DNA of 64,000 nt from Tateyamaria sp. Alg231-49 (GTDB lineage Bacteria; Pseudomonadota; Alphaproteobacteria; Rhodobacterales; Rhodobacteraceae). Of this stretch, positions 1 through 64,000 are shown piece after piece. Every line of letters starts with the position of its first letter. Position 1 is the first letter of the stretch. A program made the translations under genes and the position numbers. The stretch covers positions 1 to 64,000 of the forward strand of contig NZ_FRFA01000004.1 in the NCBI RefSeq assembly GCF_900143535.1. Reading direction: 5' to 3'. The notes beneath the pieces were generated by a model, which was not told where the DNA came from, made no database searches, and worked only from the letters and a program-made list of their open reading frames with translations.

Positions 1-227
1 GCCAAAGGGAGTCGCCGAGAAAGTGCGCGTTCAAAACGTCTGTGATACGGACCAGTGGCCTCAAATACGACACGAGCAGGTATGTCCGCGCCCAACCATG
101 CTGAGAGGGCACGGAAACCGGTAGGTGCATTGGGAAAGCGCGCTGTGCCTCCATCGCTTAACCGATGCGCTTCCAGAAAGTCCTTCGAAATATCAATGCC
201 TATGCTATCATCTGTCATCATCGTCAT
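1..227 (-). CDS. IS110-family transposase, N-terminal part (runs off the left edge)
   Basis: Reading the minus strand from an ATG at 227 gives 75 codons open to the window edge. The product begins with a short Met/Asp-rich leader, then IGIDISKDFLEAHR, a Gly/Phe-rich stretch (TGFRALSAWLGAD) and VVFEATGPYHRRFERAL. This is the usual start of IS110-family DEDD transposases: the Asp of GIDISK is the first acidic catalytic residue and the Glu of EATGPYH the second. IS110 enzymes move DNA with a RuvC-like domain plus a C-terminal serine nucleophile, which would lie outside the window. Three in-frame ATGs lie within the first four codons, so the start could shift slightly. Only the N-terminus is visible, so whether the element is intact cannot be told. 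Confidence 0.8.
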   Translation of the reverse strand, partial: MTMMTDDSIGIDISKDFLEAHRLSDGGTARFPNAPTGFRALSAWLGADIPARVVFEATGPYHRRFERALSRRLPL

Positions 228-566
228 GTCCTATGCTTGTCATGCAAGCCCATGAAAAATCCAGCTTGCGTATCCGTTCAGGCCTCATGCGAAGACGGCG
301 GCTGACCATACTCGAAAACGGTCCCTCACGACCAAGCCCAAAGCGATCCAGCCGCCACCACTGCCAGCCATAAATGGCTTGGCCGGCAGTGGCTCAATCT
401 TTGCAGATCGATAAGGAAAGCATAAGACAAGCCTTAAAGGCGTTTGCGCGCGGGCCGACGACGATAAACCCTCGCAAATGTCCGTGTTCGCGCACTCGCT
501 GCGTGACACAGGCTGCAAACAGCGTAACGTCGCCAACGAACACTTCTTCACCAAATCGAGTTTCCC
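228..566. other. Non-coding flank of the IS110 element with a bulged hairpin (possible bridge RNA region)
   Basis: I see no convincing gene in these 339 bases. They hold a long imperfect hairpin at 358-392: CCACTGCC plus AGCCA pair with TGGCT and GGCAGTGG, leaving a four-base loop and a five-base bulge. In the IS110 group the non-coding stretch upstream of the transposase encodes the bridge RNA that chooses target and donor DNA; this flank lies in that position. The assignment is inference from position and structure. The element boundary cannot be fixed because IS110 elements lack terminal inverted repeats. Confidence 0.35.
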
Positions 567-1487
567 TTGCGCCCCAACGATCGCACCGGCCTGGCCATTG
601 TTCTCAGCCTCGTGGCACTGACCCTGTTTGACGCGATGGGGTTGGTGATCAAACATTTGTCGGTCACCTATTCGGCCGCAGAACTGTCAGCATGGCGCAA
701 CCTGTTCGGGATCATCCCGGCGGTGGTGGCACTGGTCTTGTCCCGACAATGGCATACAGATGGGCGACGGCTGCGCATCCGACAGTGGAAGCTGGCTCTG
801 TTGCGCGGTGCGATCGTTACGTTTGCCCAGCTGTTTTTCTACTTTTCTTTGGGGGTGATGGCCTTTGCCACCGCTTCAACGATCACCTACGCCAACGCAC
901 TGTTCATGACGGCGTTGGCTGTTCCCCTGTTGGGCGAAAAAGTTGGGTGGGTCCGATGGGGCGCTGTTTTGATCGGCTTTGTCGGCGTCTTGCTGGTGAT
1001 GCAGCCGGGTTCAGACACCTTTTCACCCGTCGCGCTGTTACCCCTTGGCGCGGCCGCGTTTTATGCGTTGGTTGGGGTTACGGCGCGCATGATGGACGAC
1101 GATGTGCCCAGCCCTCTGATCAATCTGTATTCGACCGTCACATCCCTTGTCGGAGCATTCCTGCTTGCCCTGTCCTTTGGCGGATTCACTCCGATCCAAA
1201 GCGGCACAGACCTGGCATGGATTGTTGCCATGGGTGGGTTTGGTGGCACAGCGGTGTTGTTTTTGGTGATCAGCTATCGGATGACCGAACAAAGCAATCT
1301 GGCACCGTTCAGCTATTTCGGCATCCCGCTGGCTTTCCTGCTGGGTTGGTTGTTTTTTGGCGAAACACCATGGGATGCATTGTTCCCCGGCGCGCTGCTG
1401 ATCGCCGCCGGGGGTCTTTTGATTATCTGGCGCGAACGCCAGCGTAGCCGTATCAGCGAAGTTCGCCAGGACGTGGCAGGAAATTGA
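567..1487 (+). CDS. EamA/DMT-family transporter
   Basis: A 306-residue, very hydrophobic protein with about ten membrane segments arranged as two EamA repeats (roughly residues 8-140 and 155-290), the architecture of drug/metabolite exporters of the inner membrane. The pattern of a Gly-rich first helix, ITYANALF in the fourth helix of repeat one and SNLAPFSYFGIP in repeat two fits the S-adenosylmethionine/amino-acid-exporter branch. Substrate cannot be told. The start is TTG: the frame is open back to a stop at 525 and holds no ATG or GTG before it, and the first membrane helix would be cut by a later start. Only a weak GAG precedes it. The IS110 flank lies directly upstream, so the native promoter or start may have been altered. 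The 3' end overlaps the convergent lipoprotein gene by 35 bases. Confidence 0.85.
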   Translation: MRPNDRTGLAIVLSLVALTLFDAMGLVIKHLSVTYSAAELSAWRNLFGIIPAVVALVLSRQWHTDGRRLRIRQWKLALLRGAIVTFAQLFFYFSLGVMAFATASTITYANALFMTALAVPLLGEKVGWVRWGAVLIGFVGVLLVMQPGSDTFSPVALLPLGAAAFYALVGVTARMMDDDVPSPLINLYSTVTSLVGAFLLALSFGGFTPIQSGTDLAWIVAMGGFGGTAVLFLVISYRMTEQSNLAPFSYFGIPLAFLLGWLFFGETPWDALFPGALLIAAGGLLIIWRERQRSRISEVRQDVAGN

Positions 1488-2238
1488 TTTGATCTGCCGA
1501 GACGTAAACCTGTGCGTTTGAGGCGACGTAATCCTGAACAACCGGCGCTGACTGTTCCAGCAATCCAAGTTGGGCCCGCGCAACCTCTGCTTCGCGGGCC
1601 AGCTCTGCTGTCGCACTCAGATGCCAATCAAGTCCAGCCTGTCCACGCTGGCTGGCGGTTTGCATGTTGAAATTGGCCAGTTCAGCTTGGGTTGCGGTCA
1701 GGGCCAACGCGGCATCAAGGCGTGTGCGGATCTGATTGATCGCTGCGACCTCTGCGTTGAAGGTGGACTCTGACACGGCACCCTCTTCGCGGCGTGCGTT
1801 CAGTTCAGCAAGCTCTGCGTCTTGCTGTGCAATCAATGCAGGTAGGCCGGTTTCAACCGCATCCATTTGACCGCTGATGTCCTGAATGTTGTCGACAAGC
1901 GCAACCGCTGGAACCAGTTCCACGTCTTGGTCACGTCCACCCATCGCCCGACGCTCACCACCAAGGTTGCACCCCGTCGCCTTTGCCGGAGCAAAGATCG
2001 CAACCCCGCAAGACACAAGGGCGCTGTTATACGCCCGCGGCAGTGCGGAGTCCTGCGCAAGTTGATCTGTCATCTGCTGTAACGCGTCGGCCTGAATCTC
2101 GATCGCAGTCGCATTCGGATCTTCGCGAAAGCTCAACGGATCCAATTCGGCGCCGGTGGTAATTTCATTGGCCGGGGCACATGCGCCCAAAATCGCCATC
2201 ACGGACAACGACGAAAATAGAATAGTAATACGTTTCAT
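1453..2238 (-). CDS. Putative outer-membrane or periplasmic lipoprotein, coiled-coil rich
   Basis: A 261-residue protein beginning with a lipoprotein signal peptide: basic MKR, hydrophobic core, lipobox LGAC with Cys20. After it come an Asp/Glu-rich segment, a region with two further cysteines (SCGVA and GCNLG), then about 110 residues of Ala/Glu/Gln-rich helix (QQDAELAELNARR, a natural coiled coil) and a short tail ending in FLPRPGEL. I do not recognise the family. The frame stays open further upstream to 2418, but the lipobox position and an AGGCAGGC sequence just before the ATG at 2238 favour the shorter start. Likely anchored to a membrane and extended into the periplasm; role unknown. 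Confidence 0.7.
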   Translation of the reverse strand: MKRITILFSSLSVMAILGACAPANEITTGAELDPLSFREDPNATAIEIQADALQQMTDQLAQDSALPRAYNSALVSCGVAIFAPAKATGCNLGGERRAMGGRDQDVELVPAVALVDNIQDISGQMDAVETGLPALIAQQDAELAELNARREEGAVSESTFNAEVAAINQIRTRLDAALALTATQAELANFNMQTASQRGQAGLDWHLSATAELAREAEVARAQLGLLEQSAPVVQDYVASNAQVYVSADQINFLPRPGELR

Positions 2239-2485
2239 TTTGCCTGCCTCAGATTTTTTGTGTTTTTGTTGGCTGAGGGGTAGGAAGCAAATGTGACCAC
2301 TTTGGGGCAAACCGCCCAAATCCCGCCACAATTGCCTTGTTTCTAAATGTGTGTGTTCTAACGACCACAGGCCGATTTTCGCAAAAAGTGTATGTTTCAT
2401 TCCCGATAGACTCATCAATCAGGCCGGAGAAAATATCATATTTGCAAGAGTTTAGAGGGTTTTAACCCAATATTTACAGGCTTTC

Positions 2486-3778
2486 TTAGACCTCGACACC
2501 CATTGGTGATTGTTCTCCGACCCCAAACACACGCTTGTAACGCGCGATCTCTGTTGCCGGACCCATTGCCTTATTCGGGTTGTCCGAAAGCTTCACGGTG
2601 GCGTTCCCATTGGCCGACACAGCCTTGCAGACCAACGAGAATGGAGCCAGTCGGTCGTCGTTGGTCAGCCCTTTGAAATCGTTGGTCAGCATAGTGCCCC
2701 AACCAAAAGAGACCCGCACACGGTCTGAAAACTGGTTGTGGAGTTCGATGATCTTGTCGGCATCCAATCCATCCGAAAAGATCACCAGCTTGTCACGCGG
2801 ATCCTCACCACGTGCCTTCCACCAGTTGATCGCAGTCTCTGCCCCTGTCGCCGGATCGCCGCTGTCGATGCGGATACCGGTCCAGCCCGCCAGCCAGTCC
2901 GGGGCAGCATCCAGAAATCCCTTGGTGCCGTAGGTGTCCGGCAGGATGACACGCAGATTGCCATCATGTTCCTCTTGCCAATCACTCAGAACATCGTACG
3001 GAGCGTGGGCAAGCGCCGTATCATCCTCGGCCAGTGCAGAATAGACCATCGGCAACTCGTGGGCGTTGGTGCCAATGGCCTCAAGATCGCGGTTTTTGGC
3101 GATCAGACAGTTGGACGTGCCCGCAAAAGCACTCCCTAACCCCTCGCCCATCGCCTGCACGCACCAATCCTGCCAAAGGAAACTGTGCCGCCTACGTGTG
3201 CCAAAGTCAGCCAGACGCAGGCCTTCAAGCGTGCGCAGGCGCTCAATCTTTTCCCATAGCTTGGTCATCGCGCGGGCATAAAGCACCTGCAACTCAAACC
3301 GACCCATCGTGTTCAGAACTGCGCGCCCCCGCAACTCCATCAGTACCGCAAGGGCAGGGATTTCCCACAACATGACCTCGGGCCATGATCCTTCAAAGGT
3401 CAGCTCGTACTGATCTCCGCGCCTCTCCAAATGGTAAGGCGGCAGGCGCAAAGCTTCGAACCAGTCCATGAACTCCGGGGTGAACATCTGGCGCTTGCCG
3501 TAAAATGTGTTCCCCCGCATCCACGTGCTTTCCCCCCGGCTGAGCGATAAGGAGCGAATATGGTCCAGCTGCTCACGCAACTCACCTTCATCAATCAGTT
3601 CGGCCAAGGGAACGTGCTTTGATCGGTTGATCAGGCTGAAGGTCACCTGGGTGTCAGGCTTGTTGCGAAACACTGACTGGCACATCAACAGCTTGTAAAA
3701 ATCCGTGTCGATCAACGAGCGCACAATCGGATCGATCTTCCACTTGTGGTTCCAGACTCGGGTGGCAATGTCGACCAT
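2486..3778 (-). CDS. pncB: Nicotinate phosphoribosyltransferase
   Basis: A 430-residue enzyme that joins nicotinate to PRPP, with ATP hydrolysis, giving nicotinate mononucleotide in the salvage route to NAD (Preiss-Handler pathway). The family signatures are clear: DTDFYKLLM at 24-32, FGTRRRHS at 192-199, GTNAHELPM around the conserved His240, IRIDSGD in the PRPP-binding half, and FGWGTMLTNDF near the end. Length is normal for the bacterial pncB type. The partner pncA, which makes nicotinate from nicotinamide, lies at 4569-5165 on the same strand, but a plus-strand gene of unknown function sits between them, so the two are probably not transcribed as one simple operon. Confidence 0.95.
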   Translation of the reverse strand: MVDIATRVWNHKWKIDPIVRSLIDTDFYKLLMCQSVFRNKPDTQVTFSLINRSKHVPLAELIDEGELREQLDHIRSLSLSRGESTWMRGNTFYGKRQMFTPEFMDWFEALRLPPYHLERRGDQYELTFEGSWPEVMLWEIPALAVLMELRGRAVLNTMGRFELQVLYARAMTKLWEKIERLRTLEGLRLADFGTRRRHSFLWQDWCVQAMGEGLGSAFAGTSNCLIAKNRDLEAIGTNAHELPMVYSALAEDDTALAHAPYDVLSDWQEEHDGNLRVILPDTYGTKGFLDAAPDWLAGWTGIRIDSGDPATGAETAINWWKARGEDPRDKLVIFSDGLDADKIIELHNQFSDRVRVSFGWGTMLTNDFKGLTNDDRLAPFSLVCKAVSANGNATVKLSDNPNKAMGPATEIARYKRVFGVGEQSPMGVEV

Positions 3779-3947
3779 AACGGGCTCTTTTCCGGCTAAG
3801 CGCGATGCCGTTGTGCCAACTCACAAGGTCAGGGGCAAGTGCCCAGCAAAACATAGGTCAACTTGCATTTTTTGCTATTTCGCTGCAGTTTCGTCCCACA
3901 TACATTTGACGACCATTTTTTTAAACGTTCTTTGAAAGGTAAAAATC

Positions 3948-4565
3948 ATGGCTGAGGCCGAAAACCCTCTCATTCCTGTTCAGGCCAAAGTTGCACGCAT
4001 TCACGCACGGCTTCTTGAGTTCTTTCGAAACGTCTTGATCAAAATCAAACCGGTGATGATGTCGCTCAAAGGGTTTCTGGTGAACCTCAAGAAATCTGCG
4101 AAGGAGATCGGCCAAACGGTGGGCAAAGCCGCCGTTGATAGCGTGATCAAGGCAGGGCAAAAACTGCTTCAGATTGTGGCATTCGTCGAAAAGAACACGA
4201 TAGTCGCGATCAAGATGGCGACGAAAATGCTCGCCTTCATTAAGAAGTCTATGAAGTTCCCGGAAAAGGTTTTTAAGGCGGTCAAGGCGATGGTCGCCCG
4301 ACTGGCAAAGGTTTTCCGCCTCATCGTCACAAAGGTGCATGAGGTGATGGTCATCCTGAATCCGATCGATACGATCCTTCAGGTCATCGATAGGCTGAAG
4401 ATGATGCTTCAGCTCATTTTCAAGTGGATTACACAGGTCAGTGGTATTTCCAACGGCGTCAAGAAGGCGAAGGCGCTGATCAAAAAGTCAGTGAAGATGC
4501 TCAAGTCTGAGGCCAAACAGGTGACCGAACTGGTCAAAGAGGTAAACAAGCTGAAGCCAGCTTGA
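3948..4565 (+). CDS. Hypothetical lysine-rich, helical protein
   Basis: A 205-residue protein I do not recognise. It holds about 34 lysines and six arginines against about 13 acidic residues, no cysteine and one tryptophan, so it is strongly basic (roughly +27). Lysines recur every three to four residues among Val, Ile, Leu, Met and Phe, for example KKAKALIKKSVKMLK, the pattern of long amphipathic helices. There is no signal peptide and no clear membrane span. A good ribosome site (GAAAGG) precedes the ATG, and codon use looks ordinary, supporting a real gene. It lies between pncB and pncA but points the other way, which suggests insertion into an ancestral pair. DNA-, RNA-, membrane- or granule-surface binding are possible; nothing decides. 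Confidence 0.7.
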   Translation: MAEAENPLIPVQAKVARIHARLLEFFRNVLIKIKPVMMSLKGFLVNLKKSAKEIGQTVGKAAVDSVIKAGQKLLQIVAFVEKNTIVAIKMATKMLAFIKKSMKFPEKVFKAVKAMVARLAKVFRLIVTKVHEVMVILNPIDTILQVIDRLKMMLQLIFKWITQVSGISNGVKKAKALIKKSVKMLKSEAKQVTELVKEVNKLKPA

Positions 4566-4568
4566 ACC

Positions 4569-5165
4569 TCAATCCAGCGTTACGCCCGCGGCCTTCATTC
4601 CTTCTTGTGCTGCGCCCAAAGATCCATTCAGATCGATGGCGCGGCACAAATCCGACCTGACCGTCGCGTCAAACCCCAACTTCGCCGCGTCTACCGCAGA
4701 AAAGTTCACACAGAAGTCCGTCGCCAGTCCCACCAGTGTCAACTGAGTGATCCCACGCGTGCGCAAATATCCCTCAAGCCCCGTTGGGGTCGTTTGATCG
4801 TTCTCAAAAAACGCAGAATAGCTGTCGATTGCTGAACGATACCCTTTGCGCACAATCATATCGGCGCGGGTGACATTTAAATCGGCGTGGAACGCCGCTC
4901 CGGTTGAGCCTTGGATACAGTGATCTGGCCACAAAACCTGCGGCCCATAAGGCATATCGATAACCTCATAAGGAACTGCCCCTTCGTGACTGCTCGCAAA
5001 TGAAGAATGCCCGGCAGGATGCCAATCTTGGGTGAGAACAACGGCATCCGCCTGATCCATCAGCGCATTGATGCCGGGCACAATTATGTCGCCCTCTGGC
5101 ACGGCCAGCGCACCTCCGGGGCAAAAGTCATTCTGGACGTCGATCACGATCAGGGCGTGTGTCAT
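4569..5165 (-). CDS. pncA: Nicotinamidase
   Basis: A 198-residue isochorismatase-fold amidase that hydrolyses nicotinamide to nicotinate and ammonia, feeding PncB. The catalytic triad is visible: Asp9 in VIDVQNDF, Lys107 in VRKGYRSAIDSY and Cys152 in GLATDFCVNFSA. The metal site is marked by Asp47 and His49 in TQDWHP, and WPDHC follows the usual spacing. Length is typical of PncA. The stop lies three bases from the stop of the convergent lysine-rich gene. With pncB it completes the two-step entry of nicotinamide into NAD synthesis. Confidence 0.95.
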   Translation of the reverse strand: MTHALIVIDVQNDFCPGGALAVPEGDIIVPGINALMDQADAVVLTQDWHPAGHSSFASSHEGAVPYEVIDMPYGPQVLWPDHCIQGSTGAAFHADLNVTRADMIVRKGYRSAIDSYSAFFENDQTTPTGLEGYLRTRGITQLTLVGLATDFCVNFSAVDAAKLGFDATVRSDLCRAIDLNGSLGAAQEGMKAAGVTLD

Positions 5166-5277
5166 TGGCTGCTCTCTTTAGGGACTATGCCGCAGACTAG
5201 TCCCAATTCACCAATGACGAAAAGCAGATAACCCACCTAGGCTAACCCCCAAAAGGACTGGCATCACGCACGGCGCG

Positions 5278-5535
5278 TTATATCCCCAGAACACAATATG
5301 GGCACAACGCGAGGAAGCTACCGACCAACACGACGCCACCCACAACTTCCCCTACAGAAACTGAACCATCTTCATTCATATCAAACATTTTGGATTCCGT
5401 TGTTTCTGATTCGGTGACATCTGATGAAAACTGCTTTGCTTGCGGAACTTCCTGCTGGATTTCGGTGGAAGGCGCACTGGCGCCCAAGGGCAGACTGACG
5501 GCAACCACAAGGGTAAAGGTTTTTGCATTCATCAT
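5278..5535 (-). CDS. Small exported or membrane protein with one EF-hand loop
   Basis: An 85-residue protein starting MMNAKTFTL with a signal-peptide-like segment (to about residue 20), then a Ser/Thr/Glu-rich linker, then DMNEDGSVSVGE at 52-63. That matches the 12-position EF-hand calcium loop exactly: Asp1, Asn3, Asp5, Gly6, hydrophobic 8, Glu12. A glycine-rich hydrophobic stretch with a Cys-x-x-Cys pair (CPYC) closes the protein and could span the membrane. The frame is open farther upstream, but the signal-like N-terminus favours 5535. Single EF-hand mini-proteins with one membrane helix are common in marine alphaproteobacteria but poorly described. Function unknown; calcium binding is an inference from the loop. 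Confidence 0.6.
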   Translation of the reverse strand: MMNAKTFTLVVAVSLPLGASAPSTEIQQEVPQAKQFSSDVTESETTESKMFDMNEDGSVSVGEVVGGVVLVGSFLALCPYCVLGI

Positions 5536-5735
5536 TTTTGTATCACTTTCAATATCATAGCTCGATGTTGGCCGAGCAAATGCTGCTCCAAAAGTGTGGA
5601 ATACCAGACCCTGGGCGCAGGTCGCTGGCAGGCCGGTTGTGTTGAATGGCGCGCCGTTGCAACCAGTCACTTTCAGGAGACGGCGGCATGGCGAAAGGCT
5701 TGCAGGGCTAGGCGGACAAGCGTAATTGAGCGCGC

Positions 5736-6659
5736 ATGTTCACCATCGCAGCTCTTTATCACTTCACTCGCTTTGCGGATCCGTCTGCGCTGAAACCGCC
5801 GCTCTTGGCGTTGTGTCAGGCGCAAGACGTGACCGGGTCCTTGTTGCTTGCGCCCGAGGGGATCAACGGCACGATCGCCGGCCCGCGCGCGGGCATCAAC
5901 GCTGTGCTGGCCCATATTCGCGCCTTACCTGGCTGTGCAAATCTTGAGTGGAAGGAAAGCCACAGCCCATCTCCTCCGTTCGGCAAGATGAAGGTCCGCC
6001 TCAAGCGCGAAATCGTGACCATGGGCCAACCTGACGTCGATCCCGCAGCGCGCACAGGTCACTATGTCGAGGCCACTGATTGGAACGACCTGATCAGGCG
6101 TGAAGACGTGGCTGTGATCGACACCCGCAACGATTACGAAGTCGCCATCGGAACCTTTGACAGCGCCATAGATCCTGAAACTGCAAGTTTTGGCGAGTTC
6201 CCTGCATGGTGGGAGGCCAACAAACACCGATTTCACAACAAGAAAGTGGCGATGTTCTGCACAGGCGGCATCCGCTGCGAAAAATCCACCAACTACCTAC
6301 TCGGCCAAGGCGTAGAAGACGTCTATCACCTCAAGGGCGGCATCCTGAAATACCTCGAAGAGGTGCCGCCGGAAGACAGTTCATGGCAAGGCGAGTGTTT
6401 TGTCTTTGACGGCAGAGTCAGCGTTGGGCACGGGCTGGAAGTGGGGCCACATATGCTCTGCCATGCGTGTCGCCGCCCGATCCTGCCCGCAGATCGCAAT
6501 CGCCCGGAATATGAACAGGGGGTCAGCTGCCATCACTGTGCAAATGAGACCTCAGATCACGACAAAGCGCGGTTTCGCGAACGACAGAAACAAGTCGCGC
6601 TGGCCAAAGCCCGCGGAACGGACCACCTGACCGGCAAAATGGTCCCGGACAAGGGCTAG
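5736..6659 (+). CDS. trhO: tRNA uridine(34) hydroxylase, rhodanese-domain protein
   Basis: A 307-residue TrhO/YceA-type protein. These enzymes hydroxylate uridine 34 of certain tRNAs, an oxygen-dependent step toward 5-(carboxymethoxy)uridine. Order of parts: an N-terminal ferredoxin-like domain (LLLAPEGINGTIAG at about 37-50), a rhodanese domain with VIDTRNDYEVAIGTF and the active loop CTGGIRCEK (Cys175, Cys181), and a C-terminal cysteine cluster (CHACRRPI, then CHHC) that may hold zinc. Length and motif order match the family. It stands alone between the EF-hand gene and the flagellar block. Confidence 0.93.
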   Translation: MFTIAALYHFTRFADPSALKPPLLALCQAQDVTGSLLLAPEGINGTIAGPRAGINAVLAHIRALPGCANLEWKESHSPSPPFGKMKVRLKREIVTMGQPDVDPAARTGHYVEATDWNDLIRREDVAVIDTRNDYEVAIGTFDSAIDPETASFGEFPAWWEANKHRFHNKKVAMFCTGGIRCEKSTNYLLGQGVEDVYHLKGGILKYLEEVPPEDSSWQGECFVFDGRVSVGHGLEVGPHMLCHACRRPILPADRNRPEYEQGVSCHHCANETSDHDKARFRERQKQVALAKARGTDHLTGKMVPDKG

Positions 6660-6692
6660 CCCAATGCACGCTCTGATCGGCAAAATCAGCGC

Positions 6693-6718
6693 AATTGTAT
6701 TTGTTAACAATCGTGAAA
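6693..6718 (+). promoter_or_regulatory. Shared upstream motif with CtrA-like box before motB
   Basis: AATTGTATTTGTTA at 6693-6706 recurs before flgE with one change (7627-7640). Inside it starts TTAA-N7-GAAA (6704-6718), close to the CtrA consensus TTAA-N7-TTAA. In both copies the motif lies 55-70 bases before the start codon. CtrA control of flagellar genes is established in several Rhodobacterales; its role here is inferred. Confidence 0.4.
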
Positions 6719-6764
6719 CTCTGACGCTGTAGGACCATCCTCGGGTGAAAATGAGGTGTGGGAT

Positions 6765-7604
6765 ATGAGCGTGCAAGCCAATGCGCGGCCGATCATTATT
6801 AAACGCAAGAAAGTCTCGGGTGGTGATGGCCACCATGGCGGCGCTTGGAAGGTCGCTTATGCGGATTTCGTGACCGCGATGATGGCGTTCTTTATGTTGA
6901 TGTGGTTGCTGAACGCGACGACCGAACAACAACGCAGAGGTCTGTCCGACTATTTTTCGCCAACGATTCCAATCAGCCGGACGTCTGGTGGTGGTGAAGG
7001 AAACTTTGCCGGAGACTCTGTTTTTTCCGAGGACACTCTGCCACAGAATGGTGTCGGTGCTTCAGCTGATCGCCCGACAGAATCCAATAAAGCACGTGGT
7101 GCATCAGGCATGTCTGAAGACGAAGTCGGCGAGGCGCAAGATGAGGTCTTTACCTCGCTTGAAGCTTTGTTGACTGGCCACGGTGGCGAGTCCCAAGTGA
7201 TGGAAAACGAACTCCGCCATATCACGACGCGCCAGACCGACGAGGGTCTTGTGATCGAACTGTTCGCGACCAAAGAAACGCGTTTGTTCGAACCGGGAAC
7301 GAATACACCCACCGGTATGCTGCGCGGGCTTGCTGACCTGATCGCCGACACCGCGCGTACTGTGTCCAATGGGATCGCTGTCAGCGGCCATGTCGCGGCG
7401 GAGCCTGTCGTTTTGGCCAGCAACCAAACGTGGGACCGCTCCTCCGATCGGGCGACGATCATGCGCTTGCTGCTGGAAGAGGCGGGCATTCCTCCCAATC
7501 GCGTCAGGCGCGTCGCCAGTCACGCGGATCGCGAACCGGCCGTGAAGCGTAACCCTATGGCCATACGCAACAACCGCCTTGAGATCATTCTGTTGCGAGA
7601 GTGA
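6765..7604 (+). CDS. motB: Flagellar motor stator protein MotB
   Basis: A 279-residue protein with a short basic cytoplasmic N-terminus (KRKK), one membrane helix at about 29-49 in which Asp34 (AYADFVTAMMAFFMLMWLL) is the proton-carrying residue, a low-complexity periplasmic linker rich in Gly/Ser/Glu, and an OmpA-like peptidoglycan-binding domain (about 150-279; SDRATIMRLLLEEAGI and NNRLEIILLRE are its ends). It anchors the stator to the cell wall and with MotA forms the proton channel that turns the flagellum; motA is not in the window. I chose the ATG at 6765 over the GTG nine bases upstream because a GAGG ribosome site is spaced well for it. Confidence 0.92.
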   Translation: MSVQANARPIIIKRKKVSGGDGHHGGAWKVAYADFVTAMMAFFMLMWLLNATTEQQRRGLSDYFSPTIPISRTSGGGEGNFAGDSVFSEDTLPQNGVGASADRPTESNKARGASGMSEDEVGEAQDEVFTSLEALLTGHGGESQVMENELRHITTRQTDEGLVIELFATKETRLFEPGTNTPTGMLRGLADLIADTARTVSNGIAVSGHVAAEPVVLASNQTWDRSSDRATIMRLLLEEAGIPPNRVRRVASHADREPAVKRNPMAIRNNRLEIILLRE

Positions 7605-7626
7605 CGATCTGAGAGGGAATATATTG

Positions 7627-7652
7627 AATTGTATCTGTTAGCCTGACGTTAA
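7627..7652 (+). promoter_or_regulatory. Shared upstream motif with CtrA-like box before flgE
   Basis: AATTGTATCTGTTA at 7627-7640 repeats the motif found before motB (13 of 14 bases). It runs into TTAG-N7-TTAA (7638-7652), one base from the CtrA consensus. A further short match, CTGTAGG, follows in both places (6727-6733 and 7667-7673). Likely promoter or operator of the flgE-flgK-flgL-flgI unit. Confidence 0.45.
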
Positions 7653-7707
7653 GTGGGCGCCCCTATCTGTAGGCCAACTTTGGTTGATACAGCAGAAAGG
7701 CGTGTCC

Positions 7708-9009
7708 ATGACCATTTCTTCTTCTCTAAATGCAGGTGTCGCGGGCCTACAAGCGAACGCGACGCGACTTGCGGCCATTGCGGACAACATCGCGAACTCA
7801 TCCACGTATGGATACAAAACTGTAGAAACCGATTTCAGTTCACTGGTAATTTCGTCAAGCGGTGGGTCGTATTCTGCAGGTGGGGTACGCGCAACCACTG
7901 TGCGTCTCATTGATGAAAGTGGTTCGCTCGTATCAACATCGAGCGCGACCGATTTGGCGGTGCGCGGCGGCGGCATGTTACCCGTTGCGCAAATCAGCGA
8001 GATCGAAGCTTCAAATGGCATGCCCAATATGCTCCTGACGACAACAGGGTCATTTGGGACAGATGCCGACGGATATCTGGTTTCTGACTCTGGCTTGGTT
8101 TTGCTGGGCTGGCCCGCTCTGCCTGACGGGACAATTCCAAATTTTCCCCGCGATACTTCAGACGGCTTGGAACCAGTTCAAATCAACGTCAATCAGGTCT
8201 CTGGCGAGCCAACGACGCAAATGTCCCTTGGCGTAAACTTGCCAGCGACCGACACCGACGCCGGATCAATCGGAGACGTGCAATATTTGTCCGTGGAATA
8301 CTTTGACAATCTTGGGACGTCTGAGAACATCAACATCAGCTTTACCCCAACAGTCCCGGCCACCGGTTCTTCAAATGAATGGACGGTTGTGATAACGGAT
8401 TCGGCGCTCGATAACGCGGTCGTCGGGGAATATGTGCTGACATTCGACAACAGCCGTACCTCTGGCGGCACGCTTGCAAGTGTGACCACGATCAGCGGTG
8501 GCGCCTATGATGGGGCAACAGGCAATCTGATTATCGCTGCCGAAGGTGGCCCATTGGAAATCAACATCGGCGCACTGGGCGATGATGATGGAATCACACA
8601 ATTGTCCGACAGTTTTGCACCCGTCTCCATTTCCAAGGACGGTTCACCAGTGGGGAACATGACCAATGTCGAAATAGACGCCAACGGGTTTGTTACAGCA
8701 TTCTTTGACACCGGCATCAGCCGCATAGTCTACCAGATTCCACTGGTCGACCTGCCAAACCCCAATGGGATGGTCGCACTTGATCACCAAACCTATTTGC
8801 CCTCTCCGGAAAGTGGCAACTTCTTTTTGTGGGATGCTGGTGACGGTCCGACAGGCGACATCGTTTCCTATGCACGCGAAGAATCCGCAGTAGACGTTGC
8901 CAATGAACTGACAGCCATGATCCAGACCCAGCGCGCCTATTCCTCAAATGCGAAGGTCATCCAAACCGTTGACGAGATGTTGCAGGAAACAACCAACATC
9001 AAGCGGTAA
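7708..9009 (+). CDS. flgE: Flagellar hook protein FlgE
   Basis: A 433-residue axial protein. The N-terminus (SSLNAGVAGLQANATRLAAI then ADNIANSSTYGYKT) is the rod/hook signature that forms the central coiled coil, and the C-terminus (ELTAMIQTQRAYSSNAKVIQ, then VDEMLQETTNIKR) pairs with it. Between lie the hook beta domains with many Asp/Gly/Thr residues. It polymerises outside the cell into the flexible hook. The ATG at 7708 follows an AAAGG ribosome site and matches the family start; a TTG at 7684 would add an unlikely leader. It leads a run of flagellar genes. Confidence 0.92.
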   Translation: MTISSSLNAGVAGLQANATRLAAIADNIANSSTYGYKTVETDFSSLVISSSGGSYSAGGVRATTVRLIDESGSLVSTSSATDLAVRGGGMLPVAQISEIEASNGMPNMLLTTTGSFGTDADGYLVSDSGLVLLGWPALPDGTIPNFPRDTSDGLEPVQINVNQVSGEPTTQMSLGVNLPATDTDAGSIGDVQYLSVEYFDNLGTSENINISFTPTVPATGSSNEWTVVITDSALDNAVVGEYVLTFDNSRTSGGTLASVTTISGGAYDGATGNLIIAAEGGPLEINIGALGDDDGITQLSDSFAPVSISKDGSPVGNMTNVEIDANGFVTAFFDTGISRIVYQIPLVDLPNPNGMVALDHQTYLPSPESGNFFLWDAGDGPTGDIVSYAREESAVDVANELTAMIQTQRAYSSNAKVIQTVDEMLQETTNIKR

Positions 9010-9053
9010 TCACGCGTGGATGATCATCCACGCCCGTAACAAAGGGTCACGTA

Positions 9054-10508
9054 ATGACCATTTCAAGCGCTCTCAATTCGGCAATGTCTGGCCTTCAAGC
9101 AGCCAGTCAGGCCTCCGGGTTGGTATCCAACAACATCGCGAATGCGCTGACGCCTGGATACGCGCCGCGCACTCTTTCGTTGTCGTCTTCCTCGATCGGC
9201 ACAACGGGCGGCGTTCAGATCAACGGTGTGGTTCGCCACCTCGACATGCAGGTCATCGCCGATCGCCGGTTGGCCGGCGCGGAATTTGGCTACCGGGCAA
9301 CGACGTCCGACTATCTGAACCAGATCGAGGATATTATCGGAACTCCAGACGAAGAGGCGTCTCTGTCTGGTCTACTGGCAAGTTTCGAAAGCACCCTTAT
9401 TCTGGCAAGCAGCAGACCCGATGCCGTGGAACGGCTAGATGCCACTACTTTGAGCGCGGACGATTTGGCCAAATCGATAAACGACGTTGCTGATGGTATT
9501 CAATCCGCGCGCACGGACGCAGACCAAAGTATCGCTGAGCAAGTCGATCGTTTGAACCAAGCCTTGCAAGATGTTCAAAAACTCAACGAAAGCATAACTG
9601 CAGCAAACGTCCAGAAAAACGATGCCTCGGGTCTTCTGGACCAGCGTCAGGTTCTGATTGATGAAATCAGCGAAATCGTTCCGGTCAGAGTGCTGGACAG
9701 GGACAACGGAACCGTCGCGCTATATTCGACAGGGGGCGGAATCCTGTTGGACGGGAACGCGGCAGAGGTTGGGTTTGAACCTTCAAACGTTGTTACTCCA
9801 TTCATGTCCATCGAAGACGGAAGCCTGTCCGGGCTGACAATAAACGGGGTCTCGGTCAACACGTCATCCGACAACGGCCGGTTGCATGGCGGCACACTTG
9901 GCGCGCAATTCGAAATTCGAGATGAACTGGCGCCGGAAACACAGACTCAGATCGACGCGCTCGCTCGCGATTTGATCGAACGGTTTGAATCAAGTGCAGT
10001 TGATCCAACCCTCGCACCAGGCCAGGCTGGCTTGTTTACAGACCAGGGCGACGCCCTGGATCCAACTCTCGAACTCGGGCTGGCCAACCGGATTTCCCTG
10101 AACACGCTCGTCGATCCCACCGCGGGCGGGGAAACATGGCGTCTCAGAGACGGCCTTGGCGCGGTCACTCCGGGAGATACAGGCGATGCCACCCTATTGA
10201 ACGCTTTTTCAGATGCACTCACTGAAACTCGGGTGCCCCTATCGGGATCATATGGATCGGCAGCACTATCCGCTGCCGGAATAGCAACCAGCCTGTCTTC
10301 ACAAATCGGAACATCTCGTTTGCGAGAGGACCAGCAGCTCAGTTTCGCTTCGGCGCAGTACTATGAGCTCAGCGAACTGGCGCTCGCCAACGGTGTAGAT
10401 ACAGATGTCGAACTCCAGAACCTCATGGTGATCGAGCAAGCCTATGCCGCGAACGCGAGAGTCATCGAAACGGCCGACGAAATGTTCAACACACTTCTAG
10501 GGATCTAA
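9054..10508 (+). CDS. flgK: Flagellar hook-associated protein 1 FlgK
   Basis: A 484-residue protein that joins the hook to the filament. It begins with SALNSAMSGLQAASQASGLV and NNIANALTPGYAPRT, the conserved N-terminal helix of hook-associated proteins, has the helical and domain-swap middle with NASGLLDQRQVLIDEIS-like sequence (DASGLLDQRQVLIDEISE), and ends in ELQNLMVIEQAYAANARVI then ETADEMFNTLLGI, the matching C-terminal helix. Length is within the shorter range of FlgK. It follows flgE by 44 bases and precedes flgL by two bases, so the three are surely cotranscribed. Confidence 0.92.
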   Translation: MTISSALNSAMSGLQAASQASGLVSNNIANALTPGYAPRTLSLSSSSIGTTGGVQINGVVRHLDMQVIADRRLAGAEFGYRATTSDYLNQIEDIIGTPDEEASLSGLLASFESTLILASSRPDAVERLDATTLSADDLAKSINDVADGIQSARTDADQSIAEQVDRLNQALQDVQKLNESITAANVQKNDASGLLDQRQVLIDEISEIVPVRVLDRDNGTVALYSTGGGILLDGNAAEVGFEPSNVVTPFMSIEDGSLSGLTINGVSVNTSSDNGRLHGGTLGAQFEIRDELAPETQTQIDALARDLIERFESSAVDPTLAPGQAGLFTDQGDALDPTLELGLANRISLNTLVDPTAGGETWRLRDGLGAVTPGDTGDATLLNAFSDALTETRVPLSGSYGSAALSAAGIATSLSSQIGTSRLREDQQLSFASAQYYELSELALANGVDTDVELQNLMVIEQAYAANARVIETADEMFNTLLGI

Positions 10509-10510
10509 GA

Positions 10511-11518
10511 ATGAACAGTTTTTCTCTTGGCGACCTCGCTCATTCATTCATGCTGCAAAGGCGTGGGGCAGAATTGCAGGCTGAATTTTCCCGTGTGACG
10601 GAAGAAGTCGCCAGCGGACAAGTGAGCGATATCAAGTCAGTTCTGGCCGGGAACACCGGATACCTGATCGACATTGAAAACAATTTGCAGGCACTGACAA
10701 GCTATGCCGTCGCCACAGTAGAAGCCGCACAATTGGCTGACGCAACCCAAGCTGTGCTTGAGCTGGTGAACACAAGCGTCGAACAGCTGAATTCAGTACT
10801 CGTCGCCATGCCCAGCAGCGCTCAGGGCGCTATTCTGGATCAGTTTTCAAATGACGCCGAAATAGAGATGGCGACAATCGTAAGCGCATTAAACACGACT
10901 TCGGGTGGACGAAGCGTCTTTGCCGGTCTCGCCACAGACCGGAGCGCATTGGAAGGCGTTGGCGTCATCCTTGATGCACTGCGCGCCGCGACCGCAACAG
11001 CGACAACACCAGACGAACTAAAAACACTGGCCGAACAATGGTTCGACGATCCATTGGGCTTTACTGCGGTCGCTTACACCGGCACCGATGAAGCTCTTGC
11101 GCCCTTTCGAGTTGGCGACAATGAAACGGTGAGCGTCAACGTCACTGCCAATGACTCAGCGCTGCGTGACATCTTGATGAATGTTTCAGTTGCTGTGATC
11201 AGCAAAGATGAGGCTTTCGGGTTCAGCACCATTGAACGCCAAGACCTGCTGCGGGATTCCGGAGAGGGTTTGTTTCAGGTTCAGACCGATCTGACGGCCA
11301 TCCGGGCATCGGTTGGTTTTGCCCAGGCGAGGATTGACGCCGTATCGACCCGAAATGCGACTGAGGAAAACGGGCTGCTGATCGCAAGGGCCGCCCTGCT
11401 TCAAGTTGATCCTTTTGAAGCGGCCTCTGAACTGGAGGCAGTACAATTTCAACTTCAAAGTCTATACACAGTGGCCGCGCGCATGTCCGACATGTCGTTT
11501 GTGAATTTCATCCGATGA
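10511..11518 (+). CDS. flgL: Flagellar hook-associated protein 3 FlgL
   Basis: A 335-residue flagellin-like protein forming the second junction ring between hook and filament. The N-terminal part is a long helix (SFMLQRRGAELQAEFSRVTE, EEVASGQ) ahead of a divergent middle, and the C-terminal helix carries NGLLIARAALLQVDPFEAAS and ends in MSDMSFVNFIR, as in alphaproteobacterial FlgL. Sequence identity to enterobacterial FlgL would be low, so position between flgK and flgI carries much of the weight. Its stop overlaps the flgI start by four bases (ATGA), which implies translational coupling. Confidence 0.85.
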   Translation: MNSFSLGDLAHSFMLQRRGAELQAEFSRVTEEVASGQVSDIKSVLAGNTGYLIDIENNLQALTSYAVATVEAAQLADATQAVLELVNTSVEQLNSVLVAMPSSAQGAILDQFSNDAEIEMATIVSALNTTSGGRSVFAGLATDRSALEGVGVILDALRAATATATTPDELKTLAEQWFDDPLGFTAVAYTGTDEALAPFRVGDNETVSVNVTANDSALRDILMNVSVAVISKDEAFGFSTIERQDLLRDSGEGLFQVQTDLTAIRASVGFAQARIDAVSTRNATEENGLLIARAALLQVDPFEAASELEAVQFQLQSLYTVAARMSDMSFVNFIR

Positions 11519-12615
11519 GATGGTTTCTTTCATTCATAATGGCCGCTTTTTTTGTTCAGGCGGCAGTCGCTGGCCCCGTTCGGATCAAGGACCTCGTTGA
11601 ATTTGATGGAGTTCGAGGGAATGACCTCGTTGGTTACGGTTTGGTCGTTGGTCTCGATGGGACGGGTGACGGATTGCGCAACGCGCCTTTCACCGAAGAC
11701 ATAATGACGAACATCCTTGAACGGCTTGGCGTGAATATCACAGGGGAACAGTTCAGGCCCAAGAACGTGGCAGCCGTTTTTGTGACTGCGACACTTCCAC
11801 AGTTTTCCCGCAGCGGGTCGCAAATTGATGTGACCGTCTCTGCGATCGGAGACGCCCAAAGTCTTTTGGGTGGGACGCTTATTATGACACCGCTGAACGC
11901 AGCGGATGGTCAGATCTATGCCGTGGCCCAAGGCACCATAATCGCCGGCGGAGCTGTCGCTGAGGGAGATGGCGCACGCGTCACGCAAGGCGTTCCGACG
12001 TCAGGTGTCATTCCTTCGGGTGCTCGGGTGGAGCGCGAGATCGAGTTCGAACTGAGCAGTTTGACAGACGTGCGATTGGCATTGCGCAATGCAGATTTTA
12101 CCACCGCTGCAAGGATCGAAGAGGCAATCAACAATGACTTTAGGCGAGCCGTTGCCACCATGCTGGATTCTGGCACCGTAAGCCTGAATATCCCAAACAC
12201 GCGTATGCGATCCGTCGCCCACGCCATAGGTCGGGTTGAGAATATTACTGTCGAACCTGAGCGCAAGGCGCGGGTCGTCGTCGATCAAAGATCTGGAACA
12301 ATCCTCATGGGGGACGACGTTCGTATTTCGCGGGTCGCAGTCTCGCAAGGCAACCTGACGCTCCGCATTCAGGAACAACCCCTTGCCGTGCAACCGAACC
12401 CTTTCGCCGAAGGCTCGACCGTTGTCGTTCCTCGCACGACCGCAGACATACAGGATGATGAAGGCATCGGTTTGGCGGAGATTCCGGAGGGCGCTTCGCT
12501 GTCAGAGGTTATTGCTGGCCTGAATGCGTTAGGCGTCGCGCCCCGGGACATGATCGACATCCTGAAAAGCATCAAAGCCGCAGGCGCACTGCACGCCGAA
12601 TTCGTCGTGCGGTAA
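11515..12615 (+). CDS. flgI: Flagellar P-ring protein FlgI
   Basis: A 366-residue protein exported by a Sec signal peptide (cleavage likely after AVA at residue 19) that assembles the periplasmic P ring around the flagellar rod. The family signature follows at once: RIKDLVEFDGVRGNDLVGYG and VVGLDGTGD. Other hallmarks are TVSAIGDAQSLLGGTLIMTPL, GTIIAGG and the closing VIAGLNALGVAPRDMIDILKSIKAAGALHAE split over two short motifs. Start is fixed by the ATGA overlap with flgL and the signal peptide. It is the last gene of the visible flagellar run. Confidence 0.95.
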   Translation: MRWFLSFIMAAFFVQAAVAGPVRIKDLVEFDGVRGNDLVGYGLVVGLDGTGDGLRNAPFTEDIMTNILERLGVNITGEQFRPKNVAAVFVTATLPQFSRSGSQIDVTVSAIGDAQSLLGGTLIMTPLNAADGQIYAVAQGTIIAGGAVAEGDGARVTQGVPTSGVIPSGARVEREIEFELSSLTDVRLALRNADFTTAARIEEAINNDFRRAVATMLDSGTVSLNIPNTRMRSVAHAIGRVENITVEPERKARVVVDQRSGTILMGDDVRISRVAVSQGNLTLRIQEQPLAVQPNPFAEGSTVVVPRTTADIQDDEGIGLAEIPEGASLSEVIAGLNALGVAPRDMIDILKSIKAAGALHAEFVVR

Positions 12616-13098
12616 CATAGTCGAAACACCGGCTAAACACAGATCCTTGCTTCATTCGAAGTGCGACAAAGCATAGTTAGCCTAGCGCACAAGCAGCCGA
12701 TAAAACGGGTGGGCAGTCTCTCGTCAAACTTCGACTTTCCAAGTTTGGGCAAATGCTGATGCCAAGGACGCCCCGTCAAAAGGACTTGAAGAATCCCCTT
12801 TTCAAGCAGCGCGGATGGTTTGCGTATACAATGCAATTGGTCCGTTTCGAGGCACCCCAAAAACCGCACGCACAATAGCGGACACTCACCGTCACCAGAT
12901 CGTTGACATGGCAATGATATGTATGCGTAGAGTTTCGACAGAAACAGAACAAATGGTCGCTCAAATGACACGCGCCCTTCGCAACCCAATGCTGCGCCGC
13001 GAGACAGGCTGTGACCTCGTCACCTGACGCTTGCCAGAACAACCGCCGTTCTTTGGCGGGATTGCACCGTTCTTTTTCCTTACGACTGGCACCCCTAA
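12616..13098. other. Long intergenic stretch upstream of hyuA
   Basis: I see no gene I can support in these 483 bases. They hold the inverted repeat CTTGAA-N10-TTCAAG (about 12785-12806), then GCGTATACAATGCAA with a good -10-like TACAAT and a GTATAC core of the kind bound by GntR-family regulators, and CCGCC-N7-GGCGG (near 13042-13058). A 70-codon open frame at 12815-13027 has no ribosome site or family resemblance. This is the likely promoter region of the hyuAB operon; no regulator gene lies nearby. Confidence 0.4.
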
Positions 13099-15198
13099 AT
13101 GACTTCCACAGATGAATACCGTCTGGCGATTGATATCGGTGGCACATTCACAGACACCGTTCTGATCGACGGGGTCCACGGCATCTTGGCCACTGCCAAG
13201 ACCCCTACAACGACGCACGCGCCAGACCTCGCGGCGATGGAAGGGGCGACGCGGGTTTTGCAAACAGCCGGTATCGGTTGGGACCAAGTCGGGACGTTCA
13301 TTCATGGCACAACGCTCGCCACCAACGCGCTGATCGAACGCCGGGGCGCATCCGTTGCCACGATTACGACAGAAGGGTTTCGGGACATTCTGGAGATCGC
13401 GTTTGAGCGTCGATACAGCCAATACGCGATCAACATCGAAAAACCTGATCTGATCGTGCAACGCAAACATGCGTTCACGATTCGGGGCCGAATGAATGCC
13501 CAAGGTGAAGAGGTCGAACCCATCGACTTGAGCGGTGTCGTGGCGCTGGCAGAGACATTGCGGACCCAAAAGATCGAAGCCGTCGCAATTTGCCTTTTGC
13601 ATGCTTACGCCAATCCGGCGCATGAGCGCGCCTTGCGCAACGCGCTTCTGAAACAGATGCCTGACCTTGTCATCTCACTCAGTCACGAAGTCAGCCCGGA
13701 AGCACGAGAGTTTGATCGGCTGTGCACCACTATCGCCAATGCCTATATCCAGCCACTGATGGCCGGATACCTCGCCAATATTCAAACACGGTTCAAGGCT
13801 GCGGGGCTGACGTGCCCGATCCTGATGATGACGGCAGGGGGCGGGATGACCACGCTCGAAACCGCGGCACGCTTACCAATTCGTCTTGTAGAGTCTGGCC
13901 CAGCGGGGGGTGCCATTTTGGCGGCGCGCATTGCCCGGGAGACCGGGGCTTCTGAGGTGCTGTCCTTTGACATGGGCGGCACGACCGCAAAGCTGTCGCT
14001 GATCAATGGTTTTCGCCCGCAGATGTCACGCAAGTTCGAAGTGTCACGCGCCGCTCGTTTTATCAAAGGGTCCGGAATGCCAGTGCGCATCCCCGTAATC
14101 GAGATGATTGAGATTGGGGCAGGCGGAGGGTCGATCGCAACCGTGGACACCCTTGGCCGCGTGACTGTTGGCCCGCAAAGTGCAGGGTCCGATCCTGGGC
14201 CCGTGGGATTTGGCAAAGGTGGAACCGCTCCCACAGTTACAGATGCAGACATCGCTTTGGGTTACATCGACCCTGACCGCTTTGCCGAAGGGCGATTGCA
14301 GATAGACAGGCCCGCATCCGAAGCCGCGCTTGCAGACAGCATCGGTTCTCAATTGGGCCTAAATGCCGGGTCATCCGCCACCGCAGTGACTGAAATTGTC
14401 GATGAGGCGATGGCCAGCGCCGCCCGAATGCACGCGGTAGAGTCGGGCAAAGACGTGTCAGAACGGCTGATGATCGCATTCGGTGGCAATGGCCCCCTGC
14501 ACGCGACTCGGCTGGCGCGTCGTGCAGGAATCAGCCGGATCTTGATCCCGCAAGACCCCGGTGTGGGTTCAGCGGTGGGCTTCCTGTTCGCGCCCGTCTC
14601 GTTTGAGATCATTCGTTCGCATTACACAACGCTCGACGAACTTGATCCCGATGCCATTAATTCATTGCTCAGCGATATGCAGGCCGAAGCAACCGAAGTT
14701 GTGCGAGCAGGTGCCCCGGCAAGCAAACTGCACGAGCGGCGCGTCGCATTCATGCGCTACAAAGGGCAAGGACATGAGATCGAGATCGAACTGGACCCAC
14801 GGGCACTGAACGCCTCGGGCATCACAGACCTGACCACCGCCTTTGAAGCAGAGTACCAGCGCCAATTTGGCAGACGCGTTCCCGGCATGACCATCGAAAT
14901 CCTGAACTGGGGACTGTCCATGTCCTCGACCGCGCCAGCCCTGACAGAAGCGCCGCCACCACCCGCCGCAAACCACATCTCGGCGACCAGCGCGCGCATG
15001 GTATGGTGCAACATTGCCGAGGACTGGCGGAACGCCGGAGTGTTTGACCGAGCAGATTTGCAACCCGGAGATACGTTTGATGGACCTGCCTTGATCGTTG
15101 AGCCGCAAACGACAACGTTTGTCAGCACCGACTTTCGCGCCAGCATCGACGCTCGGCGCAACATCTGGATGACCACAAGACACGAGGCCGCTTCATGA
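13099..15198 (+). CDS. hyuA: Hydantoinase/oxoprolinase family protein, A subunit
   Basis: A 699-residue ATP-dependent amidohydrolase subunit. It starts with the actin-fold nucleotide site IDIGGTFTDT at 11-20, followed by HGTTLATNALIERRGA, the second Gly-rich site ESGPAGGAILAARIA and FDMGGTTAKLS near 290, and FGGNGPLHATRLARRAGI. With HyuB such proteins open hydantoins, 5-oxoproline, or in related enzymes N-methylhydantoin or acetone/acetophenone-type substrates; the actual substrate cannot be read from sequence. It begins a tightly overlapping operon with hyuB (ATGA overlap). The absence of a strong ribosome site before the ATG is notable, but the start agrees with the family. Confidence 0.9.
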   Translation: MTSTDEYRLAIDIGGTFTDTVLIDGVHGILATAKTPTTTHAPDLAAMEGATRVLQTAGIGWDQVGTFIHGTTLATNALIERRGASVATITTEGFRDILEIAFERRYSQYAINIEKPDLIVQRKHAFTIRGRMNAQGEEVEPIDLSGVVALAETLRTQKIEAVAICLLHAYANPAHERALRNALLKQMPDLVISLSHEVSPEAREFDRLCTTIANAYIQPLMAGYLANIQTRFKAAGLTCPILMMTAGGGMTTLETAARLPIRLVESGPAGGAILAARIARETGASEVLSFDMGGTTAKLSLINGFRPQMSRKFEVSRAARFIKGSGMPVRIPVIEMIEIGAGGGSIATVDTLGRVTVGPQSAGSDPGPVGFGKGGTAPTVTDADIALGYIDPDRFAEGRLQIDRPASEAALADSIGSQLGLNAGSSATAVTEIVDEAMASAARMHAVESGKDVSERLMIAFGGNGPLHATRLARRAGISRILIPQDPGVGSAVGFLFAPVSFEIIRSHYTTLDELDPDAINSLLSDMQAEATEVVRAGAPASKLHERRVAFMRYKGQGHEIEIELDPRALNASGITDLTTAFEAEYQRQFGRRVPGMTIEILNWGLSMSSTAPALTEAPPPPAANHISATSARMVWCNIAEDWRNAGVFDRADLQPGDTFDGPALIVEPQTTTFVSTDFRASIDARRNIWMTTRHEAAS

Positions 15199-16844
15199 GC
15201 ATCTCAAGCACCAAACTGCAGGTCATGTGGAACCGATTGCTGGCTGTGGTCGAGGAGCAGGGACAGGCCCTCATCCGCGCCGCGTTCAGCCCGATTGTGC
15301 GCGAATGCGGTGACATCTCTGCTGGGATTTTTGACTTCGAGGGGCGGATGCTGGCGCAAGCGGTGACCGGAACACCCGGCCATATCAACACGATGGCCGA
15401 GGCGGTGATCACCCTGCGCGCGCAGTTCCCGGTGCAAGACATGAAACCCGGTGACATCTACATGACCAACGATCCGTGGATCGCATCGGGGCACCTCAAC
15501 GATTTTCTGCTGCTCATGCCCGTATTCCATACAGATCGCGTCATCGGCTTTACGTCCTGCACGTCGCACCTTGTAGATCTAGGCGGTTTGGGCATGGGAC
15601 CAGAGGGAAGCGATATCTATGACGAAGGGTTGCTGATCCCACCCTGCAAACTGGTCAGTGGCGGTGAGGTGAACGCCCTGCTGATGGACATCGTCAAGGC
15701 AAACTCCCGCGAACCAGTCGCCAATGAAGGTGACATCTATGCCCTCATCGCCTGTTGCGAAGCCGGGGCCACACGCCTGAGCGCTATGATGACCGAGTTC
15801 GGGATCGACGATCTGCAGGCCCTTTCGGACTACATTATCGATACCTCACACACAGCGACAGTCGCCGCCATCGCCAACCTCCCAAAGGGCACGTGGCACA
15901 ACACGCTTACCGTCGATGGATACGACAGCCCGATTACGCTGCGCGCATCTCTTACGATCGCCGAGGATCACCTATTGATCGACTTCACCGGCACAGACCC
16001 TTGCAGCGGTAAAGGCATCAACGTGCCGCTAAATTATGCGACTGCCTACACGGTCTTTGCCCTGCGCTGCATCATAGGACCCGAAACGCCGAACAACGCA
16101 GGTTCCCTTGCCCCTTTTCGCGTCACAGCGCCCAAGGGATGCATCTTAAACGCTCAGGCTCCCGCTCCAGTCGCAATGCGCCACACGCTGGGGCAGATGA
16201 CCCCGGACCTTGTGTATGGCTGCCTATCCCAAGCTTTGCCCGACATAGTGCCGGCAGAAGGCGCGTCATGCATGTACGACTTGCCTCTGCGCAACGCCCC
16301 GGCCACGGGCGCGCAGTCTCGCGAGCATTTCGCCGTTGAGTTGGTGTTCAACGGCGGGACTGGCGCGCGCCCAAAATTGGACGGCTTGTCCGCCACCGCA
16401 TTTCCCAGCGGCGTTTGGGGCAGTCAGGTGGAAACCACCGAGGCAGCAGCACCTGTTCTTATCCACCGACGCGAATTGCGCTCCGATTCCGGGGGGGCTG
16501 GTCGGTATCGCGGTGGCCTTGGCCAACGGATCGAGCTGAGTTCTTCAATTGACGAAGAGATCATGTTGTTTCTGTCTGTTGAGCGTGTGAACACGCCAGC
16601 CCAGGGCCGTTATGGCGGTGAGAACGGGGCGAGCGGACGCATTCGGTTGAACGAGGCAGGAGAGAATTTGCCAAGCAAGGGTGAGTTTCGCATCATGCCC
16701 GGCGAAACGTTGATCTTTGAAACACCCGGCGGCGGTGGCTTTGGTCCGCCCGAAGAAAGGTGCAGGGATGCCCTAGGGCGCGACATTGATGCCGGGCACG
16801 TCAGCGCCGAGGCCGCCAAAATCCAATATGGTGCCAAGTCATGA
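15195..16844 (+). CDS. hyuB: Hydantoinase B/oxoprolinase family protein
   Basis: A 549-residue partner of HyuA. Family marks: a start region SSTKLQVMWNRLLAVVEEQG, ERDCSAGIFD-like RECGDISAGIFDFEGRM, GHINTMAEAV, the metal-site region MTNDPWIASGHLNDFLLLMP with FTSCTSHLVDLGG, and a C-terminal FETPGGGGFGPPEER. These residues belong to the hydrolase half that acts after HyuA phosphorylates or activates the ring amide. The ATGA overlaps at both ends (with hyuA and the aminotransferase gene) show translational coupling. Length is normal. Confidence 0.9.
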   Translation: MSISSTKLQVMWNRLLAVVEEQGQALIRAAFSPIVRECGDISAGIFDFEGRMLAQAVTGTPGHINTMAEAVITLRAQFPVQDMKPGDIYMTNDPWIASGHLNDFLLLMPVFHTDRVIGFTSCTSHLVDLGGLGMGPEGSDIYDEGLLIPPCKLVSGGEVNALLMDIVKANSREPVANEGDIYALIACCEAGATRLSAMMTEFGIDDLQALSDYIIDTSHTATVAAIANLPKGTWHNTLTVDGYDSPITLRASLTIAEDHLLIDFTGTDPCSGKGINVPLNYATAYTVFALRCIIGPETPNNAGSLAPFRVTAPKGCILNAQAPAPVAMRHTLGQMTPDLVYGCLSQALPDIVPAEGASCMYDLPLRNAPATGAQSREHFAVELVFNGGTGARPKLDGLSATAFPSGVWGSQVETTEAAAPVLIHRRELRSDSGGAGRYRGGLGQRIELSSSIDEEIMLFLSVERVNTPAQGRYGGENGASGRIRLNEAGENLPSKGEFRIMPGETLIFETPGGGGFGPPEERCRDALGRDIDAGHVSAEAAKIQYGAKS

Positions 16845-17923
16845 CCAGTGCTTTACCCCATGTCGCATGTATGTCGCCCTATGCGCTCGCTGATATGGCA
16901 GCACCTGAGGGCATCGATCTGGTGTCCTTGTCACAAAACGAAAGCCTTCGCGGTCCAAGCCCACGTGCAATCGAAGCAGCGGCAGCGCGCCTTTTTGATG
17001 CATCTGCCTACCCCGATCCGGATTGGTCCGCCCTGCGCAATTCTCTGGCCAAACTCCACGGAATTTCTGCAGATGGCATTCTGTGCGGAAGCGGATCGCT
17101 TGACCTGATTGCCTGCATCGCCCGCACCTTTGCGGGTCCCGGGCGCGCAGTGCTGGCCCCAGCACACGCCTATCCGTTTTTCCGTACTGTCGCGCAAATG
17201 TCGAATGCACGTTTTGATACGGCCGCTGAAACAGAATGCGTCGCGGATGTGGATGCCCTGTTAGACAGTGTAAAGCCTGATACGGCACTGGTCTTTGTCG
17301 CCAACCCGGGCAATCCGACGGGCACGTGTATCACAAGGGATGACCTTGAGCGCCTCAGGACTGGTTTGCGTGACGATATTCTGTTGGTGATCGACGAAGC
17401 CTATGGTGAGTTTGCAGACCACTTTGCTGATCCCTGCTGGAACTTGGTGCAGGGCACAAACACAGTTGTTTTACGTACTCTATCCAAGGCTTATGGCATG
17501 GCCGGGTTCCGCGTCGGTTGGGGGTTATTTCCGCCACATATCTCCAACGAAGTGCGCAAGGTCATGAACCCGAACAACGTATCGGCACCTTCACAGGCGG
17601 CGGCGCAGGCTGCGGTGCTGGATCAAGCGTATATGAAAGAAACCTGTGCAATAACGGGTGCCTTGCGCGACCAAACGATTGAGGCACTGCGCCTCGCAGG
17701 TTTTAAGGTCCTGCCAAGCGTCACCAATTTCGCGCTGATCCTTTTTGACAGCGAAAGCGCTGCCCAATCTGCAGACGCAAGCTTGCGCGCCAAAGGTATC
17801 TTCTTGCGCCGTCAACAGGGGGCTGGTTTGCCCCATGCCTTGCGCATGACAATCGGTCCGGAAAAAGAGACACAGATGGCCATTTCTCGCCTGAAGTCCT
17901 GGCATAAGGAGCATTCCGCATGA
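16841..17923 (+). CDS. Class I/II aminotransferase, histidinol-phosphate-aminotransferase-like
   Basis: A 360-residue PLP enzyme of fold type I. The visible core is SLSQNESLRGPSP (the family's N-terminal Asn/Glu loop), GSGSLDLIACIARTF, NPGNPTG at 155-161, VIDEAYGEF with Asp185 holding the PLP nitrogen, and RTLSKAYGMAGFRVGWG with the PLP lysine Lys216. It resembles HisC but lies in a catabolic operon far from his genes, so it more likely transaminates an amino acid or oxo acid released by the HyuAB step. It overlaps hyuB and the next gene by four bases each. Confidence 0.85.
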   Translation: MTSALPHVACMSPYALADMAAPEGIDLVSLSQNESLRGPSPRAIEAAAARLFDASAYPDPDWSALRNSLAKLHGISADGILCGSGSLDLIACIARTFAGPGRAVLAPAHAYPFFRTVAQMSNARFDTAAETECVADVDALLDSVKPDTALVFVANPGNPTGTCITRDDLERLRTGLRDDILLVIDEAYGEFADHFADPCWNLVQGTNTVVLRTLSKAYGMAGFRVGWGLFPPHISNEVRKVMNPNNVSAPSQAAAQAAVLDQAYMKETCAITGALRDQTIEALRLAGFKVLPSVTNFALILFDSESAAQSADASLRAKGIFLRRQQGAGLPHALRMTIGPEKETQMAISRLKSWHKEHSA

Positions 17924-18699
17924 GACAGACCCGTGGCCGCGCGCGCATCGGCGTTTTGGTGCCCTTCACCAACGCGAATCTTGAACCTGATTTTATGATG
18001 ATGTGCCCGCCCGGGATCTCCATCCACACCGCGCGCATGGGGGGATATGACGAAGACGCAGTACCAGATGAGGCCCAGATGCAAGGCCTCGGTGCGGCCG
18101 ATCTGGACGACCCTCTCCGCCTTTTGGCGGGGATCAAACCAGACGTGGTTGTATATGGGTGCACATCAGCGACGTTAACCCATGGTTCCAATTTTGATCG
18201 CGCCTTGGCTCAACAGATCGCGGCAGATAGTGGAGCAAAAACTGTGACCGCTGCCGGGTCTTTGGTACATGCACTGGCCGCGTTAGGAGCAAAGAATATC
18301 GGGTTTGCATCGCCTTACGTGCCTGCCATCAACGATATGGCCGTCTCCTTTCTGGACTCGACGGGCGTTCAAACAGTCGCCCGTGCAGAAGTGGATGCCG
18401 CCCTTGGCAATCACGAACAGGGCGCGCTGACGCCGGATGAAGTTTTTGCCCTCGGTTTGCGAGCGGATCACCCAAGCGCAGAAGCCATCGTGCTGTCCTG
18501 CACCGAAATGCGCAGCGTAGAGACGATTGAACGGCTCGAGACTGCTCTTGGCAAACCTGTCGTCACCTCGAACCAAGCGATGATGTTCGAGATTTTGGGA
18601 GTTCTTGGGGTGCATGATCCGGTGCCCGGATTCGGGCGTTTGTTGGATGGAGTTGATCGTCAGCGGGTCACGAAAGACGCGGAAACCCATCATGCCTGA
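17920..18699 (+). CDS. Maleate cis-trans isomerase / arylmalonate decarboxylase family protein
   Basis: A 259-residue member of the Asp/Glu racemase superfamily. VPFTNANLEPDF near the start recalls the maleate isomerase pattern, and the two catalytic cysteines sit in VYGCTSATLTHG (Cys81) and VLSCTEMRS (Cys194), the spacing of two-cysteine enzymes such as maleate isomerase. Related members racemise hydantoins or aspartate or decarboxylate arylmalonates, so the exact reaction is open. In this operon it could interconvert stereo- or cis/trans isomers before or after ring opening by HyuAB. It overlaps the aminotransferase gene by four bases and the dehydrogenase gene by eight. Confidence 0.8.
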   Translation: MRQTRGRARIGVLVPFTNANLEPDFMMMCPPGISIHTARMGGYDEDAVPDEAQMQGLGAADLDDPLRLLAGIKPDVVVYGCTSATLTHGSNFDRALAQQIAADSGAKTVTAAGSLVHALAALGAKNIGFASPYVPAINDMAVSFLDSTGVQTVARAEVDAALGNHEQGALTPDEVFALGLRADHPSAEAIVLSCTEMRSVETIERLETALGKPVVTSNQAMMFEILGVLGVHDPVPGFGRLLDGVDRQRVTKDAETHHA

Positions 18700-19660
18700 G
18701 CCTGTTCGCGTCCTCCTCCATAACGCGGAAACATCCGGACTGGCGGCCAAAACACGGGCAACCAATCCGGATGTTATTGTTGAAGAATGCCAATCCTATG
18801 CGGCACTGACCGACCACATAGACCGCTTTCGACCCGATGTCGTTTACACAGTTCGATTTGATGGCACACCGGGCTATCCCCGCGACTCACTCTTTGGACC
18901 GAATGGCCCAGCTTGGGTGGCCAACGGTGGGGCAGGCATAGACCATTTCAGGGTTTGGGACCCGGCTAAGGTCACGGTCACGAACGCCGCTGGTGTGGCA
19001 GCTGACATGATGGCCGAATTCGTGATGGGCACGTTTTTGCATTTCACCCTCGATATCCCAAGCTTGCAGATGGACAAGGTGCACCGGTTTTGGCGCGTGC
19101 GCACGGTCAGACCCATCAAAGGTCAGACGCTGCTTATCCTTGGGCTTGGGCAAACGGGCCGCGCGATTGCAAAGCGGGCGCACGCCTTTGGCATGACAGT
19201 GATTGGCACGCGAACCAGACCGAAAGAGATGGAAAACGTGGACGAAGTGCATGCAGCGTCAGATCTGCATGACCTGCTTCCAAGGGCGGATTTCATAGCG
19301 GTATCGACCCCTTTGACGGAGACGACCCGTGGGCTGCTTGGCAAGGACGAATTTGCGTTGATGAAGCCTGGTGTGATCCTTGCGGACGTCTCACGCGGCG
19401 GGGTCATCAACGGCGATGCAGTCCGCGCGGCACTGGACAGTGGTCGGGTGGCAGGCGCCGCCTTGGATGTGTTCGAATCCGAACCACTGCCCGAAGACAG
19501 CCCATTCTGGACCGCGCCAAACACCTTGATCTCACCTCATGCATCATCCGTCTTTGACGGATGGGAGGACGCTTCCTTTGACCTGTTCCTGAAGAATTTG
19601 GGCCACTGGATCGCCGGCGAACCCTTGTTCAACGTGGTCGATCCAACACGGGGTTATTAG
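18692..19660 (+). CDS. D-2-hydroxyacid dehydrogenase (NAD-binding)
   Basis: A 322-residue enzyme that reversibly oxidises a D-2-hydroxy acid to a 2-oxo acid. The Rossmann motif GLGQTG is at 151-156, with RTRP after strand two. The catalytic trio of the family is Arg235 (VSRGGVIN), Glu264 (VFESEPL) and His283 (SPHASS). I set the start at the ATG at 18692, which overlaps the isomerase stop by eight bases; the frame is open upstream but those residues read into the neighbour. Together with the aminotransferase it could handle the same 2-oxo acid. It closes the plus-strand operon; the next gene is convergent. Confidence 0.88.
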   Translation: MPEPVRVLLHNAETSGLAAKTRATNPDVIVEECQSYAALTDHIDRFRPDVVYTVRFDGTPGYPRDSLFGPNGPAWVANGGAGIDHFRVWDPAKVTVTNAAGVAADMMAEFVMGTFLHFTLDIPSLQMDKVHRFWRVRTVRPIKGQTLLILGLGQTGRAIAKRAHAFGMTVIGTRTRPKEMENVDEVHAASDLHDLLPRADFIAVSTPLTETTRGLLGKDEFALMKPGVILADVSRGGVINGDAVRAALDSGRVAGAALDVFESEPLPEDSPFWTAPNTLISPHASSVFDGWEDASFDLFLKNLGHWIAGEPLFNVVDPTRGY

Positions 19661-19663
19661 GCT

Positions 19664-20053
19664 CTAACCGGCGTTTTCTTCGTTCAAGACTTTGCGCGCG
19701 ACGCGGAAACATTCGAGCGCCTGCGGCACCCCGCAATAAATACCGACGACGTGGATGATGGCGCGGATCTCGTCTTGAGTAACCCCATTGGTCAGCGCGC
19801 CCCGGCAATGGATTTCCCATTCCTGCATTTTGCCCAGCGCGCCGATCATGGATAGGTTCATCATCGACCTAGTCTTGGCATCGATCACATCGTCGCCCCA
19901 GCCAAAGCCCCAGCACCATGCCGTCATCGCCTCTTGGAAGGGACGGGTAAAATCATCGGCAGCGGCGAGATTCTTTTCCACATAAGCCGCGCCAAGGGTC
20001 GCCTTGCGCTGTTCGAGCCCTTTCAAAAACAGATCCTCATCAAATGCGTCCAT
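19664..20053 (-). CDS. Carboxymuconolactone decarboxylase family protein
   Basis: A 129-residue AhpD-like helical protein of the PcaC type. Family marks are WGDDVIDAKTRSMMNLSMIGALG, EWEIHCRGALTNGVTQDEIRAI and VVGIYCGVPQALEC. True PcaC enzymes decarboxylate 4-carboxymuconolactone; many homologues of this size have other or unknown roles, and no other beta-ketoadipate gene is near. It lies on the minus strand, four bases from the convergent dehydrogenase gene. Just upstream on the same strand are the remains of a Rieske oxygenase, so it was probably the second gene of an operon whose first gene has decayed. A GGGATGGG ribosome site precedes the ATG. Confidence 0.82.
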   Translation of the reverse strand: MDAFDEDLFLKGLEQRKATLGAAYVEKNLAAADDFTRPFQEAMTAWCWGFGWGDDVIDAKTRSMMNLSMIGALGKMQEWEIHCRGALTNGVTQDEIRAIIHVVGIYCGVPQALECFRVARKVLNEENAG

Positions 20054-20089
20054 TGTCCCATCCCTTCATTTTGTTGGTCGGCTGTCGCC

Positions 20090-20545
20090 CTATCTGCCTA
20101 GACCATCGCTGACTGGATCAACGACCAGAGGCCCGAGTACATAGCCGCGCGACTTGAGTCCAACTTGCACAAATTCCACCAGATGAAAATCTTCTGCCAC
20201 CGTGGTCGCGCGGTCTTGTTTGGCCATGCTCCCCGGACGGTTCCGCGATCTCGAACCATTCGAGCGTTTCAAGTCAGCAACTGGGCCCCAGAACTCTGCA
20301 GTTCGACGCGCGTGTTGGGAAACCAGTTGTCCATCGGCTTTGCGTCGGGGTCGAAGTTGACGAGGACGAAGCCAAGCAAGACATCGGTGCGCGCCTCGGT
20401 CAGGCATACTTTGGACTTGGCAAACCCCGTTACAGATTTGCCGAGAATTTGCGCCCATCTGGGAAATGAGCCCGACGGTGCGACCGACGGGCAAGGTTGC
20501 GAAGCGGTCTTGCTGAGTGGCCAAGGTGTGGGGTCCACAGCGTCT
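20090..20545 (-). pseudogene. Decayed Rieske-type ring-hydroxylating oxygenase, large subunit remnant
   Basis: No intact frame, but two frames together show oxygenase sequence. One (about 20538 down to 20269) reads KSKVCLTEARTDVLLGFVLV then NFDPDAKPMDNWFPNTRVEL, matching the segment after the Rieske cluster. After a shift another reads LETLEWFEIAEPSGEHG, and a third EDFHLVEFVQVGLKSRGYVL then GPLVVDPVSDGLGR, the usual C-terminal part, ending at a stop at 20090. The catalytic domain between, with its iron ligands, is missing, so there are frameshifts plus an internal deletion. Non-functional. Its position 37 bases before the carboxymuconolactone-decarboxylase-family gene suggests a former operon. 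Confidence 0.65.
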
Positions 20546-20733
20546 GTGGCCTATGATCCGGCCGTCGGCAGAATCCTCGCATTCGCGTATATCAAACCCC
20601 ATGCCGCTACGCCCGGAACGGCACAGGAGGTCGTCACTGAAGATGCGTCACATCGCACGCGCGTGCTTGACGAACCGGCCTTTGATCCACACAGTTTGCG
20701 GCCACGCACAAAAGCCGCAATGGACCCCACGCA

Positions 20734-21813
20734 ATGCCTCTTCCCAAAACGATGCGCGCTATGGTCACAATGGGCCACGGCGATCTTGATCAAATCGTTC
20801 AGCATGATGAATGGCCGCGCCCAGATCCTGCGCCCGGTGAAGTGTTGGTCAAAGTCGGCGCCTGTGGATTAAACAACACCGACGTCAACACGCGGTTGGG
20901 GTGGTATTCCAAGTCTGTTACCGGCGCGACCAACACCTCTGCGGGCGCCCCTGCCGAGGAAGACCCCTCTTGGGGTGGAGCCCCCATCGGATTCCCCCGT
21001 ATTCAAGGCGCAGACGCTTGCGGTGAAATCGTCGCTCTAGGGACTGGCGTTTCCGACGCCCGGATCGGAGAGCGTGTGATCACTGACAACTGGCTGCGTG
21101 ATCCGACCGACCCACTGAACAAGGAAAAGACGGGGTATTTTGGCTCGGAACGCGATGGCGGCTTTGCGGAATACACAACGATGCCGTCGCAGAACGCAGT
21201 GGCGATCACCTCCGATCTGTCGGATGCCGAACTGGCGACGTTCTCCTGTTCCTACTCCACAGCCGAAGGGATGCTGACCCGCGCCAACGTCACCGCCAAG
21301 GATACAGTGCTTGTTCCAGGCGCGTCAGGCGGCGTTGGCGGAGCCGTCGTGCAACTGGCAAAGAGGAGAGGGGCAAGCGTGATTGCGTTGGCCTCTGAAG
21401 CCAAACATGCAGATGTGGCAGCACTTGGGGCAGATCGCGTTTTGCCACGTGCACCAGATGACCTGCACGCCGCTTTGGCAGATGAGCGGATTACAGTCGT
21501 CGCGGATGTCGTTGGTGGGCCTTACTGGGCTACTCTGATCGACGTGCTGGCCCGCGGCGGGCGTTACACCTGTTCTGGCGCAATTGCAGGCCCGATGGTC
21601 GAACTGGACCTGCGTACATTCTATTTGCGGGACCTGACACTGCTGGGATCAACCGTCATTGATCCGATCGTGATGCCAAATCTCATTGGCTATATCGAAG
21701 CAGGCGAAATCCGACCCGCGCTGGCCGCCACTTATCCATTGACTGAGCTGCGTGCTGCACAAACCGCTTTTGTCGCCAAAAAGCACACTGGCAATATCGT
21801 TGTCGTACCATAA
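20734..21813 (+). CDS. MDR-superfamily alcohol dehydrogenase / quinone-oxidoreductase-like protein
   Basis: A 359-residue medium-chain reductase. It has the GroES-like N-terminal half (PAPGEVLVKVGACGLNNTD, FPRIQGADACGEIVALGTGV) and the Rossmann half with VPGASGGVGGAVVQLAKRRGA and VADVVGGPYWATLIDVL. The usual structural-zinc cysteine lobe is absent, and GADACGEIV replaces the GHE catalytic-zinc motif, although Cys44 is kept. It therefore looks more like a zinc-free NAD(P)H-dependent reductase than a classical alcohol dehydrogenase. It is flanked on both sides by decayed genes (a Rieske oxygenase and a class III aminotransferase), so it may be a survivor of a larger catabolic set. Substrate unknown. 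Confidence 0.82.
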   Translation: MPLPKTMRAMVTMGHGDLDQIVQHDEWPRPDPAPGEVLVKVGACGLNNTDVNTRLGWYSKSVTGATNTSAGAPAEEDPSWGGAPIGFPRIQGADACGEIVALGTGVSDARIGERVITDNWLRDPTDPLNKEKTGYFGSERDGGFAEYTTMPSQNAVAITSDLSDAELATFSCSYSTAEGMLTRANVTAKDTVLVPGASGGVGGAVVQLAKRRGASVIALASEAKHADVAALGADRVLPRAPDDLHAALADERITVVADVVGGPYWATLIDVLARGGRYTCSGAIAGPMVELDLRTFYLRDLTLLGSTVIDPIVMPNLIGYIEAGEIRPALAATYPLTELRAAQTAFVAKKHTGNIVVVP

Positions 21814-21974
21814 CGATCACTCGCATATCTGTATTCTAGATCAAACAACCGCTTGAACGCCCTTAGCGGCTGTCCGGCAGAAGCCTGACGTTCGATGCCC
21901 TCGCAGCTTGGCACTTAACCCGGCAATCCGATCGCTGCTGCCGCCGGGTTAAAACCATGGACACCCTGTCCCGG

Positions 21975-22310
21975 CCAATACGACCAATTGCGCAAGCTTG
22001 GTCAGCCGGTGATGGACATGCAAAGCAGCGCGTTGGACAGTGCCGGTATCGCCCACCGGTTTTGCGGTGACGCGACCCTTTTTGATCTCTATTTCACCAA
22101 AAAAACAGGTCCGGGATTCCCGAAACGCCAAACATACCAACCCGCAGGGCAACGCAGTCTGGAATGCCAGTTCGCAAAAACGGAAATTTCAAACTAGCGG
22201 GCCAACTCTATCCGGTGCGTGCACTGTCCGATGCGGGTCTGGAACAAACCGGGCAAGCTTTTGTCTTTGCCGCCAAGGCTTGTGGGGAACATCAGAAACA
22301 AGCTGCCTAA
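21975..22310 (+). pseudogene. Remnant of a class III aminotransferase (glutamate-1-semialdehyde aminotransferase type)
   Basis: Only the C-terminal part remains, in two frames. The first reads LGQPVMDMQSSALDSAGIAH, then RFCGDATLFDLYFTKK and, after a slip, QGNAVWNAS. The second reads RKNGNFKLAGQLYPVRALSD, AGLEQTGQAFVFAAKACGEH and stops at 22308-22310. This matches the end of HemL-like aminotransferases, in which a G-D-x-T-L-F-D segment is followed by RNA-x-x-NA-x-L-x-x-x-G and K-x-x-x-x-LYP. The PLP-lysine half is absent, and there are at least two shifts. The stop region overlaps the end of the minus-strand RTX gene by four bases. Confidence 0.65.
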
Positions 22311-25018
22311 AAGACGAAATCGTCAGCGCCTAGATCTGCCAGAGTGACGTCGATCAGCAGGATCGAGCTTTCGACGCCCGTGGTGATCAACACATCAGCG
22401 CCGTTTTGCTGAGCAGACGCCAAGACGGTGTCAACTGAATCCAAGGCTGCAAAGTTGGAGAAATCCATCAACTCAAAGCCATTGGTGGCCTCAAAGCCCT
22501 CGATGGTGTCATTGCCATGGCCCGCCTCAAAAACAAATCGGTCTGCGTTGAAATCACCTGCCATCAGGTCATCGCCCGCCCCGCCGACCAAAGTGTCAAA
22601 CCCAGCGCCGCCATAAAGCGAGTCCTGCCCTTCCTCGCCCATCAGTATGTCGTCCCCGGTACCTCCAAAAAACCGATCCTCACCCAATCCCCCCCAAGCC
22701 GTGTCATTGCCCTCATCACCAAAGTGGCCGTCATTGTCAGATCCGCCAATCAGCAAGTCATCGCCCGCGCCACCGAACAACCGATCAAGGCCCTGACCGC
22801 CAAAAATGATGTCATCGCCTAACTGTCCAAAGAGATTGTCAGCCTGATCGCCGCCGTCCAGCACATCATCTCCATCGCCACCGTCAAGCAGATCAAAACC
22901 GGCATTCCCAAACAGCGTATCGTTTCCAGCGTCGCCCCACACGCCATCCACAGTCATTCCAATGTTGGTCCCAGCGCTCAACCAGTCATCACCATCACCG
23001 CCATAAAGGCGGTCTGCGTCATCACCAGACCACAGGCTATCATTCCCAGCCCCACCAAAAAGCTGATCAAACCCTGCGCCACCAATCAAAATATCATCTT
23101 GATCGCCGCCATAGAGGGAATCCGCACTTTCCCCGCCGACGATGGTATCCGAGCCATCCTGGCCAAAGATCGTGTCAAACCCGATGCCACCAAAGACGAT
23201 ATCTTGGCCTGCGCCGCTGTCGATCAGGTCTTCGCCTCCGTCTCCGCTTAGGCTGTCATCGCCCAAATCACCTACAATCGTATCGTTCCCGGCATTGCCA
23301 AAGATAACGTCGTCGCCGTCCGTGCCATTTGCCTGTTCGGAGCCCGCGCCCCCCTGCACTGATCCAAGTGGATCAGGCAAATCGAATGAAGGCGCATCAA
23401 TCCAGATGGGCGCCACGGGCTGCGGCCCCGCGGTTTCCGTCGGCGGATGCAAAGGGGGGATATCCGGATCGTCGACGACATAGGCGGACGGGTCTGTCGG
23501 GGGGCGGTTGCCCACAATGATTGCGTCGCCATTGAAATCTGCCGCAGACAAGGATGCACCATTGGCCGACCGCACCTCGATCACGGACGTACCATACCGC
23601 AATTCGGCCCCCAAACTGGTCGATGAGACGATCAGGTTTTCAACGCCGCCGACCACACCAAGTGCCGAGATATCAATGCGGTCTTCGCCGGGTTGGTAAT
23701 CAAGGATAACGTCAATTGCGTCGTCCTGAGTAAACACGAACACATCAGCACCGGTATCGCCGCGCAAGGTGTCGCTGCCTTCACCGTCAATCAGGATGTC
23801 ATTGCCAGCGCCCCCTTGAAGCAGGTCAGCGCCGTCTGCCCCGTTCAGGATATCGTCCCCATCTGTACCATTGAGTGTCCCGCCCCCGGAGGACGCCACC
23901 TGTGTCTCGCCCGGTGCGTCGGCGGTGATTTCGTATTCAACCAAATACGGGGCCGATTGGGTCGTGACGAACAGGCGGGCACCGTTGTCCGTGTCTACCG
24001 CTTCGATGCCCGAGATATTGTTCAAAGGGCTGTCGAGGCTGCCTGCAATCGTCTCGACATGCTGGAGCCGCCCACCGTTCAGCATCACAAATAGGCTGAT
24101 GCCGGAATCCGTCCCGGCCGCGACCACAAATTCCTGCCCGTTGATCGTGACTGTGTCGACAAAGCTGGCGTCGTCAAACCGTGTGTCGAGCGTATCAAGC
24201 ACATGATCTACGATGCGCATGTCATCCCCATCTGCGTCGATGGCAAGGACCGACAGCGATCCGCTGCCTGACGCAGTAACAACAACATAAAGCGCACCAT
24301 CGGCCCCGATCACCGTCGTCATCGCTCCGGGCTGTTCTGCCCAGAACCCGTGATCCACATTCAGGTCAGCCATGTGTTGCATCTGGCCATCGCCTGCCAT
24401 TCGAAACAACGACACAGTGTTGTCCGCTCCGTAGCTGACCACCGCCACAGTCTGGCCCCCATGGGTCGCCGTCACAATGTCACTTGCAACCTGGTCATTC
24501 ATGGCTGTGCCCTGCCCAACAGACTCGATGCCCATCTGCGTGCCACTCGTGAACGTTATCTGCGCCAACCCACCACCGCGTATCGCCACCAGTCCGCCGG
24601 TGGCATCGCTCCACAAAGCCATCTCGGTGATATCACCGGCATCAAAACCACTCTCAGTTATGCTCGTGGCGCTGCCAAAAATGCCTGAGATCTGACCCGC
24701 TGTGACCGAAACGCCTTGCAATGCGTAACTGTCCAGACCCGCAAGATAAAGCTCAAACCCGGTCCCACTGATCTGGCGGATCTCAATGTCCGTGCTTTCT
24801 AGTTGCAGATACGAAGACGAAATGGACCAACTGTCTACCTCGTTGGTGTCGCCGGCATTTGCGCCAAGTTCGAAGGCGGTCAGCCATCCGTCACCGCGCG
24901 TGGCAGCAAAGAGGTACGTGACCGCCGTGGTCTGAACCACGTCCAGATCCATCACGCCAACAACGGCACCTGAATTTGCAACTGTTACGGCGCCATACGC
25001 CGTTAGTGACATCCGCAT
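22307..25018 (-). CDS. RTX (hemolysin-type calcium-binding) protein with beta-propeller-like N-terminal part
   Basis: A 903-residue acidic secreted protein. Residues 1 to about 375 form repeating beta-rich blocks (YLFAATRGDGWLTAFEL, GQTVAVVSYGADNTVSLFRM and the like) that suggest a beta-propeller. A first RTX block lies at about 380-420, then a beta domain, a Pro-rich linker near 515-545, and a large RTX block (about 560-825) of GGxGxDxUx nonapeptides that bind calcium in a parallel beta roll. The end is the uncleaved type I secretion signal with a DDFVF terminus. The start at 25018 has a G-rich ribosome site; the longer open frame begins with unlikely sequence. Its C-terminal third closely resembles that of the serralysin at 29956. 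No type I exporter is in the window. Function outside the cell unknown. Confidence 0.85.
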   Translation of the reverse strand: MRMSLTAYGAVTVANSGAVVGVMDLDVVQTTAVTYLFAATRGDGWLTAFELGANAGDTNEVDSWSISSSYLQLESTDIEIRQISGTGFELYLAGLDSYALQGVSVTAGQISGIFGSATSITESGFDAGDITEMALWSDATGGLVAIRGGGLAQITFTSGTQMGIESVGQGTAMNDQVASDIVTATHGGQTVAVVSYGADNTVSLFRMAGDGQMQHMADLNVDHGFWAEQPGAMTTVIGADGALYVVVTASGSGSLSVLAIDADGDDMRIVDHVLDTLDTRFDDASFVDTVTINGQEFVVAAGTDSGISLFVMLNGGRLQHVETIAGSLDSPLNNISGIEAVDTDNGARLFVTTQSAPYLVEYEITADAPGETQVASSGGGTLNGTDGDDILNGADGADLLQGGAGNDILIDGEGSDTLRGDTGADVFVFTQDDAIDVILDYQPGEDRIDISALGVVGGVENLIVSSTSLGAELRYGTSVIEVRSANGASLSAADFNGDAIIVGNRPPTDPSAYVVDDPDIPPLHPPTETAGPQPVAPIWIDAPSFDLPDPLGSVQGGAGSEQANGTDGDDVIFGNAGNDTIVGDLGDDSLSGDGGEDLIDSGAGQDIVFGGIGFDTIFGQDGSDTIVGGESADSLYGGDQDDILIGGAGFDQLFGGAGNDSLWSGDDADRLYGGDGDDWLSAGTNIGMTVDGVWGDAGNDTLFGNAGFDLLDGGDGDDVLDGGDQADNLFGQLGDDIIFGGQGLDRLFGGAGDDLLIGGSDNDGHFGDEGNDTAWGGLGEDRFFGGTGDDILMGEEGQDSLYGGAGFDTLVGGAGDDLMAGDFNADRFVFEAGHGNDTIEGFEATNGFELMDFSNFAALDSVDTVLASAQQNGADVLITTGVESSILLIDVTLADLGADDFVF

Positions 25019-25276
25019 CTTTACCCCCCAAAGGACTTGCGTTCTTGAGAAGGGTAAATGCCAATACGAGGTGCAGGCTTGTGGTCGCATTTACGGCGTT
25101 TCTGCGACCCATGAAGCGGATTTTAATGGATCAAGTCATGCTCCATTTACCATGCACGGCAATGGACGCCGTTGCAGGCACGCAGATTGCACCGTTCGCA
25201 CCCTTTTGCCCAAGTTAACCCCGAGAGAGGAACGTACGCCGGATTAACCAGCGATTTTCCTGAAAGGACCGCCTGC

Positions 25277-26266
25277 ATGTCTGAGACTTCTCCAATCCTG
25301 TCTTTGCCCTATATTCAACCCTCGCAGGCCCAAAAGCATGTCACACACAATGAGGCACTGCGTGGGCTTGATGCCATCGTGCAACTGGCCGTCATTTCCG
25401 CTGAACTGACGGCACCACCCGTTACGCCATCTGAAGGCGACAGGTACATTGTTGGCAATGGTGCGACCGGTGGCTGGTCAGGTCAGGACAACGCAATCGC
25501 CGTATGGGCCGACAACGCGTGGACATTCCATTTTCCCATCACCGGTTGGCGCGCGGATGTGCAAGGCAGTGCCAGCCTGTTGCGTTTTGATGGCAGCGGC
25601 TGGACCACACCCGGCCTCGCGCCCTTGCAGAACGTGCCCCACGTGGGTGTGAATACGACCGCGGATGACACAAACCGTCTTAGCGTGTCGTCGTCGGCGA
25701 CTCTGCTGAACAACGTCGGCAGCGGCCACCAGCCGAAGCTGAACAAGAACGCTCAGACCGATACCGCCAGCCTTTTGTTCCAAACCGGGTTTTCCGGTCG
25801 GGCTGAGATGGGTACCGCCGGCAATGATGATTTCGCGGTCAAAGTGTCGTCCAACGGCACGCTGTTCAACACGGCCCTTGTGGCTGATGCCACCGACGGC
25901 GCGGTCCGCTTCCCGCAGGGCAAATGCTACTTTGATGAAGTCTTCATCGCGGATGATGCGGCGTATGGCTTTGACATACCATTTTCCGATCCGGCGCGTA
26001 TCATGATGTGGCTCTCGCTTGATCTGGCGGGGCAGTTCTATCTGTTTTCGATCACGGGTGCGTTGAGCGGAGCCAGCAATCTGGCCGCGATGTTCACAAG
26101 CCCGACGGGCAACTTGAATTTCCTGACCGGGCCACTGGATGGCACAACGGGGTCGGATAATGCGATCAGCATATCCATCGACGCCTCAGGCGCGGTTCCG
26201 CGCATGTATCTTGAAAACCGTTTGGGATCAGATCGCACGTTTACGATGTCGACCCTTGGTAAATAA
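25277..26266 (+). CDS. DUF2793 domain-containing protein
   Basis: A 329-residue protein starting SPILSLPYIQPSQAQKHVTH then NEALRGLDAIVQLAV, the hallmark of DUF2793, a domain found in alphaproteobacterial prophage or gene-transfer-agent neighbourhoods and beside surface-glycan genes. GDRYIVG, DNAIAVW and the AWTFHFPITGWRADV stretch follow, as usual. The second half is beta-rich with RAEMGTAGNDDFAVKVS and ends ENRLGSDRTFTMSTLGK, resembling phage-type receptor or tail-fibre domains. An AAAGGA ribosome site precedes the ATG at 25277; the frame upstream is open but not convincing. It is divergent from the RTX gene and precedes the rhamnose genes after a clear terminator. Function not known. Confidence 0.75.
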   Translation: MSETSPILSLPYIQPSQAQKHVTHNEALRGLDAIVQLAVISAELTAPPVTPSEGDRYIVGNGATGGWSGQDNAIAVWADNAWTFHFPITGWRADVQGSASLLRFDGSGWTTPGLAPLQNVPHVGVNTTADDTNRLSVSSSATLLNNVGSGHQPKLNKNAQTDTASLLFQTGFSGRAEMGTAGNDDFAVKVSSNGTLFNTALVADATDGAVRFPQGKCYFDEVFIADDAAYGFDIPFSDPARIMMWLSLDLAGQFYLFSITGALSGASNLAAMFTSPTGNLNFLTGPLDGTTGSDNAISISIDASGAVPRMYLENRLGSDRTFTMSTLGK

Positions 26267-26271
26267 AACGG

Positions 26272-26305
26272 TTTGCGCAGGCCTCCCAATATTGGCCTGC
26301 GCAAA
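26272..26305 (+). terminator. Probable rho-independent terminator after the DUF2793 gene
   Basis: A perfect 12-base-pair stem, TTTGCGCAGGCC at 26272-26283 and GGCCTGCGCAAA at 26294-26305, with a ten-base loop begins six bases after the stop codon. The following TATGTTT is only a weak U-tract. It separates the DUF2793 gene from rfbC. Confidence 0.7.
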
Positions 26306-26441
26306 TATGTTTAGTCACATGGGCAATCCTCGACAAAAGAGCGGCACAGCGCCATTTTCTTGAGCGCCAAATCACATCCACCGTGACAACCAACCCCCGC
26401 TTTGCTATGCGCCAGCCTGCATAACAAAAGGGTCTTCCCTC

Positions 26442-27002
26442 GTGAAAATTACCGAGACTGCATTGCAAGGCGTCCTGCTGATCGAACCGCGCCGCTTCGG
26501 GGATGCACGTGGATTTTTCAGCGAAAGCTGGAACAAGAAGGCCATGGCAGACCACGGTATTTACACGGACTTTGTTCAAGACAACCATTCGATGTCTGGC
26601 GCAGTTGGCACCGTACGCGGTCTCCACTTTCAAGCCCCTCCGTCGGCACAGGCCAAACTGGTGCGCTGCGGGCGCGGGGCATTGTTTGACGTCGCCGTCG
26701 ACATCCGGCGCGGATCACCGACTTATGGCGCTTGGGTCGGTTACGAACTGAGCTTTGACAACGGTCTTCAGCTTTTGATCCCCGAAGGGTTTCTTCACGG
26801 CTTTGCCACCCGCGCACCGGACACCGAAATCATCTACAAATGCTCGGACTACTACGATGTGGCGGCCGATGGTGCAGTGGCATGGGACAGTTGCGGGATT
26901 GACTGGGGCGTGACTGGTACGCCAATCCTGTCGGATAAGGACGCATTGGCTCCCGCGCTCGCAGATTTTGACAGCCCCTTCATTTATGAGGCCCCACAAT
27001 GA
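26442..27002 (+). CDS. rfbC: dTDP-4-dehydrorhamnose 3,5-epimerase
   Basis: A 186-residue cupin-fold epimerase that inverts C3 and C5 of dTDP-4-dehydro-6-deoxyglucose, the third step to dTDP-L-rhamnose. Marks are [34 protein letters not shown] with catalytic His62, [20 protein letters not shown], and IPEGFLHGF. The start is GTG at 26442, which fits the family N-terminus ([20 protein letters not shown]). First gene of a four-gene operon, overlapping rfbB by four bases. Confidence 0.95.
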
Positions 27003-28042
27003 AACTTTTAGTCACAGGCGGCGCTGGGTTTATCGGGTCAGCAGTGGTGCGTCAGGCCGTCGCCGCAGGTCACCACGTCGTCAATCTTGATGCGCTGACA
27101 TATGCAGCCTGCCTTGAGAATGTCGCGCCGGTTTCGGATGATCCCAATTACACCTTTGTAGAGGCTGATATTCGGGACCGCGCAGCACTCGACGCCATTC
27201 TAAATACGCACCAACCCGACGCCATCATGCATCTGGCGGCCGAAAGCCATGTGGATCGATCCATCGATGGTCCAGGCACCTTCATCGACACAAACGTCAT
27301 GGGCACCTTCCACCTTCTTGAGGCCACGCGCAGCTATTGGGAAAAGGCAGGTCGCCCCGCTGATTTCCGGTTCCATCACATCTCAACGGACGAGGTGTTT
27401 GGCTCACTTGGACCCACGGGCATGTTCACTGAAGACACACCTTATGACCCGCGCAGTCCCTATTCTGCCTCAAAGGCCTCGTCCGACCATCTGGTCCGCG
27501 CATGGTGTGAAACCTATGGCCTGCCTGTCATTCTGACCAACTGCTCGAACAACTATGGCCCCTACCATTTCCCCGAAAAGCTGATCCCGGTCATTATCCT
27601 CAATGCGCTGGCGGGTAAGGCGCTGCCGATCTACGGCGACGGGTCGAACGTGCGCGACTGGCTATATGTCGAGGATCACGCGGACGCGCTGTTGCTTGTG
27701 GTGCAAAAAGGTGAGGTCGGTCGGTCCTACAACATCGGTGGGGAAAACGAGCGGTCGAACCTCGAACTCGTCAATACGCTGTGCGCGATACTGGATGAAG
27801 TGCGGCCCAAAACGTCCGGATCGTACTCCGATCAAATTACATTTGTGACCGACAGACCCGGCCACGATGCACGCTATGCCATCGATCCAACGCGCATCCG
27901 CTCCGAACTGGGCTGGTCCCCCTCGGTGACGGTCGAAGATGGGCTGCGCCGCACTGTGCATTGGTATCTTGAAAATGAGGCGTGGTGGCGCGCCTTGCAG
28001 GATCGCTCGGGCGTCGGGCAGCGGCTGGGCACAGGTACATGA
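26999..28042 (+). CDS. rfbB: dTDP-glucose 4,6-dehydratase
   Basis: A 347-residue short-chain dehydrogenase/reductase that turns dTDP-glucose into dTDP-4-dehydro-6-deoxyglucose with bound [11 protein letters not shown] at 7-14 binds the dinucleotide, [13 protein letters not shown] and [12 protein letters not shown] are family signatures with the catalytic Thr-Asp-Glu, and Tyr155/Lys159 form the YxxxK pair (YSASKAS). [17 protein letters not shown] follows as expected. It overlaps rfbC and rfbD by ATGA, so the four genes are translationally coupled. Confidence 0.96.
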
Positions 28043-28890
28043 CAATCCTCGTCTTTGGATCAACCGGGCAGGTATCGGCTGAATTGGCGGCCCTGTCGGA
28101 CACCATGTGTTTGGGGCGCGATGTGGCTGACCTGACCGATCCGCAAGCCTGTGCACAAGCGATTCTCACCCACGCACCCGACGCCGTTATCAACGCAGCC
28201 GCATATACCGCAGTAGATCGCGCCGAAAGCGAAGAAGCGCTTGCAACAAAAATCAACGGTCATGCGCCAACTGCAATGGCCACCGCCTGCGCCGAATTAG
28301 GCATTCCGATGATCCACATCTCGACAGATTATGTGTTCAACGGCACCGGCACCAAACCGTGGGCACCGCAGGATGTAACCGCCCCCCTTGGCGCATACGG
28401 ACGTTCCAAACTGATCGGCGAAAACGGGGTACGTCAATCCGGGGCGACGCATGCAATCCTGCGCACGTCATGGGTGTTTTCCGCGCACGGCGCCAACTTT
28501 GTCAAAACGATGCTCCGCCTTGGGGCCGAGCGCGATGCACTGACCATTGTTGCCGACCAAATCGGCGGACCAACCCCTGCACGCGACATTGCCAAGGCCT
28601 GCTACAGCATGGCAACGCACCTGATCAGTAACCGTGATGCTTCTGGCACCTATCATTTTTCTGGCGGCCCAGACTGTTCATGGGCAGATTTTGCGCGGGC
28701 CATTTTTGAGGTGGCCAATATCGACTGTGTTGTGACCGACATTCCGACGTCGGCCTATCCGACACCTGCTGCACGACCGGCAAACTCACGGATGAACTGT
28801 GCATCCCTGACAGATACCTTTGGCATCAAGCGCCCTGACTGGCGCGTTGGCCTAATCGACACCATTAAAGAGCTAGAGGCCACATCATGA
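28039..28890 (+). CDS. rfbD: dTDP-4-dehydrorhamnose reductase
   Basis: A 283-residue reductase that makes dTDP-L-rhamnose in the last step of the pathway using NAD(P)H. The N-terminal FGSTGQV (6-12), [25 protein letters not shown] and the Tyr120/Lys124 pair (YGRSKLIGE) are all family marks, with [20 protein letters not shown] further on. The start at 28039 is fixed by the ATGA overlap with rfbB. Also overlaps rfbA by four bases. Confidence 0.95.
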
Positions 28891-29759
28891 CCAAACGCAA
28901 AGGGATCATTCTGGCAGGTGGATCAGGCACGCGACTGTACCCAATCACGATGGGCGTCTCAAAACAGCTCTTGCCGATCTATGACAAGCCGATGATCTAC
29001 TATCCAATCTCCGTGCTGATGCTGGCAGGCATCCGGGACATCGCGATGATCACTACGCCGCAGGATCAAGATCAGTTCAAGCGCACCCTCGGAGACGGCA
29101 GCCAGTGGGGCATCTCACTGACGTATATCGTTCAGCCCTCACCAGACGGGCTGGCCCAGGCTTATATACTGGCAGAGGACTTCTTGGATGGCGCACCTTC
29201 GGCCATGGTTTTGGGCGACAACATCTTTTTTGGGCATGGGCTGCCCGACTTGCTGGCGGATGCCGATACGCAAACCCAAGGTGGTACCGTATTCGGGTAT
29301 CACGTCTCTGATCCTGAGCGTTACGGTGTGGTCGGGTTTGACGATGACGGAACTGCACGGGAAATCATCGAAAAGCCAATCAATCCACCTTCGAACTACG
29401 CGGTTACGGGGCTCTACTTCCTCGACGCTGATGCGCCGAAGCGGGCGCGCGCCGTAAAGCCTTCTGAACGGGGTGAGCTTGAAATCACCACACTTCTCGA
29501 GATGTATCTGGCCGAGGGTCTATTGCGTGTGAACCGGATGGGGCGCGGATACGCATGGCTGGATACTGGAACCCATGGCAGCCTTTTGGATGCTGGTAAT
29601 TTCGTGCGGACCTTGACCAACCGGCAAGGGCTGCAAACCGGCTGCCTCGAAGAGATCGCGTTTGAAAGCGGCTGGATAAGCAAGGAAGACCTGCAAAAAC
29701 GTGCAGCCCTTTTTTCCAAGAACGACTACGGCACTTATCTGAACAGTCTTTTGGACTGA
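28887..29759 (+). CDS. rfbA: Glucose-1-phosphate thymidylyltransferase
   Basis: A 290-residue nucleotidyltransferase that makes dTDP-glucose from dTTP and glucose 1-phosphate, the first step of rhamnose synthesis. GGSGTRLYP at 11-19 is the nucleotide loop, followed by [44 protein letters not shown] and [14 protein letters not shown], a complete set for the RmlA family. It is the last gene of rfbCBDA and is followed by a terminator-like hairpin. Confidence 0.96.
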
Positions 29760-29763
29760 TCAA

Positions 29764-29790
29764 GGGGCGCGTGGAAATGCGCCCTACATT
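29764..29790 (+). terminator. Probable terminator after rfbA
   Basis: GGGCGC (29765-29770) and GCGCCC (29779-29784) form a six-base GC stem with an eight-base loop, followed by TACATTTT. It lies five bases after the rfbA stop. The U-tract is short. Confidence 0.5.
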
Positions 29791-29908
29791 TTGGTTCTCG
29801 CACCACGAACAAAACGCGCCATCACGATAGACACAAAACGTTTGTCTCAAATCGTTGGAATTTCATCGCCCCAAACGCCAAATTTGCGCCCTATTTCTAA
29901 ATGAGATC

Positions 29909-29938
29909 GACAGTAAAGCTTCCTCGTCTTTGACTGTC
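29909..29938 (+). promoter_or_regulatory. Hairpin in the leader of the serralysin gene
   Basis: GACAGTAAAG (29909-29918) pairs with CTTTGACTGTC (29928-29938) around a nine-base loop, with one unpaired base. It ends 17 bases before the ATG at 29956. It could be an operator or an RNA structure affecting translation; the absence of a strong ribosome site before the ATG makes the second worth testing. Confidence 0.4.
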
Positions 29939-29955
29939 ATAAGGGCCTCAATCAC

Positions 29956-32274
29956 ATGTGTTCGATCTGTTTCGCCACCCGTACCTTTGATCCTGTGCGA
30001 CATCAGGACGGGGCAGACCCTGCATTTGCCAACCTGACCGAAGATCCAAATGCAATTGACGGCATCACGACCACAAACACGATGGCAGTTGGGGATATAT
30101 TTTCTGGAACGTTGTCAGAAAGCGGAGACGAAGATTGGGTGGCCATCAATCTGACAGCCGGGGAATCGTATAAATTCGCTTTGGACGGTGGGACATTGAG
30201 CGACCCGCTGGTTCGGTTGTTCGACGCATACGGCAATCAGGTTGCAGCCAACGACGATGGTGGGCCGGGTCTGTTTTCGCTGCTGGAGTTCGAACCGGAT
30301 ACCTCTGGCACATATTACGTGGTGGCGGATGCGTTTTCGACGCAGACCGGCACATATTCTCTCACCGCCACGGGCGAATCTGGCGCTTCACCTGATCCGG
30401 TATCTACCGGCACACTGAACGACATGGCGCTGTACCTCACCGAAGGTTTTTGGGGAAACCGGGAGATCAGTTTTGATACCGACCAATCCAACGTCATCAC
30501 CGTTAGCATTGCCGGGCTGACGGCAGCAGCGCAGCAACTGGCCCAGTGGGCGATGGAAGCATGGGAAATGGTGGCCAATCTCGATTTTCAGATCGTCACC
30601 TCGGGCGAGATGATCACCATGGACGACGAGTTCAGTGGCGCATTTGCCTACGCGCCCAACTCTGGGTCCAACGGTGGTGTCGAAATGAATGTGTCCACCG
30701 GCTGGATCGACTCCTACGGCATCACAATCGACAGCTACAGTTTCCAGACCTTTCTGCATGAAATCGGCCATGCGATCGGCCTTGGGCATCAGGGTGGCTA
30801 TAATGGCGGTGCCAGTTATGGCAGTGACGCGCTTTTTGCCGAAGACAGCTGGCAAATGTCGGTCATGTCGTATTTCAGCCAGACCGAAAACACGTCGATC
30901 ACAGCCAGCTATGCGTTCGTCACCACTCCGATGATGGTCGATATTCTTGCGATTCAGAACATCTATGGCGCGGCGGGTCCTGACAGTGTCACAGCGGGCG
31001 ACACCGTCTATGGCGCAGGCTCTGACCTTGGGAATTACCTTGATTCTATCTTTGACCGGCTGGCGGGCGAGGGCACCTCGTCTGAAGTGTCAGGAAGTAC
31101 CGTCGCCTTCACCCTCTACGATCAGGGCGGCAGCGACACGATTGACCTCAGCTATATGACAGACGCCGCCCGTCTTGATCTGCGGGATGAAACGTTTTCA
31201 GACTTTGGCAACATGATTGGTGTGATGGGCATTGCCAGCGGCACCATCATTGAAAACGCCATGCTGGGCGATGGCGCGGATGACGTCACCGGTAACGACG
31301 CCGCCAACACAATAGATCTTGGCATCGGCAACGACATTGCCCTGGTCGGGGCAGGGAATGACTCGGTTTTAGGCGGCATCGGCTTTGACACCATAGAGGG
31401 TGGCGCTGGCGATGACACGCTGCTCGGCGGGAATGGCGCGGACTCATTGATGGGCGGCGATGGCGCAGACCTGTTGGAAGGCGGCGCTGGCTATGACCAG
31501 ATCCAAGGCGGGGACGGCAATGACCGGATCCTCGCCGGCTCCACCGCTGACCGTGTCTATGGCGGCGACGGTGACGATTGGATCAGTGGCGGGTCCAACG
31601 AGGGTATCACAGTTGACGGCCTTTGGGGTGAAGAAGGCAATGACACAATCTTTGGCGACGGTGGCTTTGACCTGCTGGACGGCGGGGCAGGTAATGACTT
31701 GCTTGATGGCGGCGATCAGGCGGACAACCTTCTTGGGGGCGACGGCAATGATATCCTGCGGGGTGGCCTTGGCCTGGACCGATTGTTTGGCGGGGCGGGC
31801 GACGATCTGGCCGAAGGGGGTGAGGGCAATGACGGCCTCTTTGGCGAAGATGGCGACGATTTGCTCTATGGCGAGGCAGGAAATGATAACTTTTTTGGTG
31901 GTAGCGGAAATGACTTTCTTAGTGGCGGGGAGGACAATGACACGATGGATGGCGGCTCTGGTTTCGACACACTGGACGGCGGAACCGGCGATGACGAGAT
32001 GTTTGGAAGATTCAACGCTGATACTTTCGTGTTCTCCGATGGGCACGGCAATGACACAATCGGCGATTTCAGCGCACTGAACGATTTCGAAGTAATTGAT
32101 CTGAGCAGTGTGAGCGCGCTGACCGCGCTTAGTGATCTGGACCTTGGCAGCAGTTCAGGCGGGGCGGCGACCCAAGTCGGCAACGACGTGATTATTGCCA
32201 CAGGCGCGACCTCCTCTATCACGTTGTCAAACGTGATTTTGTCGGAGTTGGACACGCTTGATTTCATCTTCTGA
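29956..32274 (+). CDS. Serralysin-type RTX metalloprotease (peptidase M10)
   Basis: A 772-residue secreted zinc protease. The N-terminus MCSIC is typical of roseobacter M10 proteins. Residues about 30-140 form a PPC (pre-peptidase C-terminal-like) domain, here placed before the catalytic domain. The zinc site is [11 protein letters not shown] (His268, Glu269, His272, His278), with the Met-turn SVMSYF at Met304. RTX nonapeptides (GGxGxDxUx) fill about 436-692, and the C-terminal 80 residues end in LDFIF, the type I secretion signal. No export genes are near. The RTX and tail parts closely match the propeller-type RTX protein at 22307. It likely breaks down extracellular protein once calcium folds the roll. 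Confidence 0.92.
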
Positions 32275-32353
32275 CGCATAAGCCATCATTGATGCCCGAA
32301 AGGCAGACCATAGTTACTGGAAATTAACCAATTCGGCGAAAAGTGTCCGCAAC

Positions 32354-33220
32354 ATGCAGACACTCAAACCTTTCGAAAATCTGTTTCTCAGCATCGGCGC
32401 GATGAAGGCTGGTACCACATGGCTTTATGCCGTTCTGGGTCGCCATCCTGAACTGCATTTCGCGATGGAGAAGGAGGTTCACTACTTCTATCACCGCTTC
32501 GTCAACTCCAATCAGCTTAGTGAAAAGCGTCGGCTGAAAGAAGCGTATGATCGTTACATCCCGCGCTTTGATCCCAAGACCAGCCATGTGGACGTGGTGC
32601 GTCAAAACTTGCGCTGGATCGCCGCCTATCTGGATCGGCCCGTGGATGATCTGTGGTATCGCAACCTGTTCCAGTTGCGCGATCACGAGACTTATGCGTG
32701 CGATTTCTCCAATCTGAACGCACATCTCCCTGCCGAGGCATGGCCACGGATTTCTGACAGCAGTCAGAAATTGCGGGTGCTTTATACGTTGCGCCATCCG
32801 GTCAAGCGGCTCTGGAGCCATACGAAGTTTCACCTCGAACTGACCGGCCGCGCGGACAAACTTGACCATTGGGGCCCGCATGAATTTGAAGCCTTTTTGC
32901 GCCAGCCCCACATCTGGGAAAACGCAGAATATGGCGCAGTTCTGCGCCGTGCAGGCGCCGTACTGCAACCAGATCAGTTCAAGGCCATCTTTTACGAAGA
33001 TCTGCACGCCGACCAACGCGGCACATTGGCTGATATCGAACAGTTCCTGGGCGTGGCAGCCTTTGACTACCCAAAATCCTTGCTGGAAAAACGCTTCACC
33101 GAAAGCGTGAAGCGGCCGATGCCTGCCTTCTTTGCTGACTTGGTGGCTGACGACGTTGCCCGGATAACTGCCGAAGTCGAAGCCCAAGGCTACACCATTC
33201 CAGACAGTTGGCGCAGTTGA
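32354..33220 (+). CDS. Sulfotransferase family protein
   Basis: A 288-residue PAPS-dependent sulfotransferase resembling the heparan-sulfate N-sulfotransferase type. The 5'-phosphosulfate loop is GAMKAGTTWLY at 15-25 (the Lys-Ala-Gly-Thr-Thr core), and the 3'-phosphate site is VLYTLRHPVKRLWSH. EKEVHYFYHRF and YEDLHADQRGTL are further family marks. It would move sulfate from PAPS to a hydroxyl or amino group of a sugar, most likely in the polysaccharide made by the neighbouring locus, leaving PAP for CysQ (63027-63824). It ends 13 bases from the convergent permease gene. Confidence 0.85.
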   Translation: MQTLKPFENLFLSIGAMKAGTTWLYAVLGRHPELHFAMEKEVHYFYHRFVNSNQLSEKRRLKEAYDRYIPRFDPKTSHVDVVRQNLRWIAAYLDRPVDDLWYRNLFQLRDHETYACDFSNLNAHLPAEAWPRISDSSQKLRVLYTLRHPVKRLWSHTKFHLELTGRADKLDHWGPHEFEAFLRQPHIWENAEYGAVLRRAGAVLQPDQFKAIFYEDLHADQRGTLADIEQFLGVAAFDYPKSLLEKRFTESVKRPMPAFFADLVADDVARITAEVEAQGYTIPDSWRS

Positions 33221-33233
33221 CCGTCACCCAGAT

Positions 33234-34037
33234 CTATTTATCCAAAATGTCCCGGTGATACCGGTTCAGCAAAAACAACCCGGCCAAACCAAGACCGCCG
33301 CCCAGCGCAATCGGGTAAATCACTGACACGTAAGTGGGCTGATAAAATGGATAAAACCCGTCGCGCATCATGCCGACCACATGCACCAGCGGATTGAACC
33401 ACAAATAGTCTGCATGTGGCTGCGGCACGATTTCAAAGTTGAAAAAGATACAGGAAATCAGAAAAAGCGGACGGTTCAAAACCGCCCATGCCGTCTGCCA
33501 CACCGGGTAAGCCAACGTCAGAAAGCTGTTTAGTGTCCCGACCCCAAAGCCCAGCGCCAACAGCATCACATAAGCCAACGCAATTTTTGACACATCAAAC
33601 GTTGTATCCGGTTGCTGCATCACAAGGATAAACCCCAGTACCAGCCCGTGCACCACCAGGTGCGTCAACATATTGAGCAGGAATCGCGCCATCAGTGCAT
33701 CCAGAAACGTGACACGCGGATAGGCAAGAAGGGCGCGGCTGAACTGGATCGTCTGCCCCAATTTGCCAGAGATGTCCGAATACATCAGGAACGGAAGAAG
33801 GCCCGCCGAATAAAACAAGGCAAAGTTGGTCCCCAACGGCGGACTGCGGAACCCAACAGAAAAAATCAGCGTCAGCAGTGCGATACCCCCCGCCGGTTCC
33901 AGAATAGCCCATACATATCCACCCGGAGAGCGCCCGTAGGTTGTCGAAACCTCGCGCAAGATCAACGCAAAGACGGCGCGCAAGGTCGACAGACGCATGT
34001 TGTGTGCAGCCACCGCCGGAACCGGACTGAGATGCAT
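33234..34037 (-). CDS. ABC-2 type polysaccharide exporter permease (KpsM-like)
   Basis: A 267-residue inner-membrane protein with about six membrane segments. FALILREVSTTYGRSPGGYVW near the start and LFYSAGLLPFLMYSDISGKL are typical of capsule/O-antigen ABC permeases of the KpsM/Wzm kind, as are WFNPLVHVVGMMRDGFYPFY and the tail GLFLLNRYHRDILDK. It would pair with the ATPase at 35492 to move a finished polysaccharide through the inner membrane. GAGGGG is well placed before the ATG at 34037. It is divergent from the PCP/KpsE-like gene over a gap of about 90 bases, so the two sides probably share a promoter region. Confidence 0.88.
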   Translation of the reverse strand: MHLSPVPAVAAHNMRLSTLRAVFALILREVSTTYGRSPGGYVWAILEPAGGIALLTLIFSVGFRSPPLGTNFALFYSAGLLPFLMYSDISGKLGQTIQFSRALLAYPRVTFLDALMARFLLNMLTHLVVHGLVLGFILVMQQPDTTFDVSKIALAYVMLLALGFGVGTLNSFLTLAYPVWQTAWAVLNRPLFLISCIFFNFEIVPQPHADYLWFNPLVHVVGMMRDGFYPFYQPTYVSVIYPIALGGGLGLAGLFLLNRYHRDILDK

Positions 34038-34129
34038 GTGTTTCCCCTCGCATCTGTAGAAAATCTTAAGAAGTTCAGGCTAGCCAAGTGAGAAGAACAA
34101 ACACTTAACCCGCGGTGGATTCGGCCAGC

Positions 34130-35482
34130 ATGGCACAAATCAGCACGAAAACAGCCGAAGCGGATGTTGAATATCCGACGCAAAAACCGCGGGTCCTGCG
34201 TGCCAAACAGCGCACCGAAGCGACGTTCGGCGGCATAACGTCGGACACCGGCAAATTGTCTGCGCATTCCAAACCTGCACCTACCTTGCCTGCCCATCCG
34301 GCAGAGGTTGCACGTAAAACCAAAATATCTGCACAGCATACCGTTCCAAGTCCCGCGCCAGCGCGCCGTGCGCAGACCCGTGGACGCCACCGGTTTTTGG
34401 CGCTGTCCTTCATCTTGTTCTTCGCCGCGCCGGTGATCCTGACCGCCTATTACCTTTGGACTTTCGCTGCAGACCAATACGCCTCGAACCTCGCATTTTC
34501 CGTGCGCTCAGAGGAACAAGGGTCAGCCATTGAGCTGTTGGGCGGCGTAACGGAACTGTCAGGATCCAGCACTGCGGATACAGACATTTTGTTTGCCTAC
34601 CTCACAAGTCAGGAATTGGTCTCAAAGGTGGACGACCGTCTTGATCTGGCGCAGATCTGGAGCAAGGTGACCGTCAACAACGATCCGTTCTTTGCCTATG
34701 ATCCGAGCGGCACGATTGAAGATTTGCTGGCCCATTGGCAGCGCAAGATATCGATCATCTATGACAGTGGAACCCGCCTGATCGACGTCCAGGTGCTGGC
34801 ATTTGACCCCGCCGACGCACAGGCTGTGGCCCAAGCCGTCGTGGAAGAAAGCACGGCGATGATCAATGCGCTGTCCGACACCGCGCGGGACGATGCAATC
34901 AAATATGCCCGCGAAGAATTGGTCGTCGCCTCGACCCGTTTGAAAGAGGCGCGTCAGGCTCTCACTCTGTTTCGCAACCGAACACAGATCGTGGACCCGG
35001 ACATCGACACCCGAAATCAAATGGGCGTTCTCGTAACCCTCCAACAACAGTTGGCCGATGCGCTTATCGATTTTGATTTGTTGCAAGACACGACCCGGTC
35101 TGGCGATCCACGTATCGTACAGGCCACACGGCGCGTTGACGTCATTCAAAAGCGTATTGACGCTGAACGTCGCAAGCTTGGTTTAGGGGCGGGCGCTCAA
35201 GAGGGTGTCGTGTTTGCCGACCTTGTCGGCGAGTATGAAGGGCTCATCGTGGACCGTGAATTTGCCGAAGCTGCTTATACCAGCGCGTTGGCCACCCATG
35301 ACGCCGCACTCGCCGAGGCGCGACGCCAAAGCCGGTATCTTGCGGCCCACATCCGCCCGACGCTGGCGCAACAGGCCGAGTATCCTCAACGGCTCAAGAT
35401 CCTTCTGCTGGTGGCGCTTTGCAGCTTTCTTGGCTGGAGCATTTTGAGCCTTGTTTTCTACAGCTTGCGCGACCGCAGATAG
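34130..35482 (+). CDS. Capsule export inner-membrane/periplasmic protein, PCP family (KpsE-like)
   Basis: A 450-residue protein with a Pro/Ala-rich cytoplasmic N-terminus, a membrane helix at about 88-110 (RFLALSFILFFAAPVILTAY), a long periplasmic part with coiled-coil segments (KYAREELVVASTRLKEARQA), and a second membrane helix near 421-443 ending in LRDRR. The ELLGGVTELSG/DILFAYLTSQELV stretch is usual for polysaccharide co-polymerase proteins of ABC-exported capsules. It links the inner-membrane exporter to the outer-membrane channel, which is not in the window. The start is uncertain: a GTG at 34115 in the same frame would add five residues, and neither has a strong ribosome site. Confidence 0.8.
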   Translation: MAQISTKTAEADVEYPTQKPRVLRAKQRTEATFGGITSDTGKLSAHSKPAPTLPAHPAEVARKTKISAQHTVPSPAPARRAQTRGRHRFLALSFILFFAAPVILTAYYLWTFAADQYASNLAFSVRSEEQGSAIELLGGVTELSGSSTADTDILFAYLTSQELVSKVDDRLDLAQIWSKVTVNNDPFFAYDPSGTIEDLLAHWQRKISIIYDSGTRLIDVQVLAFDPADAQAVAQAVVEESTAMINALSDTARDDAIKYAREELVVASTRLKEARQALTLFRNRTQIVDPDIDTRNQMGVLVTLQQQLADALIDFDLLQDTTRSGDPRIVQATRRVDVIQKRIDAERRKLGLGAGAQEGVVFADLVGEYEGLIVDREFAEAAYTSALATHDAALAEARRQSRYLAAHIRPTLAQQAEYPQRLKILLLVALCSFLGWSILSLVFYSLRDRR

Positions 35483-35491
35483 GGGAAGCCG

Positions 35492-36178
35492 ATGATCGAA
35501 CTGGATCGTTTAACCAAAGTGTTTTGGGTCAAAGGCGGGCGCAAGCGTGTGTTGGATTCCTTGAGCACTACGTTTCCCACGGGGGCCAGTGTGGCGCTCT
35601 TGGGGCGCAACGGCGCGGGCAAAAGCACTCTGCTAAAGCTGATCGCGGGCACGATGCGCCCGACCTCAGGTCAGGTACTGTCGAGCGGTTTGATCTCTTA
35701 TCCGGTCGGTTTCGCCGGGTCTTTTCACCCGGATATGTCCGGCTTGCAAAACGCGCGCTTTGTAGCGCGCCTATATGGCGTCGACACGGACGAGTTGGTC
35801 GATTTCGTTGAGGATTTCGCGGAACTGGGTCCGCATTTCAGGATGCCGCTGCGTACCTATTCATCGGGCATGCGAGCACGTCTGTCATTTGGTGTGTCGA
35901 TGGGCATCCCATTTGACACATACTTGGTGGACGAAGTGACATCCGTCGGGGACGGCGCATTCCGGGACAAGAGCGTGCGGGTCTTTGACGACCGGCGGCG
36001 GACGGCGGGGGCGATCGTTGTTTCGCATTCAGAGGTTATGGTCCGGCGTATTTGCGACATGGCTGCGGTGCTCGAAAACGGAAAAGCGACGCTTTATTTG
36101 GACGTTGATACAGCTCTTGAGCATCACGCTGAAAATCTTGCCAACCCACCAGCACATCAACAGCGGTTGGCATCATGA
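35492..36178 (+). CDS. Polysaccharide ABC exporter ATP-binding protein (KpsT-like)
   Basis: A 228-residue ATPase. Walker A GRNGAGKST is at 38-46, the ABC signature YSSGMRARLSFGVSMG follows near 125-140, and Walker B is TYLVDEVTSVGD. The short length, the SYPVGFAGSFHPDMSG Q-loop region and the lack of an extended C-terminal domain fit the KpsT type rather than carbohydrate-binding Wzt. It powers the permease at 33234-34037. It follows the PCP gene by nine bases and overlaps the next gene by four. Confidence 0.9.
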   Translation: MIELDRLTKVFWVKGGRKRVLDSLSTTFPTGASVALLGRNGAGKSTLLKLIAGTMRPTSGQVLSSGLISYPVGFAGSFHPDMSGLQNARFVARLYGVDTDELVDFVEDFAELGPHFRMPLRTYSSGMRARLSFGVSMGIPFDTYLVDEVTSVGDGAFRDKSVRVFDDRRRTAGAIVVSHSEVMVRRICDMAAVLENGKATLYLDVDTALEHHAENLANPPAHQQRLAS

Positions 36179-37380
36179 CAGCGATTGATACAAACATTGC
36201 CGCATCCTTAATGCGCGTCCTGAGGCAAGCTGTACGTCTGCCTCATCTGCGCCGTTTTGGGTCAGCGGTCCGTCAGGATGGCTGGCGCCTCGCTATTGCC
36301 AAAGCGCGCCATTTCCTTGGCATGCAGTGGCACGGATCGGCCCACACGGTTCTACGAGAAACGGCACATCCATCCCGGCAATCGCCTCTGTATCTACATG
36401 GAATCTGGCGGCAGTTGGCGCGCGGAAACGCATTTCACGTCAGCGCACCACCCAGCGACTCAAACCATCGGTGTGTCGCCATCATCGGTGATCTGAACCT
36501 GCCACAGTGCCGCAAATATCGGGTCGAACAGCTGGCCGGGTTTTGGCACGAGCAGGATGTGCTTTGCGAGTTTGCGCATTACGAAGACCTGCCAAGGGTC
36601 ACCCGCCTGCTAAGTCAGGCGACCCATGTGGTTGAGTACCGCCTGCCAGCCACGCCGTTGACAGAGATGCTGCGCTATGAGGCGCGGCGGCTGCGCCTGC
36701 CGATCCTTTATGACATCGACGATCCCCTCTTTTCGGTGTCCGCCTACGAGACCTATGGGAATATGAGCGCGGTCGACCCGGTGATGAAACAGCACTTTGT
36801 CGCGCAAGCGCCCAAGTTCATGTCAATGATGAACGGCGCCGACATGATCTCGGTCTCCACCCCCGGGTTGGCGCAGCACGCGGCCCTGTATTCAACCCGG
36901 CCGATCCATGTGCGCCGCAATTTTGCTGACCCGGTCACGCTTACCGCAGGTGCACGCGCACATGCGGAAAGACCGGCAAGCGACGGTGCTTTTCGTGTGG
37001 CCTTTGCCAGCGGCTCCAAGGGCCATGAGGTCGATTTTGCCGAGATAGCAGACGTGATCGAAGCATTCATTCTGGCTGCGCCCAAACGCCGTCTTCTTCT
37101 GCTTGGGCACTTCAACACAACGAAGTTGCCAAAAACCCTCTTCGCGCGCACAGATGTCGTGCCGTTTTCGACATATGAGGCGTATCTGGCCGTCCTTGCC
37201 CGCGCAGATTGCGCCGTGATGCCTTTCGTCGATGATCTGTTCAATCAATGCAAAAGCGCGGTTCGCGTGATTGATGCCGCTGCGACGTCAGTTCCATCCA
37301 TAGTAGGCCCAGTTGGCGATCTGGCGCCCATGATCACGCACGGCAAAACGGGTTACATCGCGCAAAATCCCAAGGATTAG
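36175..37380 (+). CDS. Glycosyltransferase, cut short by an in-frame amber codon
   Basis: A 401-residue GT-B-type glycosyltransferase by its C-terminal half: RLPILYDIDDPLFSVSAYET, ADMISVSTPGLAQHA, FRVAFASGSKGHEVDF, FARTDVVPFSTYEAYL, CKSAVRVIDAAATSVPSIVG. The N-terminal part is less conserved. The frame ends in a TAG at 37378, but translation past it continues in the same frame for 48 more codons of normal sequence (LTHLTSLADRPDQAREMGLA and onward) to a TGA at 37525 that overlaps the next gene by ATGA. The missing tail includes the closing helices of a GT-B fold, so activity is doubtful unless the codon is read through. It probably adds a sugar to the exported polysaccharide. Confidence 0.78.
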   Translation: MTAIDTNIAASLMRVLRQAVRLPHLRRFGSAVRQDGWRLAIAKARHFLGMQWHGSAHTVLRETAHPSRQSPLYLHGIWRQLARGNAFHVSAPPSDSNHRCVAIIGDLNLPQCRKYRVEQLAGFWHEQDVLCEFAHYEDLPRVTRLLSQATHVVEYRLPATPLTEMLRYEARRLRLPILYDIDDPLFSVSAYETYGNMSAVDPVMKQHFVAQAPKFMSMMNGADMISVSTPGLAQHAALYSTRPIHVRRNFADPVTLTAGARAHAERPASDGAFRVAFASGSKGHEVDFAEIADVIEAFILAAPKRRLLLLGHFNTTKLPKTLFARTDVVPFSTYEAYLAVLARADCAVMPFVDDLFNQCKSAVRVIDAAATSVPSIVGPVGDLAPMITHGKTGYIAQNPKD

Positions 37381-37527
37381 CTGACGCACCTCACATCGCT
37401 GGCAGATAGGCCTGATCAGGCGCGTGAAATGGGCCTTGCCGCGCGGCAAGTGCTCGAAACCGACTGGAGCGGGCAAGCCAGCGCGCACATCGTTGATCCC
37501 GAGATTTTGGAGTGGGTTAAGCGATGA
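37378..37527 (+). pseudogene. In-frame C-terminal tail of the preceding glycosyltransferase after the amber codon
   Basis: These 150 bases continue the frame of the glycosyltransferase at 36175 after its TAG. They encode LTHLTSLADRPDQAREMGLA, then RQVLETDWSGQAS and PEILEWVKR before TGA at 37525-37527. A Trp codon (TGG) at this place changed to TAG would explain it. The ATGA junction with the next gene shows that the ancestral stop was here. A sequencing error is also possible. Confidence 0.75.
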
Positions 37528-38741
37528 ACAAACGCCACATCCTGCTGGCCAACGTTTTCTTTGCGCCATTTACATACGGTGGTGCAACCATTGTGGCCGA
37601 AGAGCTGGCCAAGGCGCTTGTCGCGCGCGGAGATTACCGGATTACCGCGGTGTCCCTGTGCAGCCGAACCGAGCTTGAAACATATACTGTGATGAAGTCA
37701 GAGCGTGACGGCATCGTGAACTACGTCATCAACGTTCCCCAAGGCCGCAGCTATCATGAGATGTACAACAACCCGCAGGTCACCGCCCTTTTAGGAGAGT
37801 TGATGGACGGGCTACGCCCTGATCTGGTGCATGCCCATTGCGTTCAAGACATTGGTGCGGGCATCCTTCAGGCCGCTCATGCGCGAAACATTCCCATCGT
37901 TCTCAGCGTCCATGACTTTTGGTGGATTTGTGAACGGCAGTTCATGATCCGTCCAAACGGGAGCTATTGCGGACAGTCGCCAGTGCGCATTGACGCCTGC
38001 CGCGGATGTGCGAGCGACATGGGCGCAGCACGCACACGGTTTGATCACCTCGGAATGATGGGCGCACTGGCCGATTGCGTGACCTATCCCAGCCAATTTG
38101 CACATGACCTCGTCTCGTCTTCCGGCTTTGCGCCCGGGCGAGGAATCGTGCTGGAAAATGGCGTGCGGCTGCCCGACCCTGATTTTCCTGACGCGCAGGG
38201 GGCGCGGCGCGCACGCGATCCGCGCCTGACATTCGGGTTTGTTGGCGGCCCCTCACAAATCAAGGGTTGGCCGACGATCCGCGCCGCATTTCAAATGCTC
38301 GAACAAGAGGACTTTCGCGTCCTTCTGGTAGACGGCAGCCAAGATGGAACGTGGTGGACACCTGCTCATACAAAAGGGCTCAAGGGAGATTGGCAAATTT
38401 TCCCTAGATTTGAGCAAGCGAACATGGATTCGTTTTACGCTCAAATCGACGTGTTGCTATTCATGTCCCAGTGGAAGGAAACATTTGGCCTCGCCGTTCG
38501 CGAGGCACTGGCACGTGGGATCGACGTCATTCAAACCGACAGTGGCGGCACGGTAGAACACAAGGCAGCCCATAGTATCGATCCGATCCCAATTGGCGCA
38601 CCGGCATCCGCACTGCAAGAACGGCTCGCCACCGCTTTGGCACAACACCCACAGGCACAGGTGCATACACCCGTTGCCGGATACGCAGATCAAGCACGCG
38701 CGTTCCACCAAATTGTGGAGAATGTTCTTGGCGCTGCCTGA
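37524..38741 (+). CDS. Glycosyltransferase family 4 protein
   Basis: A 405-residue GT-B enzyme that transfers sugars from nucleotide donors. The N-terminus LLANVFFAPFTYGGATIVAE is the usual acceptor-domain start, with HAHCVQDIGAGIL and VLSVHDFWWICERQFMIR then a Cys pair. The donor domain has FGFVGGPSQIKGWPTI and FMSQWKETFGLAVREALARG, where the Glu of ETFGLAVREALA is the E-x7-E catalytic site. The product likely belongs to the polysaccharide made by this locus. Its start overlaps the ancestral end of the previous gene by four bases. Confidence 0.88.
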   Translation: MNKRHILLANVFFAPFTYGGATIVAEELAKALVARGDYRITAVSLCSRTELETYTVMKSERDGIVNYVINVPQGRSYHEMYNNPQVTALLGELMDGLRPDLVHAHCVQDIGAGILQAAHARNIPIVLSVHDFWWICERQFMIRPNGSYCGQSPVRIDACRGCASDMGAARTRFDHLGMMGALADCVTYPSQFAHDLVSSSGFAPGRGIVLENGVRLPDPDFPDAQGARRARDPRLTFGFVGGPSQIKGWPTIRAAFQMLEQEDFRVLLVDGSQDGTWWTPAHTKGLKGDWQIFPRFEQANMDSFYAQIDVLLFMSQWKETFGLAVREALARGIDVIQTDSGGTVEHKAAHSIDPIPIGAPASALQERLATALAQHPQAQVHTPVAGYADQARAFHQIVENVLGAA

Positions 38742-39681
38742 TCCAAGGGCCGAAACCGTTGATATTCTGATGGCCGTGTACAACGGGGCAGACACACTGC
38801 CGGCTCAACTCAAGAGTTTCGACGCGCAGTCGCACTGCAATTGGCGGCTGTTGGCCAGCGATGATGGGTCCAGCGACAAAACCGTGCAGGTATTGAATAC
38901 CTTTGGCAGAGCGCACCCTCGCGGGCAGGTCAAAATGATCAAGGGCCCGCAACAAGGGGCGTCGGAAAACTTCCTCGGGCTTTTGCGCCACGTGGCCAAT
39001 CAAAATCCAGAACCCCGCTGGATCGCCTTTTCTGATCAGGATGATGTTTGGCTTCCCGACAAGATCTCTCGGGCCATGACGACGTTGGGGCAGTGCGATC
39101 CATCCCTTCCAGCCCTTTATTGCAGCCGCACTTGGGTCACCTGCCGCAGCCTGTCGAACCGCCGGATATCCGCGCCGCGCCCCCGTGCCCCACATTTTCG
39201 CAATGCACTGGTGCAAAACATCGCAGCGGGAAACACGATTGTTTTGAATCCGGCTGCGGTTTCGCTTGTGTTAGAGGCGGTCAAATACGTTGGGCCCGTC
39301 GTTGTACACGATTGGTGGCTCTATCAATTGATCTCTGGGGCTGGAGGAAGGATCGTTCATGATAATGTGCCCGGCCTTCTTTATCGTCAGCACGAAGCGA
39401 ACCAAATTGGTGTAAATGACACGGCCAATGCCCGATTGCGGCGATTTCTTCAGTTACTGCGCGGGGACTTTCGCGCGTGGAATCAAACCAATATTGCCGC
39501 CCTGCTCTCTTGTGGTGCGGTTTTGCGCCCCGATCACCTTGCAATGCTGGAGTCGTTTGCACGACTTTCGACGCTGCCGGTGTTACAACGGATGCTGTTG
39601 CTCAAACGGCTTGGCTTGTACCGCCAAACAGTCGGCGGCACGATGACGCTGTGGTTTGCGGTCTTGTTTCGATTGGTGTGA
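38722..39681 (+). CDS. Glycosyltransferase family 2 protein
   Basis: A 319-residue GT-A enzyme. VDILMAVYNGADTLPAQLKS starts the fold, followed by ASDDGSSDKTV, the donor-binding DxD-type SDQDDVWLPDKI and VVVHDWWLYQLISGAGG, with YRQHEANQIG as in rhamnosyltransferase-like members. With dTDP-rhamnose made nearby, a rhamnosyl transfer is a reasonable guess only. The start at 38722 has a GTGGAG ribosome site and overlaps the preceding gene by 20 bases; the frame upstream is open but reads within that gene. Confidence 0.87.
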   Translation: MFLALPDPRAETVDILMAVYNGADTLPAQLKSFDAQSHCNWRLLASDDGSSDKTVQVLNTFGRAHPRGQVKMIKGPQQGASENFLGLLRHVANQNPEPRWIAFSDQDDVWLPDKISRAMTTLGQCDPSLPALYCSRTWVTCRSLSNRRISAPRPRAPHFRNALVQNIAAGNTIVLNPAAVSLVLEAVKYVGPVVVHDWWLYQLISGAGGRIVHDNVPGLLYRQHEANQIGVNDTANARLRRFLQLLRGDFRAWNQTNIAALLSCGAVLRPDHLAMLESFARLSTLPVLQRMLLLKRLGLYRQTVGGTMTLWFAVLFRLV

Positions 39682-39789
39682 TACTGGGCACAGTCCTCAG
39701 AGTCGTGTGGGTATACGTTACTCAAGCCTTGCGCTGCTTGGCGTTCTGCACAAAACAGGGCCAGTGCACAGAATCCATGGAGTTTTGTC

Positions 39790-41121
39790 GTGAAAATTGC
39801 AGTGATTGGGACGGGCTATGTCGGCCTCGTCTCGGGTGTGTGCTTTTCGGACTTTGGTCACGACGTGGTTTGCGTCGACAAGGATTCCACTAAAATTGAG
39901 ACGCTGAAGCAGGGCGAAGTGCCAATTTACGAGCCCGGTCTTGATGCGCTGATGATCAAAAATGTTGAGGCAGGCCGCCTGTCTTTTACAGTCGATCTGG
40001 CCAGTGCCGTAGAAGGCGCAGAAGCTATTTTCATCGCCGTGGGTACACCGACCCGGCGTGGCGACGGGCACGCCGATCTGACATATGTGATGGCTGCGGC
40101 CGAAGAAGTGGCGAAACTTACCAAAGACTATGTCGTCGTCGTTACCAAATCGACCGTCCCTGTGGGCACCAACCGGCAGGTCAAACAAGTGGTGCGCAAA
40201 GCCAACCCAGACCTCGACTTTGACGTGGCCAGCAACCCCGAATTCCTGCGCGAAGGGGCCGCAATCGACGACTTCATGAAGCCTGACCGCGTCGTCGTTG
40301 GCGTTCAGAACGATCGCGCTGCCGAGGTGATGGCTGAAATCTACCGCCCCCTTTTCCTGCGAGATTTCCCGATCGTCACCACCGATCTGGAAAGCGCCGA
40401 GATGATCAAATACGCCGCCAACGCATTTCTGGCGACCAAGATCACATTTATCAACGAAATCGCCGCCCTGTGCGAACGCACCGGTGCCGATATTAAACAG
40501 GTGTCCAAAGGAATGGGCTTGGACGGACGCATCGGGAACAAGTTTCTGCACGCCGGTCCAGGCTATGGCGGATCTTGTTTCCCCAAAGATACCAAAGCGT
40601 TGGCCCGGATCGGGCAAGAGCATGCGGTTCCCATGCAGATCACTGAAACGGTGATCAAAGTGAACGAAGAAACCAAACGGCGCATGATCGACAAGATTTT
40701 TGACCTGTGTGACGGGCAATTGGCAGGCAAAACCGTCGCCGTCTTTGGGGTCACATTCAAACCCAACACAGACGACATGCGCGATGCGCCCTCGCTTACA
40801 ATTGTGCCCGCCTTGATCGGCGCAGGGGCCAAAGTGCGCGTCACAGACCCGCAAGGTCACCATGAAGGCGCAGCTTTGCTTCCGGGCGTGCAGTGGGCTG
40901 AAGACGCATACAAAGCGGCCCAAAACGCCGATCTGGTCGTAATCCTGACAGAGTGGAACGAATTCCGCGCTCTCGACCTCAAGCGATTGGCGCGACGCAT
41001 GGCAACCCCGCACATGGCTGATTTGCGCAATATCTACTCTGCACAAGACGCAAAACGCGCCGGTTTCACCGCCTATGACAGCATTGGGCGCGCTGCGTGG
41101 ACGGCGGAGAAGGACGAATAG
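39790..41121 (+). CDS. ugd: UDP-glucose 6-dehydrogenase
   Basis: A 443-residue enzyme that oxidises UDP-glucose to UDP-glucuronate with two NAD. GTGYVGLV at 7-14 is the Rossmann loop, STVPVGTNRQV and NPEFLREGAAIDDFMKPDRV are family signatures, KYAANAFLATKITFINEIA holds the conserved Lys/Asn, and the catalytic cysteine is Cys263 in GPGYGGSCFPKDTKA. GVTFKPNTDDMRDAPSL closes the UDP-binding domain. Its substrate comes from GalU (59988-60881). It is followed, with one base of overlap, by an epimerase expected to act on its product. Confidence 0.96.
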   Translation: MKIAVIGTGYVGLVSGVCFSDFGHDVVCVDKDSTKIETLKQGEVPIYEPGLDALMIKNVEAGRLSFTVDLASAVEGAEAIFIAVGTPTRRGDGHADLTYVMAAAEEVAKLTKDYVVVVTKSTVPVGTNRQVKQVVRKANPDLDFDVASNPEFLREGAAIDDFMKPDRVVVGVQNDRAAEVMAEIYRPLFLRDFPIVTTDLESAEMIKYAANAFLATKITFINEIAALCERTGADIKQVSKGMGLDGRIGNKFLHAGPGYGGSCFPKDTKALARIGQEHAVPMQITETVIKVNEETKRRMIDKIFDLCDGQLAGKTVAVFGVTFKPNTDDMRDAPSLTIVPALIGAGAKVRVTDPQGHHEGAALLPGVQWAEDAYKAAQNADLVVILTEWNEFRALDLKRLARRMATPHMADLRNIYSAQDAKRAGFTAYDSIGRAAWTAEKDE

Positions 41122-42134
41122 TGCCCCGCGTTCTGATCACTGGCAGTTCCGGCTTTATCGGCTACCATCTGGCCAAACGGTTGCTGGAGGACGGTTTTGA
41201 AGTGATCGGGCTGGATGCCATGACCGATTACTATGACGTCACCCTCAAAGAACGTCGCCAACAAATGCTGTCTCAGAAACCCGGCTTTCGCGCCATTAAC
41301 GCGCGGGTCGAGACCGACAACGTGCTGGCTGACCTGGTTGCAGAGGCAAAGCCGAACATCATCGTTCATCTCGCGGCCCAAGCCGGGGTGCGGTATTCGA
41401 TCGACAACCCACGCTCATACGTCGACTCTAACCTGATTGGCACCTTCAACTTGCTTGAGGCAGTGCGGGCTTGCCCCTGCGACCATTTGCTGATCGCCTC
41501 GACATCCTCTGTATACGGCGCCAACGCAAAGATGCCTTACGCAGAAACGGACAAGGCTGATCTGCCAATGTCGTTCTACGCCGCCACGAAAAAGGCGACC
41601 GAGGCGATGGCTCATTCCTATGCCCACCTCTACGGCATGCCGGTCACGATGTTTCGGTTTTTCACGGTTTATGGCCCGTGGGGCCGCCCCGACATGGCGC
41701 ATTTCAAATTCACCCGCGCGATCCTGAACAATGAACCAATCGACATCTACAATCACGGCGACATGTCCCGCGATTTCACCTATATTGACGATCTGGTTGC
41801 AGGCATTCGTGGGCTGATGGACGCTCCGCCGCAGCGCGTCGCCGACGCCGCTGAGATCAACGACGGCGACAGTCTGTCAGCTGTTGCTCCTTACCGCGTG
41901 GTCAATGTCGGCAACTCGGCCCCCGTTCCCTTGATGGAATTCATTGCGGCGATTGAGGCCGCGCTGGGCCAGACGGCACAAAAGAACTTCATGGAAATGC
42001 AGCCCGGCGATGTCCCTGCAACTTGGGCTGATGGCACCTTGTTGTCTGATCTGACGGGATACGCGCCAAAGACATCCGTGCAGGATGGCGTGGCACAGTT
42101 TGTAGCGTGGTACCGGGACTATTATCAGGTCTGA
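41121..42134 (+). CDS. NAD-dependent epimerase, UDP-glucuronate 4-epimerase type
   Basis: A 337-residue extended SDR enzyme. GSSGFIG at 8-14 binds NAD; HLAAQAGVRYSIDNPRSYVD, STSSVYGANAKMPYAETD, YAATKKATEAMAHSYAH (Tyr153, Lys157) and FRFFTVYGPWGRPDMAHFKF are the signatures of UDP-GlcA 4-epimerases, which make UDP-galacturonate. MSRDFTYIDDLV follows. I set the start at GTG 41121, which overlaps the ugd stop by one base and has GGAGAAGGA upstream; an ATG at 41097 in the same frame would lie inside ugd. With ugd it points to uronic acids in the exported glycan. Confidence 0.9.
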   Translation: MPRVLITGSSGFIGYHLAKRLLEDGFEVIGLDAMTDYYDVTLKERRQQMLSQKPGFRAINARVETDNVLADLVAEAKPNIIVHLAAQAGVRYSIDNPRSYVDSNLIGTFNLLEAVRACPCDHLLIASTSSVYGANAKMPYAETDKADLPMSFYAATKKATEAMAHSYAHLYGMPVTMFRFFTVYGPWGRPDMAHFKFTRAILNNEPIDIYNHGDMSRDFTYIDDLVAGIRGLMDAPPQRVADAAEINDGDSLSAVAPYRVVNVGNSAPVPLMEFIAAIEAALGQTAQKNFMEMQPGDVPATWADGTLLSDLTGYAPKTSVQDGVAQFVAWYRDYYQV

Positions 42135-42202
42135 TCTGTTAAAACGTTACAGAATTTCCAGATCGACCATTCGTTCGTAACATTTTAATTGCTGCGACTC
42201 GC

Positions 42203-42231
42203 CTCCTCCTCTACATTCGCGAGGGGAGGAG
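42203..42231 (+). promoter_or_regulatory. Hairpin that buries the ribosome binding site of the paa operon
   Basis: CTCCTCCTCT (42203-42212) can pair over ten positions, one of them G-U, with AGGGGAGGAG (42222-42231). The right arm is the very strong ribosome binding site of the thiolase gene at 42238. The left arm thus acts as an anti-Shine-Dalgarno sequence. This could hold back translation until the hairpin melts or a ligand, protein or small RNA opens it. Confidence 0.5.
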
Positions 42232-42237
42232 TATTGT

Positions 42238-43440
42238 ATGGACGCTTTCATCTGCGACGCGCAACGCACGCCGATTGGCCGCTATGGCGGGGCGCTGTCA
42301 ACCGTGCGTGCCGATGATCTGGCCGCTGCGCCCATTGCCGCGCTGATGGCGCGTCATCCGACTCTCGACTGGTCAGCAATCGACGATGTCGTCATGGGTT
42401 GCGCCAATCAAGCGGGCGAGGACAACCGCAACGTGGCCCGCATGGCGGCTCTGCTGGCCGGAATGCCTGTGGACGTGCCGGGTATCACCGTAAATCGCTT
42501 GTGCGCCTCGGGCATGGACTCCGTTGGGATCGCCGCGCGTGGCATCAAGGCTGGCGATCTGGACTTGGTCATCGCAGGCGGTGTTGAATCAATGACTCGC
42601 GCACCATTTGTCATGCCAAAGGCGGACACCGCATTCAGCCGGGGCGCAAAAGTGTTCGATACGACCATCGGTTGGCGCTTTGTGAACCCAGCGATGCAGG
42701 CCGCCCACGGGATCGATTCAATGCCTGAAACGGCGGACAACGTCGCCGAAGACTGGCAGGTCAGCCGTGCAGATCAAGACGCCTTTGCCGCAAGGTCGCA
42801 AGCCCGCTGGGCCATCGCACAGGCCAAGGGCGCCTTTGTTCAGGAAATTGCGCCGGTCACCATACCGCAACGCAAGGGCGACCCGGTGATCGTGGATACC
42901 GATGAACACCCACGTCCGAATACAGATGCCGCCGCTTTGGCGAAACTGCGCGGGATCAACGGCGCGGACAAGACAGTCACCGCGGGCAATGCGTCTGGCG
43001 TAAACGACGGCGCGGCGGCCTTGTTGATCGCCTCAAGCGACGCTGCCGCAAAACACGGGCTGACACCGATGGCTCGAATTGTCGGAATGAGTGCAGCTGG
43101 CGTTGCCCCCCGCGTCATGGGTATCGGCCCAGTGCCTGCCAGCCGCAAGGTGCTGGAACGCGCGGGCCTATCCATCGATCAGATGGATGTCATCGAATTG
43201 AACGAGGCCTTCGCAGCCCAAGGTCTCGCCACCTTGCGCGACCTTGGGGTGGCGGACGACGATCCGCGCGTGAATGCCCAAGGGGGCGCCATTGCAATTG
43301 GTCACCCACTGGGAATGTCCGGCGCGCGACTGGTGATGACAGCCGCCTACCAACTTCAACGCACCCAAACCCGCTATGCGCTGTGCACCATGTGCGTCGG
43401 CGTCGGGCAAGGTGTGGCCATGATACTCGAAAGGGTCTGA
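42238..43440 (+). CDS. paaJ: 3-oxoadipyl-CoA/3-oxo-5,6-dehydrosuberyl-CoA thiolase
   Basis: A 400-residue thiolase. The nucleophile is Cys89 in [10 protein letters not shown], and the other active residues are His356 ([11 protein letters not shown]) and Cys386 ([11 protein letters not shown]). [13 protein letters not shown] at the start and the length place it with PcaF/PaaJ thiolases that cleave 3-oxoadipyl-CoA; its place at the head of the paa genes favours PaaJ. In the phenylacetate route it cuts both the C8 and C6 beta-keto thioesters. It precedes paaA by three bases. Confidence 0.88.
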
Positions 43441-43443
43441 GAT

Positions 43444-44421
43444 ATGTATGCACAGATGATCAAATCCGAAGCGTCCAAGGACGATCCCGAACAGCTTGCT
43501 GCCTTTCAGGCGCGCATCGATGCTGGTGACAAGATTGAGCCAAAGGATTGGATGCCACAGGGCTATCGCAAGACCCTAATCAGGCAAATTGGCCAACATG
43601 CGCATAGCGAAATTGTCGGCCAACTGCCCGAAGGCAACTGGATCACGCGGGCCCCGACACTTGAACGCAAGGCGATCCTTTTGGCCAAAGTTCAGGACGA
43701 GGCGGGGCACGGATTGTACCTCTATTGCGCTGCTGAAACACTGGGGGTCAGCCGGGATGAGTTGACCGAAATGCTGCTCGACGGGCGGATGAAATACTCG
43801 TCCATCTTTGCATACCCAGCGCTGACATGGGCAGATATGGGCGCTGTTGGCTGGCTGGTCGATGGGGCGGCGATTATGAACCAAGTACCTCTGCAACGGA
43901 CAAGCTTTGGTCCTTATGCCCGCGCGATGGTGCGCATCTGCAAAGAGGAGTCGTTCCACCAACGGCAAGGGTTCGACATCATGATGAAGATGGCAAACGG
44001 GACCGAGGCACAGCGGCGCATGGCGCAGGATGCGTTGAACCGGTTCTGGTACCCGTCCCTGATGATGTTCGGCCCCTCAGATTCTGAAAGTGTGCATTCC
44101 GAACAGTCCATGCAGTGGAAAATCAAGATGAATGGCAACGACGAGTTGCGCCAGAAGTTCGTCGACCAGACTGTGCCGCAGGCGGAATACCTTGGCTTGA
44201 CCGTGCCGGATCCCGATTTGCAGTGGAACGACGACAAAGGCGGCTATGATTTTTCCGGCCCTGACTGGTCTGAATTCTTTGACGTGCTGAAAGGCAACGG
44301 CCCATGTAGCACCGAGCGGATCGAAGCCCGGCAAAAGGCTTGGGATGATGGCGCATGGGTGCGTGAAGCCCGCCTTGCCCACGCGGCCAAGAAACGTGTC
44401 CCCAAAGTCGCGGCGGAGTAA
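43444..44421 (+). CDS. paaA: Phenylacetyl-CoA 1,2-epoxidase subunit PaaA
   Basis: A 325-residue diiron oxygenase subunit that epoxidises the ring of phenylacetyl-CoA. [17 protein letters not shown] carries one half of the diiron site and [20 protein letters not shown] the other, both typical of Paa[20 protein letters not shown] ends it. The enzyme works as a PaaABCE complex, with PaaC as a structural partner and PaaE as reductase. Near-adjacent genes in the order ABCDE support the call. Confidence 0.96.
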
Positions 44422-44425
44422 GACG

Positions 44426-44710
44426 ATGTCCAACGAATGGCCCCTGTACGAAGTCTTTATCCGAGGGCAACACGGTCTGAGTCATAGGCATGTCGGATCC
44501 TTGCATGCGACAGATGCAGCTCATGCGATCCAGAACGCACGTGACGTCTATACCCGTCGTAAAGAAGGCGTGAGCATCTGGGTTGTGCCGGCAGCGGAGA
44601 TCACTGCATCCTCTCCAGACGATAAGGGTGCGCTTTATGACCCAGCGGATGACAAAGTTTATCGCCACCCCAGCTTTTTCGACATTCCTGACGACGCAGG
44701 TGCGATGTGA
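44426..44710 (+). CDS. paaB: Phenylacetyl-CoA 1,2-epoxidase subunit PaaB
   Basis: A 94-residue protein: EWPLYEVFIRGQHGLSHRHV, GSLHATDAAHAIQNARDVYT and RRKEGVSIWVVPAAEI are the PaaB signature. It is a small bridging subunit of the epoxidase complex. The start at 44426 is four bases after the paaA stop; the longer open frame reads into paaA and is not used. The stop overlaps the GTG start of paaC by four bases. Confidence 0.95.
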   Translation: MSNEWPLYEVFIRGQHGLSHRHVGSLHATDAAHAIQNARDVYTRRKEGVSIWVVPAAEITASSPDDKGALYDPADDKVYRHPSFFDIPDDAGAM

Positions 44711-45426
44711 GCGTCGCAGGGCTCATCCGGATGGGCGACAGCGCTTTGGTTTTGGGTCAGCGCCTGTCTGAATGGTGCGGCCACGCCCCAGCGCTGGAAG
44801 AAGATATTGCATTGGCCAACATCGCGCTGGACCTGATCGGCCAGACCCAACTGTGGCTGGGTCTCGCGGCAGAGCGCGGAGCGGGGGCAAGTGCTGACGC
44901 CCTCGCCTTTCACCGCGACGCGTGGGATTTCCACAACCTGCTTCTGGTCGAACAACCCAATCGCGACTTTGCGGTTACGATGATGCGGCAGTTTCTGTTC
45001 GACGCCTGGCATTTCGAAGCACTCACCGCGCTTGCGGCCCATGAAGACGCAGATGTGTCAGCGATTGCGCAAAAGTCGCTCAAAGAGGTGACGTATCACC
45101 GTGAACGCTCAACCGATACGGTGATTGCGTTGGGCGACGGAACAGAAGAAAGCCGTGCGCGGATGCAGGGCGCTTTGGATCGGCTGTGGCCCTATGTGGG
45201 CGAAATGTTCATCACGGACGCAGATGATCTGACTGATGTTGCGGCGCTGCGCCCGTCATTTGAGGCTCATGTGCATTCTACTCTGGATGCGGCAACACTG
45301 ATCGCTCCCACTTCGGATTTCGCCCATCAGGGCGGCAAAACCGGGGTGCGCCACACTGAACACTTGGGCCATATGCTCGCTGTGATGCAGTCGCTGCCAC
45401 GCAGCTATCCGGATGCGACATGGTAG
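44707..45426 (+). CDS. paaC: Phenylacetyl-CoA 1,2-epoxidase subunit PaaC
   Basis: A 239-residue ferritin-fold partner of PaaA. GDSALVLGQRLSEWCGHAPA, LEEDIALANIALDLIGQ, LLLVEQPNRDFAVTMMRQFL and LKEVTYHRERSTDTVIALGD are all family marks. It has lost most diiron ligands and holds the complex together. The start is GTG, overlapping paaB by four bases; the end overlaps paaD by seven. Confidence 0.94.
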   Translation: MSVAGLIRMGDSALVLGQRLSEWCGHAPALEEDIALANIALDLIGQTQLWLGLAAERGAGASADALAFHRDAWDFHNLLLVEQPNRDFAVTMMRQFLFDAWHFEALTALAAHEDADVSAIAQKSLKEVTYHRERSTDTVIALGDGTEESRARMQGALDRLWPYVGEMFITDADDLTDVAALRPSFEAHVHSTLDAATLIAPTSDFAHQGGKTGVRHTEHLGHMLAVMQSLPRSYPDATW

Positions 45427-45887
45427 GCGCTCAGGCACCCGTTTCGGACGTATGGGAATGGCTGGCCGAAGTACCAGACCCGGAAATCCCCGCGATATCC
45501 CTCGTTGATTTGGGCATCATCCGCGATGTGTCATGGCAGGGCGATACGCTGGAGATCACAGTGACACCCACCTATTCCGGTTGCCCCGCCACATCCGTAA
45601 TCAATTTCGAGATCGAAGCGGCGCTACGCCGTAATGGCATCGAAAATGTGTCTCTAAAAAAGCAAATTGCGCCCCCATGGACCACCGATTGGCTGTCAGA
45701 GGACGGGCGCAAGAAACTGGAAGCCTACGGCATCGCACCGCCTCAACCGGCAGGCGGACCACAGAACTGCCCGCATTGCCAGTCCAAGGCGGTTGAGCGG
45801 ATCAGCCAATTTGGCTCGACTCCATGCAAGGCACAGTGGCGCTGCACGGATTGTCTGGAACCCTTTGACTACTTCAAATGCATATGA
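45420..45887 (+). CDS. paaD: Phenylacetate-CoA oxygenase assembly protein PaaD
   Basis: A 155-residue MIP18/DUF59-type protein thought to help insert iron or iron-sulfur centres into the epoxidase. WLAEVPDPEIPAISLVDLGI and VTPTYSGCPATSVI are the DUF59 core; the C-terminus is a four-cysteine zinc-ribbon-like part (CPHC, then CTDC). It overlaps paaC by seven bases and paaE by ten. Confidence 0.93.
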   Translation: MVGAQAPVSDVWEWLAEVPDPEIPAISLVDLGIIRDVSWQGDTLEITVTPTYSGCPATSVINFEIEAALRRNGIENVSLKKQIAPPWTTDWLSEDGRKKLEAYGIAPPQPAGGPQNCPHCQSKAVERISQFGSTPCKAQWRCTDCLEPFDYFKCI

Positions 45888-46948
45888 CCGATTTCCAACC
45901 CCTGACCGTCACCAATATCCATCGCACCATCCGAGATGCCGTAGTGCTGACACTCAAGCCAAAAAACCCGGCTGCCTTTTCCTTTTCCCCAGGACAGTAC
46001 CTGACGTTCAAACAGGATTTTGACGGCACCGAACTTCGGCGCAACTATTCTATATGTGCAGGCCTTGATGACGGCACATTGCAGGTGGGGGTCAAACGCG
46101 TAGATGGCGGCGCATTTTCAACCTTTGCCAATACCGCGCTTAGTGTCGGGGACACCCTGCACGCAATGCCTCCGATGGGCCGGTTTGGAGTGGAAATTGA
46201 TCCCGATAAGGGAAAATCCTATCTTGGCTTTGCGGGTGGATCGGGCATCACACCTATTCTGTCGATCCTGAAAACGATTCTGGCCCGCGAACCTGACAGC
46301 AGTTTTACCCTGATCTATGCCAATCTCGCCGTGCACACGATCATGTTCCGCGATGAACTCGAAGACCTCAAAAACCGCTACATGGAACGGTTCACGCTGA
46401 TCCATGTTCTGGAAACCGGGCAGGACATTGATCTGTTTTCGGGTCGTGTCGATCAGGAAAAATGTGCCGCTATGTTCAAATCGTGGATCGATATCGCATC
46501 GGTCGATACGGCCCTGATCTGCGGTCCTGAGCCGATGATGCTGGCGATTTCTGCCGCGTTAGAGACACATGGACTATCCAAGGATCAGATCAAATTCGAA
46601 CTGTTTGGTGCAAGCCAACAGGGGCGATTGGCGCAACAGGCGATTAAGGACAAAAGCAAAAACGCACCCGACACGCGCGCCAATATCACCATCGACGGCA
46701 CCACCCACCACCTTGAGGTGGCCAAGGATACATCTGTGCTTGAGGCTGCAATTGGGGCCAGCCTTGACCCTCCATTTGCCTGCCGTGCGGGCGTTTGCAG
46801 CACGTGCAAGGCCAAGGTGACGGAAGGGGAATACCAGATGCTGACCAATCACGCCTTGGAAGATTACGAGGTTGAGGCAGGATTTGTCCTGACCTGCCAA
46901 TGCTACCCACTCAGCGACACGCTGACACTCGATTACGATCAGCATTAA
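45878..46948 (+). CDS. paaE: Phenylacetyl-CoA 1,2-epoxidase reductase subunit PaaE
   Basis: A 356-residue NADPH-dependent reductase feeding electrons to PaaA. In order: an FAD domain (RRNYSICAG), an NAD(P) domain (GFAGGSGITPILSILKTIL, CGPEPMM) and a C-terminal plant-type [2Fe-2S] ferredoxin with Cys302, Cys307, Cys310 and Cys340 (CRAGVCSTC ... CQCYP). Domain order and length match PaaE. A second ATG two codons downstream may be the real start. The next gene, paaZ, begins 13 bases on. Confidence 0.95.
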   Translation: MHMTDFQPLTVTNIHRTIRDAVVLTLKPKNPAAFSFSPGQYLTFKQDFDGTELRRNYSICAGLDDGTLQVGVKRVDGGAFSTFANTALSVGDTLHAMPPMGRFGVEIDPDKGKSYLGFAGGSGITPILSILKTILAREPDSSFTLIYANLAVHTIMFRDELEDLKNRYMERFTLIHVLETGQDIDLFSGRVDQEKCAAMFKSWIDIASVDTALICGPEPMMLAISAALETHGLSKDQIKFELFGASQQGRLAQQAIKDKSKNAPDTRANITIDGTTHHLEVAKDTSVLEAAIGASLDPPFACRAGVCSTCKAKVTEGEYQMLTNHALEDYEVEAGFVLTCQCYPLSDTLTLDYDQH

Positions 46949-46961
46949 GGGGGCTCGCACC

Positions 46962-48974
46962 ATGCGTCAGGTTCACAGTTTCGCCGCAGGTCAGTGGATC
47001 GCGCCCAGAGCAGGAGCGCGGCCCATTGAAAGCGCCATTACAGGGGATGTGATTGCTGAGGCCGGGAATGACGCGCTGGACGTGACTGCAATGCGCGGTT
47101 TTGCCCGCGAAACTGGTGCCCCTGCTTTGCACGCAATGACGTTTCATGACCGCGCCCGGATGCTCAAAGCCATCGCGCTACATCTGCGCGAGCATCGTCA
47201 GGTGCTCTACGATCTCAGCTTTGACACCGGTGCGACGCAATCCGATCACCTGTTCGACGTGGATGGCGGCATTGGGACAATGTTGGTGTTTGCCTCAAAA
47301 GGCCGGCGGGAGATGCCGGATGCCCACATCTATCTGGACGGTGCTGTTGAACAACTGGGCCGGTCGGGGCAATTCATGGGGCAACACATATGCACGCCGC
47401 TGCAAGGTGTCGCGGTCCACATCAATGCCTTCAACTTTCCGGTCTGGGGAATGCTGGAAAAGCTTGCGCCAACTCTGCTCGCCGGGATGCCTGCAATTAT
47501 CAAACCCGCAACAGCGACGTCTTATGTGACGGAGGCCTGTGTACGCCTGATCATCGAAAGTGGTCTGTTGCCCGATGGCGCTTTGCAGTTGATCGCGGGG
47601 GGGACAGGCAATCTGCTGGATCAGCTTGATTGTCAGGACGTGGTCACATTTACCGGGTCGGCAGACACCGCAAGCCACCTGCGCGATCATGAAAACCTGC
47701 GCAAAAATGCAGTGAGATTTACGGCCGAACAGGACAGCCTGAACGCCACAGTGCTGGGGCCGGACGCGATCCCCGGCACTCCAGAATTTGACGTGTTCAT
47801 CAAAGAAACCGTGACCGAGATGACGACGAAGGCTGGCCAGAAATGTACAGCCATTCGACGGATCATGGCGCTCGAAGCGCAGGTTGAGGCGGTGATCGAC
47901 GCACTCAGCCAAAAGCTGGCCGGTATCACCGTCGGGGACCCGCGCGACGCGGGCACCCGGATGGGTGCACTGGTGTCTAATGCGCAGAAAATGGATGTTT
48001 TGGCCAAGTCTGACCAACTTGCGACGCAGGCCGAACGCGTTTTTGGCGATCCCGAAAGGTTCAGCATGGCGGACAGTCCGGGCGCCTTTTTGCCCCCTAT
48101 GCTGTTTCATTGCGCGGACCCGGATGCAGCGACCGTGGTGCATGACGTCGAAGCGTTTGGACCTGTGTCCACGGTCATGCCGTACCGCGATGTCAACCAC
48201 GCAGCCGCTTTGCTGAACAAAGGCAAAGGGTCGCTGGTTGCCTCTGTCATCACGCGCGATGTGCACGTCGCGCGTGACCTCACTCTTGCATCAGCCCGGT
48301 TCCATGGACGGCTCTACTTTAACAACCGGGACTCCATGGCAGAGGCGACGGGACACGGCGCACCCTTGCCCCACATGGTTCACGGCGGACCGGGTCGCGC
48401 TGGCGGGGGTGAAGAGCTGGGCGGCGTGCGTGCCGTCAAGCATTACATGCAGCGCACAGCCATTCAGGGCAGCCCGGACATTCTGACCGGCATCACCGGC
48501 CAATGGGTGCCCAGCGCAGCCGAGGCGGTCGAAGACGCCCACCCGTTCACCCGACCCTTTGCAGACCTCAACGTTGGCGACACGCTGCACACACCTGCGC
48601 GTACGATCACCATGGACGACATCGACACTTTCGCCCATTTCACAGGCGACACGTTCTACGCCCACATGGATGAGGAAGCCGCCGCGGCCAATCCGTTCTT
48701 TCCCGGACGGGTGGCGCATGGCTATCTGCTGCTCAGCTTTGCTGCGGGGTTGTTTGTGCAACCTGATCCGGGTCCGGTATTGGCAAATACCGGGCTCGAT
48801 AACTTGCGCTTCATGAAACCGGTACAGGCGGGCGATAGCATTAAGGTGCGCCTCACGGTTAAGGCCAAAACACCCCGTAACGATGACTATGGCGAAGTAC
48901 GCTGGCACGTGACGCTCACCAATCAACTGGATGAAGCCGTGGCAGAATATGAACTGTTAACGATGAATGCGTGA
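46962..48974 (+). CDS. paaZ: Bifunctional oxepin-CoA hydrolase/semialdehyde dehydrogenase PaaZ
   Basis: A 670-residue two-domain enzyme. Residues 1 to about 520 are an aldehyde dehydrogenase (INAFNFPVWGMLEKLAPTLL, FTGSADTASHLRDHE, catalytic Cys in TKAGQKCTAIRR), and about 530-670 form a MaoC-like hydratase (FAHFTGDTFYAHMDEEAAA, RVAHGYLLLSFAAGL). The hydratase opens oxepin-CoA and the dehydrogenase oxidises the reactive semialdehyde before it can cyclise. The usual full length is kept. The end overlaps paaX by eight bases. Confidence 0.95.
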   Translation: MRQVHSFAAGQWIAPRAGARPIESAITGDVIAEAGNDALDVTAMRGFARETGAPALHAMTFHDRARMLKAIALHLREHRQVLYDLSFDTGATQSDHLFDVDGGIGTMLVFASKGRREMPDAHIYLDGAVEQLGRSGQFMGQHICTPLQGVAVHINAFNFPVWGMLEKLAPTLLAGMPAIIKPATATSYVTEACVRLIIESGLLPDGALQLIAGGTGNLLDQLDCQDVVTFTGSADTASHLRDHENLRKNAVRFTAEQDSLNATVLGPDAIPGTPEFDVFIKETVTEMTTKAGQKCTAIRRIMALEAQVEAVIDALSQKLAGITVGDPRDAGTRMGALVSNAQKMDVLAKSDQLATQAERVFGDPERFSMADSPGAFLPPMLFHCADPDAATVVHDVEAFGPVSTVMPYRDVNHAAALLNKGKGSLVASVITRDVHVARDLTLASARFHGRLYFNNRDSMAEATGHGAPLPHMVHGGPGRAGGGEELGGVRAVKHYMQRTAIQGSPDILTGITGQWVPSAAEAVEDAHPFTRPFADLNVGDTLHTPARTITMDDIDTFAHFTGDTFYAHMDEEAAAANPFFPGRVAHGYLLLSFAAGLFVQPDPGPVLANTGLDNLRFMKPVQAGDSIKVRLTVKAKTPRNDDYGEVRWHVTLTNQLDEAVAEYELLTMNA

Positions 48975-49722
48975 ACAGGCCTACACACGGGCTGTCACCG
49001 CCCTGAGTACGCTTGGGCCAATACGCGTTTGGTCCCTGTTAGTGACTGTTTTTGGCGATTTGGCACCGGATTGCTCGCTAGAGGGGCCCACCTTGTCGGC
49101 ACTGATGGACGGGATCGGGATCAAGCCCGAAGCGACACGCGTAGCGTTGCACCGACTGCGGGCTGACGGGTGGATCACCTCGCAGAAACAGGGGCGGATC
49201 AGTCAACACCGCCTGACGCCAAAAGGACGGCAAGACAGCGAAGCCGCGCGGCCCCGGATCTATGGACAAACGGAGACTGCAGGAACGCGTGCGAAGGCGG
49301 TTCTGGTACGCAATGGCGCAGAGGCACTTGACCCGGCCCTTTTCGCCTCAATCGGACCCACCCTGTTTTTGTGTGCACAAGACACGCCCACGCCACCCGA
49401 CGCCATGATCCTTGCGGTCGACGACATTCCGCGCTGGCTCGGAGCTCAGATCGAACCACCCGCTTTGGTGGCCAGCTATGAAGCTCTTTTTGGTGTCCTG
49501 GCCCAGATTGATTCCGAGGTCACAGAACCAATATCACCCCTTGAAACGGCGGTATTGCGGGTAATGATCGTGCACGCCTGGCGTCGCCTTGTACTGAAAC
49601 ACCCCAACCTGCCCCAAAGCGCTCATACACCTGAATGGCGCGGGCATGACTGTCGCGCGCTGGTGACCCAGCTGCTGGGTCGTTTTGAGCGGCCCGCCTT
49701 AGACGAGCTGGACACGCGATAA
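48967..49722 (+). CDS. paaX: Phenylacetic acid degradation operon repressor PaaX
   Basis: A 251-residue PaaX-type regulator. The N-terminal winged helix is seen in LSALMDGIGIKPEATRVALH, RLRADGWITSQKQGRISQHR and LTPKGR; the C-terminal part with WRRLVLKHPNLP resembles the PaaX ligand-response domain. PaaX proteins repress paa genes until phenylacetyl-CoA releases them. Being the last gene of the run it would be autoregulated. No clear operator palindrome is visible before paaJ. Confidence 0.88.
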   Translation: MREQAYTRAVTALSTLGPIRVWSLLVTVFGDLAPDCSLEGPTLSALMDGIGIKPEATRVALHRLRADGWITSQKQGRISQHRLTPKGRQDSEAARPRIYGQTETAGTRAKAVLVRNGAEALDPALFASIGPTLFLCAQDTPTPPDAMILAVDDIPRWLGAQIEPPALVASYEALFGVLAQIDSEVTEPISPLETAVLRVMIVHAWRRLVLKHPNLPQSAHTPEWRGHDCRALVTQLLGRFERPALDELDTR

Positions 49723-49764
49723 ACCGCGCTTTCCCAAGCCCTACACACGCGGTATAGCGGGCCT

Positions 49765-50379
49765 ATGACAAACCATCTCCATATCTCCGACCTGCCTGAT
49801 GACCTTGATCTGGGACCGATCGTGGCCATCGACTGTGAAACCATGGGCCTGCACCCGCATCGCGACCGGTTGTGTGTCGTACAGCTGTCTGGCGGCGACG
49901 GCGACGCACATATTGTGCAGATCAAACTGGGGCAGACAGAGGCGCCGAATCTATGTGCGCTGCTGACGGACCCCGATGTACTCAAACTGTTTCACTTTGG
50001 CCGTTTTGACATCGCCGCGATGCAAAACGCCTTTGGCGCTGTCACGGCACCCGTTTATTGCACCAAGATCGCCAGCCGCCTGATCCGCACCTATACGGAC
50101 CGTCATGGGTTAAAAAATCTGCTGCAAGAACTGCTCGACGTCGACATCTCAAAGCAACAACAATCAAGCGATTGGGGTGCTGACACGCTCAGCAAGGCGC
50201 AGATCGAATATGCCGCCTCGGATGTGTTGTACCTGCACCGCCTACGCGAGGTTCTGAACGAAAGACTGGTGCGCGAAGGACGGATGGAGATGGCGCAGGC
50301 GTGTTTCGACTTCCTGCCCATGCGGTCAAACCTTGACCTTGCCGGGTGGCCTGACACCGACATCTTTGCGCATTCATGA
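49765..50379 (+). CDS. rnd: Ribonuclease D (short form, exonuclease domain only)
   Basis: A 204-residue 3'-5' exonuclease of the DEDD family acting on tRNA precursors and other RNA. AIDCETMGLHPHRDRLCVVQ carries the first Asp and Glu, KLFHFGRFDIAAMQNAFG the second Asp, and QIEYAASDVLYLHRLREVL the last Asp with its Tyr, which fits the DEDDy type. The HRDC domains of the longer enterobacterial enzyme are absent, as usual for alphaproteobacteria. It overlaps kdsD by four bases. Confidence 0.92.
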   Translation: MTNHLHISDLPDDLDLGPIVAIDCETMGLHPHRDRLCVVQLSGGDGDAHIVQIKLGQTEAPNLCALLTDPDVLKLFHFGRFDIAAMQNAFGAVTAPVYCTKIASRLIRTYTDRHGLKNLLQELLDVDISKQQQSSDWGADTLSKAQIEYAASDVLYLHRLREVLNERLVREGRMEMAQACFDFLPMRSNLDLAGWPDTDIFAHS

Positions 50380-51359
50380 GTAGCAATACGCCCTTCATAG
50401 ACACTGCACGTGACGTGATCCGCACCGAAGCGGCCGCACTTGAAACCCTCGCCAATAGCCTTGATTCCAGCTTTCGCGCCGCCATCGACCTGCTGCTGGC
50501 CACAAAGGGGCGGGTGATTGTCACAGGTATCGGCAAGTCGGGCCATATCGCCAACAAGATCGCGGCCACACTGGCCAGCACCGGCACACCCGCGCAATTT
50601 GTGCACCCCGCCGAGGCCAGCCACGGCGATCTGGGGATGGTGACGCGCGATGATGTAGTCCTTGCCATCTCGAACTCGGGCGAGGCGCCAGAACTGGCCA
50701 ATATGATTGCTTACGCTGGGCGCTTTGACATTCCGCTGATCGGGATTACCAAAGCGCCGGGCAGTGCCTTGGGCCGTCAATGCGGCGTGGTTTTGCAACT
50801 CCCAGATATAGGCGAAGCCTGCGGCAGCGGCGTGGTGCCGACATCTTCGACAACAATGACATTGGCAATGGGCGATGCACTGGCCGTGGCCCTGATGAAA
50901 CATCGGTCATTTACAGCCGAACACTTTCGCGACTTCCACCCCGGTGGAAAACTCGGCGCATTGCTGACGCGGGTGTCGGACTTGATGCACAAGGACGACG
51001 CCATACCGCTGGTTCCCGAAGATGCACCCATGCAAGAGGCGTTGATCGAAATCTCCCAAAAAGGGTTTGGCGTTGTCGGTGTGACAGACCCGAAAGGCGC
51101 ATTGACTGGAATCATCACCGACGGTGACCTGCGCCGACATATGAGCAATCAGCTGCTGGACTTGAAGGCGCGGGATGTGATGACCACATCTCCCAAAACG
51201 ATCTCACCAGACCTGTTGGCGCAAGAGGCGGTGGGAATCATGAACGGCAAAGATGGCGAACGCGCGGTGACATGCCTGTTTGTGACCGAAAGAGATCAGG
51301 CAGAACGACCTCTGGGATTGATCCATATTCACGACTGCCTGCGAGTCGGGCTCGGCTAG
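50376..51359 (+). CDS. kdsD: D-arabinose 5-phosphate isomerase
   Basis: A 327-residue KpsF/GutQ-type enzyme that turns ribulose 5-phosphate into arabinose 5-phosphate, the first step toward Kdo. The SIS domain has VTGIGKSGHIANKIAATLAS, ASHGDLGM and SNSGEAPEL, and a PTSSTTMTLAMGDALAVALM stretch. Two CBS domains follow (about 200-327), with GIITDGDLRR. Next to lpt genes it serves lipopolysaccharide; it also feeds KdsB at 62227-63027. Confidence 0.93.
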   Translation: MSSNTPFIDTARDVIRTEAAALETLANSLDSSFRAAIDLLLATKGRVIVTGIGKSGHIANKIAATLASTGTPAQFVHPAEASHGDLGMVTRDDVVLAISNSGEAPELANMIAYAGRFDIPLIGITKAPGSALGRQCGVVLQLPDIGEACGSGVVPTSSTTMTLAMGDALAVALMKHRSFTAEHFRDFHPGGKLGALLTRVSDLMHKDDAIPLVPEDAPMQEALIEISQKGFGVVGVTDPKGALTGIITDGDLRRHMSNQLLDLKARDVMTTSPKTISPDLLAQEAVGIMNGKDGERAVTCLFVTERDQAERPLGLIHIHDCLRVGLG

Positions 51360-51369
51360 GAAAGATGGC

Positions 51370-51966
51370 ATGGACGGCTATTCACGACTGGTCGCATGGC
51401 TCAAGGTGCTGCTGCCGCTGATGGCGCTGCTGTTGTTGTCGACGCTGTTTTTGCTGTCGCGCAATGTCGACCCTGTGACCACATTGCCTTTTGCCACTAC
51501 TGAAATCGATGAAAGGGTGAGTGAACAACAGATCACAAGCCCCTTCTTTTCTGGCACGACCAATGGTGGGGATCGGGTTTCGCTTACGGCGGACACGATG
51601 GCCACGCGCAGTGGGCTCAACAACGAAGCCGTGGACCTTTCCGCGCAGATCGATTTGGTCTCCGGAACGCGGATAATCCTCATGTCCGATCAGGGCCAGT
51701 TTGACATGGAAGAAAATATATCCACGCTTGTGGGGAACGTGGTGATCACGACGTCGTCCGGGTTTAACCTGTCCAGTGAAACGCTGATTGCCGACTTTGA
51801 CTCGCTGTTGTTGGAATCCCCTGGTGCCGTCCAAGGCTTTGCGCCGTTTGGCACGATAGATGCTGGGCAGATGCGCCTGCAACGCGAAGAGGCAGGGCCC
51901 AACGCCCATTTGGTTTTCACAAACGGGGTGAAGCTGATATACACGCCGCAGATAAGAGAAGAGTGA
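51370..51966 (+). CDS. lptC: LPS export protein LptC
   Basis: A 198-residue bitopic protein with one N-terminal membrane helix (about 10-30: KVLLPLMALLLLSTLFLLSR) and a periplasmic beta-jellyroll. It takes lipopolysaccharide from the LptB2FG pump and passes it to LptA. Sequence conservation is low, but LTADTMATRSGLNNEAVDLS and the place between kdsD and lptA fix the call. It precedes lptA by seven bases. Confidence 0.88.
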   Translation: MDGYSRLVAWLKVLLPLMALLLLSTLFLLSRNVDPVTTLPFATTEIDERVSEQQITSPFFSGTTNGGDRVSLTADTMATRSGLNNEAVDLSAQIDLVSGTRIILMSDQGQFDMEENISTLVGNVVITTSSGFNLSSETLIADFDSLLLESPGAVQGFAPFGTIDAGQMRLQREEAGPNAHLVFTNGVKLIYTPQIREE

Positions 51967-51973
51967 CTAATCC

Positions 51974-52462
51974 GTGATATTCCTGCGCACCCTCGCACTG
52001 CTCGCGCTGCTTGGACTTTCGTCGCCAGCGATTGCCCAAGGCACCCAAGTCGCCTTTGGCGCGATCAAACAGGACACGTCAGCTCCGGTCGAAGTGACGG
52101 CTGATGAGTTGAATGTGGATCAAACCACGGGCGAGGCGGTATTTACCGGGAATGTGGTGATTGCTCAGGGCGTTATGCGCCTGTCAGCTGCCCGCGTTCT
52201 CGTGATTTATCGCGAAGAAACGGCAGGCATTCAGCGGATGGAGGCGACAGGCGGCGTGACATTGGTATCAGGCCCAGATGTCGCCGAAGGGCAGCGCGCC
52301 GACTATGATATCGATTCCGGCGTGATCGTCATGACGGGCGACGTCTTGTTGGTGCAGGGACCAAGTGCGCTCAGCGCAGACCGCATGAACATTGATCTGA
52401 ATGGCGGCACAGCGCGGATGCAGGGCCGGGTCAAAACGATTCTTGAGACCGGCGGAAACTAA
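51974..52462 (+). CDS. lptA: LPS transport periplasmic protein LptA
   Basis: A 162-residue periplasmic protein with a signal peptide (cleavage likely after Ala21 in PAIAQ). The OstA-like fold is marked by [20 protein letters not shown] and [18 protein letters not shown], and by [20 protein letters not shown]. It bridges LptC and LptD. Start is GTG at 51974. The stop and the lptB start share one base (TAATG). Confidence 0.92.
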
Positions 52463-53220
52463 TGGCCAAACCAGATTTGAAGTTGGCCCAAGGAACCTCA
52501 GGGCTCAAAATCTCGCATCTGCGGAAATCTTACCGCAAAAAACTGGTGATCCGCGACTTTTCGATGGAAGTGCAGCGGGGCGAGGTCGTCGCGCTGTTGG
52601 GTCCGAATGGCTCTGGCAAAACAACGACCTTTTACGCGGTCGCTGGCCTCGTGACTCCTGAGGGCGGCACTGTCTTGCTGGACGGGGCGGATGTGACAGC
52701 GCTTCCGATGTATCGCCGGGCACAGATGGGCATCGGGTATCTGCCGCAGGAAATGAGCATCTTTCGCGGCCTCAGTGTTCAGGACAATATCTTGTCGATC
52801 CTCGAAATCGTTGAACCAGACCGCCACAAACGACGTGAGCGGTTAGAAGAGTTGCTGAGCGAATTTTCGATCGAACATATGCGGCGCGCGCCCGCTTTGG
52901 CCCTGTCGGGTGGTGAGCGTCGGCGGGTGGAAATCGCACGATCACTGGCCGCTAATCCCAAGTACTTGCTGCTTGATGAACCATTTGCTGGTGTTGACCC
53001 GATCTCTGTTGGCGACATCCGCCACTTGGTGGCCGATCTGAAAAAACGGGGAATCGGGGTTCTAATCACAGATCACAATGTACGCGAAACTCTCGAAATT
53101 GTGGACCGCGCCTATATCCTGCACGATGGGCAGGTGCTGATGTCGGGCACACCCCAAGATGTTGTGCAAAACGAAAATGTACGGCGTGTTTATCTGGGCG
53201 AGAACTTTCGCATTCAGTAG
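52462..53220 (+). CDS. lptB: LPS export ABC transporter ATP-binding protein LptB
   Basis: A 252-residue ATPase of the lipopolysaccharide pump. Walker A GPNGSGKT is at 47-54, the Q-loop reads [20 protein letters not shown] as usual for LptB, the signature is [16 protein letters not shown], and Walker B is [36 protein letters not shown] closes it. LptF and LptG are not in the window. Confidence 0.95.
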
Positions 53221-53451
53221 GAAATGACGGTGCCTAAGCCTCCACTTTTGATTGACAGGACGGGTGTTTGTGGCGTGCAATGGTGTCATGGCTTTGATGC
53301 TGTTCCTGACTCCCCAAACTTTGACTGCACGCGTTGTGTGCATGGGACGCCATAACAGCACACAGCCCACTCCGTTTAACTGACACCTGTAGGTGGGGCG
53401 CACCAGCGACCCGCCCGTGTTGTCCGTTCGGAGCCAATAAAAGGAGAGACT

Positions 53452-54015
53452 ATGCAGTATCAAATCAGCGGCAGACAGATCGACATCGGAGACGCACTAC
53501 AGACGCATGTGCGGGATGACCTGGGAAGCGTGGTGCAAAAATACGCCGAACGGCCCACAAGCGCACAAGTGATCTTTTCCAAGTCCGCGCACGAGTATGT
53601 ATGCGAAGCCACCGTGCATCTGTCGACCGGCCTGACGGCCCAGGCCAAAGCCCATGCCACTGAAATATATGCAGCATTTGACGCGTGCTCTGCGAAAATG
53701 GAAAAGCAGTTGCGCCGTTACAAGCGCCGCCTCAAGGACCACCACAAGGAGCGGGCACAGCCTGTTGAACTCTCGGGCGCGTCCTCGTATATCCTCGCCT
53801 CTGACTCGGATTCGGAAGAAAATGAACCCGAGAGCCTGCAGCCAATCATCGTGGCCGAGATGGAAACAAACATTCCATCCCTGTCCGTGGGCGAGGCCGT
53901 GATGCAGATGGAATTGGCGGGGGCACCGGTCTTGGTGTTCCGAAACGAAGGCAAAAAGGGACTGAACGTCGTGTACCGTCGTGATGACGGAAACATCGGC
54001 TGGATTGACCCTTAA
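53452..54015 (+). CDS. hpf: Ribosome hibernation promoting factor, long form
   Basis: A 187-residue long HPF. The N-terminal HPF/RaiA domain starts MQYQISGRQIDIGDALQTHV and binds the 30S decoding site; an acidic linker follows (SDSDSEENEPE), then the C-terminal dimer domain (about 130-187; SVGEAVMQMELAGAPVLVFR, GNIGWIDP) that pairs ribosomes into 100S particles in resting cells. An AAAAGGAGAGAC ribosome site lies before the ATG. rpoN, which lies before this gene in many proteobacteria, is absent. The 231 bases upstream hold no gene I can support; the 5-base repeat TGCAC-N7-GTGCA is the only structure noted. Confidence 0.93.
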   Translation: MQYQISGRQIDIGDALQTHVRDDLGSVVQKYAERPTSAQVIFSKSAHEYVCEATVHLSTGLTAQAKAHATEIYAAFDACSAKMEKQLRRYKRRLKDHHKERAQPVELSGASSYILASDSDSEENEPESLQPIIVAEMETNIPSLSVGEAVMQMELAGAPVLVFRNEGKKGLNVVYRRDDGNIGWIDP

Positions 54016-54053
54016 AGGATTGGTTTGCGATGGGCGCTGAGGAGACCAACAAA

Positions 54054-54518
54054 ATGACATTTGGAAGTCTACTGAAACCCGAAGCGGTGAAGGTTGTGAT
54101 GTCTGTCACCTCCAAAAAGCGCCTGTTGCAAGAGCTTGGTGACCTGGTGCACGGCGCTTATGGCGTGCACGCGGGCCTCGTGGCCGAAGCCTTGATGGCC
54201 CGCGAAGCGTTGGGGCCAACTGGCGTTGGTCACGGCGTAGCGCTTCCTCACGCACGCCTTGATGGGATTGACGAGGTGATGGGCGTCTTTGTCCTGCTCG
54301 ACAAGCCCATCGACTTTGATGCTGTGGACCGCCAGCCAGTCGATATTGCATTTGGCCTGTTCGCCCCCGAAGAAGCCGGGGTTGAGCATCTCAAGGCTCT
54401 TGCTCTTGTGTCGCGGACGCTGCGCGATGTCAGCGTGTGTTCCAAGTTGCGCGCGAACCCGGACGCCTCAACGCTCTATGCGATCCTAAACGAATCTAAA
54501 CCCGCCAAAGCTGCCTAA
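54054..54518 (+). CDS. ptsN: PTS IIA-like nitrogen regulatory protein PtsN
   Basis: A 154-residue EIIA(Ntr) protein, a phosphate acceptor in the nitrogen phosphotransfer system that adjusts metabolism and transport. SKKRLLQELGDL, ALMAREALGPTGVGHGVALP and the phosphorylated His66 in LPHARL are family marks, followed by FGLFAPEEAGVEHLKALALV. I prefer the ATG at 54054, which has GAGGAG eight bases upstream and matches the usual N-terminus; an ATG at 54030 in the same frame would add eight residues. Confidence 0.92.
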   Translation: MTFGSLLKPEAVKVVMSVTSKKRLLQELGDLVHGAYGVHAGLVAEALMAREALGPTGVGHGVALPHARLDGIDEVMGVFVLLDKPIDFDAVDRQPVDIAFGLFAPEEAGVEHLKALALVSRTLRDVSVCSKLRANPDASTLYAILNESKPAKAA

Positions 54519-54519
54519 G

Positions 54520-54558
54520 CCGACCATTTTCCGACACGTGTCGTGACCTTCAGGTCGG
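54520..54558. terminator. Nested inverted repeats between convergent genes
   Basis: Between ptsN and the convergent sulfotransferase gene lie CCGACC (54520-54525) and GGTCGG (54553-54558) around the perfect palindrome CGACACGTGTCG (54532-54543) and GACCTTCAGGTC. They may form a bidirectional terminator, though no U-tract of note follows. The repeats reach into the last codons of the sulfotransferase gene. Confidence 0.35.
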
Positions 54559-55977
54559 GGTCCAATCCTCAAATCCAAACAGCAGATAGTCCCGGGCATA
54601 GGCCGCTCGGGCAAGTTCTTCGATTTCTGAATCGTAGATATCTGCAAGCGTCACATCACCAAAGGCGGATGGGGGTGAAAGAGGCGGTACATCTTTTACT
54701 CCAACCGTTTCGGCGAGTTGCAACAATTCTGCATCCAAAGCCTCCTGCCTGATCAGGCGGTCCGGCAGCACAAATTCCGCAAACCCTTCGATAATCTTAG
54801 CCTGACTGGCCCAATCCGGATCGACCCGTATCGCTGTTTGGCCAGCAAGATTCGGTTTCAAAAACGCAAGAAATTGCGCGAAGGCGGCACGGTGTTCGAC
54901 CTTGCCAAATCCGGGATCAGCGGGATCAATCGGCAGTGCCATTTTGTACCGCTTGGTCAGCGTCGTGCGGATGCCACCATACCCGCCCTGTCCGGTGTTC
55001 AGGATACGATGGCAAAACACCGCATGCGCGCGTGTCAGCGGGTGGCGCAATACCGAAAAACTGCGATGCCCGGGATGCGCACGCATCCACTCACGCAGAT
55101 CGTTTTGCGTTTGCTTGGTGACAGGTTTGCTTCCATGCGCGCGATCCAACGCCTTGAGCCACGCGACCACCGGGTCTTGGCCCCCACCTCGGATCGGCAG
55201 ATAGACCAACGGAGCCTGCGTGCTGGCAAAATAAGTGGGTACCGCGGCCCCGCGCCTTGGTTCAAAATTCGGAGTGCGGGTCAGGTTAAACTGGTCCGCC
55301 GCAGCCAGTGCTTCGCTCATCTGATCAAAGTTTGACACTTTTTCGGACAGCGCACTTGGGTTTTGCACCTTGAGATCTTTGTCCAGACCCTCAAGCCGGC
55401 CATCAACCCCAAGCCATGCCGCCAACCCGTTCATCACATCGAGGTTCTGCAAATCTTCGTAGGCCACGTAGAACGCTGTTTGCCCAGACACCTGTAACCG
55501 GTTCAGTAGGGTAACTTGAAACGCCTGCAACGCCGAAAGATGCGCCATGAATTCGTCTGCATCAAACTGCGCCTTGGCACCTTTGCGCGCCTTGGCATCG
55601 GTCAATTTCCACTGCCCCGTCGCCTGAGCGATTTTCCACGACACATAGCTGTCCACAGGATTCCGGGTCAGCACGATCTTGGCGCATTTGCGATCGTCCA
55701 TAATCTGATCGAACACGCGCGGGTCGTGGTCGTGAAAATAGCGAAACCCGCTCAACTCCGGTGTTTGTTTTATAGCACGCAGCAGACGCTTGGGCTGATC
55801 ATCGCGCTCCGCTTGAGTGATCTCCAAAATGGACTCGCGCTTTGGGTAGCCAATGAAGTGCGGATTGAATGCCTCACCATGGCAGGCAAGCCCATCAAAA
55901 GCGTTCAGATTTGCCTCAAGGAAATTTGAGCCTGTCCGCATTTCCGCAAACACCACAAAGTAGTCAAATTGGGCCAT
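54550..55977 (-). CDS. Sulfotransferase-family protein with two sulfotransferase-like halves
   Basis: A 475-residue protein. The N-terminal half (about 1-250) has FAEMRTGSNFLEANL at 10-24, a P-loop-like 5'-phosphosulfate site resembling NodH/Stf0 types, and VLTRNPVDSYVSWK (102-115), the 3'-phosphate site. The C-terminal half has a second such site, FSVLRHPLTRAHAVFCHR near 307-324, but I see no matching N-terminal loop, so it may be a partial or degenerate second domain. It would put sulfate on a glycan made by the neighbouring glycosyltransferases. It lies six bases after the GT14-type gene on the same strand. Confidence 0.8.
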   Translation of the reverse strand: MAQFDYFVVFAEMRTGSNFLEANLNAFDGLACHGEAFNPHFIGYPKRESILEITQAERDDQPKRLLRAIKQTPELSGFRYFHDHDPRVFDQIMDDRKCAKIVLTRNPVDSYVSWKIAQATGQWKLTDAKARKGAKAQFDADEFMAHLSALQAFQVTLLNRLQVSGQTAFYVAYEDLQNLDVMNGLAAWLGVDGRLEGLDKDLKVQNPSALSEKVSNFDQMSEALAAADQFNLTRTPNFEPRRGAAVPTYFASTQAPLVYLPIRGGGQDPVVAWLKALDRAHGSKPVTKQTQNDLREWMRAHPGHRSFSVLRHPLTRAHAVFCHRILNTGQGGYGGIRTTLTKRYKMALPIDPADPGFGKVEHRAAFAQFLAFLKPNLAGQTAIRVDPDWASQAKIIEGFAEFVLPDRLIRQEALDAELLQLAETVGVKDVPPLSPPSAFGDVTLADIYDSEIEELARAAYARDYLLFGFEDWTPT

Positions 55978-55983
55978 GCCAGG

Positions 55984-57681
55984 CTACCGCACCAAATAGG
56001 GTTTTCTCGGGCGATCTTGCGCAGGTTTCGGCCCCAGCACCACCGGAAAGTCGCCCATGAGATAGGGATGCATGCCCTGATTCTTGAGGTTTTGCAGGAA
56101 CTGGCCAAAACCGGTCAGGTCCACCATCTGCGGCACCTCTGCCAGACGGCGGGCTTGCGTCTGGCCGATCTCGTCCAGAATGCCCTGCAAGGGTTCCATG
56201 GGTGCCTCAATGAATTCAGCCATGGTCCAGATCCGAATTCGGGCCTTGGCACCGGGTGAGCGGAGCACATTGAGGTGATCACTTTCGACCTTTTGCAGGC
56301 GCGCCGCCTCTTTTCGGATATCCATAAAGTTCAGGTTCGAACGGAACAGCGGCACAGCCCAAGCGCCTGAAATCACCGACACTTGCGCATTGGGATCCCT
56401 GGCCATGCGCCAGATCACCTTTTGATTGTCCTCCGGACCGAACTGAAAACACTGCCGCTCTCCGCGCGTGTTCCAGATCAAGTTCGTTAGAAACGCGTTG
56501 GCGTTGTAATCGCGCGCTGCCGCACTGTTGGACAAGGCACCGTTCAGTGTCGTCTGCCCTTCGGCATATTCAACACCGTCGGGGTGAAACAAATGGCCAT
56601 GAACACGGGCGCCAGTGGCCTTGGACAACCACGGCTCAAAATTTTCGAATATCTCGGTAAAGCCCTGAAAGACCGAATAGGGCGCGGCGGTGACCCCGTT
56701 TTCCCAGTCCTCATTAGGAAAACGGCTTTGCATGTAAAGACCCGGGCGGCCGCGCGTCCGACGCTCCACCGCTTTGGCAAAAATGCGGTCGATTTTTCCC
56801 GGGTTCGGCTCTGTCCGCTTCATCGCGCCGGCAGGATCAGTCAGGAACGCCTCATACAGGCGGGCGGCATGAGGCCAGATCTTGCGCGCCACAAAACAGT
56901 CGGACCGGCGCAAGAGCTGGAGGTGATCATCGTAGAAAATGTGCGGTTTGCCCTGAAAGTCGAACTTGGACAGCGTCAGTGACCGACTTTCAATGTTGGT
57001 GGAAAACTGGCGTACCAATGTTTGGAAGTAGCTTTCATCAGGGATCCACACATGGCGGAAATAGGCATCGTATTCAGGCCGATCCGCGCCTTGCAATATG
57101 GCCGTGAGGGTTTGCCGGGTCAGACACCACCACTGGCTGCCCATGTGGGGCACCAGCCCCTTGGGCATCTTGCGCTTCAGCTTCAGGCAGCGCTGAAGTT
57201 CTACGTATTTGTCGAACAGGAATCGCTGGCGTTTCCAAGAAAACGGAAAACGCATTGTGAAGCGCTCCTGATCCAATCCACCAACCGTCCAAGGGACATC
57301 CGCCGTCGTCGCGCTTTCGATAAAGTCGGTACGCGGGCGTTCTTCAAGGTATTCGATCAACTCTTCTACCGGGCGCAACGGCAGGCAGGATCCCGAAGCA
57401 AGGTAGACATGGCGCACGTCTTTAAATTCCGACAGTATCAACTCGGACGCCGTTTGCGACGCGGCAACTATTCCCCAAGTGCCCCATTCGCATCGGTAGC
57501 GTTTGGAAAACAACACAGTCGGGACATCCGACAACGCCTGGACAAAACCGGAATAGATTTTACGCGGCACCATCGCGTCCACATGGATCACAACCGGGCA
57601 ACCGGCCATGGCCCAATGGCGCGCGGCCTGTTCTGCACGGTCCAGCGCTGTATGCACCAGCATGACGATGCCGACGCTCAC
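55984..57681 (-). CDS. GT14-type (core-2/I-branching-like) glycosyltransferase with C-terminal extension
   Basis: A 565-residue protein. Residues 1 to about 270 show the GT14 fold: GIVMLVHTALDRAEQAARHW, VVIHVDAMVP, VYLASGSCLPLRPVEELIEY, then MGSQWWCLTRQTL and WIPDESYFQTLVR, which match beta-1,6-GlcNAc or xylosyl branching enzymes. The remaining ~295 residues are a conserved extension seen in roseobacter homologues (a DUF5928-like region), role unknown. It forms a close trio with the sulfotransferase (6 bases) and the next gene (4-base overlap), so the enzymes probably act on one glycan. Confidence 0.82.
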   Translation of the reverse strand: MSVGIVMLVHTALDRAEQAARHWAMAGCPVVIHVDAMVPRKIYSGFVQALSDVPTVLFSKRYRCEWGTWGIVAASQTASELILSEFKDVRHVYLASGSCLPLRPVEELIEYLEERPRTDFIESATTADVPWTVGGLDQERFTMRFPFSWKRQRFLFDKYVELQRCLKLKRKMPKGLVPHMGSQWWCLTRQTLTAILQGADRPEYDAYFRHVWIPDESYFQTLVRQFSTNIESRSLTLSKFDFQGKPHIFYDDHLQLLRRSDCFVARKIWPHAARLYEAFLTDPAGAMKRTEPNPGKIDRIFAKAVERRTRGRPGLYMQSRFPNEDWENGVTAAPYSVFQGFTEIFENFEPWLSKATGARVHGHLFHPDGVEYAEGQTTLNGALSNSAAARDYNANAFLTNLIWNTRGERQCFQFGPEDNQKVIWRMARDPNAQVSVISGAWAVPLFRSNLNFMDIRKEAARLQKVESDHLNVLRSPGAKARIRIWTMAEFIEAPMEPLQGILDEIGQTQARRLAEVPQMVDLTGFGQFLQNLKNQGMHPYLMGDFPVVLGPKPAQDRPRKPYLVR

Positions 57682-58688
57682 GCCCAGTTCCCCTTGGACA
57701 TGAGGCCCAGAATTTCAAGCTGTCGCCAGTTGATGTATTTTTCCGACCACTTGCACCACATGTCCGGATTTTCATCGAGCGTGTTTGCGTAGGCCTTGTA
57801 TTCGACCGAGGCCGCATAATGTTGCTTGCGATCCAGTTCTTCAGTGGCTTTGTTGTTGAATGTGTCAAGGAACTTGGCGTGCAGCAAAACGCCAGAAGCC
57901 TTTTCGCCGCCCCATTCATCGTAGACTTGGTTTAATCCGCGCGGCAACAACATGTGGGTGGAACTGACATAGGCATAGCGGCGGTCCCATTTGACCAGCG
58001 GCACCTTGTTCAGCGCGGGCGCCTTGGCCGGAGCTTCGGGAAAAAACAAACGGGCACGCGGGCCGCCCTGAATCCAGAGGTTACCAAATTTCTTGTTGCG
58101 CGAGATCGTGTAGTTTCCGCTGTCAAACCAGCTCGCGATCTCAAGCGGGTTTTGACCAACTTCGTAAGGCTGTTCGTCAAGCCGGCCCTTGGGATACATA
58201 TCCAACAGCATAGCAGAAAACGATTTGATCGAAGAAGCGTCGAGCCAATCTGTCAGCGCCCGCAGCGGGCGTGTGTCGCAGAACGGGTAAACAAGGAATT
58301 CATCCGGGTCGACGACAAGGGTCCAATGCCCGTGCCCGTATTTCGACTGCAACCAGTTCAGCCAATCCGCCCCAAAACGCGCGCGCTTATAGCCGGCTTC
58401 TGTTGACCATACTGATACATCAGATTGAGACGCGAGGTAGTCTAACGACCCATCAGTGCTGCCATTGTCCACGATTAGGAATTGGTTGATGCCCATCTCG
58501 CGGTAGTAATTCAGGAAAAACGGCAACCGCGCCATCTCGTTACGCAAGGTGGAGAACGCCAGCAAATCGGTGGGCCTGATCTGATCAGTACGGCTGACCA
58601 CACGTTTCAATTCGCGTCGTTTGCGGAACGCACGAATGCGCCACCGCTTGCGCTGAAGCCTCAGCCGATATGACTGCCAAGCGCCCAA
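57678..58688 (-). CDS. Glycosyltransferase family 2 (GT92-like) protein
   Basis: A 336-residue GT-A enzyme. DLLAFSTLRNEMARLPFFLN begins the fold; FLIVDNGSTDGSLDYLAS and LVVDPDEFLVYPF hold the donor- and metal-binding Asp residues (the DPDE acts as DxD), and RNKKFGNLWIQGGPRARLF follows. The basic N-terminus (QRKRWRIRAFRKRRELKR) may lie on the membrane. It is of the Glyco_tranf_2_4 kind. The gene overlaps the GT14-type gene by four bases (ATGA). Confidence 0.85.
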   Translation of the reverse strand: MGAWQSYRLRLQRKRWRIRAFRKRRELKRVVSRTDQIRPTDLLAFSTLRNEMARLPFFLNYYREMGINQFLIVDNGSTDGSLDYLASQSDVSVWSTEAGYKRARFGADWLNWLQSKYGHGHWTLVVDPDEFLVYPFCDTRPLRALTDWLDASSIKSFSAMLLDMYPKGRLDEQPYEVGQNPLEIASWFDSGNYTISRNKKFGNLWIQGGPRARLFFPEAPAKAPALNKVPLVKWDRRYAYVSSTHMLLPRGLNQVYDEWGGEKASGVLLHAKFLDTFNNKATEELDRKQHYAASVEYKAYANTLDENPDMWCKWSEKYINWRQLEILGLMSKGNWA

Positions 58689-58735
58689 TTAAAACTATCC
58701 TCTACCCGCCGCTCTTTGCGACCTGTCGGCACGTA

Positions 58736-59857
58736 TCAGGTCAACTTTAACACAGTCTTGAAATGTGCGTCCCAAGTTGGCGGGACATACTGCTGCTGAT
58801 CCGGTGCGTTTGGTCCTAAGCTGGCCAACTCATTTATTTTATTGAGCCATAGATAACGATCTGAAACGCTTGCGTAAATGGGAATATCGCCCAGTATTTC
58901 ACGCAATGTTGGAAGATCATTGATAATTAGGGGCACACCGCGTGCCGCAGCCTCAGCAGCGGGCAATCCGAACCCTTCTGCGAGACTTGGAAAAAGAACG
59001 CCAGCTGCGCCGTCCATCAGGGCGGCCAGAGCACCGTCGCTCAGGCCCGCAACTTCGAACACAGGGCCGCCGACTGGCAGCGCATCGAGGCGCGCGAACA
59101 CGTCTTCGTTCTTCCATCCGCGCCCACCTGCGATGATCAACCCGGGCGCCTGCGGGCCCATTTGGTCCCACAGGTCAAGAAGAAAGGCATGATTTTTCCG
59201 CGGTTCAATTGTTCCGATGCAGACAAAATATGGCGTGTCTTGGGGTACTCTGCTTGGGATATCTGCTGCATTTGCATCCACCTTGACTGTCCCCAAATGC
59301 GAAACAATCGATGCAGCGATTTTTGGAAAATACGTTTGTGCGCGCGCCTGCGTGTCTTTGGAATTGTAGATGACAAGGTCTGCAAATTTTCCAACGCGGG
59401 CGATCATATCGGCAAAGGGTTGCACTGTGCCATCGCGCTGAAATTCGGGAAAATCAAGCGGGATGACATCGTGGATAAGCGTCGTGATCTGGGCATCTAG
59501 ACTGCGCACCGCGCCCAAAACTCGATCCGTCAGGTTGGAATGCCCGACGTTGAGATAGGCAAACCCCGTGGGCAGCTTGCGCCGTAGCAAAGCCCGCAGC
59601 AGAAATGGGGGGACACGCCCAATGGCGTGCTTTCTTGCGTGACGCCAGCTTTGGCGCTGCTGCGTTTCCACAGTTTCACCGCTGACTGGGCCCGAAAGAA
59701 ATGGAACCATATGTTCCACACCGGCCTGATCCAGAAGAATGTAGCCAATCCGCGAGCGGACAAGGCCAAACATGGGAACATCGTCAGCGATGAGTGCCTG
59801 AACATAGGCCAGCTCAACCCGATCGACACCAGTCAAAACCTTTCCCGCCCTGCGCAT
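58736..59857 (-). CDS. Glycosyltransferase family 4 protein with uncertain start
   Basis: A GT-B enzyme of 373 residues from the first ATG. The donor half is clear: YFVCIGTIEPRKNHAFLLDL, GGRGWKNEDVFARLD, EVAGLSDGALAALMDGAAGV, FPSLAEGFGLPAAEAAARGV with the E-x7-E pair. The start is a problem: the frame stays open 24 codons upstream to a TAG, and those codons read PPTARLLDVTRL directly before MRRAGKVLTGVDRVELAYV, as homologues do, yet contain no ATG, GTG or TTG. Either a rare start (CTG or ATA) is used, or the start was lost and translation begins at 59857. It lies 47 bases upstream of the previous gene on the same strand. Confidence 0.82.
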   Translation of the reverse strand: MRRAGKVLTGVDRVELAYVQALIADDVPMFGLVRSRIGYILLDQAGVEHMVPFLSGPVSGETVETQQRQSWRHARKHAIGRVPPFLLRALLRRKLPTGFAYLNVGHSNLTDRVLGAVRSLDAQITTLIHDVIPLDFPEFQRDGTVQPFADMIARVGKFADLVIYNSKDTQARAQTYFPKIAASIVSHLGTVKVDANAADIPSRVPQDTPYFVCIGTIEPRKNHAFLLDLWDQMGPQAPGLIIAGGRGWKNEDVFARLDALPVGGPVFEVAGLSDGALAALMDGAAGVLFPSLAEGFGLPAAEAAARGVPLIINDLPTLREILGDIPIYASVSDRYLWLNKINELASLGPNAPDQQQYVPPTWDAHFKTVLKLT

Positions 59858-59987
59858 CAGGCGCGTGACGTCCAGTAGACGTGCTGTGGGAGGTATTTTG
59901 ACAGTTGTGACCAGCGTGATGTCTTTTCTCTATTCGTGGGTCACGCCACTCTAGGCCATCGCAGATGGGCCACAAAGTACCTGCAAA

Positions 59988-60881
59988 CTATTCGGCGGCT
60001 TGATCCATCTGGACGACGTCGCGGATGTAATCCAACAGATCACTGCGCAATTCTTCGCGCGCCAGTCCAAAGGACACCGTGGCCTGCAGGAACCCGCTTT
60101 TTGAGCCGCAATCAAAGCGCTGGCCGCGGAAACGGTAGCCATAAACACCTTCATCACCACCAATCGCCTGTGCGATAGCGTCGGTCAGCTGGATTTCACC
60201 ACCTGCACCGGTTTTCATCTTGTTGAGCGAGCGTAGAACATTCGGCGAAAGGATATAGCGGCCAATCACGGCAAGGTTTGACGGGGCCTCTCCAGCAGGG
60301 GGTTTTTCAACCATGCCAGCGACTTCGACGATCTGTCCGTTTTCTTTCTGAACGTCCAGCACACCGTAAGAAGACGCCTTTTCAGGGGGCACTTCCATAG
60401 CGGCAACCATATTGCCACCAGTCTCAGAATACGCTTCGACCATCTGTTGCAGGCAGGGCGTTTCCGCTGCAATCACATCGTCTGGCAAAATCACCGCAAA
60501 TGGTTCGTTGCCGATCAAGCGGCGCGCACACCAGACCGCGTGGCCAAGGCCCAGCGCCTTGTGCTGCCGAATGTAGGCGATGGCGCCACTGTCCATGTTG
60601 GTGTCCTTGAGGACCTCCAACAGTTGGTCTTTGCCCTTTTTGCGCAATTCCTGCTCAAGTGTAGGGGCGTGATCAAAGTAGTCCTCAAGCGCGCCTTTGC
60701 CGCGCGAGGTTACAAATATGAATTCCTTGATGCCTGCGGCGCGCGCCTCATCAATGGCGTACTGGATAAGAGGGCGGTCCACCAAAGTCATGATTTCTTT
60801 TGGCACTGATTTGGTCGCCGGCAAGAACCGCGTCCCAAGCCCAGCAACCGGAAAGATCGCCTTTGTCACCTTTTTACGCAT
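59988..60881 (-). CDS. galU: UTP-glucose-1-phosphate uridylyltransferase
   Basis: A 297-residue enzyme that makes UDP-glucose from UTP and glucose 1-phosphate. GLGTRFLPATKSVPKE at 14-29 is the nucleotide loop; DRPLIQYAIDEARAAGIKEF, IRQHKALGLGHAVWCA, FAVILPDDVIA and GRYILSPNV follow as in GalU. Its product feeds Ugd (39790-41121) and glycosyltransferases. It is separated by about 120 bases from its neighbours on both sides, so it is likely a single-gene unit. Confidence 0.95.
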   Translation of the reverse strand: MRKKVTKAIFPVAGLGTRFLPATKSVPKEIMTLVDRPLIQYAIDEARAAGIKEFIFVTSRGKGALEDYFDHAPTLEQELRKKGKDQLLEVLKDTNMDSGAIAYIRQHKALGLGHAVWCARRLIGNEPFAVILPDDVIAAETPCLQQMVEAYSETGGNMVAAMEVPPEKASSYGVLDVQKENGQIVEVAGMVEKPPAGEAPSNLAVIGRYILSPNVLRSLNKMKTGAGGEIQLTDAIAQAIGGDEGVYGYRFRGQRFDCGSKSGFLQATVSFGLAREELRSDLLDYIRDVVQMDQAAE

Positions 60882-61003
60882 TCTAGCCCCGTGTTCTTAA
60901 CTGCCCATATTTGAGCTGTGCTTAGTCTTAGATTACGACCGGAACATGTCCAATTCCTGAATTAATCTGGCAGCAGGGGAATTTTAACCGTGATGCGTCA
61001 AAT

Positions 61004-62230
61004 TCAGCGAAAATACAACCTTTGGTAGGCGATGCGCCGCCGCTCGCGTGCAACGCGCTTTGAAAACCGCCACAATGCAAACAACGGGTCTGCGCGGTCG
61101 GAACGGCCAAACAGGCCACCCCGCTGCTCCCAATATCCGTCTTTGTGAAACCGCACATGGTGAAACAGTGTCGTGTGCGACAACAAGATAAGGGTCACAG
61201 TTTCGCCGTTTGCGACGCGCTGTACCGCCTCGGCACGCAGTTTCTTGCGCTGCCAAAACCGCCCGGCAATCAGAATGCTTGCACGTGGTGTCGCAGAAAT
61301 CGGCTTGAACGAAGCTATTGCTGTATCCAAAACCTGCGCCCCACCGCGCGCACGAAGCGATCCCTCGGTATATCCGGCGTCGAGACGGCGCATCAGGCGA
61401 TTAACGTCCCCCGGCACCAACCGCCCGGCCACCATATGCGAAACACACCGCACCTTCTGCGCATGCCTGATGGTCCGCCAATGATCGGCCCAATCGGCCT
61501 GATCTATGTACTTGCGCTGAAACACGGCCCAACTTGCGCCTATATCGAACAGATCCCGGGGCGCCCGATCTGCGCGACGCCGTGGGCTGGCGGCAAACCC
61601 GTGATGCACCTCGGCCATTGGCACGATTGCAGTCGCATAACCGGCGCGAGCAAGTCGCAAGTTCAAGTCTGTTTCATCCAAAAAGAAGGCAAATGCGGGA
61701 TCAAACCCTTCCAATGCGCACAGCACGTCGCGGCGCACCGCCATGTTGGTGCCTTCGGTCTTCGTGGCGCGACGCCCTTTCGGGATCAGAACAGTCGACT
61801 GTTCCGGGTGCACCTCAAGCGGCGCAGTTGCGCCTGTTTCGTCCACACTGCGTGCGCGCCACTGAAACGAGATTCCGTTCCGCCCGCGCACAAATCCACC
61901 TGCCGCAGCCACATTCGCCTGTTCAAACGGGGCCACAAGATGGATCAACCAAGATGGCTCGGGCACCGCATCATCGTCGATGAAGGCAACAATATCGCCC
62001 GCCGCATGGCTAATCCCAAGATTACGGGCCTCAGAAATGTTGGGGCGGTCAAAGGGCACAACCTTGATCTGCTCCGCCCAGCGCGCCACGGCAGTGCAGC
62101 CCGCATCGTCCGCCACGACGACAATTTCAAACGGCGTGTACTGGACCTGCAACAGACCCAAGAGACAGCGCGCCAAAGCTTCCGGCCGGTCGCGGCTGAC
62201 CACCACAACACTGACCGGAGGGCGGGTCAT
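61004..62230 (-). CDS. Glycosyltransferase family 2 protein
   Basis: A 408-residue GT-A enzyme. VSVVVVSRDRPEALARCLLG starts the fold, NISEARNLGISHAAGDIVAF and FIDDDAVPEPSW (the DxD-like metal site) follow, then GTNMAVRRDVL and FLDETDLNLRLARAGY with the catalytic Glu-Asp region. A long basic C-terminal part of about 170 residues has no recognised domain. It overlaps kdsB by four bases, which links it to Kdo activation; a role in lipopolysaccharide core or Kdo-linked capsule is possible. Confidence 0.85.
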   Translation of the reverse strand: MTRPPVSVVVVSRDRPEALARCLLGLLQVQYTPFEIVVVADDAGCTAVARWAEQIKVVPFDRPNISEARNLGISHAAGDIVAFIDDDAVPEPSWLIHLVAPFEQANVAAAGGFVRGRNGISFQWRARSVDETGATAPLEVHPEQSTVLIPKGRRATKTEGTNMAVRRDVLCALEGFDPAFAFFLDETDLNLRLARAGYATAIVPMAEVHHGFAASPRRRADRAPRDLFDIGASWAVFQRKYIDQADWADHWRTIRHAQKVRCVSHMVAGRLVPGDVNRLMRRLDAGYTEGSLRARGGAQVLDTAIASFKPISATPRASILIAGRFWQRKKLRAEAVQRVANGETVTLILLSHTTLFHHVRFHKDGYWEQRGGLFGRSDRADPLFALWRFSKRVARERRRIAYQRLYFR

Positions 62231-63027
62231 TCGAGACCCATTTGCGCCATCATTGCCTCGATCCGGGGGACGTCAGCGGGGTTGTTCAATTCCCAAAACT
62301 GCCGCCCACGCGCGTCAACCTCGACGCACAGAACTTGTCGGCCATTCTCAAGAAACCGGAGCTGTTCCAGCCCCTCTAGCGTCTCAAGCGGTCCGACAGA
62401 CCAATCTGAATACGCCGCGAGTGCGTCAGGACGATAAGCATAGACCCCAACATGGTGAAACACGGGCGTTTCAGCGTCATCCGGATAGGTCGTATTGGTG
62501 TAAGGGATCACCTCTTTGGAAAAGTAGAGCCCCTCGTTCTGCGCCCCGAACACCGCAGTCGTGCCACCAACACGGCCCGCTTTGCGGTCCTCTAAAAACC
62601 CGTTAAGCGTGGCGCCATCACAACGCAAAACAGGCGTTGCAATCTCTGCCTCAGGGCCAGCGCGCAAACCATCCACCAAACCTTCAATAAACCACGCAGG
62701 GGTCAACGGGGCGTCGCCCTGCAAATTCACCACGATATCGTAGGTGCCGCCCAGCTTAGCATGCGCTTCAGCACACCGTTCAGTTCCGTTGCCGCACGCC
62801 TCAGAAGTCATGACAACTTCGGCCCCAAAGGCTTTGGACGCTGCGCTGATCCTGTCATCATCTGTCGCAACGACCACCCGATCGATACCAGACACTTCCA
62901 TGGCGGCACGCCAACTGCGTTCGATCAGGCTCTGGGCAACACCCGTCGCACCTGTCAACGGCACCAATGGCTTGCCGGGATAGCGGCTTGAGGCATAGCG
63001 CGCGGGGATGACTAAAAGGACGGACAT
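62227..63027 (-). CDS. kdsB: 3-deoxy-manno-octulosonate cytidylyltransferase
   Basis: A 266-residue CMP-Kdo synthetase that activates Kdo for lipid A or a Kdo-containing capsule. IPARYASSRYPGKPL at 7-21 is the nucleotide loop; VVATDDDRI, MTSEACGNGTERCAEAHAKL, NLQGDAPLTPAWFIEGLVDG and HHVGVYAYRPDALAAY fit the family. KdsD is at 50376; KdsA and KdsC are not in the window. It shares one base with the cysQ stop and four with the GT2 gene. Confidence 0.94.
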   Translation of the reverse strand: MSVLLVIPARYASSRYPGKPLVPLTGATGVAQSLIERSWRAAMEVSGIDRVVVATDDDRISAASKAFGAEVVMTSEACGNGTERCAEAHAKLGGTYDIVVNLQGDAPLTPAWFIEGLVDGLRAGPEAEIATPVLRCDGATLNGFLEDRKAGRVGGTTAVFGAQNEGLYFSKEVIPYTNTTYPDDAETPVFHHVGVYAYRPDALAAYSDWSVGPLETLEGLEQLRFLENGRQVLCVEVDARGRQFWELNNPADVPRIEAMMAQMGLE

Positions 63028-63824
63028 CAGGCTGGCTTCAGATCAACAGAAGGCGCGTAAGCGATAAAGAATGGGTTCGCGTACCCTTCTTTGCCGTAAA
63101 CCAGCGGTTCGTGGTTATCAAAGCGCACAACATGGCCCCCAGCCCCCGCCAGAACAGCATGTCCCGCGGCTGTGTCCCATTCCATCGTGCGGCCAACACG
63201 CGGATACAAATCCGCCTCGCCCGTGGCAACCAGACAAAACTTCAGGGATGAGCCCGCGCTTTTCATGTCCTGAACACTGTATGTATTGATGTAGTCATCC
63301 GTCGCCTGATCCCGGTGCGATTTTGAGGCAACAACCATCAAAGCAGCATTGTCGCTGTCAGCGACCCGTATCGGAGTAACCTCTCCAACGGTTTCCTTAT
63401 CAAACGCACCCGTTTCCTCGACGGCCTGCCCATCAGCGAGCGTGAAAAACATGCGACCCTTGGCCGGGGCATAGACGACACCGCGCGTGGGCACACCGGC
63501 CTCGACCAATGCGATATTGACGGTGAAATCGCCACGGCGATGAACAAATTCCTTGGTGCCATCAAGCGGGTCAACAATCAAAAACGTGTCGCCTGTCGTG
63601 GAATGCGTGGCTGCCTGTTCTTCTGTGACCAACATCACATCGGGAAATGCCGCGCGCAGGCCATCCGAAATAAGTGCATCCGCCGCCTCATCAGCTGCGG
63701 TGACAGGGCTGTCATCAGACTTCGACTTTACGTCAAAATCGTCAGTTCCATAGATCTCCATAATCTTGTCACCAGCCTCGAGTGCCAGCTTTCGCATGAC
63801 GGGGATCAAGTCTTCATATGTCAT
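63027..63824 (-). CDS. cysQ: 3'(2'),5'-bisphosphate nucleotidase CysQ
   Basis: A 265-residue member of the inositol-monophosphatase-like family. Metal ligands are visible: Glu68/Glu69 in VTEEQ, Asp85 and Asp88 in VDPLDGTKEF (84-93), and the late Asp of MEWDTAAGHAVL. CysQ removes the 3'-phosphate from PAP, the by-product of PAPS-using reactions. Two sulfotransferase-like proteins are coded in this window, so its place at the head of this minus-strand glycan run makes sense: it would keep PAP from inhibiting them. It overlaps kdsB by one base. Confidence 0.93.
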   Translation of the reverse strand: MTYEDLIPVMRKLALEAGDKIMEIYGTDDFDVKSKSDDSPVTAADEAADALISDGLRAAFPDVMLVTEEQAATHSTTGDTFLIVDPLDGTKEFVHRRGDFTVNIALVEAGVPTRGVVYAPAKGRMFFTLADGQAVEETGAFDKETVGEVTPIRVADSDNAALMVVASKSHRDQATDDYINTYSVQDMKSAGSSLKFCLVATGEADLYPRVGRTMEWDTAAGHAVLAGAGGHVVRFDNHEPLVYGKEGYANPFFIAYAPSVDLKPA

Positions 63825-63943
63825 AAAAGCGCTCCTAGGCCGGGCATTTGTTGAAAAGCAACTAAGAGGCCCTTATGCTGCGGCGCTAACGGAACGGCAA
63901 GATTTCCCTGCGTAGATAATCGCAACCCGAGGCAGCAGCGCAC

Positions 63944-64000
63944 ATGTTTCAATCCACGCGTAAACCGCAGACGAACTTGGGCACTGCCCTTGCGATGTCA
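63944..64000 (+). CDS. Probable start of a plus-strand gene, cut by the right edge
   Basis: From an ATG at 63944 the frame is open to the window edge (19 codons, MFQSTRKPQTNLGTALAMS). GAGG lies eleven bases before the ATG, a little far. The sequence resembles the N-terminus of capsule-export ABC permeases in roseobacters, where a short basic leader with a T-x-L-G-x-A motif precedes the first membrane helix, but 19 residues are too few to be sure. It is divergent from cysQ. Confidence 0.35.
   Translation, partial: MFQSTRKPQTNLGTALAMS

Follow-up and report, generated by a model that had tools for sequence, protein, structure and literature searches.

A conserved hyuA-hyuB-hisC-isomerase module in Tateyamaria sp. 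Alg231-49: a candidate catabolic operon preceded by a putative leader peptide

ATP-dependent two-subunit hydrolases of cyclic amides include caprolactamase (CapAB), 5-oxoprolinase, N-methylhydantoinase and HyuAB of Pseudomonas sp. NS671, and IaaCE of anaerobic indoleacetate degradation is a HyuAB-type enzyme that has been proposed to open a lactam (PMC8453981). The window analysed here (the whole stretch of 64,000 nucleotides from Tateyamaria sp. Alg231-49) encodes a HyuA/HyuB pair of the same two-subunit ATP-dependent family in which the ATP motifs and most of the metal motifs are kept, and it shares with IaaCE the placement of a HyuAB-type enzyme in a catabolic cluster (PMC8453981). Nevertheless, the locus departs from each of these systems. 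The window proteins score far below the NCBIfam cut-offs for caprolactamase (440.9 and 197.4 versus 1000 bits), and the HyuC carbamoylase of hyuABC hydantoin utilization is not among the five genes of the window operon, the partners of which differ. The partner genes of IaaCE also differ from those of the window operon, and we know of no pair of HisC-like enzyme and isomerase there.

The second point of comparison is a short open reading frame (ORF) upstream of hyuA. SpeFL is a metabolite-sensing leader peptide. TnaC is another (PMC8429421). Like the window leader, both are encoded by short ORFs before a catabolic operon and are conserved in the C-terminal half, near the stop codon, but their sequences are unrelated to it, and in some loci with the leader the frame continues far beyond the motif. 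RAPP-type arrest peptides carry a short conserved C-terminal motif and are encoded upstream of protein-localisation genes (PMC12992588), whereas the motif here is unrelated and has no Pro-Pro.

The five enzyme genes form a single overlapping run, as the first-pass annotation had described.

13099-15198, + strand: hyuA, predicted from sequence to be the ATP-binding subunit of a hydantoinase/oxoprolinase-family cyclic-amide hydrolase
15195-16844, + strand: hyuB, predicted from sequence to be the metal-site subunit of the hydrolase partnered by hyuA
16841-17923, + strand: HisC-like aminotransferase, below the HisC cut-off
17920-18699, + strand: isomerase of the maleate-isomerase/EutA/AMDase superfamily, with N18, C81, Y133, N164 and C194
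18692-19660, + strand: D-2-hydroxyacid dehydrogenase, an exchangeable tail gene

Successive genes overlap by 4, 4, 4 and 8 bases, the last value applying to the dehydrogenase ATG at 18692; this start was adopted in place of the TTG at 18605 given by the ORF finder because several relatives match from its first residue. The family assignments made earlier agree with Pfam domain matches (PF05378/PF01968/PF19278 in hyuA, PF02538 in hyuB, then PF00155, PF17645 and PF02826), and both hydrolase subunits exceed the Pfam cut-offs, which places them in the HyuA/HyuB hydantoinase/oxoprolinase family. Among the window neighbours no transporter was found beside the run, as had also been remarked; a CMD-family gene and a dehydrogenase gene lie on its 3' side. 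The gene on the 5' side resembles flgI, as judged by eye. The statement that no described pathway holds this set still stands within open-licence PMC, where titles and the starts of abstracts yielded, among the matches listed, no publication on the gene set or on the leader peptide.

The comparison set consisted of the 80 loci that best matched the isomerase-like protein. They contain hyuA in 77 cases, hyuB in 78 and hisC in 78; hyuAB is missing from L093 and hisC from L105 and L107, and L085 and L091 consist of short contigs (3-4 kb). A 4-base start/stop overlap is available at 68 of 76 hyuA/hyuB junctions, 69 of 74 hyuB/hisC junctions and 71 of 77 hisC/isomerase junctions (omitting L115, which is identical to L114), and gene-to-gene distances correlate across loci with Spearman coefficients of 0.71-0.87. 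The dehydrogenase was found (at least 44% identity) in only 37 of the 80 loci, and there are loci that lack MmgE/PrpD, the dehydrogenase or hisC. MmgE/PrpD is a sixth partner, absent from the operon of the window and encoded elsewhere in the host. Within 295 sampled genomes of the host family, an isomerase ortholog occurs in 27, one of them a remnant. Orthologous hyuB accompanies it in 24 of these 27 genomes versus 1 of the 268 others, MmgE/PrpD in 22 versus 11 and the dehydrogenase in 19 versus 4; these counts are uncorrected for relatedness, and their identity thresholds (at least 55% for the isomerase, 68% for hyuB, 52% for MmgE and 46% for the dehydrogenase) were chosen after viewing the lists. 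The lack of co-occurrence that the first-pass annotation had named as an objection to its own reading is not what these genomes hold: the genes do occur together. As judged from gene content and order, hyuA-hyuB-hisC-isomerase is a genuine four-gene module that stays together and the dehydrogenase is a replaceable tail; by the same comparison the tails vary, with MmgE/PrpD, D-2-hydroxyacid dehydrogenase and, in some loci, 2-oxo acid decarboxylase homologues. The set of exactly five genes singled out earlier is consequently local, its fifth member having been found in fewer than half of the loci.

The predicted active sites are well preserved. The alignment comprises 77 HyuA proteins, from 76 loci plus the window, and every one keeps the defining positions of all three ATP motifs (DxGGTFTD, DxGGT and GxxPGP, taken from PMC8453981). 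The HyuB metal ligands D40, H100 and H125, aligned with CapB D41, H99 and H124, are likewise kept in 77/77; CapB D101 aligns with HyuB N102 (76/77), beside D103 (77/77), where a numbering offset is possible. The HisC-like protein scores 257.4 bits, below the TIGR01141 cut-off of 276.55, and a separate HisC copy in the host lies above it (302.5 bits). In the isomerase, cysteines C81 and C194 are present and conserved; N18, Y133, N164 and C194 occur in 77/77 proteins and C81 in 76/77. All five align with residues of maleate isomerase, in which two cysteines, two asparagines and one tyrosine presumably have active-site roles. Because both cysteines are kept, isomerase rather than decarboxylase chemistry is supported by the alignment. 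The nearest solved relatives by sequence are maleate cis-trans isomerases (PDB 2xec/2xed and 4fq7), which are distant (E = 3e-20). The best NCBIfam match of the isomerase is EutA of ectoine utilization (TIGR02990), at 121.2 bits versus a cut-off of 318, and no ectoine hydrolase or deacetylase family appears for the five genes among the matches listed; arylmalonate decarboxylase (NF052327) is matched at 75.8 versus 225 bits. For MmgE/PrpD, the nearest solved relative is IDS-epimerase (PDB 2hp3), with an E-value of only 2e-17, from which function is not transferable. An isomerase ortholog marks what is probably a route of cyclic-amide degradation.

The claim that no regulator stands beside the run is probably wrong, since a conserved ORF for a leader peptide lies upstream of hyuA.

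12965-13027, + strand: leader peptide ORF of 20 amino acids, MTRALRNPMLRRETGCDLVT, ending RRETGCDLVT, with the core RRxTG[C/A/S][D/N]LV
12995-13020, + strand: exact match to the degenerate DNA motif MGNMGNNNNACNGGNTGYGAYYTNGT, the sole match in the host genome
13043-13059, + strand: hairpin CCGCC-GTTCTTT-GGCGG downstream of the leader stop codon; such hairpins recur among the loci

A slightly wider DNA pattern has one match in the window and none in 100 shuffles. A search of the upstream 700 bp found the strict core in 52 of 75 loci; with variants, and accepting only cores 60-160 bp before hyuA (a limit not applied to the strict count), it was found in 65 of 75, 79-147 bp before hyuA as measured to the start of its tblastn match. 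The exact DNA motif has a single occurrence per genome in 23 of 32 genomes, every time 84-159 bp before hyuA, and the reversed-pattern control gave no match. Three motif matches away from the operon (in G006, G071 and G097) overlap longer ORFs in other frames and were taken as chance; no operon homologue lies within 3 kb of them. The leader gene is mostly 20-25 codons long, and in 55/65 a start codon precedes the core by 10 or 11 codons. Beyond LV, the tail has 1-4 residues in 55/65 and 6-30 in seven, and the frame stays open past the hyuA start in three. Core codons differ by 228 synonymous and 16 other changes, a ratio biased by the regular expression used for selection, which also imposes part of the amino-acid constancy. 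Free of this bias are the freely varying third codon positions, the fixed start codon, the genome-wide placement and the constancy of the core valine (64/65), which the expression did not demand. The leader is also kept where hyuAB has been lost or broken (L046, L093, L063 and L037). No recognisable leader was found in 10 of the 75 loci; upstream of hyuA these have gyrB in three, a LysR gene in one and mixed genes in the others (L100 is not included). No regulator visibly takes the place of the leader there: of nine upstream genes scanned, one was a LysR. The ORF is short, conserved and fixed in its place before the operon, and from its codon variation and start position only we infer that it is translated. 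In our reading it encodes a regulatory leader peptide that may be a nascent-chain sensor.

The spacer behind the leader has a hairpin in 39 of 65 cases, against 13.6 +/- 2.9 in shuffles (largest 21). Terminator-like T-runs number six versus 2.0 +/- 1.4 (largest shuffle 7) and are not clearly enriched, for which reason a single conserved terminator was rejected; a riboswitch was rejected for want of an Rfam match. Folding energies are weakly low in the spacer (mean z -1.1, 14/65 below -2) and in the whole leader (mean z -0.7, 8/65 below -2).

Substrate clues come from the surroundings of the other loci. Among the 69 loci that span 15 kb or more, 26 carry homologues of MttB, dimethylglycine dehydrogenase (DMGDH) or sarcosine oxidase, a raw count; such genes are adjacent in only a minority of loci, and the host genome itself has six MttB genes. 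Owing to these N-demethylation homologues, at least one branch is likely to involve an N-methylated compound. Homologues of 2-oxo acid decarboxylases occur in L108 (ComDE-like, below cut-off) and L110 (above cut-off, in the AruI-like subfamily); halves of TPP enzymes lie next to L073, L077, L078 and L081. A sulfonate route was rejected, as the L108 homologues fall below the cut-offs for sulfopyruvate decarboxylase.

We lean towards a catabolic operon that is transferable and that a translated leader peptide controls. In the probable scheme, HyuAB opens the ring of a cyclic amide, and rearrangement of the product by the isomerase leads on to a 2-oxo or 2-hydroxy acid. HyuAB would use ATP to open a lactam, imide or hydantoin, and the two-cysteine enzyme would isomerise the opened acid, either between cis and trans forms or at the carbon adjacent to the carboxylate. 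MmgE/PrpD would hydrate, dehydrate or epimerise, and the dehydrogenase and the HisC-like enzyme would convert 2-hydroxy, 2-oxo and amino acid into one another; N-methyl groups would also be removed where MttB, DMGDH or sarcosine-oxidase homologues are present. The earlier scheme, in which a cyclic amide was isomerised and opened and a 2-oxo acid then transaminated and reduced, or the reverse, survives in its ATP-dependent cyclic-amide chemistry, its isomerase chemistry and its 2-oxo acid node, but the unit is now a four-gene core with exchangeable tails. The translation state of the leader, perhaps arrest by substrate or metabolite, would alter the hairpin or transcription and in this way set how strongly hyuA and its coupled genes are expressed. 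A narrower proposal, which we hold tentatively and slightly short of an even chance, is that the RRxTG[C]DLV peptides form a new family of metabolite-sensing nascent chains, in which a ribosome stall in or after the motif switches hairpin and operon; the ribosome would stall as the operon substrate or product binds in the exit tunnel. If so, a protein regulator would be unnecessary and the operon would move between genomes with its own sensor, a new one of its kind in Alphaproteobacteria, which would explain a catabolic operon without an adjacent regulator gene. Fusion of the leader to a reporter offers a handle on the inducer: a reporter screen that finds it would therefore point to the substrate.

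The small ORF could instead specify a peptide that is itself the functional product, either a precursor of RiPP type or a scaffold for a small metabolite assembled by the enzymes of the operon, which would then be biosynthetic. Its short fixed length, its conserved cysteine-containing C-terminal half and its single copy directly before the operon would suit this, as would a RiPP radical SAM C-methyltransferase about 3 kb past the operon in one locus (L034). We consider it improbable, however: the core cysteine is replaced by A or S in 5/65 leaders and D by N in nine and by F in one, the tails vary in length, the partner genes look degradative, and no radical SAM, YcaO, lanthipeptide-type or ATP-grasp enzyme was found among the five genes or MmgE.

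Returning to a degradative operon, the order of chemistry can be drawn in several ways. In a maleimide-type route, opening of an imide or of an unsaturated lactam by HyuAB would give a cis-amic acid, which the isomerase would turn into the trans acid; hydration by MmgE/PrpD would yield a D-2-hydroxy acid and oxidation by the dehydrogenase a 2-oxo acid, which the HisC-like enzyme would aminate. The gene content suits each step, the five isomerase residues align with maleate isomerase and the decarboxylase variants suit a 2-oxo acid end, but the nearest solved relative of MmgE/PrpD is an epimerase and not a hydratase, and loci exist without MmgE, the dehydrogenase or hisC; we regard this route as possible but doubtful. 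Less likely still is a hydantoin route, with the two-cysteine enzyme racemising a 5-substituted hydantoin, HyuAB opening it and the amino acid being transaminated. The best solved match of HyuA is annotated N-methylhydantoinase, and the isomerase superfamily includes hydantoin racemases (PMC4996985); nevertheless, the isomerase matches maleate isomerase and EutA better, and no carbamoylase is among the five genes, although one could lie elsewhere in the genome. Breakdown of a histidine betaine of the hercynine or ergothioneine type was suggested by a host DMGDH-mttB pair beside hut genes, the DMGDH sharing 85% identity with a DMGDH within the G055 operon, by the G278 remnant, also beside hut, and by an N-formylglutamate amidohydrolase annotated about 12 kb from the L034 operon. 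This lead is very improbable and was largely rejected: when 40 of the 77 DMGDH-matching genomes were examined, hut genes were found in none of the 40 other neighbourhoods (some ended by contig ends), and no other searched operon copy matches the host hut proteins.

Adjacent genes were surveyed for transporters in 62 first genes upstream (of 121 de-duplicated proteins) and 57 downstream (of 179); the sample includes some miscalled ORFs. Among the best 25 of 46 and 57 families, respectively, ABC ATPases account for 2/62 upstream and 5/57 downstream and other transporters for one or two; they are scattered among loci, and reading the substrate from them was rejected. Aldehyde dehydrogenases are the commonest upstream family (6/62, among the matches listed for the best 25 of 46 families). 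In L034, which is Ruegeria sp. B32, the annotated RiPP radical SAM C-methyltransferase stands beside its own NHLP-clan gene, and the same locus carries the annotated N-formylglutamate amidohydrolase.

The first-pass annotation had described an overlapping five-gene run centred on hyuAB, and this was borne out, with successive overlaps of 4, 4, 4 and 8 bases, the last depending on the start chosen for the dehydrogenase:

13099-15198, + strand, hyuA (open reading frame and family match)
15195-16844, + strand, hyuB (open reading frame and family match)
16841-17923, + strand, HisC-like gene (open reading frame and family match)
17920-18699, + strand, AMDase/EutA/maleate-isomerase-superfamily gene, here the isomerase gene (open reading frame and family match)
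18692-19660, + strand, D-2-hydroxyacid dehydrogenase gene (start codon of our choosing)

The same annotation had noted no adjoining transporter, and the neighbours in the window agree: on the 5' side are genes that we take, by eye, to resemble flgK, flgL and flgI, and on the 3' side are a carboxymuconolactone-decarboxylase-family gene on the opposite strand and then a zinc-type dehydrogenase gene. Positions 22307-25090 (- strand) encode a protein of 927 residues, by eye RTX-like, with numerous repeats of the GGxGxD type. Two more HyuA homologues lie outside the operon on host contigs G000:C35 and C31.

The hyuA-hyuB-hisC-isomerase module (the core) is real. An alignment of isomerase-like proteins (A1) was scanned against one genome per species, and we analysed the loci of the best 80 of at least 586 confirmed relatives. 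Co-occurrence of the run's genes in other genomes held for the core: at identity thresholds of 40-60%, hyuA was found at 77/80 loci, hyuB at 78/80 and hisC at 78/80, and among the other partners MmgE/PrpD was found at 44, the dehydrogenase at 37 and MttB at 18. The core absences comprise two contigs of 3-4 kb (L085, L091), one locus without hyuAB (L093) and two without hisC (L105, L107). A 4-base stop/start overlap is possible at 68/76, 69/74 and 71/77 of the core junctions. The 80 loci are mostly labelled Rhodobacterales, together with MAGs labelled Hyphomicrobiales, Rhizobiaceae group, Kiloniellaceae and Neomegalonema; the sequence of L114, labelled Flavobacteriia, is the same as that of L115, a Roseobacter record. 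The core also occurs on Leisingera and Ruegeria plasmids, one copy (L037) being broken. In a class-wide sample, 6/385 genomes matched at E <= 1e-60, two of these being the host and another genome of its family.

Within the host's family, an isomerase ortholog was present in 27 of 295 genomes, one of them (G278) a remnant. Orthologs of hyuB were found in 24/27 isomerase-bearing genomes versus 1/268 others, of MmgE/PrpD in 22/27 versus 11/268, and of the dehydrogenase in 19/27 versus 4/268. The host encodes its MmgE/PrpD protein, 68% identical to the operon type, at G000:C17:275345-276658, adjoining cytochrome oxidase genes and genes for assembling that oxidase; the window's operon therefore has a partner outside itself.

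Comparison of the upstream regions revealed a common word translating to RRxTGCDLV, which in the window belongs to a 20-codon leader frame (12965-13027, + strand). We searched the window and 74 named loci in which hyuA is preceded by 300 bp or more of sequence, leaving out L115 as a duplicate, L085, L091 and L093 (no hyuA), and L106 and L110 (too little upstream); L106, though outside the 75, carries the motif. Within 700 bp 5' of hyuA, the strict core motif occurred in 52/75 loci, at a single site each, 79-147 bp before hyuA; with A or S accepted for C, and N or F for D, and with position restricted to 60-160 bp before hyuA, it occurred in 65/75. In 55/65 leaders the motif is preceded by a start codon at a distance of 10 or 11 codons, ATG/GTG numbering 28 at each of these offsets and at most 8 at any other offset from 3 to 29. 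After LV, 1-4 residues follow in 55/65 and 6-30 in 7, and in 3 the frame stays open past the hyuA start. Third codon positions of the motif vary (0.9-1.8 bits), and first and second positions are at or below 0.7 bits except in the x codon, part of this pattern being imposed by the search expression. Since the genes 5' of the operon vary by locus (nitrate reductase, aldehyde dehydrogenase, xanthine/uracil-type permease and others), the leader is the sole constant element found ahead of it.

We scanned 32 whole genomes having the isomerase or hyuB ortholog for the DNA motif that encodes RRxTGCDLV; it gave one match per genome in 23/32, always 84-159 bp before hyuA, and the reversed-pattern control gave zero. 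A check for variants covered five of the nine motif-less genomes (G157, G628, G552 and G327 lay outside it) and found them before hyuA in G055, G073 and G228 and before hisC in G240; G109 showed neither motif nor variant. Among 104 family genomes the motif occurred in 10, seven being operon copies; the matches in G006, G071 and G097 are not operon copies and look like chance.

The leader also persists in loci that have lost hyuAB (L046, L093) or carry broken genes (L063, L037). In L046 (genome G240) and L093 it precedes hisC by about 276 bp; on another contig of G240, a hyuB-like stretch (58%) sits inside a 1316-codon open frame that is therefore probably a fused hyuAB. The collapsed remnant L063:9844-12248 (G278) holds hyuA and hyuB parts in one open frame and hisC and isomerase parts in a second, with the motif still upstream. 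At L037:9884-14597, on a Leisingera methylohalidivorans plasmid, hyuA is truncated and hyuB-hisC form one fused frame, and the variant RRATGCNLA is kept.

Across 65 related, hence not independent, loci, a short hairpin between motif and hyuA was present in 39 versus 13.6 +/- 2.9 in shuffles (largest 21), and a hairpin with T-run in 6 versus 2.0 +/- 1.4 (largest 7); folding energy was slightly low for the spacer (mean z -1.1; 14/65 below -2) and the whole leader (mean z -0.7; 8/65 below -2). An Rfam search of window 12550-13150 returned no family at E <= 0.1, and no feature covers the leader among the PLSDB annotations listed for L034 and L036.

Our strongest reading is a mobile cyclic-amide catabolic operon, with an N-methylated substrate in some lineages, under a translated leader peptide. 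TnaC senses a metabolite by ribosome arrest, and by analogy the leader peptide might do the same. That the leader is instead a RiPP is less likely, as its tails and its cysteine are variable and the operon is without modifying enzymes. On the Ruegeria sp. B32 plasmid, L034:22663-24894, about 3 kb past the operon, carries an annotated NHLP-clan protein and a RiPP radical SAM C-methyltransferase.

HyuA retains all three ATP motifs of caprolactamase and HyuB the metal ligands of CapB, as these are reported in PMC8453981, although CapB D101 is without a certain counterpart in the alignment. Isomerase residues N18, C81, Y133, N164 and C194 align with maleate isomerase and are invariant in 22/22 sequences; in a larger set, N18, Y133, N164 and C194 occur in 77/77 and C81 in 76/77. 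Arylmalonate decarboxylase uses one cysteine, so the presence of two argues against this identity. The HisC-like protein scores below the HisC cut-off, and another host copy scores above it.

Tail genes differ by locus: some have the dehydrogenase or MmgE/PrpD, L108 a ComDE-like decarboxylase and an aldehyde dehydrogenase, L110 an AruI-subfamily decarboxylase and a different MmgE/PrpD protein, and L073, L077 and L078 an FMN-dependent dehydrogenase and a TPP-enzyme half. These tails would be compatible with a 2-oxo acid node. A DHDPS-family gene 3' of the dehydrogenase in L087, L094, L095, L103 and L104 (62-87% identical to that of L094) constitutes an additional tail gene.

Homologues of MttB, dimethylglycine dehydrogenase (DMGDH) or sarcosine oxidase lie within 26/69 loci of at least 15 kb, a count without a background rate; in G055 N-demethylation homologues come after the operon, in its own orientation. 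In the host, L160:5232-19253 (G000:C37) carries an IclR-type regulator, DMGDH, MttB and an FAD-binding monooxygenase-family gene, directly adjoining hutF-, hutI-, hutH-, hutG- and hutU-like genes. A histidine-betaine substrate, suggested by two hut-adjacent loci, was rejected, as hut genes occur in 0/40 other neighbourhoods of that DMGDH. In L116, L113, L120 and L147, mttB and the dehydrogenase have sarcosine-oxidase-like neighbours of the alpha and the beta type (the latter incomplete in L120), with a small third protein lacking a Pfam match. The DMGDH-mttB pair is itself common: its DMGDH occurs in 77/295 family genomes, and MttB shares its stretch in 26/40 neighbourhoods (L174-L213).
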